A stretch of 41,098 bases of DNA from Verrucomicrobiales bacterium (GTDB lineage: Bacteria > Verrucomicrobiota > Verrucomicrobiia > Limisphaerales > UBA9464). The position numbers and the translations under genes were made by a program. The stretch is from the NCBI GenBank assembly GCA_005805505.1, contig SYMJ01000125.1, forward strand, positions 1 through 41,098, written 5' to 3'. Positions 1 through 41,098 of this stretch are shown here, one piece after another; position 1 is the first letter of the stretch, and every line of letters starts with the position of its first letter. Under the pieces are notes generated by a model, which saw only the letters and a list, made by a program, of their open reading frames with translations, was not told the origin of the DNA and did no database searches.

Positions 1-314
1 CCCCTCAGCTCAATTCCCTCCCGCGCCAAAGCGCTCAACAGCCCCTTTTTCCCGTAAAAACCCTCTGCCCGCTCCAGCAACTCCCTATCAGAAAGCTCAC
101 GCGCTTCCGGCACCCGGATTAGCAAGTGAAAGTGATTAGCCATCATGCAGTAGGTAATTACCTCCAGCCCGCAAAACGCCGAAAGCGACATCAGAATCTC
201 AGACATCTTCTCCCGACACGCCTCATTCAAAAGCTTCTCCCCACCCACAGTCCTCGAAATGCAGTGGTAAACCGCACTCCTCCCCTCCTGCCCCTTGATC
301 CGCGCCAACCTCAT
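1..314 (-). CDS. IS200-like (Y1 / REP-associated) transposase, N-terminal part, cut by window edge
   Basis: The minus-strand frame begins at ATG 312-314, with an in-frame TAG four codons upstream, and stays open for 104 codons to the window edge. It reads MRLARIKGQEGRSAVYHCIS, then a helix, then ITYCMMANHFHLLIRVP. The His-x-His in NHFHLLI is the HUH metal-binding pair of Y1 tyrosine transposases of the IS200/IS605 and RAYT type; the catalytic Tyr would lie beyond the edge. Proteins that begin this way in Verrucomicrobiota are usually single-copy REP-associated transposases (RAYTs) that process single-stranded hairpin ends, not complete insertion sequences. No flanking hairpin is obvious in the 150 bp downstream of its start. 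Domain identity is firm. The choice between IS200 transposase and RAYT is inference. Confidence 0.85.
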   Translation of the reverse strand, partial: MRLARIKGQEGRSAVYHCISRTVGGEKLLNEACREKMSEILMSLSAFCGLEVITYCMMANHFHLLIRVPEARELSDRELLERAEGFYGKKGLLSALAREGIELR

Positions 315-465
315 CCCCAAAAACTAAACACATCCTCCTCCACGTCAATAACTTTGAACCTGTCACTTTATTTATACTTTATAGTTTATTTGGATTTTTG
401 GTTTTTGTTTTGATGAGTTGGGGGTTGCCGGGGATGAGGCTACGGGGTAGGTAATACGTCTACGT
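315..465. promoter_or_regulatory. Divergent intergenic region with AT-rich island
   Basis: This gap separates the divergent transposase and MFS genes. Positions about 361-412 are strongly AT-rich in an otherwise GC-rich window and contain TATACT (373-378) and TATAGT (380-385). A TTGAAC at 354-359 is 13 or 20 nt from these, so neither forms an ideal sigma-70 pair. A promoter for the MFS gene is likely here, but its exact boxes are not certain. Confidence 0.35.
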
Positions 466-467
466 AT
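454..467. promoter_or_regulatory. Perfect 6-bp inverted repeat overlapping the MFS start codon
   Basis: ATACGT and ACGTAT are separated by CT, and the last two bases of the right arm are the A and T of the MFS ATG. The dyad could be an operator or a short mRNA hairpin hiding the start. A chance palindrome cannot be excluded. Confidence 0.3.
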
Positions 468-2181
468 GAAAAATGGATCAGGTGGTGCGGGCGATTGGAA
501 TCTTACAACGATTCTGGTGCTGGCGGTCGCGGCTATCGGATTTTTGTTCGATACTTATGAGCTGCTGCTTTTGCCGCTGATCGCTGCTCCGGCCATCTCG
601 GAAATTCTACAACTTCCAACTAATCACCCCGATGTGACGACTTGGGTGGGACGGTTGCTCTGGATTGCTGCTCTATGCGGTGGAGTCTTCGGGTTGCTTG
701 GGGGGTGGCTGACCGACCGTTGGGGGCGCAAGACGGTTCTCGCCTTGAGTATCGCTGTGTATTCCCTGTCCCCCGTTGCTGCTGCTTTCAGCACGACGCT
801 GGGATGGTTCATTTTCTTTCGGTGCGCGACTTTCGTGGGTGTGTGTGTGGAGTTTGTGGCGGCCATCACTTGGTTGGCAGAACTCTTTCCAGATAAAGGA
901 CGCAAGGAGAAGGTGCTGGGGTGGACGCAAGCGTTTGCTTCAGTGGGTGGTCTGTTCGTGACTTTGGTGAATGGCTGGATTCTCAAAAACGCATCGTCGT
1001 TTCCGGCTCTCCCGGTGGCGGAGCCATTTAATTCCCACGCGGATTGGCGTTATACGCTGATCACAGGGCTGATGCCGGCCATTCCCATCGCGCTGCTCCT
1101 CCCTTTTGTTCCGGAGTCAAAGGTCTGGCGTGAGCGTAAGGCTGCGGGAACTTTGAAACGTGCCAGCTTTTCAGATCTCTTCTCGCCTTCTCTGCGCCGA
1201 GTTACCTTGGTCACTGCCGCGCTTTCAGCCTGTGCCTATGGTGTGGCATTCGGAGCGCTGCAACTGACTCCGACCCGTATTGTTCCCGGGCTCCCTAGTT
1301 TGGCTGCCCAACAACAAGTTTTGCGTCCGCTTCAGACGGAGGCTTCAGAGCTGAATCTACAACTCGACGCGGTCCGTCCAGCATTTGAGCAGGCTGCCAC
1401 CCATGTGCCTGGTTTGCGGGAATTGGCAGGGCAGCGGGCGAAACTTCGAGTGGCCATGCGCGCCGCGGCTAAGCCCCTCAGCGATACGAATACGGCTCCA
1501 ACTACCCGGACGGCGATTGTCGCCAAGTTGTCGGCCTTGACCAATCAGTTCGCAGAACTGGACGCAAAATTGGCAGCTCTCACCAGCGACATGCCCACTG
1601 CTAGGAAGGCGGTGATCGATCGAGAGAAGGTTCTGGCACAACTCGGTGCCAATCGATCGAAACAGGAGGTCGCTGACACCGTGGTGAAGACTCGGGGCAA
1701 GGATATCCAGTTCTGGCAAGAACTCGGTGGGCTGGGAGGGCGTATCGCTCTGGCTCTGATGTTGGCCGTCGCTATTAGCCGAGGGGCGCTCCTCCGGCTT
1801 TTCCAAATGCCCGGACTCATCGTTCTGCCGCTGACTTACCTGTGGCTCTTCGACCAAAAGCCTGAGCTCTTTCAATGGGGCATCTTCTTAGCCGGCTTTT
1901 TGACGGTGGCGCAGTTCAGCTACATGGGCGAATACCTGCCGAAGGTGTTCCCGGTCCACCTGCGCGCCACGGGCGGGAGCTTCGCGACGAATGTAGGCGG
2001 TCGAATGATCGGTACTTCCATGGCTTTCCTAACAACCAATCTGCTGGCTCCAGCTCTCGGTGGAACCGGTCCCATGTTCATTGCCAAGGCCGCGGCTATC
2101 GTCGGTGGAGTCATGTTCGCTCTCGGTTTAGGACTGAGTTTTCTACTGCCGGAACCTCCGTCTGAGGACGTCCAACATTAG
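466..2181 (+). CDS. Major facilitator superfamily transporter with a large cytosolic insert
   Basis: This is a 571-residue inner-membrane carrier of the MFS. The N-terminal half has TM1 at about residues 15-38 and the loop 2-3 signature GGWLTDRWGRKTV at residues 79-91. After TM6 comes PESKVW (216-221), as in sugar/organic-acid carriers. The C-terminal half has the segment around GEYLPKVFPVHLRATG (488-503), which resembles the equivalent loop of organic-acid and sugar porters. Between TM7 and TM8, residues about 275-415 form a hydrophilic, Ala/Leu/Gln-rich, probably coiled-coil stretch; ordinary MFS carriers have only a short loop there. It stands alone on the plus strand, with the next gene 53 bp away. 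The substrate cannot be told from sequence. Fold and family are confident. Confidence 0.88.
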   Translation: MKNGSGGAGDWNLTTILVLAVAAIGFLFDTYELLLLPLIAAPAISEILQLPTNHPDVTTWVGRLLWIAALCGGVFGLLGGWLTDRWGRKTVLALSIAVYSLSPVAAAFSTTLGWFIFFRCATFVGVCVEFVAAITWLAELFPDKGRKEKVLGWTQAFASVGGLFVTLVNGWILKNASSFPALPVAEPFNSHADWRYTLITGLMPAIPIALLLPFVPESKVWRERKAAGTLKRASFSDLFSPSLRRVTLVTAALSACAYGVAFGALQLTPTRIVPGLPSLAAQQQVLRPLQTEASELNLQLDAVRPAFEQAATHVPGLRELAGQRAKLRVAMRAAAKPLSDTNTAPTTRTAIVAKLSALTNQFAELDAKLAALTSDMPTARKAVIDREKVLAQLGANRSKQEVADTVVKTRGKDIQFWQELGGLGGRIALALMLAVAISRGALLRLFQMPGLIVLPLTYLWLFDQKPELFQWGIFLAGFLTVAQFSYMGEYLPKVFPVHLRATGGSFATNVGGRMIGTSMAFLTTNLLAPALGGTGPMFIAKAAAIVGGVMFALGLGLSFLLPEPPSEDVQH

Positions 2182-2234
2182 CCCAGCGAATTAACCCATT
2201 GATCGTCTTCCTCGACTCTTATTTCCTTAATCCT

Positions 2235-3257
2235 ATGCGATTCCCCATCTTCCCGGCAGCCCTAGCGGCCCTTCTGACCGCTCTCCACGTTTACGCATCG
2301 CCCGAAACGGAGATGATGGATGCGGCGAAAAACTTCCTTTCTGCTCTGAATGATGAGCAGAAAACCATTGCGACCTTCGAGTTCAAATCCGACGAGCGGG
2401 AGAATTGGCACTTCATCCCCAAGGATCGCAAGGGCATCACCCTCGGAACACTCAAGCCCGCCCAACGACATCTGGCCTTGGCGCTGCTCCAAAGCGGACT
2501 GAGCAATCGGGGCCTTTCCAAGGCCGTCACCATTATGAGCCTTGAGCAAATTCTTCAGGAACTCGAGGGGCCTAGCCGACGCTTTCCCCGTGATCCAGAA
2601 CTTTACCACGTCAGCATCTTCGGAACGCCCGACGCCCAAGGCACTTGGGGCTGGCGCTTCGAAGGCCATCATCTTTCACTCAACTTCACTCTCGCGAAGG
2701 GCAAGTTTGCCAGCGGAACACCTTCGTTCATGGGCACCAACCCTGCTGAAGTCCGCAAGGGTCCGCGAGCCGGACTCCGGGTCTTGGCTGCTGAGGAAGA
2801 CTTGGCTCGCGAACTGATGACCTCCCTGAACGCCGGGCAGCAAAAGCATGCGCTCATTCAAACCAATGCTCCCGATGACATCCTGACCGTGGCCAATCGA
2901 ACGGCTGATGTGGGCAAGGCCCAAGGTCTGGCTTTCAACGAGATGAACGCCGCTCAAAAGAAACTCCTAGGGCGCATTATCGAAGAATACGTGGGCCGCC
3001 TTCGCGGTGACCTCGCAGTCGCCGACCTCTCCAAAATAGACGCCGCGGGTCGCAGCAAGATCCGCTTTGCTTGGGCAGGCTCCACTCAACGCGGTCAACG
3101 CCATTACTACAGGGTTCATGGACCGACGTTCCTGCTCGAGTATGACAACACCCAGAACGATGCGAACCATGTCCACGCCGTCTGGCGAGACTTCGACAAT
3201 GACTTTGGACGTGACCTGCTGAAGGAGCATCTGGAGCACTCCCACAAGTCCAAGTGA
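2235..3257 (+). CDS. Exported DUF3500 protein
   Basis: From ATG 2235 the product is 340 residues and begins with a classical signal peptide (MRFPIFPAALAALLTALHVYA, cleaved near AYA-S). An in-frame ATG at 2199 would put twelve residues in front of the signal and is less likely. The mature part follows the DUF3500 pattern: an early helix with FLSALNDEQ, a segment with FEFKSDERENWHFIPKDRKG, a central GTWGWRFEGHHLSLNF motif, and a late WAGSTQRGQRHYYRVHGPTF. The family is found in many bacteria and fungi and has no established biochemical role. It is expected in the periplasm or outside the cell. The downstream gene starts 25 bp after the stop, so the two may be co-transcribed. Confidence 0.8.
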   Translation: MRFPIFPAALAALLTALHVYASPETEMMDAAKNFLSALNDEQKTIATFEFKSDERENWHFIPKDRKGITLGTLKPAQRHLALALLQSGLSNRGLSKAVTIMSLEQILQELEGPSRRFPRDPELYHVSIFGTPDAQGTWGWRFEGHHLSLNFTLAKGKFASGTPSFMGTNPAEVRKGPRAGLRVLAAEEDLARELMTSLNAGQQKHALIQTNAPDDILTVANRTADVGKAQGLAFNEMNAAQKKLLGRIIEEYVGRLRGDLAVADLSKIDAAGRSKIRFAWAGSTQRGQRHYYRVHGPTFLLEYDNTQNDANHVHAVWRDFDNDFGRDLLKEHLEHSHKSK

Positions 3258-3282
3258 TCGTTCACCACAGCGAGATCATCGC

Positions 3283-4083
3283 ATGACTCCGTTCGTTTCA
3301 CCCGCCGCGGCCGCACTTTGGGAGCGGATTCCTGCGGATTCGAACTGGGGCTTTGGCCCGTTGGCGCTATCCAAGCATCCCGCCGGCATCGATCTCCGTC
3401 ACAGGGACGATACTGGCTTGGATGCTTCACTCCTGCGAAGCATCGCTCTGACCGATTTGCATGCCCTGAGTCAGGTCGATGCTTTGGGACGATTCCGACC
3501 CAACAAGGCCTCTCCCAATCTGGTTCGCAGTTGGTTTCACGTCACACCAGACGCCCCGGCCCTGGAGGCTGCACTCGATGCGCTGCTTCCTGGCGGCTTG
3601 GCCGATTGGTACGCGGTCCATTCCGCTTCAACCGCACCCATCTCGTGGCAGCACTATGCCGACCGACAAACCGGGATGTACCGGAATGTCGCCGCGCTCA
3701 ACGAACCCGAAGCTGAGGATATCGCACGAGCCGGATGCCATCCCCACTGCTGTACCCGGCAACGTCTCTGGACGGTGGGCGAGCGCCCCTCGGAAACCGC
3801 AATTGAAAAGTCTGTGGTTCCATGTCTGGAGCCCTGCGCCCTGCTGCTCGAATTAGCCCGGCGCGAACAGAAAAGCCAAGCAACTGAGGATCGGAGCACT
3901 CTCATTCTGACCCAGAGCGAACTGTCCACTCTGGACAACCTTTTCAAGTGCGCTCTCGAACATCCAGATGCGTCCTTGCGCGAAGGGGACCTCTCCTCCC
4001 CGGGCAACCCACGCCGCATCCTGCTTTTGCGCGAGAAACTGCTCCCCTGGCTTCCAGCCAAGGCCTTGGGCCCTGCCCACTGA
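3283..4083 (+). CDS. Hypothetical protein with paired Cys motifs (possible Fe-S domain)
   Basis: This 266-residue soluble protein has no signal peptide. The centre carries AGCHPHCCTRQRLW (about residues 150-163), with three Cys and two His. About 30 residues later comes VVPCLEPCALLLELAR, with a CxxxC pair. Cys pairs followed by an Arg-Leu-Trp and a short amphipathic helix recall the iron-sulfur domain attached to CbiX-type chelatases of the DR2241 class, but no chelatase domain is present here. That comparison is from memory and weak. The gene lies 25 bp after the DUF3500 gene and 70 bp before pyrF on the same strand, so operon membership is possible. The reading frame is convincing: it is long, correctly spaced between neighbours and has a plausible C-terminal helix. 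The function is unknown. Confidence 0.6.
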   Translation: MTPFVSPAAAALWERIPADSNWGFGPLALSKHPAGIDLRHRDDTGLDASLLRSIALTDLHALSQVDALGRFRPNKASPNLVRSWFHVTPDAPALEAALDALLPGGLADWYAVHSASTAPISWQHYADRQTGMYRNVAALNEPEAEDIARAGCHPHCCTRQRLWTVGERPSETAIEKSVVPCLEPCALLLELARREQKSQATEDRSTLILTQSELSTLDNLFKCALEHPDASLREGDLSSPGNPRRILLLREKLLPWLPAKALGPAH

Positions 4084-4153
4084 GGGTCTCCGCCTGCGGC
4101 CCTTCCCCAGGTAGCCTGTTTTCGCGTGGCCACTGGCACACTCCCGCGCTTCA

Positions 4154-4876
4154 ATGAGCCCCGTGAGTTCGCCGATCATCGTTGCCCTCGACCTGCCCTC
4201 CGCAGCAACCGCCCTAGACCTCGCTCGCCGCGTCGCCCCCTACGTCGGTGCCTTCAAGGTCGGTAAAGAACTCTTCGTGTCTGAAGGACCGGATCTGGTT
4301 CGGCAACTTCGTCAGACCGGGGCCTCAGTATTTCTGGACCTGAAATTTCACGATATCCCCAACACCGTAGCCAAAGCCGTCGCTGCCGCAGTTCGTTTGG
4401 ATGTCCAGATGCTGACGGTGCATTGCTCCGGCGGATCGGCCATGATGAAAGCGGCCGAGACCGCAGCCCAAGAAACCGCCGCCAGCCTCGGACGCACCGC
4501 GCCGCTGGTGCTCGGTGTCACCGTTTTAACGAGCATGGACACCGCGGCATTGGCTGAACTCGGGGGCGAAACCGACATCACCCGCCAGGTCGAACGCTTG
4601 GCCCGACTCGCGGCCGCGAGCGGCTTGAGAGGTTTAGTTTGCTCTCCCTTAGAACTCACCCCGCTCCGCGCAATTCTCCCTGCTTCCATGCAATTGGTGA
4701 CACCAGGAATCCGCACTGGCGCTGAAAAATCTGATGATCAGAAGCGCACCCTTGGTCCGGCTGAGGCCATTTTTGCAGGTGCAAACTGGTTGGTCGTGGG
4801 TCGCCCGATTTATGCGGCCGCCGATCCGGTGGAGGCTGCTCGCAAGATCCACGAAGCCACTTGCACGCATTCCTAA
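4154..4876 (+). CDS. pyrF: Orotidine 5'-phosphate decarboxylase
   Basis: PyrF converts orotidine 5'-monophosphate to UMP, the last step of de novo pyrimidine synthesis, in the cytosol. The 240-residue length is normal. Strand 1 reads IIVALDLPS, with the substrate-binding Asp. FKVGKELF supplies the first Lys. The catalytic DxKxxD signature is FLDLKFHDIPNT (Asp62, Lys64, Asp67). Later come TVHCSGG, LGVTVLTS, the VTPGIR loop and the phosphate-binding LVVGRPIY near residue 215. All active-site residues expected in the family are present, so the enzyme should be active. The gene follows the Cys-motif protein on the same strand and is followed by a 613-bp gene-poor stretch. Confidence 0.97.
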   Translation: MSPVSSPIIVALDLPSAATALDLARRVAPYVGAFKVGKELFVSEGPDLVRQLRQTGASVFLDLKFHDIPNTVAKAVAAAVRLDVQMLTVHCSGGSAMMKAAETAAQETAASLGRTAPLVLGVTVLTSMDTAALAELGGETDITRQVERLARLAAASGLRGLVCSPLELTPLRAILPASMQLVTPGIRTGAEKSDDQKRTLGPAEAIFAGANWLVVGRPIYAAADPVEAARKIHEATCTHS

Positions 4877-5489
4877 ACTGGAACGCTTCAACTAGATCCG
4901 TCGTGGTGGCTGCGTTTTCTTTCGCCAGAGCGTCGTTGTTGGCTCGTTACGAACCTCAATCACGAGCCCATGCAGGGCCCTGTCAGCAACGTTCCGGAAT
5001 CCACGGAAAGTGGCCGGTTTGAAATCCGCGGTTTTGCCGGATCCTTGGATTCGTTTTCTTTGCGGATGAGCTCCAGCGTTTCTTACTTCTTCCTTCTTCC
5101 AGATGAGGCCGAACGCTTCCGGCGCCCACCCGACTTGATAAGAATCCCCTCGGGCAACTGACCAACTGAGGCCGGATCGATGATCCGTTGAGTTTCTGGG
5201 ATCAGTGATTTTCAAACCGGCAGGTTTCATCGGTTTTCACACCGTCACTGACAAGGCCCGCGTTTCGCTCTCGCCGCGTCTTGCGAAAGAATCCGCCACG
5301 CTATTCCTCGGTCTCCCAACAGAAAAGCGTTCCGGTTAAGATCAGCCCGTCCGCACACCCAATTCCGAGATCGTAAATCGGATCTCAAAGAGGATTCCTG
5401 TGGCTGAGGAGCTTTCTCGAGATCCTTCGCCAAAACCCAAACTTTTCTTTCGCGTCGGCGTGCAAGGGCCTACCCTTTTTTCCTGTCGT
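4877..5489. other. Gene-poor stretch between pyrF and the MoeB-like gene
   Basis: No supportable gene is seen here. A minus-strand open frame at 4892-5230 (112 codons) resembles nothing I recognise and has no coding features. A perfect 6-bp inverted repeat, CGGATC-GAT-GATCCG, lies at 5173-5187, and a smaller dyad (AAACC..GGTTT) lies near 5214-5227. The plus frame of the next gene is open from 5400, but homology begins at the ATG at 5490. Confidence 0.5.
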
Positions 5490-6641
5490 ATGTTTGAGCT
5501 CACCAATGAGGAGATTCGCCGATACTCCCGCCATTTGATCCTTCCAGAAGTTGGCCTGGCCGGTCAGCGCAAGATCCGCAACACCTCTGTCCTGTGTATC
5601 GGGGCGGGCGGTCTGGGTTCGCCCATCGCCATGTATCTGGCCGCCGCAGGGATCGGCCGAATGGGCATCGTCGACTTCGACACGGTCGATTATTCGAACC
5701 TCCAACGGCAAATCCTCCATTCCGATGCCGACGTGGGGCATTCCAAGGCCGACTCGGCCAAGGTCGCCATTCATGCGCTGAATCCCAATGTCCAGGTGGA
5801 CCTCCACAAGGTCCGGATTACCGCCGACAATGCGTTCGATCTCATTAGCCCCTACGACATCGTTGTCGATGGCACTGACAATTTCCCGACCCGCTACCTA
5901 ACCAACGACGCCTGCGTGCTGCTCAAGAAGCCGAATGTCTATGGTTCGATCTTCCGGTTCGAGGGTCAGGCCAGCGTTTTCGCTCCGCATCTCGGTGGGC
6001 CCTGCTATCGATGCCTTTATCCTGAGCCGCCCCCGCCCGGCATGGTTCCCAGCTGTGCCGAAGGTGGCGTTCTGGGCGTCCTTCCGGGCATCATCGGCTG
6101 CATCCAGGCCACCGAGATCCTCAAGCTCGCTCTGGGCAAGGGAACTTCGCTCATCGGGCGACTAATGCTCTTCAACGCTCTCGACATGAAGTTCCGGGAA
6201 CTCAAGCTCCGGAAAGACCCGAAGTGCCCGCTTTGCGGACCGAATCCCTCGGTCACCGAACTCATCGACTATGAGATGTTCTGCGGCATCCAACCCGAGC
6301 CGGTGAGCCCGGGTTCAAATCCCGATGAGGTGAGTTTGCAGGAGATGAAAAAGGCCCTAGATACCCCGTCACTGGGAATCAAAGTCATCGACGTTCGGGA
6401 GGCCGATGAGCAGCAAATCGCTCGAATCGCCGGTGTGCCATTGGTGCCCTTGAGCACGCTGCCTCAACGCTTCATGGATCTGGATCCGAACGTGCAGTAT
6501 TACATCCACTGCAAGAGCGGGGTCCGCTCCATGAAGGCTCTGAGATTCCTCCGAGAGCAGGGCTTCAAGTACGTCAAGAGCGTGAAGGGCGGGATCAATG
6601 GGTGGGCCGACGAAATCGACCCGTCCGTGCCCAAATACTAA
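5490..6641 (+). CDS. moeB: MoeB/ThiF-type E1-like adenylyltransferase fused to a rhodanese domain
   Basis: The protein (383 residues from ATG 5490) activates the C-terminal Gly of a ubiquitin-like sulfur carrier (MoaD, ThiS or similar) as an acyl-adenylate. The rhodanese domain then delivers sulfur. The nucleotide-binding motif is GAGGLGSP (38-45), followed by VDFDTVDYSNLQRQ (61-74) with the catalytic Arg, and DGTDNF at 127-132. Zinc is bound by C172xxC175 and C246xxC249. Cys189 lies in SCAEGGVLG. The rhodanese domain (about 285-383) has its persulfide Cys341 in IHCKSGVRS. The start at 5490 is chosen because MFELTNEEIRRYSRH is the usual N-terminus. A sulfur-carrier gene is not nearby, so a role in molybdopterin, thiamine or another pathway is open; the MoeZ-like architecture is clear. 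Confidence 0.93.
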   Translation: MFELTNEEIRRYSRHLILPEVGLAGQRKIRNTSVLCIGAGGLGSPIAMYLAAAGIGRMGIVDFDTVDYSNLQRQILHSDADVGHSKADSAKVAIHALNPNVQVDLHKVRITADNAFDLISPYDIVVDGTDNFPTRYLTNDACVLLKKPNVYGSIFRFEGQASVFAPHLGGPCYRCLYPEPPPPGMVPSCAEGGVLGVLPGIIGCIQATEILKLALGKGTSLIGRLMLFNALDMKFRELKLRKDPKCPLCGPNPSVTELIDYEMFCGIQPEPVSPGSNPDEVSLQEMKKALDTPSLGIKVIDVREADEQQIARIAGVPLVPLSTLPQRFMDLDPNVQYYIHCKSGVRSMKALRFLREQGFKYVKSVKGGINGWADEIDPSVPKY

Positions 6642-6694
6642 GACACACGCTCACTAAAACAGACGTCCCCAATGGGGCACGCTGAACGGGCTTT

Positions 6695-8080
6695 CTAGCC
6701 TTCGCTCGATGCGAGCGGCACCTGAAGAATGAATCGGGTGCCGCGGCCTAATTCGGAGTGGATCGCAACGGTTCCTCCGATTTTCTGAATATTGCTTCTT
6801 ACAACGTCCAACCCGACACCCCGGCCCGAAAGGGCAGTGACCGAATCGGCGGTGGAGAAGCCGGGCATGAAGAGAAGCTCATAGACGGCAAGTTCAGAGA
6901 GCACCTCTTCCGAGGCGACCAGTCCGCGCTGAACGGCCCTCTGTAGCACCTTCGCAGTGGCGATCCCCGCGCCATCATCTTGCACTTCAATGCAAAGGTG
7001 TTTTCCTCGGGTTACTGCACTCAGAGTTACCTCACCGAGGGGCGGCTTACCCTGTTCGCAGCGGAGTGTCGGAAACTCGATTCCATGATCGATCGCATTT
7101 CGGATGAGGTGCATCAAGCACTCGCCGAGCACGTTCTCCCAACGGCGATCCAGCAGAGTCTGGCCACCCAAAGCCACGAGGCGGACCGGTTTGCCCGCTT
7201 TCATCGCAGCGTCCCGCACCACGCGTTGCATCCGCTGGAACAATTGCTCCGTCGGAACCCAAAGCAACGAGTGGAGGAGTTGGTCGAGTTCGTCCAATTG
7301 TACCGCCAGTGAACGGACTAGCGCACCTGTGTCAGGAGGCGTCGCGGCTAGGGTTTCCCGAATTCTGGAGATTGCCCCATGTGCCTCGTCCAAGCGGACG
7401 GCAGAAACCGAGATGCGGTCTTGCAGGCGACTGCCGAGGGCAGAGTCTGAAAAGGGTATGGCCGTATCCGCCCTGTAAATTTCTGAATCGGGAATCGCCT
7501 CGGAGTCCTGAGTGCCCGCAATGAGTTCAAGCATCGCCTCGTGCAGCGAGCGGCCCACGACGGTGATAGGAAGCCCGATGCCTAGCCCGTTCAGCTGGGC
7601 TTCTACCTCAGCTAGAAACGCAACTAACACATCCACGCAGGCAAGGATGAGATCGATGAGGGATTGATCGACCGAGCGTCGCCCCGTTCGGAGAACTTCC
7701 AACACCGACTCGAGGTCATGAGTGAGGCAGTGGATAGGATCGAGATTCAGGAAACCCGCTCCGCCCTTGAAGGTATGGAAGGCCCGGAACAACACCTCGA
7801 CCGGGGCTATATTCTGAGGGTTCTGCTCGAGCATCAGCACCGCGGCCTCTACCTCTTCGAGCAACCCGCGGGATTCGCGGCAGAATTCGGCGAGAAGGTC
7901 TGCATCATCGATGAGATTTAGCAGGATCGGAACATCCAGCCATTGCAACGAATCAACGGTCTCTGCCTGAGTAAACTCGGCGGATAAGATAAGAGAATCG
8001 CTCAAAACGGCATCAATGGCTTTAGGGGCGGACATGCTCAACGGCGGTCTATCGGCAGAACGTCGCGTTAACTGAACCAA
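6695..8080 (-). CDS. CheA-like hybrid histidine kinase: HPt plus HATPase, no CheW domain
   Basis: The 461-residue cytosolic protein starts with an HPt domain (about residues 55-160) whose phospho-acceptor is His102 in FHTFKGGAGFL. After a linker, residues 230-290 form a helical region. The CheA-type ATPase follows, with the N box LMHLIRNAIDHG (322-333), DDGAG at 368-372 and the GRGVGLDVV box at 419-427. The frame stops nine residues after ILQVPL, where CheA proteins normally continue into the CheW-like P5 domain. There is no dedicated P2 domain. It should autophosphorylate and pass phosphate to a response regulator, but cannot join receptor arrays through P5. An alternative start is Met16 (8035). 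No chemotaxis genes are adjacent. The permease gene lies 53 bp upstream on the same strand. Confidence 0.88.
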   Translation of the reverse strand: MVQLTRRSADRPPLSMSAPKAIDAVLSDSLILSAEFTQAETVDSLQWLDVPILLNLIDDADLLAEFCRESRGLLEEVEAAVLMLEQNPQNIAPVEVLFRAFHTFKGGAGFLNLDPIHCLTHDLESVLEVLRTGRRSVDQSLIDLILACVDVLVAFLAEVEAQLNGLGIGLPITVVGRSLHEAMLELIAGTQDSEAIPDSEIYRADTAIPFSDSALGSRLQDRISVSAVRLDEAHGAISRIRETLAATPPDTGALVRSLAVQLDELDQLLHSLLWVPTEQLFQRMQRVVRDAAMKAGKPVRLVALGGQTLLDRRWENVLGECLMHLIRNAIDHGIEFPTLRCEQGKPPLGEVTLSAVTRGKHLCIEVQDDGAGIATAKVLQRAVQRGLVASEEVLSELAVYELLFMPGFSTADSVTALSGRGVGLDVVRSNIQKIGGTVAIHSELGRGTRFILQVPLASSEG

Positions 8081-8133
8081 AAAGCATCGTTCCTAGACCG
8101 AGCCGGCGGATTTCGATCACCGAACACCGAAGC

Positions 8134-9219
8134 CTAAGCCCGGCCATCGGCCCGGCGAATCAGGTAAACACCCGCCATCTGGAACATTAGGTTCGGTATC
8201 CACAACAAGTACTGCGGATACCAGTGGGGCTTCGTGTCCAGAGACTGCGCGACAATGATGAACGAGTAGTACAGCAGCAGGAGCAACAGGGCCATCGCGA
8301 CGCCGATGTTGGTCTCTCGACGGTGGGCCCGGATTCCCAGAGGAATGCCCACCAAGGTGAATCCCAGGCAGGCGAACGAAAAGGCCGCCTGACGGTGAAT
8401 TTGCACCTCAATCGGGGTCACATCCTTCAAGCCTTCAGCCCTACGCTTGGTTCGTTCGTCCAGCAACTGCCGCATGGACATCTCGCTGAGCTTGGGCGGA
8501 TCCGACTTGGCCGAGCGAAAATTAGCGAAGGGTTCAATGCGTTCCTCGGCGGAGATCCCCTGCCATCCCCCTGCCATTAGGACTAATCCCTGGAAATTGC
8601 GCAGCGACAAAGCCGTAGGAAACCGGTTGCTGTCCCGGCGCAATTCGGCCTCGGGAGCAAAGAGATCCAGATAGCAGACGCCGTTGGTGAACGCGAAGAT
8701 GCGGACATCGCGCAGCAAGTCACCGTCCACCTTGCGGGCATACAAAGTCACCGAACCGAATTCCAGATAGCGACCCTCTCCGAGCGAAAGGGTCTCCTGA
8801 CTCCGGAGCACCGAATCTTTCAGTTCCTTGAAGGCCACTCGAGAACGCGGGCCGAGGTCTCCGATGAACCAAAAACACACACCACACAACACCAGCGAAA
8901 GAGCCACCACCGGAACGATGGCTGATGCCAGGCTAATGCCTCCGGCTCGAATGGCCGTCAATTCTTGGTCGGCACTCAACCGGCCAAACGTCAGCAGCGA
9001 CGCCGTCAGGATTCCAATCGGTAGTGCGAAGGACAGAACGAAGGGAATCAGCAGCGCCAAAGCCTGAAAGAACAGGCCAGCCGTGGTTCGCGGGCTGGCC
9101 AGAAGATCCAAAACGTCTTTGAGGACATTGCCCAGCAGCAGAACGAATGCGAACACACTGACGGTGACCACCAACGTGGCCATCACCTGTCTGAGCAGAT
9201 AGAGGTGCAATGTCTTCAT
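8134..9219 (-). CDS. LptF/LptG family permease (YjgP/YjgQ)
   Basis: This is an inner-membrane subunit of the lipopolysaccharide exporter family, in which LptB2FG extracts LPS from the inner membrane. From ATG 9219 (MKTLHLYLLRQVM) the product is 361 residues. TM1 is at about 10-35, and TM2 and TM3 span FFQALALLIPFVLSFALPIG and the following helix. A periplasmic beta-jellyroll (about 130-260) carries the YLEFGSVTLYARK strand. Three C-terminal helices follow, with VQIHRQAAFSFACLGFTLVG before the fourth. A start at 9243 adds eight residues; the frame is open to 9438 but that part is not homologous. Only one such permease is in the window, so a partner LptF or LptG and LptB must lie elsewhere. Confidence 0.88.
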   Translation of the reverse strand: MKTLHLYLLRQVMATLVVTVSVFAFVLLLGNVLKDVLDLLASPRTTAGLFFQALALLIPFVLSFALPIGILTASLLTFGRLSADQELTAIRAGGISLASAIVPVVALSLVLCGVCFWFIGDLGPRSRVAFKELKDSVLRSQETLSLGEGRYLEFGSVTLYARKVDGDLLRDVRIFAFTNGVCYLDLFAPEAELRRDSNRFPTALSLRNFQGLVLMAGGWQGISAEERIEPFANFRSAKSDPPKLSEMSMRQLLDERTKRRAEGLKDVTPIEVQIHRQAAFSFACLGFTLVGIPLGIRAHRRETNIGVAMALLLLLLYYSFIIVAQSLDTKPHWYPQYLLWIPNLMFQMAGVYLIRRADGRA

Positions 9220-9397
9220 CGACTCCCGAACCCAGCGCCGCATCGCGCGCCGCAATTGAAGGCGGACCCTGACCTGATCTACCCCTCGGGTGCAATGTGG
9301 ACCTGAACTCGGGTCGCTCCATCCTTCGTCGATTCTTTCGTTGTCTCCCTCAAGGCCCAGACTGGTCGAACCCCATCGCCGAAGGCAGGATTTCTCA

Positions 9398-10204
9398 ATG
9401 CCTGCAGTCCTGGCCGTCTTTGCCCACCCCGACGACATCGAATTCCGAGCCGCTGGAACCCTGTTGTTGCTGCGTGATCGAGGGTGGGATGTCCACTACT
9501 GCAACCTCTCCAACGGAGACCTCGGAAGCGCGACCCTCTCCCGGACGGTCACCGCCAAAACCCGAGCACTCGAGGCCCAGGCGTCCTGCCGGAGCATGGG
9601 ATTCCAGTGGCACCCGCCCATCGCATCGGACCTCTGCATCTTCTACACCGAAGCCAACATCCGGCGCGTGGCGGCCTTGGTGCGGTCGGTCCAACCCACC
9701 CTCGTCCTGACCCACCCGCCACTGGATTACATGGAGGACCACACCGAAACCTGCCGCATCGTTGTTACGGCGGCGTTCTCGCGCGGCATGCCGAATTACC
9801 GAAGTATCCCTGTCCGAAAGCCCACGCTCCAGCCACTGACCCTCTATCATTCGTTACCGCACGGTCTCCAGGGCCCCCTGCGGCAACCGGTCCGACCAGA
9901 ACTCTTTGTGAACACCGCGTCAGTGCATTCCCGCAAGCGGACCGCGTTGGCCGCACACGCCAGCCAGAAAGAATGGCTCGACGTATCACAAGGCATGGAA
10001 AGCTACCTCATTGCGCTCGATGAAGGAGATGCTCAGGTGGGTCAATGGTCAGGCCATTTTGCTCAGGCTGAGGGTTGGACCCGGCATCTCCATCTGGGTT
10101 TTGGAGCTGAGTCGGACAATCCGCTGCAGGAGGTTCTGGGAACTTCACTCTGCCGCTCTGCCCCGCGCCCGAAAGCGACTCAACGCGGTCTGAGTCCTGG
10201 ATAA
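9398..10204 (+). CDS. PIG-L family (LmbE-like) zinc-dependent deacetylase
   Basis: This is a 268-residue cytosolic enzyme of the N-acetylglucosaminyl-phosphatidylinositol deacetylase/LmbE/BshB superfamily, which removes acetyl groups from GlcNAc-type substrates. The zinc site is visible as AHPDDIEF (His10, Asp12, Asp13) and His115 in HPPLDYMEDHTET, and NGDLGS follows strand 2. A late TASVHSRKRTALAAHASQ segment with K-x4-L-x2-H matches the helix that closes the site. The start at 9398 is chosen because PAVLAVFAHPDD is the normal beginning; the frame is open upstream from 9290 without homology. The gene is divergent from the LptF/LptG-like gene across 178 bp, which suggests a shared control region. 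The exact substrate is unknown. Confidence 0.87.
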   Translation: MPAVLAVFAHPDDIEFRAAGTLLLLRDRGWDVHYCNLSNGDLGSATLSRTVTAKTRALEAQASCRSMGFQWHPPIASDLCIFYTEANIRRVAALVRSVQPTLVLTHPPLDYMEDHTETCRIVVTAAFSRGMPNYRSIPVRKPTLQPLTLYHSLPHGLQGPLRQPVRPELFVNTASVHSRKRTALAAHASQKEWLDVSQGMESYLIALDEGDAQVGQWSGHFAQAEGWTRHLHLGFGAESDNPLQEVLGTSLCRSAPRPKATQRGLSPG

Positions 10205-10293
10205 GCACTGAGACACTGTCGGCAGCCAGCCTTGGAAAATTGGGTTACCGGTGAAGCGTTTACATCGAAAGCCGCCACCCCGTGATGAAGTAA

Positions 10294-10545
10294 GTTTTCC
10301 AAACCGGTTCGGCGGGAGATTTTGCGCGCCAATGCCTCGCGCAATCACGGGGCTCCCCACGTGACGGCATACTGATGGAACGGACCGCGAGTAGCCCGTT
10401 CTAAGGCGGCCAACAACGGTTTCGGCGGATCAAAATCTGGGAAAACTTGGGCCAAATTGATGGCTCCGTGGCGAGTGGCCAAGCGGCTCATTCCCCGGAT
10501 CACGGACTCGGTGAACACCGGAAGGCGGGAGGCGGTGGCAGGCAT
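10294..10545 (-). pseudogene. Remnant of a class-I PLP aminotransferase (N-terminal part only)
   Basis: The frame from ATG 10545 reads ...FTESVIRGMSRLATRHGAIN, then LAQVFPDFDPP and QYAVTWGAP. This is the N-terminal region of methionine/kynurenine-type aminotransferases, which normally have GFPDF and ITWGAPxLREA. Three defects are visible. The usual Gly of GFPDF is Val. An in-frame TGA (10345-10347) stands where the family has Arg, consistent with CGA to TGA. Beyond the stop the same frame continues the homology as LREALARKISRRTGLE (10344-10297) and then ends, with no cofactor-binding domain. It is therefore a decayed fragment about 84 codons long, against about 390 for the intact enzyme. It lies downstream of the antiporter gene on the same strand. 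Confidence 0.75.
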
Positions 10546-10570
10546 GCGGTGCGATAAGAGTGGCTAAAGC

Positions 10571-10590
10571 CCCCTCCACCCGGCGAGGGG
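10571..10590. terminator. GC-rich hairpin downstream of the antiporter gene
   Basis: CCCCTC (10571-10576) and GAGGGG (10585-10590) form a perfect 6-bp stem with an 8-nt loop. It lies about 50 bp beyond the antiporter stop in the direction of its transcription. No U-run follows on the minus strand, so termination is only a guess. Confidence 0.3.
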
Positions 10591-10639
10591 ATTTAAACGT
10601 CGGCGTGATTGGACTCCACGATCGGACCGATTTGTAACG

Positions 10640-11941
10640 TCACTTCGTTGCGCCCAAGCGACCTTCTTGCCGGGCCTTGCGGCCGTAAACCCATTCGAAG
10701 AGCGGCGACGTCATCAAGGTGGTCACAATGGCCATGAGCACCATGACCGAGAACAAGCCAGATTCGATGAACCCGTTCTGGAGTCCGATATTGAGGATGA
10801 TCAACTCCATCAGGCCGCGCGAGTTCATCAACGTTCCTACCGCCAATGCCGTAGGTTGATCTTCACCATTGAGACGGGCCGCAGCCCAACAGGCGACGCC
10901 CTTGCCCAAAACTGAGGCGGCCAATACGACCAAGGCCACCCCCAGCATTTCCCAGGAGTTGACCGTATCGAGTCGGGTGCGCAGCCCAGAGAAGGTGAAG
11001 AACATGGGCAACAAAAAGACGACGGCGAACGGCTCCACTTGCCGCTGCAATTCCCGAGTGAGGGTTCCTCGCGGCAAAGCGGCCCCGAGCAGGAATCCAC
11101 CAAACACCGCGTGGATTCCAATGGCGTCCATGGCCCAGGCGGCGAGCACAAACAGGGTGAGCAAGATCGCCAAATGGGTTGGGGTCAATGTTCCCGCTTT
11201 TTCCACAGAACGCCCCAACGGGGCCAACAACCGTCGACCGATGAGCAGCATAAAGAGGGCGTACGAAATCCCACCCCCGATGGCCCAATAGGCTAGATAA
11301 GCCCCCTTGCCAAAGCTCGCCAACACCACAGCCAAAACACACCACGCGGCCGCGTCATCAATGGCCCCAGCCGCTAACGCAAGCGTTCCCAACGGGGTGC
11401 CACTCAGCCCTCGCTCATAAATAATTCGGGCGAGCATCGGAAACGCGGTGATGGCCATGGCCGCACCCAAAAACAAGGTGGCCTCCCACTGGGTGGCCTT
11501 GGGTGAAAAGAGGCCTGGCATCTGCATGAGCCAGGGTGTCAGGGCCGCACCTAGGAGGAATGGGACCACCATTCCGGCAATCGAAACGGCGGCAGCACTG
11601 CGCAATCGCCCCTGAAATAAATCCACCCGAAACTCCGCTCCCACCAAGAACATGTAGAGACCCACACCGAGCTGCGCTCCCACGTAAAGCATTCGAAGAG
11701 ACTCCGGCGGAAACAGTTGTGCTTGGAGACCCGGAGCCAACCACCCCAGGAGCGACGGACCCAGAAAAACACCAGCCACCATTTCACACACCACTTGCGG
11801 CTGCCCAAAACGCCGCCCGATCCAGCCGGCAATGCGACACAGAAACAAAATAATCGCCATCTGAAGAAAGAACGCGGCAGCTAGTTTCTCGAGTGGCATA
11901 TCGTACGCGTACGTACTACTTGCGATTACCCCTCCCGTCAA
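10640..11941 (-). CDS. Kef/CPA2-type sodium or potassium/proton antiporter
   Basis: This is a 433-residue inner-membrane cation/proton exchanger with about 12-13 hydrophobic helices. Family marks include GQPQVVCEMVAGVFLGPSLLG near the start, FLVGAEFRVDL in TM4, TAFPMLARII, and the transport-site pair in AAGAIDDAAAW. A late helix is GLMELIILNIGL, as in KefB/KefC and GerN-type carriers. The protein ends without a TrkA-N or RCK domain, so any nucleotide gating would need a separate subunit. The first ATG (11941) or Met15 (11899, MPLEKLAAAFFLQ) may be the start; the second fits the family better. The TACG-rich palindrome at 11902-11913 lies between the two. The gene is divergent from the CBM9-like gene. 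Confidence 0.9.
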   Translation of the reverse strand: MTGGVIASSTYAYDMPLEKLAAAFFLQMAIILFLCRIAGWIGRRFGQPQVVCEMVAGVFLGPSLLGWLAPGLQAQLFPPESLRMLYVGAQLGVGLYMFLVGAEFRVDLFQGRLRSAAAVSIAGMVVPFLLGAALTPWLMQMPGLFSPKATQWEATLFLGAAMAITAFPMLARIIYERGLSGTPLGTLALAAGAIDDAAAWCVLAVVLASFGKGAYLAYWAIGGGISYALFMLLIGRRLLAPLGRSVEKAGTLTPTHLAILLTLFVLAAWAMDAIGIHAVFGGFLLGAALPRGTLTRELQRQVEPFAVVFLLPMFFTFSGLRTRLDTVNSWEMLGVALVVLAASVLGKGVACWAAARLNGEDQPTALAVGTLMNSRGLMELIILNIGLQNGFIESGLFSVMVLMAIVTTLMTSPLFEWVYGRKARQEGRLGATK

Positions 11942-12050
11942 CAGGCCAACCCGCCCCTCTCCATCGACGATGGGAAATTACACCTGAGCTCTTTGAGTCA
12001 TTGAACCACCGCTTGCGGTGAGAGAGCACCCGGCCGACCCTCGCCGTGTG

Positions 12051-12968
12051 ATGTCATTGGTTCATCTTCACCTCTCCCGTCTCGGCACCCTGCTCTTCCT
12101 GGGGCATGCCCTCGTTGTTTCGGCCGCCACCAACGCCGTGACTGAAGCCACCCAGAAAAGCCGTCTGCCCTGCGATCCTCAAATCGCCAAAACCGTCGTT
12201 GCTCGCAAAACCCCAATGGCACCGACCATTGACGGAAAACTGGAGGAATCGGTTTGGTCCCACGCGACGGTCTCCCAACGGTTCGTGGATCTCATTTCGG
12301 GTGATGGTTCGTATTTGGACACGCGAGTCCGACTCCTCTGGGATGACACCAATCTCTATGCTGCCTACACCATCGAGGAACCCAAGGTTCGCGCCCAACT
12401 GACGCAACACAACGATGCAATCTACACCGAGAACGATGTGGAACTTTTCATCGCCGGCGACAACGCCTACTACGAATTCGAGATCAACGCCCGCAACACG
12501 GTCTACGAAGTCTTCTTCATTTGGGAATCGGCTTATCAGAGTTCCGGATTCGCGACCCAACCGGAGTTTGCCCGCAAGAATCTCCAACCGTTCAACGGTG
12601 TGGGCTACACCACCCATCCCCGGGGACCCCGCCTCGGGCATTTCAATTGGCGCTTTCCCGGAATGCGCACGGCCGTGCATGCGAATGGCACCTTGAATGA
12701 CGACAGCGACACCGATCGCGGGTGGTCCGTCGAGATCGCCCTGCCCTGGTCCGGAATTCGGGTTCTGTTTCCCGAAGGCAAGCGCACCATCCCCCCGAAA
12801 AACGGAGACCTCTGGGCCATGGATTTCTCGCGTTTCAACACGGCCAAGGCTCCCTCGCCGGCCAAGGATTCCGGCGGATGGGCCCTCAACCACCACGGTA
12901 TCTGGGATTCGCACGTGCCCGAGTGCTTTGCCCGAGTGCTCTTTGAAGGCAGCAAAGACAAAAAATAA
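12051..12968 (+). CDS. Exported carbohydrate-binding family 9-like protein
   Basis: From ATG 12051 the product is 305 residues, with an N-terminal signal (LGTLLFLGHALVVSAA). A GTG at 12018 would add eleven residues before the signal. The mature part is one CBM9-like/DOMON beta-sandwich: PTIDGKLEESVWSHA begins the domain. TRVRLLWDDTNLYAAYTIEE gives the central strands, followed by ENDVELFI and the YYEFEINARNTVYEVFF strand. WSVEIALPWSGI closes it. Such domains bind reducing ends of polysaccharides in some glycoside hydrolases, but stand-alone exported forms are common in Verrucomicrobiota and uncharacterised. No catalytic module is attached. The neighbours do not form an obvious sugar-utilisation operon with it. 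Confidence 0.85.
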   Translation: MSLVHLHLSRLGTLLFLGHALVVSAATNAVTEATQKSRLPCDPQIAKTVVARKTPMAPTIDGKLEESVWSHATVSQRFVDLISGDGSYLDTRVRLLWDDTNLYAAYTIEEPKVRAQLTQHNDAIYTENDVELFIAGDNAYYEFEINARNTVYEVFFIWESAYQSSGFATQPEFARKNLQPFNGVGYTTHPRGPRLGHFNWRFPGMRTAVHANGTLNDDSDTDRGWSVEIALPWSGIRVLFPEGKRTIPPKNGDLWAMDFSRFNTAKAPSPAKDSGGWALNHHGIWDSHVPECFARVLFEGSKDKK

Positions 12969-13014
12969 TCCGGCCTTAAAGCCGTCTTGGCTGGCCTAGC
13001 GAGACACCGGATCT

Positions 13015-13713
13015 TTAGCGAGCAATGTCCCGCTTCATCCAGCCTGCATGGGAATCGAGATACAGTTGATTGCGACCACCTCGATGCGCAGACCATCCCA
13101 AGGCCGGAGGCTCACTCCCAGGAACACTCCAAGCCTCCTTGAACCCGGGCCACCACGACCGCTCGAAGAACGGGCTCATCAACCATTCCTCGTCAGAAAC
13201 ACTGGAGCCCCGCAACTGCGCAACGCTTTCTGGGGTGCGGCCGCGTGCGTAGCGAGCCGCATTGACATCCAATTCGGCCAATTTGTCTGAAATGTAATTG
13301 GCACTCCCTCGGGAGGGATCATTGGTGCCTGAACGTCGCCACGGACTCACGAAGTGCCGCCGCCAATCATTGGAAGCCGCCCGCGGGACCGGTGGACTCA
13401 ACCATAGGGCCGGATTGGGCTGATACGGTTCGAAGACCGGCATGAACGAGCCCATGGATGCGTAGCGTTTGCCCTTGGAATCCACCGGCGGGGTCAATTT
13501 CAACTCCTCATCCGTAACGAAGGGCAACCGGTCTTGATAATCGCCACCATACATCGCAGTGGCCAAACCCAACTGGTGAAGGTTGGACAAGCAGGCGGTC
13601 TGGGCGGCGCGTGCCTTGGCTTTAGACAACGCCGGCAGAAGCATGCCTGCCAAGATGGCAATGATGGCGATCACCACCAGCAGTTCAATGAGCGTGAAAC
13701 CTTTGACTCGCAT
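13015..13713 (-). CDS. Type II secretion/type IV pilin-like prepilin protein (PulG-like)
   Basis: From ATG 13713 ([14 protein letters not shown]) the 232-residue product has a short basic leader. Prepilin peptidase should cut before Phe in G-FTLIEL, where Glu5 of the mature protein is kept, and one hydrophobic helix follows to about residue 28. [20 protein letters not shown] is the usual continuation in Verrucomicrobiota. The C-terminus has the [18 protein letters not shown] motif, in which this family places an H-x-G...D-G-H-like turn before the last strand. Dozens of such paralogues occur per genome in this phylum, often far from the secretion operon, and their roles are unknown. The frame is open upstream to 13830, but that part has no homology. 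Confidence 0.85.
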
Positions 13714-13947
13714 CGAGGAGGCCTCATTAACCGCGCCGCCCGCTTCAAGGCAATCACCGACCGTGTTACGTTCATCTGACACGCCGTCTCTGTGGCGACG
13801 TAACTCCTCCCTTAGAAGCGCTCGAGCCAAGGCTTGCGGCGGAAGGTTCGCCTCGTACCTTTTGTTGCCGAACGAATTGGGATAACCAGCAGCGTTTTAT
13901 CTCCACCGGAAACAAAAGCGCAGACAAGATCCCCCCCGAATTTGAAC

Positions 13948-16900
13948 ATGTCCTCTGAAACCGTCCGTCCCGCTCGTCGCTGGCCATTCATTGCCGGCGG
14001 TGCCGCCGCCTCATTGGTGGTCCTGTATTTCTTCCTCACCAGTTCGATGTTCTTAAAGAGCTTCGTGCTGCCCAAAGTCTCCGACGCGATCGGCGCCACC
14101 ATCGCTGTCGACGAGTTGTCCCTTCAGCCCTTCTCGGGTTTAGAACTAACCAAACTCCGAGTCACCCCCAACGGAGCCACTTCGCTGGCCACCATTGATC
14201 GCGTTCGCGTGCACTACAGCCTGACGGCCATCTTGGGCGGCACCATCGATGTGTCCGAGGTGCTTCTCGAAAACCCAGTCATTACATTGGAACAGGCAGC
14301 CGATGGCTCCATGAATCTCCCGAAGCCCTCGGGCCAACCCACGCCTGCCACGGCCCCTTCCACGCCCCCTTCCAAACCGATCCTGCTGAAGGTACGTAAT
14401 GTCGCCATCAAAGACGGATCGTTTCGATTGACTACGATCGTACCGCAAGGAGGGAAGCAAACAATTGAAGTCACGGGTATCAACGTTTCCGCCGATCAAT
14501 TGGCCAATGGTTCCACCACCCAACTCGGTTTAGGCGCATCGCTGGCTGTTTTCTTGCCAGACGGAGCCTCGCTGAAGGGAAAAATCGGCGGCAAATACGA
14601 CATCGCTCTCACTCCCGAGTTGTTGCCTCAGACGGTGGCCGGTTCTCTCCGTGCCGACATTGTCTCCGCCACCGGTTTGCTCAAAGAGGCCAGCGGGGTT
14701 TCTGCGGGCCTGGCCATCGACAGTACTGCAACAGAGCTGCGCCAATTCAAATTGGCGTTTGAGCAAGGCGGGCAATCCTTCGGTTCCGTGTCGCTGAGCG
14801 GTCCGTTTGATCTGGCCAAACAAGAGGCTCAAATCCGATACCAGATTGCGGGCATTGATCGCCGTGTGCTGAAAGTGGCCGCGCCCCTGCTGCCCTATGA
14901 TCTTGGCCGCACCGCCATCAGCGCCGAGGGTCGCGTGGACCTTCTCAAGCAGGGCAAAGTGATCGCCTCTCAGGGCCGCCTCACCATCGCCGACCTCAGC
15001 CTGATGTCACCCGCTGGCGACAAGACGCCGGAGCTCCAAATCGTCACCGAGTACCGCGCCACCGTGAATCAGGCCGAACAGTCGGCCAAATTGGAAACGC
15101 TGGGGTTGACGGTCACCCAAGCGGGGCGCGCTCTCATCAACGGCGGACTCGATCAACCGATGTCCTTGTCGTGGGCCAAGGCCGGTCAAGGAGTCCCGGA
15201 CTCTACTTTCAAGCTATCGATCAACCGGTTGGAAACCACCGACTGGCAGGCGCTGGCTGGCACCGACCTCCCCTCGGCCACCGTGTCCGCGCAACTCACG
15301 GTTCGAGCCACTCGCGATGGCAAGGATTTCCAAGCCACACTGCAAACCGCACTCGATAATGTCGTTTTGGTCGTTGGCGCTAAAACCATCCGCGGGCTGC
15401 AACTGAAGCTGGCCACCGACGCCACGTTGGCTGAATTCAAGGACCTCAACGTCAAGGCACTGGATTTGAACCTCCAGCACTCGGGCCGCGATCTCGTGAC
15501 CCTCAAAGCATCGGCCGGCCACAATGCGGATCAGAAGAATTCCCGCGCCGAGTTCAACGGCGAATTCCAAATCCCCGCGCTGCTGGAAACATTCCCCATC
15601 GATACCGCTTCATTCTCTGCAGGCACCCTTCGAATCAACGGCAAGATCGATGCAAAGCCCGGCGTGACCAACTTGGCCACCGACGTCGTTCTGGCCGGCT
15701 TGACCGGCCACTTCGGCGAATTGCGTCTCCAAGACTATCAGTCGGCCATCAGCCTGTTGGCCGACCTTTCTGGCAACACCCTCAACCTCCAGAAACTCCA
15801 ACTCACCGCACAGAGCGGCCCGGGCCTGGGAGGGATGCTTGAAGCCAGCGGCCGATACGACCTCGCTCAGAAGATCGGAGACTTCGCCTTCAAGACCATC
15901 GACTTCAATGAACGCGCGATTGGCCCCTTTGTCGCGGCCGCACTGGCGCCGAAGAATCTCGTCTCGGTCTCGCTCGATGTGAACGGTAAGGTCAGCCTGC
16001 TCAAGGGCGGGGATATCTCCCTTCAAACCGACTTGGGAGTGAGCAGGCTCGTGGTCAACGACCCCTCCGGATCGGTTCCCAATACGCCCTTTGCAATTGG
16101 GGTCACTCTCGATGTGGCTCAACGAGGCTCGGCAATCGACCTCAAAAACTTCCGCGTGGACTTGGGCAAAACTGCGCTCGCTGCAAACCAACTCGTGCTC
16201 AAGGGCTCAGTCGATCTCGCCACCAATGCTGCGCCCAGCGCCCTTTCTATCCAAAGTGACGGCTTGGACCTGACGCCGCTTTACAACCTGCTGGCGGGTC
16301 CCACAAAAACCAACGCGACTCCGGCACCGGCCGACGTGGTTTCCAAACCTGCAGCCGCCTCTGCCGAACCGAGCGAACCGGCCCCGATCACGCTGCCTCT
16401 GCGTCAACTGGCAATCGACGTGAACATCGCGAAACTCCTCCTTCGGGAAATCGAGATCGCCGATTGGAAAGCACGTATCAGCCTCAAGGACTCGGTCATC
16501 GCCATCGACCCGCTCTCTCTCAAAATCAACGGAGCTCCGATCACGGCCAAGGTCACCGCGAATGTCGGCGTGCCCGGCTATCGCTATGACACCCAATTGC
16601 GCATCGACCGGCTTTCGCTGGAACCATTCGTCAACAGCTTCACTCCGGAACGGAAGGGACAAATTCATGGCTCCCTTTTGGTCAACGCCAACATCCGTGG
16701 TGCCGGTGTGACTGGGGCTTCCTTGTCCTCGAATCTCAATGGCTCTTTCGCCTTCACTGCAACCAATCTCAATCTCAAATTGGCTGACACTAAGACCCCC
16801 CTTATCCGGACCATTATTAATGTCGTAACAGCACTGCCGAAACTCATCCAAAACCCGGCCGCTCAAGTCGGTGGCTGGATCGGACAATTAACCGGAGGCG

Positions 16901-17619
16901 CGCCGGCGAAGACCGGTTCCTGGGTGGATGAACTGCAGATGGAACCCCTCGATGTCATCGACCTCTCTACGGACATTGGCAACGGCGCTATTACCCTCAA
17001 GACGGCCCGTGTTCAAAGTGCTGCCCTTCGCATCGACGCTCGTGGAGGCCTGCGTTTCGCGCCGGTGATTACCAACTCGACACTGAACATCCCGATCACC
17101 ATCGCCCTGTCCCGGAAGATTTCTGAAAAGGCCATGCTAGTCGATGCCTCGACGCCGACCAATGCGGCTTACGCTCCGCTGCCGGAGTTCCTCACCATGA
17201 AGGGCACTTTGGGCAACCCATCACCGTCCATCGACAAGCTGGCTCTGGCATCCATGGGGGCCAAGACCCTCGGACGTGCCGCGGCTGGTTTGGGCGGCAA
17301 CCTCGGAGGGAAAGTGGCCGGGGCCGCCGGAATGCTGGGAAGTTTGCTTGGAACCCCTCCTGCGGCCCAGACTGCGACCGCCACTGCGACTGCGACCAAT
17401 GCGCCTGCTCCTGCTACGAAGAGTAGCCCATCACCCGCGACTGCAACCAATGCGCCTGGGCTGAAGATTAACCCGCCACCAGCGCTTACGGTCAATGCGC
17501 CTGCACCGAAGGTCAACCCTCTCCTGAACACCAACACCATCAATGCGTTGATCCCGACCAATTCTGCGGCCAAGGCCATAGAAGGTCTGCTCCGGGGATT
17601 CGGAAAACCCAAGAATTGA
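13948..17619 (+). CDS. AsmA-family (DUF748-like) large envelope protein
   Basis: The product is 1,223 residues from ATG 13948. It has an N-terminal membrane anchor (WPFIAGGAAASLVVLYFFL). Long repeats of amphipathic beta-strands follow, typical of AsmA/TamB/DUF748 proteins, which bridge the periplasm and are thought to move phospholipids or aid outer-membrane assembly. The early VDELSLQPFSGLELTKLRV segment is diagnostic, and a late AsmA-type block begins near TNLNLKLADTKTPL. From about residue 1,110 the chain becomes Gly/Ala-rich, then a Pro/Ala/Thr-rich tail with repeated TNAP units. A GTG at 13834 would add 38 non-homologous residues. The gene is divergent from the prepilin gene and ends 62 bp before the M20 peptidase gene. 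Confidence 0.87.
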   Translation: MSSETVRPARRWPFIAGGAAASLVVLYFFLTSSMFLKSFVLPKVSDAIGATIAVDELSLQPFSGLELTKLRVTPNGATSLATIDRVRVHYSLTAILGGTIDVSEVLLENPVITLEQAADGSMNLPKPSGQPTPATAPSTPPSKPILLKVRNVAIKDGSFRLTTIVPQGGKQTIEVTGINVSADQLANGSTTQLGLGASLAVFLPDGASLKGKIGGKYDIALTPELLPQTVAGSLRADIVSATGLLKEASGVSAGLAIDSTATELRQFKLAFEQGGQSFGSVSLSGPFDLAKQEAQIRYQIAGIDRRVLKVAAPLLPYDLGRTAISAEGRVDLLKQGKVIASQGRLTIADLSLMSPAGDKTPELQIVTEYRATVNQAEQSAKLETLGLTVTQAGRALINGGLDQPMSLSWAKAGQGVPDSTFKLSINRLETTDWQALAGTDLPSATVSAQLTVRATRDGKDFQATLQTALDNVVLVVGAKTIRGLQLKLATDATLAEFKDLNVKALDLNLQHSGRDLVTLKASAGHNADQKNSRAEFNGEFQIPALLETFPIDTASFSAGTLRINGKIDAKPGVTNLATDVVLAGLTGHFGELRLQDYQSAISLLADLSGNTLNLQKLQLTAQSGPGLGGMLEASGRYDLAQKIGDFAFKTIDFNERAIGPFVAAALAPKNLVSVSLDVNGKVSLLKGGDISLQTDLGVSRLVVNDPSGSVPNTPFAIGVTLDVAQRGSAIDLKNFRVDLGKTALAANQLVLKGSVDLATNAAPSALSIQSDGLDLTPLYNLLAGPTKTNATPAPADVVSKPAAASAEPSEPAPITLPLRQLAIDVNIAKLLLREIEIADWKARISLKDSVIAIDPLSLKINGAPITAKVTANVGVPGYRYDTQLRIDRLSLEPFVNSFTPERKGQIHGSLLVNANIRGAGVTGASLSSNLNGSFAFTATNLNLKLADTKTPLIRTIINVVTALPKLIQNPAAQVGGWIGQLTGGAPAKTGSWVDELQMEPLDVIDLSTDIGNGAITLKTARVQSAALRIDARGGLRFAPVITNSTLNIPITIALSRKISEKAMLVDASTPTNAAYAPLPEFLTMKGTLGNPSPSIDKLALASMGAKTLGRAAAGLGGNLGGKVAGAAGMLGSLLGTPPAAQTATATATATNAPAPATKSSPSPATATNAPGLKINPPPALTVNAPAPKVNPLLNTNTINALIPTNSAAKAIEGLLRGFGKPKN

Positions 17620-17681
17620 TTTAGCCACCGGCCTTTTCCCCAATAAGGACTATCGACGGATCAACGAATTTCGCACCGAAC

Positions 17682-19055
17682 ATGAAGCCTGTTTTCCAGT
17701 ACCTCGAGGAACACCAGACCCAGTTCATCGACTCCCTCTGCGACTATGTGCGCTTTCCGAGTGTTAGCGCCCAACCCAAGCACGCGCCGGATCTCCGTGC
17801 GGCGGCGCAGTGGATTGCTGACCGCGCCCGGAGTTTGACATTGGACACCACGGTCCATGAAACCGACGGCAACCCCATCGTCGTGGCCCGCACTCCCAAG
17901 TCGGATCCCAAGAAACCGACGTTCCTGGTGTACGGCCATTATGATGTCCAACCGCCCGAACCATTCGATTTGTGGAAGACCCCACCGTTCGAACCCCGCA
18001 TCGAAGGCCGGAATCTCTTTGCCCGTGGATCAGCCGACAACAAGGGGCAACATTTGGCCCACCTGAATGCGGTCGAAGCCTACGTGCGCAGTGGCACACC
18101 GTTGCCGTGCAACCTGATCTTCCTCATCGAGGGCGAAGAAGAAGTAGGTTCCACTCAGCTTTACAGCTTCCTGCCTAAGCACCGAAAGGAACTGGCCTGC
18201 GACGCGGTCGTGATTTCGGACAATGGTATTCCCTCGTTAGAATACCCTGCATTGACCTACGGCCTGCGCGGTATCGCCGCACTCGAGGTCCGGATCGACG
18301 GCCCTTCGCGAGATCTTCATTCCGGCCTCTTCGGCGGAAGCTTAGAAAACCCGGCCTTCGCCTTGTGCCAGTTGCTCGCCCAAATGCGGGACAAGCGCGG
18401 TCGAATTACCGTGCCCGGATTCTATGATAAAGTGGCCCCGCTCAGCGCCTACGAGCGCAAGCAAATGGCTAGGATTCCGCAGAATGACAAGCGGTACGCC
18501 AAGTTCCTCGGAGTGCCTGAGCTCACTGGCGAAACGGGGTTCACTGCCAACGAACGCCGCACCTGCCGACCCACCTTCGAAATCAATGGCCTGACCAGCG
18601 GATACCAAGGCGAAGGCAGCAAAACCATCGTGCCTGCCTGGGCCAGCGCTAAGATCACCCTCCGGCTAGTCCCCGACCAGACGCCCACCAAGATCCTGGC
18701 GGCTGTCAAAAAGCACCTTCAATCGCTGTGCCCGCCGACCGTGCGCCTCACGGTGAAGCACGGTCACGGTGGCGAACCGTACCTTGTTTCACCGAAGGGT
18801 CCCCTCGCCCAGGCCGCCTTGCGCGCCATGTCTGCTGGCTTCAATCGCGAGGCGCTGCTTATGCGCGAAGGCGGCAGTATTCCCATCGTGGCCGCCTTCA
18901 AGAAGCACTTGCGAGCCGATACCCTGCTCCTTGGTATGTCCTTGCCCGACGACAATCCCCATTCGCCCAACGAGAAGTTTAGCCTCGATGCTTATGACGC
19001 CGGCATGCGGATGGCCGTGCAGCTGTGGCCCGAATTGGCCGCCGCCTGCGCATGA
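17682..19055 (+). CDS. M20 family metallopeptidase (dipeptidase-like)
   Basis: This is a 457-residue cytosolic di-zinc peptidase of the DapE/ArgE/CPG2 clan, closest to the CNDP/DUG1-type dipeptidases. Metal ligands and catalytic residues are visible: His86 and Asp88 in YGHYDVQPP, bridging Asp119 in GSADNKGQ, catalytic Glu152 and ligand Glu153 in IEGEEEVGS, and Asp180 in VISDNG. The dimerisation domain contains the family's DLHSGLFGG motif and the FEINGLTSGYQGEG segment. The late ligand region is LGMSLPDDNPHSPNEKF, with the final His. All expected residues are kept, so activity is likely on small peptides. Its stop overlaps the ATG of the next gene (ATGA, 19052-19055), a strong sign of translational coupling with the COG0523 GTPase. 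Confidence 0.93.
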   Translation: MKPVFQYLEEHQTQFIDSLCDYVRFPSVSAQPKHAPDLRAAAQWIADRARSLTLDTTVHETDGNPIVVARTPKSDPKKPTFLVYGHYDVQPPEPFDLWKTPPFEPRIEGRNLFARGSADNKGQHLAHLNAVEAYVRSGTPLPCNLIFLIEGEEEVGSTQLYSFLPKHRKELACDAVVISDNGIPSLEYPALTYGLRGIAALEVRIDGPSRDLHSGLFGGSLENPAFALCQLLAQMRDKRGRITVPGFYDKVAPLSAYERKQMARIPQNDKRYAKFLGVPELTGETGFTANERRTCRPTFEINGLTSGYQGEGSKTIVPAWASAKITLRLVPDQTPTKILAAVKKHLQSLCPPTVRLTVKHGHGGEPYLVSPKGPLAQAALRAMSAGFNREALLMREGGSIPIVAAFKKHLRADTLLLGMSLPDDNPHSPNEKFSLDAYDAGMRMAVQLWPELAAACA

Positions 19056-20086
19056 ATCCCGAGAACGCCACGGAACAACCCATGGCCGCGAAACACCGTT
19101 TGCCGGTGATTCTGGTCACCGGATTTCTAGGATCGGGCAAGACCACGCTGCTACTGCGATGGCTGCGGGAATCGCCGGCCACGGGCTTGCGCATGGGCGT
19201 GGTGATGAACGAGTTCGGGGCCGAGAGCGTCGACAGCCAAATCCTCGATCGCCCCGGTTTGCCTGTGGCCCAGGTGAGCGGCGGCTGTGTGTGCTGCGCG
19301 CCAGAGAACGAGCTGGACCGAGCCGTGACTCAATTGGCCAAGTCCGGGGACTGCGATTACATCGTCGTGGAAACCAGCGGATTGGCAGACCCGGACAGTG
19401 TCATCGATATCCTCACGGATACCGACTTGTTAGAGCATGCCCAATTGCACGCCGTGGTCAGCGTCGTGGACGCCCCATGGTATGCCCAACCCGAGGGCGA
19501 CATCGGAGAGCGGGTATTGGCCCGCAAGCAAATCGAGTTCGCCAACGTCCTGTGCCTCTCCAAATGCGATCGCCTTGATCCAAGCCAATTGGATTCGCTG
19601 GAAACACTCATCGCCGAACAAAATCCCAGCGCCCAACGCATCCGGCTCCCCTTCGGTCTGCCAGACATCGGTGATCTCCTCCGCAGGCCCCCCGCCGAGG
19701 TGCGTATTGAGGCAACCGATGACGCAATGAACGATGGGGAGTCTCCGGCCACCCCTCATTTGCACACCGGCTATCGCAGCGTGACGTGGCGATTTCCGGT
19801 GCCTGTGGAGCGGAAGGCCTTTGAGACCTATCTCAGCCGGCTCAATCCGCGCGAGGTCGTGCGAGCCAAGGGGTTCGTGCGGTTTACCCATGCTCCGGAG
19901 AAACTCTTCCTGTTCCAACAAGTCTGGGGCCACCACTTCATCGAAGAGTTCCCCGCCCTCCCGCACCCCGCAGCCATCGCCGTGCTCATTGGGCCCAATT
20001 TGGACCCAGCCCTTCATCAAGTAGCCTTACGGTCCCTGTGCTTTGGTGCCTCACGTCCCTCAGGATTGTTTCTCAGCACCGAGTGA
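19052..20086 (+). CDS. COG0523/CobW-family P-loop GTPase (metal chaperone-like)
   Basis: The product is 344 residues from ATG 19052, which overlaps the peptidase stop. The P-loop is TGFLGSGKTTLL (23-34). The family metal site GGCVCCAP has the CxCC motif (Cys79, Cys81, Cys82), and VVETSGLADP is the Walker B-like segment. The G4 element reads CLSKCD where NKxD is usual, an uncommon change that may alter nucleotide choice. The C-terminal CobW domain begins near SVTWRFPVPVERKAFETYL and ends with the HHFIEEF His-rich strand. Family members deliver zinc, cobalt or iron to client enzymes. The peptidase encoded in the same operon needs two metals, so it is a natural candidate client. That link is inference. 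A second start is Met11 (19082). Confidence 0.92.
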   Translation: MNPENATEQPMAAKHRLPVILVTGFLGSGKTTLLLRWLRESPATGLRMGVVMNEFGAESVDSQILDRPGLPVAQVSGGCVCCAPENELDRAVTQLAKSGDCDYIVVETSGLADPDSVIDILTDTDLLEHAQLHAVVSVVDAPWYAQPEGDIGERVLARKQIEFANVLCLSKCDRLDPSQLDSLETLIAEQNPSAQRIRLPFGLPDIGDLLRRPPAEVRIEATDDAMNDGESPATPHLHTGYRSVTWRFPVPVERKAFETYLSRLNPREVVRAKGFVRFTHAPEKLFLFQQVWGHHFIEEFPALPHPAAIAVLIGPNLDPALHQVALRSLCFGASRPSGLFLSTE

Positions 20087-20108
20087 CTCATCAGGACGCC
20101 AAAAACAA

Positions 20109-20125
20109 TGGCCGGCTGCCGGCCA
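20109..20125. terminator. Perfect 8-bp hairpin between convergent genes
   Basis: TGGCCGGC and GCCGGCCA flank a single T, 23 bp after the COG0523 stop and before the end of the Gfo/Idh gene. Its place between convergent genes suits a bidirectional terminator. No U-run follows, and the very short loop would need the central pairs to open. Confidence 0.35.
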
Positions 20126-20160
20126 CGCCCTAGGGTGGCTCTTAATAGCAAAAAATGGGC

Positions 20161-21462
20161 TCAGGACATGGAGTAGGACCACGGCGCCCTGGGCTTGCGT
20201 GACACCAGTCGATTGGCTTCGGGGTCTTTGCGGAACTGCTCCTTCACCGGATCCCAATGCAGCGGACGGCGCAACTGGTAACCAATATTGGCCAAGTGGC
20301 AGATGGAGGCTGTTCGATGCCCCACCTCGACCGGACAAATCGCCTGCCGGCGTTCACGCACGCAGTCCAACCAGTTCCTCATGTGTTGGTTGGAGGGGTA
20401 GACGCGTTGGTCGGTGGCTGACAAGGGAGCGCTCAGGATCTCCGGCCGACTGCTCTCCATGACTCCGCGATCCACATAAAGGGTTCCATCGGTTCCCTCG
20501 AAGGTGCATCCGCTCTTCCCACCATGGAAGAGTTCCACGCCATTGGCATAAGTGAACTTGAGTCCGGTGAGGGCCTCTCCCGCAGGCGGCGTAATTAACG
20601 TGGGGCCGCTGGCGTCCATGCCCATGACCCATTGCGCGATGTCAAAGTGGTGCGCCCCCATGTCGGCCAAGGAGCCACCCGCAAACTCACGGTAATTGCG
20701 GAAGAGCGGGTAGTGCCTGTGCATGCCCTTGGGACACAGGATCTCGTTGTAGCCACGCGACGGGGCCGGGCCCAGCCACAGTTCCCAATTCACATCGGCG
20801 GGTGTGGGTTGATCGGGTAAATCGCACGCCACCGGTGGAGCGCCCACGCCCACATGGATCGTCTTGAGGCGGCCAATCCGGCCGTTCCAAATAAACTCCA
20901 CGGCCTTCCGGAATCGGTCGTTGAACTCGCTGCGCTGCTGGCTGCCGGTCTGGAAAATGATGCGGTGCTTTTTCACTGCGTCCACCAACAGCCGTCCCTC
21001 GTGGATATTTTGTGTGAGGGGTTTCTCGCAATAAATGTCCTTACCCGCACGAGCCGCCGCCAAAGCGATGACCACATGCATGTGATCGGGTGTGGCCACG
21101 ACCACGGCATCGATGTCCTTACGGGCGATCAGATCGCGAAAATCGATATAAGCATCACAGCCCTTGAACACCCCATCTTTTTGGCGCGCTGCGTAGCGCT
21201 TCTCTACTTGAGACTGCGCCGTTTCCCGACGGGTTTTCTCCACATCGCAAACGGCCACCACTTGAACATCCTCATATCCCAACAATCGATCGAGATGGCC
21301 ACGTCCCATCGCACCAATGCCGATCATTCCTACGGTGATCCGCTCGGAGGCCGATCGAGAGCGGGCGGCCGACATCGCCAATGGCGTCAGGAGCAGTCCT
21401 GCTCCGGCCGCGGCCGTGCGTTGGAGAAATTGACGTCGGGATTGGCTCAACTGCGTTTTCAT
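20161..21462 (-). CDS. Tat-exported Gfo/Idh/MocA family oxidoreductase
   Basis: This is a 433-residue NAD(P)-dependent dehydrogenase family member acting on sugars or inositols. The start at 21462 gives a twin-arginine signal, SRRQFLQRTAAAGAGLL, so it is exported folded with its cofactor. The Rossmann fold reads VGMIGIGAMGRGH, followed by VVAVCDVEK, then VVVATPDHMHVVI and the family's CEKPLT motif. In the C-terminal domain, GAHHFDIAQWVMGMD holds the catalytic His region. Exported Gfo/Idh proteins are abundant in Planctomycetes and Verrucomicrobiota. It is the last gene of the minus-strand block, 92 bp after the cytochrome/propeller gene, so its substrate may be tied to that complex. The frame is open upstream to 21534 without homology. 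Confidence 0.9.
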   Translation of the reverse strand: MKTQLSQSRRQFLQRTAAAGAGLLLTPLAMSAARSRSASERITVGMIGIGAMGRGHLDRLLGYEDVQVVAVCDVEKTRRETAQSQVEKRYAARQKDGVFKGCDAYIDFRDLIARKDIDAVVVATPDHMHVVIALAAARAGKDIYCEKPLTQNIHEGRLLVDAVKKHRIIFQTGSQQRSEFNDRFRKAVEFIWNGRIGRLKTIHVGVGAPPVACDLPDQPTPADVNWELWLGPAPSRGYNEILCPKGMHRHYPLFRNYREFAGGSLADMGAHHFDIAQWVMGMDASGPTLITPPAGEALTGLKFTYANGVELFHGGKSGCTFEGTDGTLYVDRGVMESSRPEILSAPLSATDQRVYPSNQHMRNWLDCVRERRQAICPVEVGHRTASICHLANIGYQLRRPLHWDPVKEQFRKDPEANRLVSRKPRAPWSYSMS

Positions 21463-21553
21463 AGGAGGGATAGGCGTATTCAAAACACGCAATCCATCTG
21501 CGGTCCACTGTGGATCAGTAGTTTCTGCAATCACGACCCCTCTTCTGGATTGG

Positions 21554-24500
21554 TTAGGATCCCGTTAGGTGGTTTACCGTGCCATGCAGCACCCGCTCCA
21601 CCGTAGTCCCACCTGGAACAGCCAAACGCAGCTTCAACTCATAGCAATGGGTCGGAGCCAACTCCGGGATGTCCAAGATCACCGTCTGGCGATCGGCCTC
21701 GAGACGCGCCCCGCGGATGCTTAAGGCGTGTTCACCGTGGTGATCCGAGCCATAACCCGCCGTCCTCTTGAGGGACCAAACCTTGAGGGCAAACGCCTCA
21801 GGCCGGATCGCTTCGGGATTTACTGGATCGCTCAGGCGCACCGACAGCGTCCCTTTTCCTGGCTCGATGGCCACCGGCAGGTAAGCCGGTGTGTTCGCAC
21901 GACGAATGCGGTGAAAGCCTCCCGGACCCGTTGCATTGCCCGCCCACGCGAACATCCCACACGTGTACAACGCCCCGTCGGATCCAAATCGTCCGCGCAT
22001 GATCCCCGTGGCAAAGGCCGGCATGGGTAATTCGCACACCGCTCCCTGTGAGGGCGCGTTGCGCTGGGAATGTGGCACGATGAACACCCGGCCGGTACCG
22101 TAACTCAGATTCAAGAGCGATCCGCCCAAAGAACCCCAGGCTCCCTTCGGCACCCACACCAATTCAGCCGGACTGCGATCCTTCTGGTTGGTGATCCAAA
22201 CCATGGGCGGTTCCATCGCCGAGTCGGCCGTGTTGGTCACACTCGTGTAGCCGAACATGTTGCCGTAAAAGCCCCCCACCTTCACCCGATTGATCCGGTT
22301 TTTGGGAGTCCAGAAACCCTCCTGATCGGTCACGAAGAAACTGCCGTCCGGGTTGAGGCACACCCCGTTGGCCGCGCGGAAGCCCGTGGCCAAGATGTCC
22401 GTCTGACGGCCGTCGGCCCGGACCCGCAACAAGGTGCCATGATGGGGCACCACTGAATCTAGGGCGTGCCGGCCGGATTTAGCGTAGTACAAATTGCCAT
22501 CCCCATCGGTTTGCAAACCCATGGCAAATTCATGGAAGTGCTCGGTGACCTGGTGGTCGTTGTTGAAATTGCCGATGAAATCCACCTCTCCGTCTCCGTT
22601 GAGATCTTGGAGTCGCGCGATTTGATCGCGGCATGTAATGAAAAGATCCGGACCTCGATATTTGACTCCCAGTGGTTGGAACAGACCACTCACAATCCGT
22701 CTCCACCGCAAGGTAGCCGGGGCCGGATCCGTCAGGCCTTCCACCCGCCAGACATCGCCATTCCAAGTGCCCACCATGGCGGCACGGCCGTCGGGCGTGA
22801 AATCAAAGCCACCCGGGCGCATCCAACTTTGCCACGGGTTCTCCACCGGCAGCGGAAAGTCGTCGGCAATAAAAGGGCCATCGGTCTTTCCAGGCTGCGA
22901 CCGGGTCTCAATTTCTTCATCCCAGCGCTTGGGCCCACCGTGAGTGAAGGGCTCCAAGTCCATCGGCCCACGAATGGTCGGCATCAGCGCGGCGAGCGAC
23001 GCGGGATCGGCTCGCGAAATGTAAATCCGGCTCTTGGCCGAAGGAGGCAATTCAGCGACCCAAAAGCCGGACTGTTTTTTGAGAGTCCCATCTCCCGACA
23101 GCGCCACCGAGACCGTCTCTGGGGCTACCCTCAGATGGATGGGCTTGCCCAACTTCCCGAGATTCAGGGTGCGGGTGAAAACCGGTGTGGTGCCGTAGTC
23201 CAGCCAACCGGGTGATTCGAGCACCCGCGTGCCGCTCACGGTGGCCGCGATCACCACCGTTTTGCCGTGAAGATAGAGCCCGTCATACCGTGCCCATTCC
23301 CGAGGCAAGGGTCCGTAGCGACGCCCATCTTTCCCGAGCAGACGGTGGTCGGACCAATCACCCTCAGGGGAGGCGACTCCAGGTGCGACCGGATTGACGA
23401 AATGCCGTTGGCCGATCAAGCCGGTGTGGGTTCCATGGCTTCCATCGAAGGCAATGCCCTTCCAATCCACAAACTCGCCGGTCGTTGCCGCAGCCACCCG
23501 CAGCGTGTCCTCATCGTAGACCATCCAAGCACGTCCCTTGCTGACGCCGCCGGGCCCTTCGTCGAGACGAATGGCGATGCCCTTCTGAGCAATATTTCCG
23601 GGTGCCACCTGAAAGGTCCAAAAGAGCGCCGGGCCGAAATCCATCCGCAGATACGGCGCAGGCGTCCGATCTTCCACTTCGACCGGAGCCCGTGTGAGTC
23701 CCTTGGGCAGTGCGTTCAACAGAGCGGGCGTCACGGCGACAAACTGACTGGGGTTGTGCGGCCGCAGGAAGGTCTCCCGGATGTACTGAATCACACTGTA
23801 CTTCTGGGCGGTGGTGTACTGGTTCTGCGGCACCATCTGCCCATAGCCATGGGTTAAGGTGTGGAACATTGAGTCTGGGTCGTAACCATTCTTGAACACG
23901 CCCTCAGCAAAGCGTAGCGCGGTTGGAAGCGATCCCGGGGCCTCCCGAGTTCCGTGACAAGCGACGCACAGCGCGTCGTAGATGGCCTTTCCTTCGGCCA
24001 GGGTGCGATCATTCCAACCGGCCACCACGGCAGCATGGTCGGCGCTCTCCAATGGCTGCACCCAAGCATGGCGCACGGCCACTCCGTTGGCGGGTTCGAT
24101 GACAGGACGATCGGAGGCATCGCCCGGTTGGTGAACAAAGTCGGCAGTCCCAACGGTCGGTCCGGCCGGATCAAGCAACGCACCGATCTCGGATTCCGAG
24201 AATCCGCGCCGCCACAGTCTCACGCTTTCCACCCGACCGCGGCTCAAGTTGCCAGCGAAGTCGGGAGTGGCTCTTCCGACCTTGAGAATTTGCCCTGCAG
24301 GATCTGGCTTCGAAAAATCCGCCCGGTCCGAGATCTTGCGGCCATCGAGCCAGATCCGTGTTCTCCCAGAGATCACGCTGAGAATGGCCACATGGGGTTT
24401 CCCGTCGTCCACCCGAGGGCCGCCGCTCAAGGCTCCCAACCAACCGATGTCATAAACCAAATGGCCGTCTCGGATGAACAGGGCCTTGGAACCCGGTTCC

Positions 24501-24970
24501 CAGTTTCCCAGGGGAGAACAAACTGCGAAGAGCGTGCCCGGTCCCTGGGCTGCAAACTGCACCCGAGCCGTCACATCCTTACCGAATGTTATGCCCGCAG
24601 ATGGGAAATCAACGCCGCCGCCGGTGCTGAGTGCCGCAATTTCTTCGGGACCTCGGACCAGCGCGCCATCGCTCCAGACACGGAGAATCGCTGGACCCTC
24701 AGCGGGGTGCTCCACTGCGATGTCTTGAGCAACCGCTCCCCGGAGAGGGAGACTCCATTCCTTGCCCCATCGAACCACACCTCCGGTTTTGTCGCTGAAC
24801 TCAACATGCAAGCGGTAGCTGCGAGGCCACTCCGGTGTCTCCATCGACAGAGCGTGCCGGGGCGGAGCGGAGGCCAGGGTTTGGATCAACGAAAAACCGG
24901 CCAATGCGGTCAACGCGGTCATCCAAATCCGCAGGGCAACTCCGTCCAGAAAAGGTCTCTTCGCAGTCAT
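21554..24970 (-). CDS. Exported LamG / cytochrome c / beta-propeller protein (PVC-type, DUF6797-like)
   Basis: The 1,138-residue product has an N-terminal hydrophobic signal (IWMTALTALAGFSLIQTLASA). Domains in order are these. A LamG/concanavalin-like fold (about 125-265) contains RTRIWLDGRKIS. A mono-haem cytochrome c domain (about 322-400) has CVACH at 335-339. A beta-rich central part (about 430-650) has no firm assignment. A six-bladed NHL/glucose-dehydrogenase-like propeller (about 690-950) contains LNGDGEVDFIGNFNNDHQ and GFRAANGVCLNPDGSF. A C-terminal beta domain ends the chain. Such giant fusions are characteristic of Verrucomicrobiota and Planctomycetes and are thought to oxidise or bind extracellular sugars. 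The haem and propeller in one chain imply electron transfer from a bound substrate. This is inference, and no substrate is known. Confidence 0.85.
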   Translation of the reverse strand: MTAKRPFLDGVALRIWMTALTALAGFSLIQTLASAPPRHALSMETPEWPRSYRLHVEFSDKTGGVVRWGKEWSLPLRGAVAQDIAVEHPAEGPAILRVWSDGALVRGPEEIAALSTGGGVDFPSAGITFGKDVTARVQFAAQGPGTLFAVCSPLGNWEPGSKALFIRDGHLVYDIGWLGALSGGPRVDDGKPHVAILSVISGRTRIWLDGRKISDRADFSKPDPAGQILKVGRATPDFAGNLSRGRVESVRLWRRGFSESEIGALLDPAGPTVGTADFVHQPGDASDRPVIEPANGVAVRHAWVQPLESADHAAVVAGWNDRTLAEGKAIYDALCVACHGTREAPGSLPTALRFAEGVFKNGYDPDSMFHTLTHGYGQMVPQNQYTTAQKYSVIQYIRETFLRPHNPSQFVAVTPALLNALPKGLTRAPVEVEDRTPAPYLRMDFGPALFWTFQVAPGNIAQKGIAIRLDEGPGGVSKGRAWMVYDEDTLRVAAATTGEFVDWKGIAFDGSHGTHTGLIGQRHFVNPVAPGVASPEGDWSDHRLLGKDGRRYGPLPREWARYDGLYLHGKTVVIAATVSGTRVLESPGWLDYGTTPVFTRTLNLGKLGKPIHLRVAPETVSVALSGDGTLKKQSGFWVAELPPSAKSRIYISRADPASLAALMPTIRGPMDLEPFTHGGPKRWDEEIETRSQPGKTDGPFIADDFPLPVENPWQSWMRPGGFDFTPDGRAAMVGTWNGDVWRVEGLTDPAPATLRWRRIVSGLFQPLGVKYRGPDLFITCRDQIARLQDLNGDGEVDFIGNFNNDHQVTEHFHEFAMGLQTDGDGNLYYAKSGRHALDSVVPHHGTLLRVRADGRQTDILATGFRAANGVCLNPDGSFFVTDQEGFWTPKNRINRVKVGGFYGNMFGYTSVTNTADSAMEPPMVWITNQKDRSPAELVWVPKGAWGSLGGSLLNLSYGTGRVFIVPHSQRNAPSQGAVCELPMPAFATGIMRGRFGSDGALYTCGMFAWAGNATGPGGFHRIRRANTPAYLPVAIEPGKGTLSVRLSDPVNPEAIRPEAFALKVWSLKRTAGYGSDHHGEHALSIRGARLEADRQTVILDIPELAPTHCYELKLRLAVPGGTTVERVLHGTVNHLTGS

Positions 24971-25055
24971 GGTCTTGTGGGGAACTTCTGGACGAGAGTT
25001 CCTGCAATCGACGAGCCGGTAAAGCGGTGCCTGATCAAAATCACCTGATAGCCAC

Positions 25056-25166
25056 TCACTTCGCCTGGGTCGTTGGCTTGGTATCCCCTGGCTTGGATTC
25101 GGCGTGCATGAGCAGCGCCCAACTCATGCCGATCGTGGCGATCGTGGCGAAGGCCTAGATGTTCAT
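25056..25166 (-). other. Candidate small ORF overlapping the DUF1552 stop, interrupted at codon 4 by TAG
   Basis: An ATG at 25166-25164 overlaps the DUF1552 TGA (ATGA). It is followed by AAC ATC TAG and then an open frame of 32 further codons that ends in TGA at 25058-25056. Without the TAG the peptide would be MNI-x-AFATIATIGMSWALLMHAES and then KPGDTKPTTQAK: a short hydrophobic segment with a Lys/Thr-rich tail, like a small envelope peptide. The ATGA coupling and the signal-like composition suggest a former or recoded small gene. A later ATG (in GMSW) gives 23 residues. Chance is possible for so short a frame. Confidence 0.35.
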
Positions 25167-26554
25167 GCCTTGCCGATGGAGTTCCTGATTTCTTGGAGCT
25201 GCTTGGTAGCGATCCCAACAGGTCGGTCCAGCGGGATGCCGGCACACGCCAGCAGCGTGGTTAGCAAATCCCCCTGATTGCCTTTGACGCCGTTCAGGAA
25301 ACGCCCCGTGTTGAGCGATCCCCCGCCCTTTCCGGCGAGGATGAACGGCAGGTTTTCCCGGGCGTGCACGTTGCCGTCTTCTAACCCGGAGCCCCACATC
25401 ATGATGCAGTTGTCGAGCAGCGTACCGTCCCCTTCCTTCAGTTGATGCATCTTCTGCACCATCCGAGCGAACTGGGCGATATTGAAGGCGGTGATCGCCG
25501 CCACCTTGCTGACCTTATCGAACTCGTTGCTGTGGTGCGTTTGCGAATGGTGTTCGTCGTTGAACCCCAGTTCCGGGTAGGACACCCCATTCGGAGTGGA
25601 GCCGATATAAGTACTGACGCGAGTCGTGTCAGTCTGGAACGCCAGCACGTTCAAATCGCACATCACCTCCATGTATTCGCTGCGCTTTTCGCCCTCGGGA
25701 ATTTTGATATCGATGGGCGGCGAATCTGACGCCAACCGTTTGCTCACACTCACACCCGCTGCCTCCAAAGCCGCTTCCTTCTGACGGTACTCGATGGCTG
25801 CAATGCGACGTTCTACACTGCGAACGCTGTCGAGGTATTCATCGAGCTTGTGCTGATCGTCCCGAGGCAACTTGCGGCGCAAGTCTTTGGCACCGCCAAG
25901 GACGAGATCGAGCATCTGACGATCCAAAGGATCCGCCTTGCCGGAGCTCCCGGTTTTCTTGGACTTCCCAAAGAGCCGATTGAGGACATTCCGCGGATTA
26001 ATTTCGGCCGGGACGGCCTGAGTAGCCGAACGAAAACTGCAGTGGGAATAGTACCCCTCATTGAGTCCGTCTTGGTTCTCCTTGTGCGTCTGGGGCATCG
26101 TGGCCAACTCCAGAGACGGCAGCGCCGTGAAGCCCCCCACGAAATTCGCGGCGATCTGATCCGCGGAAATCGCGATGTTGATGACATCTCTCTGTTTCGC
26201 ATCGGGCAACGCCGCGGTGAGCCAGGTGGACAACTCGAGCGCATGGGGAGCTCCATTAAATGGCGCAATCGGCACTCCGGAGATGCCCTTCATCATCAGG
26301 CATTGATCCAACACGGGGCGCAGCGAGGCCAAGGCGGGCGGCGGAGAGGTCAGGAAACTCTCCGGACTCTTCGGCCAAAACTGCTCCATAATGACCCCAT
26401 GGGGCATGTACATGAACCCGAGTCGGACCGGCGGTTTGCCAGCCTTGCCCTTGCCGGCTTCGGCCCAAGCCATGATGTCCAAGAGCGGTAGGGCGAGCGA
26501 AGCCCCGATGCCTTTGAGGCATGTGCGACGATCCATCAGGCGGTTACTTTTCAT
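25163..26554 (-). CDS. Tat-exported DUF1552 protein
   Basis: The 463-residue protein has a Tat-like signal ([20 protein letters not shown], using Met7). DUF1552 features follow: [18 protein letters not shown] near the N-terminus, [12 protein letters not shown], a central [36 protein letters not shown], and the late [20 protein letters not shown] and [10 protein letters not shown] motifs. The last resemble the metal-site end of the alkaline-phosphatase/sulfatase superfamily, to which DUF1501 and DUF1552 are distantly related. The enzymatic role is unknown. The start overlaps the stop of the DUF1592 gene by 11 bp, the standard pairing of these two families. The lower MDRR start (26536) would still carry the signal. 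Confidence 0.9.
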
Positions 26555-28496
26555 GGGAGGTGGAAGCGGTTGATTCTTGGACCCTTCGGTGCGTGAACGG
26601 ATAGCTGATGGCGATTTCTGTGATGAGTGTCTGGAGACGATAGCCCTCTTTGGCGACGGTTTCCATCAGATGATCCACAACGATTTCGTCGTAGCCTTCT
26701 AACTGCCGGCACAGGGCGTACGCCAAGAATTTTTCTGTGAAATTCCGGGCTAACTCATTCGGTTTGGCAGCGATGATGGCTTTGAGATCTTTAGGCGCGC
26801 TGAAGCGTTTTCCTCCGGGGAGTTCACCGGCCGCTTCAATAGCCCCGCCCGTGTCGTCACGATCGCGCCAGCGGCCGATGGCATCGAAGTTCTCCAGACC
26901 AAAGCCGATGGGATCCAGAATCTTGTGGCAGTTGGCACACACGGCTTCGGTTCGGTGAAGCTCGGTCCGCTGTCGCAAGGTCAGGTGGGCGACGGTTTTT
27001 TGATCCTGCTTTTCCAAGGCCGGAACATTTGGCGGTGGCGGCGGAACTTTCTCGCCCAGCACCTGTTCCAACACCCACACGCCGCGTTTAACGGGACTGG
27101 TGCGGTTGGGAAACGAGGTCGTTGCCAGAACACCTGGCATTCCGAGGACCCCGCCCCGATTAGGATCCGTCAGCTTCACCCGGCGCATCTTCGATCCGGT
27201 GACGGTGTTTTCCAGCCCATAGATCGGAGCGAGGGTCCTGTTGAGGAACGTGTAATCCGAATCGACGAACCGCACGACGCTCCGGTTTTCGCGCACGATG
27301 CTTTCGAAAAACAGACGGGCTTCGTCGTACATCGCCCAACGCATCTCGGCGTTCATCTGCGGAAACTTCACGGTATCAAAGGTCTTGCCTTCCAAGCTCG
27401 CCAGTCCGAGCCACTGCGCACCAAACCCGTCAAACAAAGCCCGGGACCGCGGGTCTTTGAGCAAGCGCTTCACCTGCAACCGAAGGACCGCTGGATCATG
27501 GAGTTTCCCACGATCGGCCAATCCGGACAATTCCGCATCAGGCATCGTGGACCACAGCAGGTAAGACAATCGGGAGGCCAGTTGATGATCATCCAAGCGG
27601 ACAATCCCACCGACGGGCTGACCCTCTCCATGGGGGGTGATGAAGAGGAACTGTGGTGACACTAAGACAGCCTTGGCCATCAAACGCAGCGCATCGTTGT
27701 AGGCCAGTCCGTTCGTGCGCCCTAGGTCGAACACCCCCAAAAGCACGTCCAGTTCTTCTTCGGAGGGAGGACGTCGGTAGGCTTTCCGGGCGAGAGATGC
27801 CGCCACCGGTCTTGCTGCGACTCGAAGGTCAGCCCCGCTTCGAGGCGCCGGCCCCAACCAACGCCGCTGCGCGGAATTCGGAGTCGCTGCACCGGCGGGC
27901 AAGATTCGATCGAGCACCTCATTGGCGATGCTTAGATACTGCTCCGATTGGAGTGGCGACAACGTGTTCAAGTACCCCTCCCCGATCACCTCGTCCGGCA
28001 ACTCCCGGGCGATCGCCCGATCCACGCCAAAGAGATCGTGCAACGTATTGCCATACTCGACCTTAGTGAGGCGGCGAATCACGAACAGCCCGGGATCTTT
28101 CTGGCTCAGGAACTTGATCTGGGCGATCCCGTTTAGAAATGCCTGACGCTCTGTGTCGGTCGGCTGTTTTTTGGCATCGGTCGGCGGCATGTCGTGGGCC
28201 TTCACGTTGGCGGCCGCCTGCTTCCACCGTTTTGCGATAGTCGCGTCACCCGCATTGCTGAGGGCGGGCTGAAAATTAATACCCCCCTTCTGCCGATCTT
28301 GGCCGTGACAGCCGATGCAGTAGGTCTTAACGAAGGGGGTAACGCTGTCCTGAAAAGACTTTTGGGCGTCGGCCTTAAGTGCGGCGAAATCCGGATTAAC
28401 CCGAGAATCCGCCAGGCCAGTCCAAGTGAGGAGCAACGTGAACCCACAAAGGGCTTTGATTAGCTGAAGACCGCTTGGAAATTCAGGGATTCTCAT
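26544..28496 (-). CDS. DUF1592/DUF1588/DUF1585 planctomycete-type cytochrome protein
   Basis: The 650-residue exported protein starts at ATG 28496 with a hydrophobic signal ([18 protein letters not shown]). The order of domains is: an N-terminal haem-binding domain with CIGCH at about 60-64; DUF1587 (near [17 protein letters not shown]); DUF1595 (near [16 protein letters not shown]); DUF1592 (from [13 protein letters not shown]); DUF1588, which contains [20 protein letters not shown] and a second CxxCH (CANCH) before [17 protein letters not shown]; and DUF1585 at the end. This is the full architecture usually found together with DUF1552. The two CxxCH sites support electron transfer in the periplasm, though haem at the second is unproven. 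It heads the minus-strand block of four large genes and is 150 bp from the next gene upstream. Confidence 0.92.
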
Positions 28497-28646
28497 GGAG
28501 AGCGGTGCGAAGCATGAGCAGAACGTGACGAATGACAACGGATAGGAATTCGCCCAGACCGCTCGTACGTTTCAACGCCCGTTTAGATCCGAAGTCCGAC
28601 GATGCTTCGTCTGTGGATTCCAGGCCCATCGCCCCACGTGCAAGAT

Positions 28647-29918
28647 TCAACCGCGGTGGCCCAACCACTCCACAACCCCTCGAGCCGCTTGGGTTCCCAT
28701 CGCGAAGCAGCCCTGCATGAGGTATCCGCCGGTGGGAGCCTCCCACTCCACCATCTCGCCGGCGACGAACAGGCCGGGAAACCGTCGGACCATGAGTTGG
28801 TCATCGATTTCCGACCAACTCACTCCACCCGCCGAAGAAATGGCTTCAGCCAAAGGACGAGGCCTCTTCAGCGGGATGACGCACTGCTTCACGGCGCGCG
28901 CCAGAGAAACGACGTCGTTCCAGGGTCGGTCTGACAACAAGGCGTGCGCCGCGTCACCGATGCGCCACCGAGGGAGGGCCTCATTGAGGAAGTTGCGTCG
29001 CGCCGACTCCATCTTAGAAACCAACTGCTCGACACTGAAGGTCGGCTTGAAGTCGATGGCGATGGAGGGTTCCGACATCGCACGCAATGCGGCACCGAGT
29101 TGGTAAATCGCGCCGCCTTCGAGCCCATAGCGCGTGACAAGCAGCTCCCCGATGGCCAGCGCGTCACCGGCGCGAACATGGATGTTCTTCAACGGCTTGC
29201 CTTCGACACGCGCCAGAACCTTCGCAGGCCAATCGCATTCCCAACCACAGTTCGCCGGAGCCAGCGGATGCACCGTGAGACCGAGCGATTCCAACAACCC
29301 GGCCCAAGCGCCGTCGGATCCCGTCTCGGGCCACGACCCACCACCCAAGGCCAGGATAACCGAATCCGCGGTGGCTGTTGATCCATTGGAAAACCCCAAT
29401 TGGAAACCGCTCGCACCGGAATCCGATCCATCGACACCCTCGGATTGGCCTCTTTGAGCCGAGGCTCCTGCCAACGACTTGAGGGTCACAAGGCGGTGAT
29501 TCACCTCAAAGCACACACCGAGTCCGCGCAAGCGGGCCACCCAGCGGCGCAACAGCGGAGCGGCCTTCATCTCGACGGGATAGACCCGCCCCGTGGTGGC
29601 CTGAAAGGTTTCCACGCCCAGTCCCGCGGCCCATAGCCGCAACGCCCCGGGATCAAACGCGTTAAGCAATTTCGGCCAAAACTCAGTCGGCTGGCCAGGT
29701 CCAGAGTACCGCGTCTGAAAGCGATCCAGACCTTCTCCGTGGGTGATGTTGAGACCGCCCTTTCCAGCGACCAGAAACTTCCGGCCGACAGAGGGTTTGG
29801 CGTCATACAGCGTCACCCTCAAACCCACCGAGGCCGCGACTTCCGCAGCACGTAAACCGGCCGGTCCGCCGCCGATCACGGCAACAGAAGAAATTGTGGG
29901 TAAAATAAGCGACTTCAT
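28647..29918 (-). CDS. HI0933/BaiN-like FAD-dependent oxidoreductase (PP_4765-type flavoprotein)
   Basis: The product is 423 residues from ATG 29918 (MKSLILPTISSVAVIGGG); 29927 is an alternative start. The FAD-binding GGGPAGLRAAE opens the Rossmann fold, followed by the family's VGRKFLVAGKGGLNITH stretch. GRVYPVEMKAAPLLRRW marks the PP_4765 branch. Further along are LALGGGSWPETGSDG, GLFVAGEMVEWEAPTGGY and LMQGCFAMGTQAA, the flavin-contact end. Members are FAD enzymes of unknown or varied substrate; some reduce dehydro bile acids. The gene is alone on the minus strand and seems unrelated to the cytochrome block. The frame is open to 30023, but homology begins at the chosen start. Confidence 0.9.
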   Translation of the reverse strand: MKSLILPTISSVAVIGGGPAGLRAAEVAASVGLRVTLYDAKPSVGRKFLVAGKGGLNITHGEGLDRFQTRYSGPGQPTEFWPKLLNAFDPGALRLWAAGLGVETFQATTGRVYPVEMKAAPLLRRWVARLRGLGVCFEVNHRLVTLKSLAGASAQRGQSEGVDGSDSGASGFQLGFSNGSTATADSVILALGGGSWPETGSDGAWAGLLESLGLTVHPLAPANCGWECDWPAKVLARVEGKPLKNIHVRAGDALAIGELLVTRYGLEGGAIYQLGAALRAMSEPSIAIDFKPTFSVEQLVSKMESARRNFLNEALPRWRIGDAAHALLSDRPWNDVVSLARAVKQCVIPLKRPRPLAEAISSAGGVSWSEIDDQLMVRRFPGLFVAGEMVEWEAPTGGYLMQGCFAMGTQAARGVVEWLGHRG

Positions 29919-30444
29919 CAAAACCATGGCCTTCAACTGTGGAGACCTAGAGCCAACAGCGTGCGCAGCGCCCTCAAATTCACCACCACAATCGAAGCGC
30001 CAGTTCTCCTGAGGGTCGTACAAATTCCACGGTCAAGGGGAAGATCTTCTGGTCCCGTCGTTCGATTCCAGAGCTGGCAACCCAAGGAAACGGGGCCGAT
30101 CGGGGCGAGGCCGTAGGACGCTTGTTGGACAGTGGCCTAAAAAACTGAGAAACCAGCGCTGCGTTTGCCCCTCTGGCGTCACCGGGCCGACGACTTGATT
30201 AGCTGCCAGCTTGCAGCGATGGCGAAAGAGGGGACTCGCTCGAAGTGACGTCATTTATCAAGCAACTGGAACGGGTTTACCTACCTGGATTGATCCGTGC
30301 TTAGAAAAGTAATTGCGATGTCTATGTGTCGTGATGTATATGTAGCTAATGAAGAAGTCGTTGAAGTATTCAAGCGCGCCAAAACCGCCGGATGTCTTGC
30401 GCGATCTCCCCGCGCTGTCCAGAGGCCTCAACGAGTCCGTGGGT
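29919..30444. other. Intergenic stretch upstream of the VapBC pair
   Basis: No gene is supported here. A 5-bp dyad GCTGC/GCAGC at 30202-30217 is weak. The last 150 bp are more AT-rich and probably contain the toxin-antitoxin promoter. A plus frame is open from 30349 into the antitoxin gene, but its first 32 codons look non-coding. Confidence 0.45.
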
Positions 30445-30741
30445 ATGGTTCGCACCCAAATTTATCTGACGCGCACCGAGCACGGTTTCATTGAGGCTGA
30501 GGCGGCGCGCCGGGGTGAAACGATGGCGGCGGTGATCCGTGGCTGCATTGACGACAAGATGCGGGTGCCCGACACCGCGTGGGCAGCCAACCCCATGCTG
30601 GAGCCCACGCCGTCGGATGCCGGTCTCGAATTGCCGGAGGATGCTGCCATCAACCACGACCACTACCTCTACGGAACGGCCAAAAAATATCTAAAGAAAC
30701 GGGGTAAATGGGTGCTGGCCGAATCGGAGGCGAGACACTGA
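30445..30741 (+). CDS. vapB: VapB-like ribbon-helix-helix antitoxin
   Basis: From ATG 30445 the product is 98 residues. The N-terminus MVRTQIYLTRTEHGFIEAEA, with AARRGETMAAVIRGCID after it, has the strand-helix-helix pattern of CopG/Arc-type DNA-binding domains. The remaining part (VPDTAWAANPM onward) is the flexible tail that wraps the toxin, with HDHYLYGTAKKYLKK near the end. Its TGA overlaps the ATG of the PIN-domain toxin by one base, the normal VapBC arrangement. The pair should autoregulate through an operator just upstream, though none could be picked out. A start at 30349 would add 32 residues with no homology. Confidence 0.85.
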   Translation: MVRTQIYLTRTEHGFIEAEAARRGETMAAVIRGCIDDKMRVPDTAWAANPMLEPTPSDAGLELPEDAAINHDHYLYGTAKKYLKKRGKWVLAESEARH

Positions 30742-31151
30742 TGCACAGCCACCGAGTCTTCCTCGATTCGTCGTTCTGGATCGCCTTCCGAGATGCCCGC
30801 CAGATCCATCATGCCCGGGCGCGCGAGTGTCTGGCCGCACTGTTTCAAGAGCGGACCCACTTCGTGAGCACACCCTTAGTGTTCGCGGAAACCCATGCGA
30901 CCTTTGCCCGTTCACTGGCAGTGCGCGAAAAGATCATCGCCGACTTCTGGGAAAATCCGCTGCTCCATTTCGCGGAGGTCACCGACGCCGACCACCGCGC
31001 GGCCATCCAGTTTCTGAGGCAGCACGCGGACAAGTCCTATCCCTTCTGCGACGCGATTTCGTTCGTCGTAATGCGGCGATTGGGAGTCAAACGGGTCGCG
31101 GCCTTTGATGACCACTTCCGGCAAGTCGGTGGGTTTGAGGTAATTGGATGA
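30741..31151 (+). CDS. vapC: VapC-like PIN-domain toxin ribonuclease
   Basis: The 136-residue protein is a PIN-fold magnesium-dependent endoribonuclease that inhibits translation by cutting tRNA or rRNA. The acidic site is complete: Asp9 in VFLDSSFWIA, Glu50 in VFAETHAT, Asp104 in FCDAISF, and Asp123/124 in AAFDDHF. The HAR-x-R helix and YPFCDAISFVVMRRLGV are typical of the VapC subgroup in Verrucomicrobiota and Cyanobacteria. It is coupled to the antitoxin by a TGATG overlap and is followed 109 bp later by an unrelated XRE antitoxin-like gene. Confidence 0.9.
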   Translation: MHSHRVFLDSSFWIAFRDARQIHHARARECLAALFQERTHFVSTPLVFAETHATFARSLAVREKIIADFWENPLLHFAEVTDADHRAAIQFLRQHADKSYPFCDAISFVVMRRLGVKRVAAFDDHFRQVGGFEVIG

Positions 31152-31260
31152 CCCAGGACTCTACGACCAGAATGGTTAACCGCCCGCAATCCTGAGCATC
31201 TAGACTGCAACTAAAGTCCCTGAAGACGGCGGTGGCGGTCATCAAGCAGCAGTTCCGACC

Positions 31261-31581
31261 ATGAAAAACAAAGACATCTCCTTCGATCCGGACGCTCTGG
31301 TGGCAAGTGTGGAAGCGATGGCGGACCATGTCCGCGGCGAGCGGAAGCTGACTCTCCGCAGGCGAACTCTATTGCCGATTCCGGTGAAACCGATGGAGGC
31401 CCGGGACGTCGCGGAAATTCGCCAGCGGTTGAACGTCAGCCAGGCGGTGTTTGCTTCGCTCCTCAACGTGTCGAGAGTCACGGCCATTAGCTGGGAGAAG
31501 GGGCGTCGACGTCCGAGCGGTGCCGCTCTGCGCCTTCTCGACTTGGCACGCCGTCGGCCCGAGGTGTTTCAGGAGGTTTGA
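31261..31581 (+). CDS. HigA/NadS-like XRE-family antitoxin or regulator
   Basis: The 106-residue protein has an N-terminal basic segment and a C-terminal helix-turn-helix: VAEIRQRLNVSQAVFASLLN and VSRVTAISWEKGRRRPSGAA, then LRLLDLARRRPEVF. This is the XRE fold of HigA, NadS and MqsA-type antitoxins, which sit downstream of a RelE/HigB-like toxin. Here no intact toxin precedes it. The only frame entering its start is a short one ending KTAVAVIKQQFRP and TGA, overlapping this ATG. It may be the tail of a lost toxin gene. A 20-bp tandem repeat begins directly after the stop. Confidence 0.82.
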   Translation: MKNKDISFDPDALVASVEAMADHVRGERKLTLRRRTLLPIPVKPMEARDVAEIRQRLNVSQAVFASLLNVSRVTAISWEKGRRRPSGAALRLLDLARRRPEVFQEV

Positions 31582-31621
31582 ACGTGGCTCATAACTTATG
31601 GACGTGGCTCGTAGCTTATGG
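31582..31621. repeat. 20-bp tandem duplication
   Basis: Units 31582-31601 and 31602-31621 both follow the pattern ACGTGGCTCrTArCTTATGG and differ at two positions. It starts one base after the XRE stop codon. It may be a slippage product or a duplicated binding site for the XRE protein. Confidence 0.75.
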
Positions 31622-31716
31622 ACCCAGGAGCCCGCGATTTCTTCGCCGCTCGCATCCTTCTTTACGAGTTTTCCCCCTCGAAGGAACTGCATCAGCGTCG
31701 TCATCTGGCGTCGGAA

Positions 31717-31875
31717 ACGGAGTCAGGGAACGATTTTTGAATTGGACTCAGTCGGGTGTCAGCAATTGTTGATCAATTCCTGGGCAAGAGCCCGTTCAGG
31801 CTGCGGAGCCCTTGACCGAGTTCTGAGCAATGGGAGCTGGTGCTTCCATAATCAAAAATCGTTTCATGACCCCGT
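31717..31875 (+). repeat. TIR repeat family, copy A (139-bp core at 31727-31865)
   Basis: The core begins GGAACGATTTTTGAAT and ends ATCAAAAATCGTTTC, nearly exact inverted copies. The similarity extends outward to an ACGGAGTCA/TGACCCCGT pair, which gives about 159 bp. The interior contains TGTCAGCAATTGTTG and CAAGAGCCCGTTCAGGCTGC. It is equal in length to copies B and C. A further half-end, AATTCAAAAATAGTTT, follows at 31880-31895. It carries no convincing gene. Confidence 0.88.
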
Positions 31876-31933
31876 TCCTAATTCAAAAATAGTTTGCGTT
31901 ACCTTGTTTGATCTCAAAAGACTTTCACTCAAA

Positions 31934-32149
31934 ATGAAATCCACTCATTTAAAACTTCTCAGCAAAATCTGTTTCGTTCTCGGCTTTGCCTCCATTATCG
32001 GTTCCATCGCCATTTGGTATCTTACAGGTGGTCAAGCGATCGACACGCAAGGGCACGGTGAACGATTTGGCATCTTCGTTGGACTGTGGGCTCCGACCTT
32101 TTTTATTCTCTCCAACCGCTTCGAACGTTTCTCTGAGAAAGCGGCCTGA
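31934..32149 (+). CDS. Small two-helix membrane protein of unknown function
   Basis: The ATG at 31934 opens a 71-residue frame. It has a basic start (MKSTHLKLLSK), a first transmembrane helix (ICFVLGFASIIGSIAIWYL), a polar loop (TGGQAIDTQGHGER), a second helix (FGIFVGLWAPTFFIL), and a short polar tail (SNRFERFSEKAA). Helix-loop-helix proteins with the FVGLWAPTFF pattern are seen in several phyla as uncharacterised membrane proteins. Its base composition is less GC-rich than that of the neighbours. It sits exactly between repeat copies A and B, 58 bp after one and 17 bp before the other, so it may have arrived with them. The frame is open upstream from 31598, but that part is repeat sequence. 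Confidence 0.65.
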   Translation: MKSTHLKLLSKICFVLGFASIIGSIAIWYLTGGQAIDTQGHGERFGIFVGLWAPTFFILSNRFERFSEKAA

Positions 32150-32166
32150 TCGTTTGGGATCTAGCA

Positions 32167-32324
32167 ACGGGCTCAGGAACGATTCCCGAATTTGACTCAG
32201 TCGGGTGTCAGCAATTGTTGCTCAATGCCTCGGCAAGAGCCCGTTCAGGCTGCGGAGCCCTTTGCCGAGTTCTCGGCAAAGGGAACTGATGCATCCAAAA
32301 TCGAAAATTGTTCCCAGACCCCGT
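32167..32324 (+). repeat. TIR repeat family, copy B (139-bp core at 32176-32314)
   Basis: The core runs from GGAACGATTCCCGAATTTG to CGAAAATTGTTCC and has the same length as copies A and C with scattered substitutions. It contains a perfect 12-bp inverted repeat, CCCTTTGCCGAG-TT-CTCGGCAAAGGG (32258-32283), that is imperfect in the other two copies. The outer ends extend to ACGGGCTCA and GACCCCGT. Confidence 0.88.
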
Positions 32325-32365
32325 CCCCACTGACCCCGTTTTCAGTCTCCCCGCCGGATTTTTTT

Positions 32366-32448
32366 TCTCACGCGGAGCCGCGGAGAGCGCGGAGGTCGGA
32401 GGTCGGAGGATTGGATTCTCTCCGCGAACTCCGCGTCTCCGCGTGAGA
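32366..32448. repeat. Long GC-rich inverted repeat (29-bp arms)
   Basis: The left arm, 32366-32394, begins TCTCACGCGGAG. The right arm, 32420-32448, ends CTCCGCGTGAGA. They pair with about three mismatches around a 25-nt loop that holds a tandem AGGTCGG. A run of eight T precedes it (32359-32366). Hairpins with CTCACGCGGAG arms are dispersed in Verrucomicrobiota and Planctomycetes genomes, to my knowledge. Here it lies 52 bp past the aminopeptidase stop and could terminate that transcript. Confidence 0.8.
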
Positions 32449-32500
32449 CGTGTTGGTTCATGCTTGTCGCTGTTCGTGGCGCGTGGACGGCCGCAGGATT

Positions 32501-35167
32501 CTACTTCTTCGCCTTCGCCGGATTCGCCGGCTTCGCAGATTTCACATGGCCCGGCTCGGCCGTCAGCGCGTCGATCTTCTTCTTCAAGTCATCGAACTCC
32601 TTGCGCAGATCGCGGTTCTCCTTCTGGAGCGTGATGACTTCGCTGCGGAGCGAGTCGGACTCGGCAGCGGGCTTCTTCGTGTTATTGATGGCACCAACCG
32701 CACGTTCCGCCGTGGCGCGAAGCGGACTTTCTTTCGGGGCGTTCGTGAACTTCTCCAGCGGACCAAGCGCCTTTACATCGCCCAATGTTCCTAGGGCCAT
32801 CACAGCGGCGAGCTGCACGCGGCGCTTTGAGCTGTCGAGATGCTTGAGCAGAAACTCGCGCACGGTGTCCTTCTTTTCCTCATCCTTCGCAAGCCGCGCG
32901 AGCGTGTCCAAGCCGCGCGCAAAACCGCCGCTAGTGAACGCTACCTCCTGCTTCTGCAACACCTCGAGCAACGGCGCGATGTAGCTGGCGTCCGCCTGCA
33001 CGCGGATGGCGCTAATGGCCGCGTCCGCCGTCGCGTTGCGATACGAGGCTGAGCTCAGCGCCTTGAGGATCTGCTCGCGCACTTCTGGCTTCGCATAGGA
33101 ACCGATTGATGCGAGCGCAATCGCCTGGATGTCTGGGTTCCGCTCGTCCTTCAGAATCTTCTGCGTGGCCGCATAGCTCGCCTCGCGATAGAAGCCGCCA
33201 ATGTCAGCAGTGACTTGCCGACGCACGCGGGCGTCACTCTGCTTCGTCGAGGCGATCAAAGCGTCGAGCGCCTCATCCGTCTGGATGGCGCGAATGGCCT
33301 GAGACGCTGCCAGGCGCACGCCGTAGAACGAATCGTTGTTCAACACCTCTTTGAGTTTGCCCAGTGCCTCCGCCTTACCGCTGAGCTGTTCGATGGCAAG
33401 TAGGCGACCGAGCAGATCAGCTTTGTCGATGAGTTGCAGATGCAACATCGCGGTCGGGACCTTGAAGTCGATCTTCGCCAGCAAGGTCTGGTTCGGATCG
33501 ATGCGGACCACCTCCGGTGCCTCAGTCAGCGGCACGTAGAAGTCCTCCGCCTTTTCCTTCACCGCCAGCGTGCGTTCGGTGACCACGCCCGACTTGCTCT
33601 TGAACCGCACCGGCAACGGGACGTTGAAGAGCAGCACGTCATCGCTGAGTTTCTGCACCTGCTGCACGGAGACCTTCGCGAGCTTGGTACGCTCGTCCCA
33701 GTTGTAGCTGATGTTCAGCTCGGGATGATGCGCGTGATAGACGTATTGGTTGAAGAACTGGTCGAATGAGCGGCCTGAGAGTTCCTCGATTACTTTGTTA
33801 AAATCGTCCGTGGCGACATTGCCAAAGGCGTGGCGCTCCAGATAGGTCTTCACGATCCGGCGATAAAGATCTTCGCCGAGCTGGCTGCGGAGCATGTGCA
33901 GAATCCAGCTCCCCTTGGGATACGCGTGGAAGCCGAACTGGTCGTTGGGACTGTTAAAGTCGCGGCGCACGATGGCGTTGGTGTCGTTCGGTTGATTGAG
34001 GACAGCGTTGGCATTACCGCGCATCTGGTAGAGGAAGGCGTCGCGCCCGTTTTTATGACCGGCGTAAAGCGCGTCGTAGTAGGTCGCAAAACCTTCGTTC
34101 AGCCAAAGATGCGACCAGTCCTTGCACGTCACGAGGTCGCCAAACCATTGATGCGCCAGCTCGTGCGCGACGAGGCCGGTGCTGTCGCGGAGATTCTCCG
34201 TGACGTCGCTGAAGAGCGTGCGGTCATTGAGAATCGTCATCGTCGTGTTCTCCATGCCGCCCCAGCCGAAATCCTCGACGCACACCTGATCATACTTCGC
34301 CCAAGGATAGAGCACGCCGATCTCCTTCTCGAAAAACTCCATCATGTCCTTTGTCCCACGGAAGGAGCTTTGCGCCTGGGCGATTTGCGAAGGGGGCGTC
34401 CAGAAGGCCATCGGGATGTCGCGATGCTTGTCTTCGATCTTCTTAAAGTTACCGGCGCAAAGCGCGATGAGGTAGTTCGCGTGCGGCTTGTCCTGCAACC
34501 AGCGCACGGCGACGAGACCGGTGGCGGCGTCCTTTTCCTCCGACATCTTGCGGCCGTTCGAGATCACGACCATGCCTTCGGGTACGCGGCAGGTGACTTC
34601 GCTGGTGAACTTCTCATTCGGCGCGTCGAAGCTGGGAAACCAATGACGCGCCTCGTAAGGCTCGCCCTGGGTCCAGAGATGCGAATCGCCCGCAGGATAG
34701 CCCATCTCAGTAGTGCGGAAGTAGAGACCTTGATCCGGCGTGGCGCTGTAGTGAATGGTCACGCTCGCCTCTTTGTCGGCGGGAATCGCTTCCGCGAACG
34801 TCACGATGACGTGCTCGCCCGTCGCCTGATAGCCGAGGATCTTCTCGCTTGATTCGACCGACGCAACGGCGAGATCGATGCCGTTGAGCTTCAGCTCGGC
34901 GAAGGGTTTCGCGATGGGCTTGAAGCGAAGCGTGACCTGGCCGGAGACGGAGCGCGCCTTGAAGTCCGGCGTGACATCGAGCGCCAGATGCAACAGGTCG
35001 ATCTCACGGCTCGGCGCGTATTTCAGAAAGTTCGAGGCTTCGGCGCTCGCGGCGAGCCATGTGTGGCCGTGGGCACAATAGAGATGCTCCGTTTCCGCCA
35101 GCGCCGGCCGGGGCGAGACGTGGAGAGTGAGCACAAGACAGGCGAAAAGGGCGAATCTGGTTCTCAA
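32501..35167 (-). CDS. Exported M1-family aminopeptidase with HEAT-like C-terminal domain
   Basis: The 888-residue product has a signal peptide (MRTRFALFACLVLTLHVSPR, then PALAE). The M1 fold is complete: an N-terminal beta domain, the exopeptidase motif GGMENT at 303-308, HELAH at 335-339 and the third zinc ligand Glu358 in LNEGFATYY, so HExxH-x18-E is exact. The catalytic Tyr lies further on, in the segment around FGFHAYPKGSWILH. The C-terminus (about 570-830) consists of HEAT-like alpha repeats with ADIGGFYREASYAAT and ALASIGSYAKPEVREQ. It ends in a coiled coil (LQKENRDLRKEFDDLKKK) and a Lys/Ala/Pro tail. It probably trims peptides outside the inner membrane. Its codons look richer in CGCG and GCGC than those of the neighbouring genes. 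Repeat copies B and C stand on its two sides. Confidence 0.93.
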   Translation of the reverse strand: MRTRFALFACLVLTLHVSPRPALAETEHLYCAHGHTWLAASAEASNFLKYAPSREIDLLHLALDVTPDFKARSVSGQVTLRFKPIAKPFAELKLNGIDLAVASVESSEKILGYQATGEHVIVTFAEAIPADKEASVTIHYSATPDQGLYFRTTEMGYPAGDSHLWTQGEPYEARHWFPSFDAPNEKFTSEVTCRVPEGMVVISNGRKMSEEKDAATGLVAVRWLQDKPHANYLIALCAGNFKKIEDKHRDIPMAFWTPPSQIAQAQSSFRGTKDMMEFFEKEIGVLYPWAKYDQVCVEDFGWGGMENTTMTILNDRTLFSDVTENLRDSTGLVAHELAHQWFGDLVTCKDWSHLWLNEGFATYYDALYAGHKNGRDAFLYQMRGNANAVLNQPNDTNAIVRRDFNSPNDQFGFHAYPKGSWILHMLRSQLGEDLYRRIVKTYLERHAFGNVATDDFNKVIEELSGRSFDQFFNQYVYHAHHPELNISYNWDERTKLAKVSVQQVQKLSDDVLLFNVPLPVRFKSKSGVVTERTLAVKEKAEDFYVPLTEAPEVVRIDPNQTLLAKIDFKVPTAMLHLQLIDKADLLGRLLAIEQLSGKAEALGKLKEVLNNDSFYGVRLAASQAIRAIQTDEALDALIASTKQSDARVRRQVTADIGGFYREASYAATQKILKDERNPDIQAIALASIGSYAKPEVREQILKALSSASYRNATADAAISAIRVQADASYIAPLLEVLQKQEVAFTSGGFARGLDTLARLAKDEEKKDTVREFLLKHLDSSKRRVQLAAVMALGTLGDVKALGPLEKFTNAPKESPLRATAERAVGAINNTKKPAAESDSLRSEVITLQKENRDLRKEFDDLKKKIDALTAEPGHVKSAKPANPAKAKK

Positions 35168-35268
35168 AATCGATTAACAGGAAATTGCTTGGGGGTGGAA
35201 GCAGCCATTTTCAAATTCACGCGATTGATTCCAGACGTCAATGGCGAATTGCCCAGCACTATGGTGGA

Positions 35269-35427
35269 GCGGGTCACGGAACGGTTTCCGAATTTGACTC
35301 AGGCGAGTGTCAGCAATTGTTGCTCAATTCCTGTGCAAGAGCTCGTTCAGGTTGCGGAGCCCTTGACCGAGTTCTGGGCAAAGGGAACTGGTGCATCCAA
35401 AATCGGAAATCGTTCCCCTGACCCCGA
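35269..35427 (+). repeat. TIR repeat family, copy C (139-bp core at 35278-35416)
   Basis: The core runs from GGAACGGTTTCCGAATTTG to CAAAATCGGAAATCGTTCC, so the ends match over about 19 bp with two or three differences. The outer parts GGGTCAC and CCTGACCCC continue the inverted match. The interior is shared with copies A and B. The element ends five bases from the stop codon of the DUF1501 gene (35432-35434). Confidence 0.88.
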
Positions 35428-35431
35428 TCCC

Positions 35432-36835
35432 CTAACCCGCGGCGATGACCTCGCGGACCACGTTGCCGAAGACGTCGGTCAGCCGGAAATCGCGGCCGGC
35501 ATGACGGAAGGTGAGGCGTTCGTGGTCGAAGCCCAAGAGCTTCAGCATCGTCGCGTGCAAGTCGTGAACCGAGACCGGATTCTCGACGGCCCGGAACCCG
35601 AAGTCGTCGGTCGCTCCATGGATGGTGCCGCCCTTGATCCCGCCGCCCGCCATCCAAAGGGAAAAACCCCAATGGTTGTGGTCCCTGCCCTGCGCGGCTC
35701 CCGATCCGTTTTGACCCATCTCCACCGACGGCGTTCTCCCGAACTCTCCGCTGCACAAGATGAGGGTGCTCTCCAGCATCCCCCGCTGCTTCAAATCCAT
35801 GATTAAAGCCCCAAGGCCTTGATCGCATTCGTTGGCTACCTTGCGATGTTCTTCGCGGATGTTCGAATGACTGTCCCAGGGCTGCATGTTTCCATGCCAC
35901 GTCTGCACGAATCGTACCCCGCGTTCGACGAGGCGGCGGGCGATGAGTAACTGCCGATTCTGCGGTCCTTCGCCGTAAGCCTTGCGAATGTGCGCGGGTT
36001 CTTGATCCACATCAAAGGCATCGGTCGCCTCCATTTGCATGCGGTAGGCCAGCTCGAAAGATCGAATCCGCGACTCGAGGGCTGCCTCGCCGGGCCGAGA
36101 TGCCAAGTGATCGGCGTTGAGTTCCCGCAACAGGTCAAACTGACGCTGTTGATCTTGAGGTCCGAGGCGTGCGTTGCGGATGTGGTCGATCAACTTCCGC
36201 GGATCCGCTTGCGAGGTGTCGACGTGGGTTCCTTGATAAGAACCCGGCAGGAAGGCCGAACGCCAATTGGCGGCTCCTCCCACGGGCATCCCACCTGGGC
36301 ACAAGGCGACGAAGGCCGGTAAATTCTGGTTCTCAGATCCCATGCCCCACGTCAACCACGAGCCAAAACTCGGACGCACCAGCCGCTGATCTCCGGTGTT
36401 CATGAGCATGAGCGATAGCTCGTGGCTGGGCAGCTCGACATGCATCGACCGGATGACCGCCAGTTCGTCGGCACATTGGGAAAGGTGAGGAAAGAGATCG
36501 CTGATCGGGATCCCGCTCTGGCCGTGTTGCCGGAAAGTGAAGGGCGATGGAAGGGCTACACCGGTCTTCCGCTCCGTCTGAAGGTTTTCATAGGGGAGCA
36601 TTTGGCCCGCCCGGCGCGTCAGCTCCGGCTTGGGATCAAATGTGTCCACCTGCGACATGCCGCCATTGAGAAACACATGGATGACCCGCCGGGCGGTGGG
36701 GGCAAAATGCGGGACAAGGGGTATGTCTCCAGCCAAGGCCGGCTGGCAGACCAAATCTGCGAGGGCCAGAGAGCCGAAGCCCATGCCGCAACGCGTCAGG
36801 AAGTTGCGCCGTGAATGAGGAAGCAAGGGGTTCAT
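35432..36835 (-). CDS. Tat-exported DUF1501 protein
   Basis: The start at 36835 gives 467 residues with a twin-arginine signal (SRRNFLTRCGMGFGSLALAD). DUF1501 features follow: RVIHVFLNGGMSQVDTFDPK, QHGQSGIPISDLFPHLSQ, CADELAVIRSM, ELMLMNTGDQ-like SLMLMNTGDQRL, LPAFVALCPGG, FVQTWHGNMQPWDSHSNI, and the C-terminal CSGEFGRTPSVE and GRDHNHWGFSLWMAGGG. These motifs link it to the alkaline phosphatase/sulfatase fold with a metal site, but its substrate is unknown. It starts 11 bp after the DUF1549/DUF1553 gene ends and forms the classic pair with it. Earlier in-frame ATGs (36868 and 36940) would place non-homologous sequence before the signal. Confidence 0.92.
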   Translation of the reverse strand: MNPLLPHSRRNFLTRCGMGFGSLALADLVCQPALAGDIPLVPHFAPTARRVIHVFLNGGMSQVDTFDPKPELTRRAGQMLPYENLQTERKTGVALPSPFTFRQHGQSGIPISDLFPHLSQCADELAVIRSMHVELPSHELSLMLMNTGDQRLVRPSFGSWLTWGMGSENQNLPAFVALCPGGMPVGGAANWRSAFLPGSYQGTHVDTSQADPRKLIDHIRNARLGPQDQQRQFDLLRELNADHLASRPGEAALESRIRSFELAYRMQMEATDAFDVDQEPAHIRKAYGEGPQNRQLLIARRLVERGVRFVQTWHGNMQPWDSHSNIREEHRKVANECDQGLGALIMDLKQRGMLESTLILCSGEFGRTPSVEMGQNGSGAAQGRDHNHWGFSLWMAGGGIKGGTIHGATDDFGFRAVENPVSVHDLHATMLKLLGFDHERLTFRHAGRDFRLTDVFGNVVREVIAAG

Positions 36836-36845
36836 GGGGTTCAGT

Positions 36846-39407
36846 TCAGTCCACGAATGAAAACTCATTGGAGGCGAGCAACGAATGCGCCGCCTGCTGC
36901 CACGCCATGGCCTGGGCTGCTTCGTCGCCAGTTCGCACAAAACGCAGGATCCGATCTAGCTCTGCTGGTCGGGGTTCGCGGGCAAACACGCGGTGGTAAA
37001 GTTCCCGGGCGCGCAGGACGTCATCCCGACCCGCAGCCTTGACGGCCAGCGCAGCGAGGGCTTTGGCTCGATCTTGGACGAACTCTGAATTCAGTGCGAA
37101 CAGGGCCTGCTGGGGAACCGTGGTGTCCGGTCGACGGGCGGTGCATGAGCTCGGGTTGGCCGCGTCGAAGGTGCTCGACAAGTTTGACACGATATCCCGG
37201 TTCACAAAGGCGTAGACACTGCGGCGCAGCACTCCGGCTTGAGCCTGACGATCGAATGGCTTACCGCCTATGCTCAGGTCGAGTTCACCCGATGCCCACA
37301 GCATGGAGTCGAGCATTGCTTCCATTTCCAGTCGGCGGGTCGGCATCCGCCACCAAAGCTGGTTGTCTGGATCCACATTCCTGGCCTTCTCGTTCTCCAC
37401 CGACCCTTGCGCATAGACGGCCGAGAGCAGAATGCGGCGGTGCAACCGCTTGATAGATCCGCCATCCGCCGCGAAGGCCGACGCCAGATGATCGAGCAAC
37501 TCTGGATGGGTCGGACGGTTGCCTCGCGTGCCCCAGTCGTCGGGCGTCCGGACCAGACCTTGGCCAAAGTGATGCTGCCAGACCCAGTTCACCAAGACCC
37601 GGCGTGTGAGGGGATTGTCAGATGAAACCACGGCACGGGCCAAACCCAGCCGGCGGGAGCCCTCAGGAAAGGGTTCTGCACCCGATCGGCTGAGCACGGA
37701 CAAGAATTGCGGGTTCACCACCTCGCCCCGCGCCAATGGGTTGCCCCGCTTCAGCACATGGAAGGCCGCGGGGGCCGGAGACTCGGTGAGAACCATGGCA
37801 CGGGCCGGAGATCCTGCCGCGTTCAGGTGCAACTCGTGAATGCTCCCTCGGCGTCCTCCCAAAGTATCATTGACGGTGCGATTCAGAAGTTTCAAGGCGA
37901 CCGCCTCCGTCACCGCGGTCGGAGTGTTCCCACCGTAAAGATGACGACGCAATTGCCGCAAGACCGGGCTGTTGATTTCGAGTTGTCGAGGGTCTTCGTC
38001 GGGAGTGATTTCCGCCCCGGTTGCCGCTTCGGCAGAAGCCGTTATGAGCGCCTTCAACCACGCCTGATGCACGGTAGCGAAAACCTCCCCATACGCATCA
38101 GCGACCTCGGCGAGGGACTTGCGAGGCTTCCGCCCCATCGCTTCCAGAACCCGGGGGTTCCATCGCGGGGCTTCTGCGGGGAGTTTGTGCAGGTCCTTGA
38201 TGGCGGCGGGGTCTCCGTTCTCTTTGTGGAGCGCGTTCACCAAATTGGTGCACGCCCCCTCAAATCCGTCGGCCGGCAGCCGGGCCAAACGCACCCAGGG
38301 CCCGAACACGGGATCGGTGTCGGGCATTGCAGCGAGGTAATCGCGCCAATGATTGAAGATCAACGGGCGGATGTCATCGGTGCGGTAGGACAGGAACTCG
38401 GTGGAGACATCCTGCTCCGGAACCCCCTTGGCGATCTCGCGCAAGTAGAGGCCCACCTGCATTCGCAAGCGGCCGCGCATCACCTCATTGTGCTCCGCGG
38501 CCATTTCATCGTGACGGGTCTGGAGGCGCACCAACTCCCGCTGGTAGTCGCGACGGGCGTCGTTGGTTTTGCCAGAATCAATCACCGGCAGAGAATCGGG
38601 CACGCCACTGGCAGCCAACGCCGCGTACAGGGAATAGTAATCCCGGGTCGAAATGGCATCGAACTTGTGATCATGGCATCGAGCGCAAGCCACGGTGAGG
38701 CCCATCAAGCCCCGTGAAACAACATCAATCTGATCGTCGATCACGTCGTGCCGGTTGCGGTATTGCATGCCGACCGTAAGAAATCCCAATCCCGCGAGGG
38801 CCGGATCATTCTCCTTCAGACCCAGTTGATCGGCGGCGATTTGCTCGGTCACAAACTGCTCGTAAGGCACGTCGGCGTTGAAGGAGCGGATGACGTAATC
38901 CCGGTAGGTGTAAGAGAATGGAAACCGGGTGAAACCAATGGCGCTCCCACCGTGAGTGTCGGCGTAGCGGGCGAGATCCAGCCAGTGACGGCCCCAGCGC
39001 TCTCCGTAGCGCGGTGAATTGAGCAACCGGTCTAACACCTTCTCGCGGGCATCAGGCGACGCATCCGCCATGAAACCCTGAACCTCTTCCCAAGACGGGG
39101 GCAGCCCGGTGAGGTCAAACGTGGCGCGTCGAATCCAGTCCAACCGAGAGGCCGGCTGCGACAGAGAAAGGCCGCGGGACTGGAGCGCAGCGACAATGAA
39201 CCGATCAATTTCAGTGTGGCTCGAAGCGACCCGCGGGGGAGGCACTGGGTTCCCTACCGGCTGATAAGCCCAGTGGTTGGAACTCATGCCTGCGAGCGGT
39301 GCAGCCTCCAGCAGCCCGATGGCAAAGAACCCAACTACTATCCAAGCGGCTAGGGTTTGAAGGAAACCGAGCCGCACACCCTGGCCATGCCATCGGCAAC
39401 GGTCCAT
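36846..39407 (-). CDS. DUF1549/DUF1553 protein (planctomycete-type), without N-terminal cytochrome domain
   Basis: The chosen start at 39407 (MDRCRWHGQGVRLG) leaves a signal peptide (FLQTLAAWIVVGFFAIGLLE). In-frame ATGs at 39419, 39446 and 39482 would lengthen it. DUF1549 begins near SHTEIDRFIVAALQSRGL and includes RRATFDLTGLPPSW, SPRYGERWGRHWLDLARYAD, and a CARCHDHKFDAI haem-like motif. DUF1553 begins near LARGEVVNP and includes SRRLGLARAVVSSDNPLTRRV and PTRRLEMEAMLDSMLW. Family members often carry an extra cytochrome c domain (PSCyt1) and sometimes a LamG domain before DUF1549; here neither is present, so only the internal CxxCH remains. It is paired with the DUF1501 gene 10 bp downstream. 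Its role is thought to be in envelope redox or carbohydrate handling, but this is not proven. Confidence 0.92.
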   Translation of the reverse strand: MDRCRWHGQGVRLGFLQTLAAWIVVGFFAIGLLEAAPLAGMSSNHWAYQPVGNPVPPPRVASSHTEIDRFIVAALQSRGLSLSQPASRLDWIRRATFDLTGLPPSWEEVQGFMADASPDAREKVLDRLLNSPRYGERWGRHWLDLARYADTHGGSAIGFTRFPFSYTYRDYVIRSFNADVPYEQFVTEQIAADQLGLKENDPALAGLGFLTVGMQYRNRHDVIDDQIDVVSRGLMGLTVACARCHDHKFDAISTRDYYSLYAALAASGVPDSLPVIDSGKTNDARRDYQRELVRLQTRHDEMAAEHNEVMRGRLRMQVGLYLREIAKGVPEQDVSTEFLSYRTDDIRPLIFNHWRDYLAAMPDTDPVFGPWVRLARLPADGFEGACTNLVNALHKENGDPAAIKDLHKLPAEAPRWNPRVLEAMGRKPRKSLAEVADAYGEVFATVHQAWLKALITASAEAATGAEITPDEDPRQLEINSPVLRQLRRHLYGGNTPTAVTEAVALKLLNRTVNDTLGGRRGSIHELHLNAAGSPARAMVLTESPAPAAFHVLKRGNPLARGEVVNPQFLSVLSRSGAEPFPEGSRRLGLARAVVSSDNPLTRRVLVNWVWQHHFGQGLVRTPDDWGTRGNRPTHPELLDHLASAFAADGGSIKRLHRRILLSAVYAQGSVENEKARNVDPDNQLWWRMPTRRLEMEAMLDSMLWASGELDLSIGGKPFDRQAQAGVLRRSVYAFVNRDIVSNLSSTFDAANPSSCTARRPDTTVPQQALFALNSEFVQDRAKALAALAVKAAGRDDVLRARELYHRVFAREPRPAELDRILRFVRTGDEAAQAMAWQQAAHSLLASNEFSFVD

Positions 39408-39556
39408 GGGATGATCCATGGGAGGGTGACTGCTGCAGGGGCTCATAATTGAAAACGTGTGCGGAAACACCGCGCTCATCAAGCCTCACCGTGGAGGCTT
39501 AATAGAGTGTCAAAAATCAAACTCTCCTCCGTCTTCGCATAAATACTGACGTCGGA

Positions 39557-40501
39557 TCAGCGTAGTTCCGTTCCGGCGCGACCTCCGGAGCCATCCAGAA
39601 CACAAATCTGGTTCACTGTTTTGAACCGCGCGTGATCGGTAAATTCCCAGACGACTTGTTTCTCTCTCGTGACTTCAAAGGCTTGGGGTTGTTTGCCCAG
39701 AAATGGACCCGGCAAATAATTGCTGATGATGGTGTTCCCATTGCTCAGCCGCTGGCAGCCGGCGGGCAGTCGCAACGGGTTTCCTGGTAGATCGTTTCCG
39801 CTGATTTGCCAAACCACGTTCAGTTTCTTGTCCAGCTCTACGACTTTCATCGTGGGTCCGAGAGTGACTAAGAGGTGTTCGTTGGGAAGTCGAACGGCCG
39901 CATGCGGATAACCCTCTACGGGGATCTCGCGGAGCAGGACGCCCATGGGCGAGAGTTCGACAATCTTCTGCTCATCCATCAAGCACACCCAGTAATGACC
40001 GTCGGCGGTTTGCCGGGTGCCTCGGAACTGATGCCCCATGTTCTTGGCTTTGGAGGCGATCGGGATTTCCTTAGCAATTTGCCCCGTTTTACCCACTTCA
40101 ACAATCCGACTCATACCGCACTCGGCCACCAGAACATTGCCGTTTTTGAGCGGCTGGCACGAATGACATTGAGCTTGGGCAGGCGCTCGATATTCCCAGG
40201 CGACCTGATGCTGAGGGGTGATTTCCATTGCCCCATGGCGGTAACAGACGAGCACATTGCCATTGGGCCGCATCCAACAGTCTTGCGGCGTCTGAATTCC
40301 GTGCTCCCACTTTACCTTGCCGTCCTCAGCGACGATGGCGATTTTGTTCCCCTCGTAATCACAGCACAAAATGCGGTGGCGAGCCGAGTGTATCAAAGGT
40401 GCGCCTAGAACGGACACTCCTTGCAAGGCGACAGCGGTGGCTGTCTGCCAAGCAAACTGACGCCGCGTGAGCTTCGAAATAGAACGCGTGTTGGATCTCA
40501 T
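39557..40501 (-). CDS. Tat-exported beta-propeller protein (arylsulfotransferase/PQQ-like)
   Basis: The product is 314 residues from ATG 40501, with a Tat signal (TRRQFAWQTATAVALQG). After it come repeats of about 40-45 residues with the pattern NGNVLVCYRHGAMEITP, NGNVLVAECGMSRIVEVG, and NGNTIISNYLPGPFLG. Each has an N-G-N/H-x-L turn and an aromatic strand, as in six- or seven-bladed NHL, PQQ or ASST-like propellers. QDCWMRPNGNVL and QCHSCQPLKNGNV suggest a Cys-rich face. No catalytic His of true arylsulfotransferase is evident. It lies 75-150 bp upstream of the DUF1549/DUF1553 gene on the same strand, so it may belong to the same transcription unit. The frame is open to 40624 but lacks homology. 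Confidence 0.82.
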   Translation of the reverse strand: MRSNTRSISKLTRRQFAWQTATAVALQGVSVLGAPLIHSARHRILCCDYEGNKIAIVAEDGKVKWEHGIQTPQDCWMRPNGNVLVCYRHGAMEITPQHQVAWEYRAPAQAQCHSCQPLKNGNVLVAECGMSRIVEVGKTGQIAKEIPIASKAKNMGHQFRGTRQTADGHYWVCLMDEQKIVELSPMGVLLREIPVEGYPHAAVRLPNEHLLVTLGPTMKVVELDKKLNVVWQISGNDLPGNPLRLPAGCQRLSNGNTIISNYLPGPFLGKQPQAFEVTREKQVVWEFTDHARFKTVNQICVLDGSGGRAGTELR

Positions 40502-40815
40502 GGTGGGAATCCCCCGGTGTCTAAAGTACCCAGCGTCGCGTTGCGAGACTGATCCTGCAGGTACACAGGCTTCGTGGGGGGGATTGGAACGAGCCCTTTG
40601 TGATAGCGCGCCTTCAACTGCCATGGAACCGCTGGCCGCTCTGCGCTACCTGCCTTGCCTTGGGTGCCGGTCCTAGCCCCGACCATTCAGACGGCTCACC
40701 GGCCTCGATGCCTCGCTGTAACCATCACGTAGGATCACCATTCTGCAGAAAAGCCATTGCGCGGTCTTCACGGGCCGGCCAAATCTCAACCTTTGCCCCC
40801 TCATTTCATTTTTGT
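40502..40815. promoter_or_regulatory. Divergent intergenic region before the response regulator gene
   Basis: This 314-bp gap separates two divergent genes and must hold promoters for both. No box pair, hairpin or gene could be supported. Confidence 0.35.
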
Positions 40816-41098
40816 ATGCCTGCTCTACTTTTGTTGGTCGAAGACAATGAGCTGAACAGTGACATGCCGAGCCGACGGTTGGAGCGCAAGGGGTATGTGA
40901 TCCAGATGGCTGCGGATGGCGCTCAAGAGGTGAACATGGCCATGGAGTTGCGACCGGCCCTCATCTTGATGGATCTGAGCCTTCCGGTGATGGACGGCTG
41001 GGAAGCCATTCGCCGACTGAAGGCCGATCCGGAGACCGCCACCATTCCCATCATCGCACTCACCGCCCACGCCCGGGCTGAAGACGAGAAGACGGCCC
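40816..41098 (+). CDS. CheY-like response regulator, 5' part, cut by window edge
   Basis: The ATG at 40816 opens a frame that continues to the window end (94 codons seen). The receiver domain shows the acidic pair in LLVEDNELN (Glu9, Asp10), the phospho-acceptor Asp53 in LMDLSLPVMDGWEA, and the switch Thr83 in ALTAHA. The conserved Lys would follow beyond the edge. The end of strand 1 and the first helix (EDNELNSDMPSRRLERKGY) are typical of stand-alone receivers found with HPt kinases in this phylum. It could be the partner of the CheA-like kinase at 6695-8080, but the distance makes this speculative. Any output domain cannot be seen. Confidence 0.88.
   Translation, partial: MPALLLLVEDNELNSDMPSRRLERKGYVIQMAADGAQEVNMAMELRPALILMDLSLPVMDGWEAIRRLKADPETATIPIIALTAHARAEDEKTA

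What the first reader, a model, noticed from the sequence alone, without database searches (positions are those of the whole stretch)
31717..35427. Three equal-length 139-bp repeats with inverted ends inside 3.7 kb
Copies A (31727-31865), B (32176-32314) and C (35278-35416) have identical core length and orientation and differ only by substitutions. Each has matching inverted ends (GGAACG-ATTTCCGAAT type). In copies A and C the end sequences changed together: TTTTTGAAT pairs with ATCAAAAAT in A, and TTTCCGAAT with ATCGGAAAT in C. That is what selection for a paired structure, or processing by an end-recognising enzyme, would leave. Outer GGGTCA/TGACCC arms extend the element to about 159 bp. 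It is too short to code for its own mobility, so it looks like a MITE- or REP-like element, or a structured RNA.
Basis: seen in the sequence. Interest (0 to 1): 0.82.

Follow-up and report, generated by a model that had tools for sequence, protein, structure and literature searches.

The report
Miniature mobile repeats bordering shuffled genes
The three repeats belong to a family of roughly 160-base, non-coding, transposon-like elements found in one group of freshwater bacteria; they look like shrunken relatives of a known kind of transposase-linked element, and they sit unusually often where gene neighbourhoods differ between related species.

Summary
A, B and C are three of 11 substantial copies found in this 3.6 Mb draft genome. 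Among the genomes searched, the family occurs only in one genus: 11 of 19 genus genomes, 0 of 40 others. Of 28 full-length copies, 21 have exactly 153 bp between the GGGTCA and TGACCC arms. Consensus ends start AACGGGGTCAG; GGGGTCAG fits GGGGWSAS, the motif published for inverted repeats around some Y1 (IS200/REP-like) transposase genes, "TIRYT". In a sister genome the same left end runs into a decayed Y1 gene. Best reading: a miniature, non-autonomous TIRYT-type element. No intact cognate transposase or clean empty site was found. RNA and coding readings failed; covariation is weak. The unexpected part is context. Copies sharing a contig point the same way (9 of 9 contigs). Gene order across element sites is broken in 57 of 75 comparisons, against 15 of 113 at control gaps. 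The M1-peptidase segment between B and C lies between other copies in one relative and beside the only copy in a distant one, consistent with horizontal transfer. Whether the elements cause this shuffling is unproven.

The parts
31716..31878 (+). Copy A of the element (full length; 153-bp core 31720-31872)
32166..32328 (+). Copy B of the element (full length; core 32169-32321)
35268..35432 (+). Copy C of the element (full length; core 35271-35423); its right end abuts the stop codon of the DUF1501 gene
31173..31878 (.). HTH gene (31261-31581) plus copy A: segment present in G000 between the PIN gene and the small ORF; G004 has 67 unrelated bases in its place
   Evidence: HTH_3 by Pfam
31934..32149 (+). 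71-aa small ORF between A and B; G006, G018 and G002 have its relative 0.1-1.1 kb after the PIN gene with no end motif in the stretches fetched
32329..35267 (.). Segment between B and C with the 888-aa M1 peptidase/HEAT gene (32501-35167, minus strand); held by 3 of 19 genus genomes (E <= 1e-150), at different positions
30708..31151 (+). PIN-domain gene, left border of the variable locus
35432..36940 (-). DUF1501 gene, right border of the variable locus

Best explanation
The repeats are copies of a miniature, non-autonomous transposable element, about 160 bp, of the Y1 (HUH, IS200-like) transposase group. More precisely it is a dimer of terminal inverted repeats of the kind published around TIRYT genes, with roughly 100 bp between. 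The left part appears to keep the leader and first bases of a Y1 transposase gene. A cognate Y1 transposase acting in trans would have cut at the two ends, probably as single-stranded hairpins, and spread the element (inferred; no intact cognate gene was found). Once dispersed, the copies serve as points where the chromosome recombines: gene segments lying between same-orientation copies are gained, lost or moved, most simply by homologous recombination between copies. The association with breakpoints is shown; that the elements cause it is inferred. My probabilities: miniature Y1/TIRYT-type element 0.72; elements as active exchange points rather than passengers in variable gaps 0.5.
For: Multicopy and genus-restricted: 14 matches in the genome; 11 of 59 genomes, all among the 19 of the genus. 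Length: 21 of 28 full copies at 153 bp; 625 substitutions against 12 indel events. Consensus ends hold GGGGWSAS on both sides, exact in 10 (left) and 11 (right) of 28 copies; motif from PMC3733652 (section 16 read) and PMC6006769 (passages). The left 69 bp match (78.6%, E 1e-9) a stretch of G014:C215 that continues into a frame-broken Y1 gene, MPRPIRIEFEGALHHVMARGN.... The right end follows a Y1 relic in G000:C221. Intact Y1 genes of the genus lie inside near-perfect 25-33 bp inverted repeats in 3 of 10 cases with both flanks. Context: same orientation in 9 of 9 multi-copy contigs; synteny broken in 57 of 75 element tests against 15 of 113 controls; 6 of 7 recurring left-flank classes have more than one right partner. 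M1 segment: G000 between B and C, G010 between two other copies, G007 beside its only match; the neighbouring rsmA of G007 is 95% identical to G008 but 70% to G000.
Against: No intact Y1 gene was found carrying this end: of 38 Y1-centred loci scanned, 2 held a match within 4 mismatches and none a pair; not every Y1 match was fetched. Of the three TIR-flanked Y1 genes, two have GGGGTCGG, which does not fit GGGGWSAS. Homology of the interior to the Y1 gene beyond the start is marginal: of nine global comparisons three are reached by 3, 38 and 50 of 2000 shuffles, the other six by 224-1247; six local alignments were reached by 11-375 of 500 shuffles. The G014 Y1 gene lies at a contig end, so its right end is unseen. 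No target duplication or clean empty site. Short end pieces elsewhere on the contigs do occur in the opposite orientation (L044, L047, L022, L058, L104). Five of 21 tested element sites show no break, and L3/R4 is conserved in three genomes. Crossover points could not be mapped. All genomes are drafts, and contig C62 of G007 ends inside the element.
Confidence: 0.7

Rival explanations
1. Elements are passengers: they insert into (or survive in) intergenic gaps that are already rearrangement hotspots, and play no part in moving genes.
For: The PIN-DUF1501 locus is variable also in genomes without any copy there: G014 and G017 carry a 4.1-kb gene, G015 a 185-aa ORF. In G010 the right junction is not flush with the element.
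Against: Control gaps in the same loci are broken in 15 of 113 tests against 57 of 75; at site level 8 of 33 against 16 of 21, and against 12 of 17 without the PIN-DUF1501 locus. At C130 homology to G010 starts on the first base outside the element's left edge, and homology to G004 ends 4 bp from its right edge.
Confidence: 0.4
2. Site-specific cassette exchange: the element is an attachment site used by a recombinase, integron-like, and the segments between direct copies are cassettes.
For: Same orientation in 9 of 9 multi-copy contigs. Single-copy sites in relatives correspond to two-copy sites with a segment between: G004 against G000 at B-C; G014 (L112) against G010 (L047).
Against: The three tyrosine recombinases found in the draft genome lie on contigs without copies or end motifs. 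Integron core motifs (recalled) are absent from the consensus: GTTRRRY in 1 of 28 copies, RYYYAAC in 1 of 28. Segments include genes in either orientation and reach 3-4 kb. Copies are 5'-truncated at several different points, which a fixed crossover would not give.
Confidence: 0.08
3. Structured regulatory RNA or conserved small ORF.
For: Copy B folds better than its shuffles on both strands, z -4.76 and -4.57 as RNA. The length is conserved.
Against: No Rfam hit at the gathering threshold. Inner hairpin covariation below the shuffle mean. No codon periodicity, p 0.63, and no frame open in all copies, at most 13 of 28.
Confidence: 0.04
4. GTAG-type REP/REPIN family.
For: Inverted pair of imperfect palindromes, largely between genes, with ends near Y1 gene remnants.
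Against: GTAG, GTGG and CGTC are absent from the consensus; GTAG and GTGG are absent from the outer 16 nt of all 28 copies, CGTC is in one right arm. Ends are long inverted repeats with GGGGTCAG instead.
Confidence: 0.1

Closest known systems
TIRtron/TIRYT systems (Di Nocera et al. 2013, PMC3733652; probably subclass 2.1 of TnpA-Y1 according to PMC6006769)
   Same: Inverted repeats with GGGGWSAS near a Y1 HUH transposase gene; repeats of the same kind dispersed in the genome and organised as dimers or clusters.
   Different: No intact cognate gene found; a miniature dimer nearly locked at 153 bp; copies border exchanged gene segments, which the sections and passages I read do not describe.
REPINs and RAYTs (Bertels and Rainey 2011, PMC3116915; abstract start in a search listing only)
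   Same: Short non-autonomous inverted pairs linked to Y1 transposases.
   Different: No GTAG tag, longer spacer, about a dozen full or truncated copies in this draft rather than the high numbers I recall for REPINs.
Bacterial MITEs, and MITE-bounded composite units such as TIME-COMPs (PMC13367494, abstract start in a search listing only)
   Same: Miniature inverted-repeat elements that can border mobile genes.
   Different: TIMEs derive from Tn3-family transposons; here the apparent source is a Y1 transposase and no target duplication was shown.
Integron attC cassettes (recalled)
   Same: Direct-oriented repeated sites between exchangeable genes.
   Different: No GTTRRRY core in the consensus, no integrase on the contigs with copies, mixed gene orientation, variable truncation.

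Membership tests
TIRYT-associated TIR elements | Ends are inverted repeats holding GGGGWSAS | tested here: met
   In the consensus at both ends; exact in 10 of 28 left and 11 of 28 right arms; 82.8% of arm cells pair
TIRYT-associated TIR elements | Same ends flank a Y1 transposase gene | tested here: inconclusive
   Left end before a broken Y1 gene at a contig end and right end after a Y1 relic at a contig start; no intact gene with both ends in 38 loci
TIRYT-associated TIR elements | Cognate transposase of TnpA-Y1 subclass 2.1 with a C-terminal HTH/DnaA_C-like domain (as in PMC6006769) | tested here: inconclusive
   Four other Y1 proteins of the genus gave only Y1_Tnp plus one hit below its cut-off, no HTH; the 60-aa start of the likely cognate gave nothing, and its C-terminus is not available
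TIRYT-associated TIR elements | Dispersed single, dimeric or grouped copies in the genome | tested here: met
GTAG REP/REPIN | GTAG-type tetranucleotide at the palindrome foot | tested here: not met
   absent from the consensus and from the outer 16 nt of 28 of 28 copies
MITE | Non-coding, short, with terminal inverted repeats, multicopy | tested here: met
MITE | Target-site duplication or clean empty site | tested here: inconclusive
   No locus with contiguous flanks and no element was found for the sites compared
MITE | Mobilised in trans by a transposase | not testable with these tools
   needs an experiment
Integron attC | RYYYAAC/GTTRRRY core and an integron integrase | tested here: not met
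   motifs (recalled) absent from the consensus; integrases on other contigs
Structured RNA family | Covarying helices or Rfam match | tested here: not met
   no Rfam match, inner hairpin none; arm covariation weak

The most novel reading that the evidence does not exclude
Miniature Y1-transposon relics act as a dispersed, oriented set of exchange sites: accessory gene segments are excised between two direct copies and re-enter at any other copy, in the same or another species, giving an integron-like gene-shuffling economy without an integron integrase. The M1-peptidase segment would be one such cassette, seen between copies at two chromosomal positions and beside the only copy in a distant species.
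Probability: 0.22. Interest if true: 0.8.

Novelty: new member of a known kind. Interest (0 to 1): 0.45.

Why it matters
It adds a miniature family from freshwater Verrucomicrobiota to the little-studied TIR branch of Y1-transposase elements, with an unusually steady length. If the link to breakpoints is causal, such short non-coding relics would be a cheap way for bacteria to swap whole genes, even between species, and that is testable by looking for circles and hybrid copies.

Tried and rejected
Structured RNA: Rfam, folding, consensus fold and pair counts; rejected. Coding: codon periodicity and open frames; rejected. GC-skew as a sign of replication-strand bias of insertion: mixed signs, inconclusive. 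This end beside intact Y1 genes: not found. Interior homology to the Y1 gene: not significant by local alignment, marginal by global alignment. Mapping the crossover in B and C: diagnostic sites conflict. I first read the ~120 bp right of a truncated copy in G004 as a remnant of the M1 segment; most of it is a dispersed palindromic repeat, so this is undecided. Spread outside the genus: one exact-pattern scan of viral contigs, and blastn of plasmids and phages, no match; one pattern scan of genome contigs gave 5 stretches from 4 assemblies, all titled as Verrucomicrobiota MAGs, one of them labelled Akkermansia. Papers on REP sequences at synteny breakpoints: no paper held three of the four terms.
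Full report
What is there. The three copies are real, direct, and equal in core length. The full unit is about 160 bp: consensus AACGGGGTCAGGGAACGATTTCCGAATTTGACTC ... GGTGCATCCAAAATCGGAAATCGTTCCCTGACCCCGTT. The window is contig C87 of a 3.62 Mb draft genome, 79.6% complete, in 247 contigs. That genome gives 14 blastn matches to copy B: one is a 26-bp match on the opposite strand of B itself, two are end pieces of 36 and 46 bp, and 11 are substantial copies, full or truncated. A 20-nt end motif with up to 3 mismatches gives 28 matches against 0 for the reversed control.

Distribution. Of 59 genomes searched, 11 hold a match (own genome included): all are among the 19 of the genus, none among 17 of other genera of the family and 23 of other families of the order. 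An exact-pattern scan of viral contigs and blastn of plasmids and phages gave nothing.

Fixed length, weak covariation. I collected 28 full copies; 21 have exactly 153 bp between the GGGTCA and TGACCC arms and seven have 152-158. Against their consensus they carry 625 substitutions and 12 indel events. Slips near the arm ends, as in copy B, may hide a few indels. The 23 arm pairs are standard in 82.8% of 644 cells (82.0% in shuffles), and two-sided changes are 9 cells against a shuffled mean of 5.2; across the five measures 17-75 of 500 shuffles reach the observed value. An end-recognising enzyme at the time of mobilisation, followed by decay, fits as well. The inner hairpin shows no covariation, there is no codon periodicity (p 0.63) and no Rfam match at the gathering threshold.

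Link to Y1 transposases. In G014:C215 the left end (GGGGTCAGGAAACGATTTCCGAATTTGACTCAGGCGGG) leads into ATGCCTCGGCCGATCCGC..., the start of a Y1 gene whose frame is broken; the ATG lies 57 bp after the first base of GGGGTCAGG. The first 69 bp of the element match there at 78.6%, E 1e-9. In G000:C221 a Y1 relic is followed by the element's right end. Other stretches share the ends but not the interior, for example 250 bp in G000:C26 and G010:C90 and 315-416 bp in G011. Against this, of 38 loci centred on Y1 genes of the genus, 2 hold one end motif within 4 mismatches and none a pair; not every Y1 match was fetched. Similarity of the element's interior to the coding part is marginal: nine global comparisons were reached by 3, 38, 50 and, for the other six, 224-1247 of 2000 shuffles, and local alignments were not significant. 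The genus does contain intact Y1 genes bounded by near-perfect inverted repeats of 25-33 bp (3 of 10 genes with both flanks): two of the same type in two genomes with GGGGTCGG, which departs from GGGGWSAS by one base, and one with GGGGTCAG.

Comparison with print. Di Nocera et al. 2013 (PMC3733652; section 16 read whole, other passages) define TIRYT genes and TIRtrons: Y1 transposase genes flanked by terminal inverted repeats, some sharing GGGGWSAS, with moderately abundant dispersed TIR families, many organised in dimers or clusters. PMC6006769 (2018; passages only) says that 20 of 26 described TIRYTs fall in its subclass 2.1. A search for the word TIRYT found only these two papers in the library. 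The element fits as a miniature TIR dimer of this kind: its consensus holds GGGGTCAG at both ends, while single copies hold an exact GGGGWSAS in 10 (left) and 11 (right) of 28. It lacks the GTAG tag of ordinary REPs.

Gene context. Copies (match of 50 bp or more) sharing a contig point the same way in 9 of 9 multi-copy contigs, though some of these are orthologous (L044/L047) or share a segment (window/L053). Short end pieces outside copies do occur in the opposite orientation (L044, L047, L022, L058, L104). Several second copies lack the 5' part at different points while the 3' end is whole; two others in G014 lack the 3' part. In the PIN-DUF1501 locus G014 and G017 have a 4.1-kb gene and no element, G015 a 185-aa ORF, G010 a single copy, G004 the small ORF then a single copy, and the window PIN-HTH-A-small ORF-B-M1-C-DUF1501. 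B shares its left flank with G004's single copy, C shares its right flank with that copy, and C shares its left flank with the M1-side copy of G010.

The M1 gene is held by 3 of 19 genus genomes (E <= 1e-150), at 97-98% amino-acid identity. In G010 it lies between a truncated and a nearly full copy at another locus. In G007 it lies beside that genome's only element match, at a contig end, with no element on its other side. The adjoining rsmA of G007 is 95% identical to G008 and 70% to G000, and the 1.29 kb holding it is 89% identical in DNA to G008, while the M1 segment is 94.3% identical to the window. That is best read as horizontal transfer; misassembly of the draft is the alternative.

Test of association. 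For 30 of 39 copies I asked whether left and right flanks stay adjacent in other genomes; the same test was run on 63 intergenic gaps at least 1.5 kb from any element in the same loci. Element sites: 18 kept, 57 broken. Controls: 98 kept, 15 broken. By site, 16 of 21 testable element sites have a break against 8 of 33 testable controls (p 2.5e-4), and 12 of 17 without the four sites of the PIN-DUF1501 locus (p 0.0024). Comparisons are not independent, loci were chosen because they hold elements, and flank class R0 owes part of its likeness to a second, palindromic repeat, so the strength is overstated; the direction is clear. Of 7 left-flank classes seen more than once, 6 have more than one right partner (one of them, L6, rests on a right flank of only about 100 bp at a contig end); L3/R4 is the exception, conserved in three genomes. 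At C130 homology to G010 starts on the first base outside the left edge and homology to G004 stops 4 bp from the right edge.

Mechanism. Shown: a nearly length-locked inverted-ended family, ends shared with Y1 gene remnants, and junctions at copies. Inferred: past mobilisation in trans by a Y1 transposase, and exchange between copies by homologous recombination. A circle carrying a gene and one copy entering a single-copy site would give the two-copy arrangements seen (G004-like to G000; G014 L112-like to G010 L047), but deletion between two copies gives the same picture in reverse, and crossover points could not be mapped.

Noticed in passing
window 3-314 (minus): Fragment of a different Y1_Tnp transposase (MRLARIKGQEG type) cut by the contig start; near-identical N-termini occur on contigs C228 and C245.
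   Followed up: partly
window 32345-32449: A GC-rich palindromic repeat (TCTCACGCGGAGCCGCGGAGAGCG...CTCCGCGTCTCCGCGTGAGA) next to copy B, also beside the copy in G000:C185 and in several relatives: a second dispersed repeat.
   Followed up: partly
L042 5263-5349 (G000:C185): A dispersed repeat of about 86 bp with dozens of matches in eight genomes of the genus, some in pairs roughly 130-180 bp apart; not identified.
   Followed up: partly
L125, L126, L138: Intact Y1 transposase genes inside near-perfect inverted repeats of 25-33 bp: apparent intact TIRtrons in this genus.
   Followed up: partly
L045 5702-5725, L047 6462-6498, L048 6915-6938, L046 409-432: The 13-bp outer unit (AACGGGGTCAGGA and variants) is tandemly repeated two to three times beside some copies, suggesting end slippage or stepwise end addition.
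   Followed up: no
L042 2931-4766 (G000:C185, left of its copy) and G007:C73: The gene left of another full copy has a 92-95% identical relative in the distant genome G007, a second candidate for transfer beside an element.
   Followed up: partly
window 4975-5259: Imperfect 50-nt inverted repeat, 72% complementary, 185 nt between the arms.
   Followed up: no
window 17357-17458: Two tandem 51-nt repeats, 71% identical, near the end of a large ORF.
   Followed up: no
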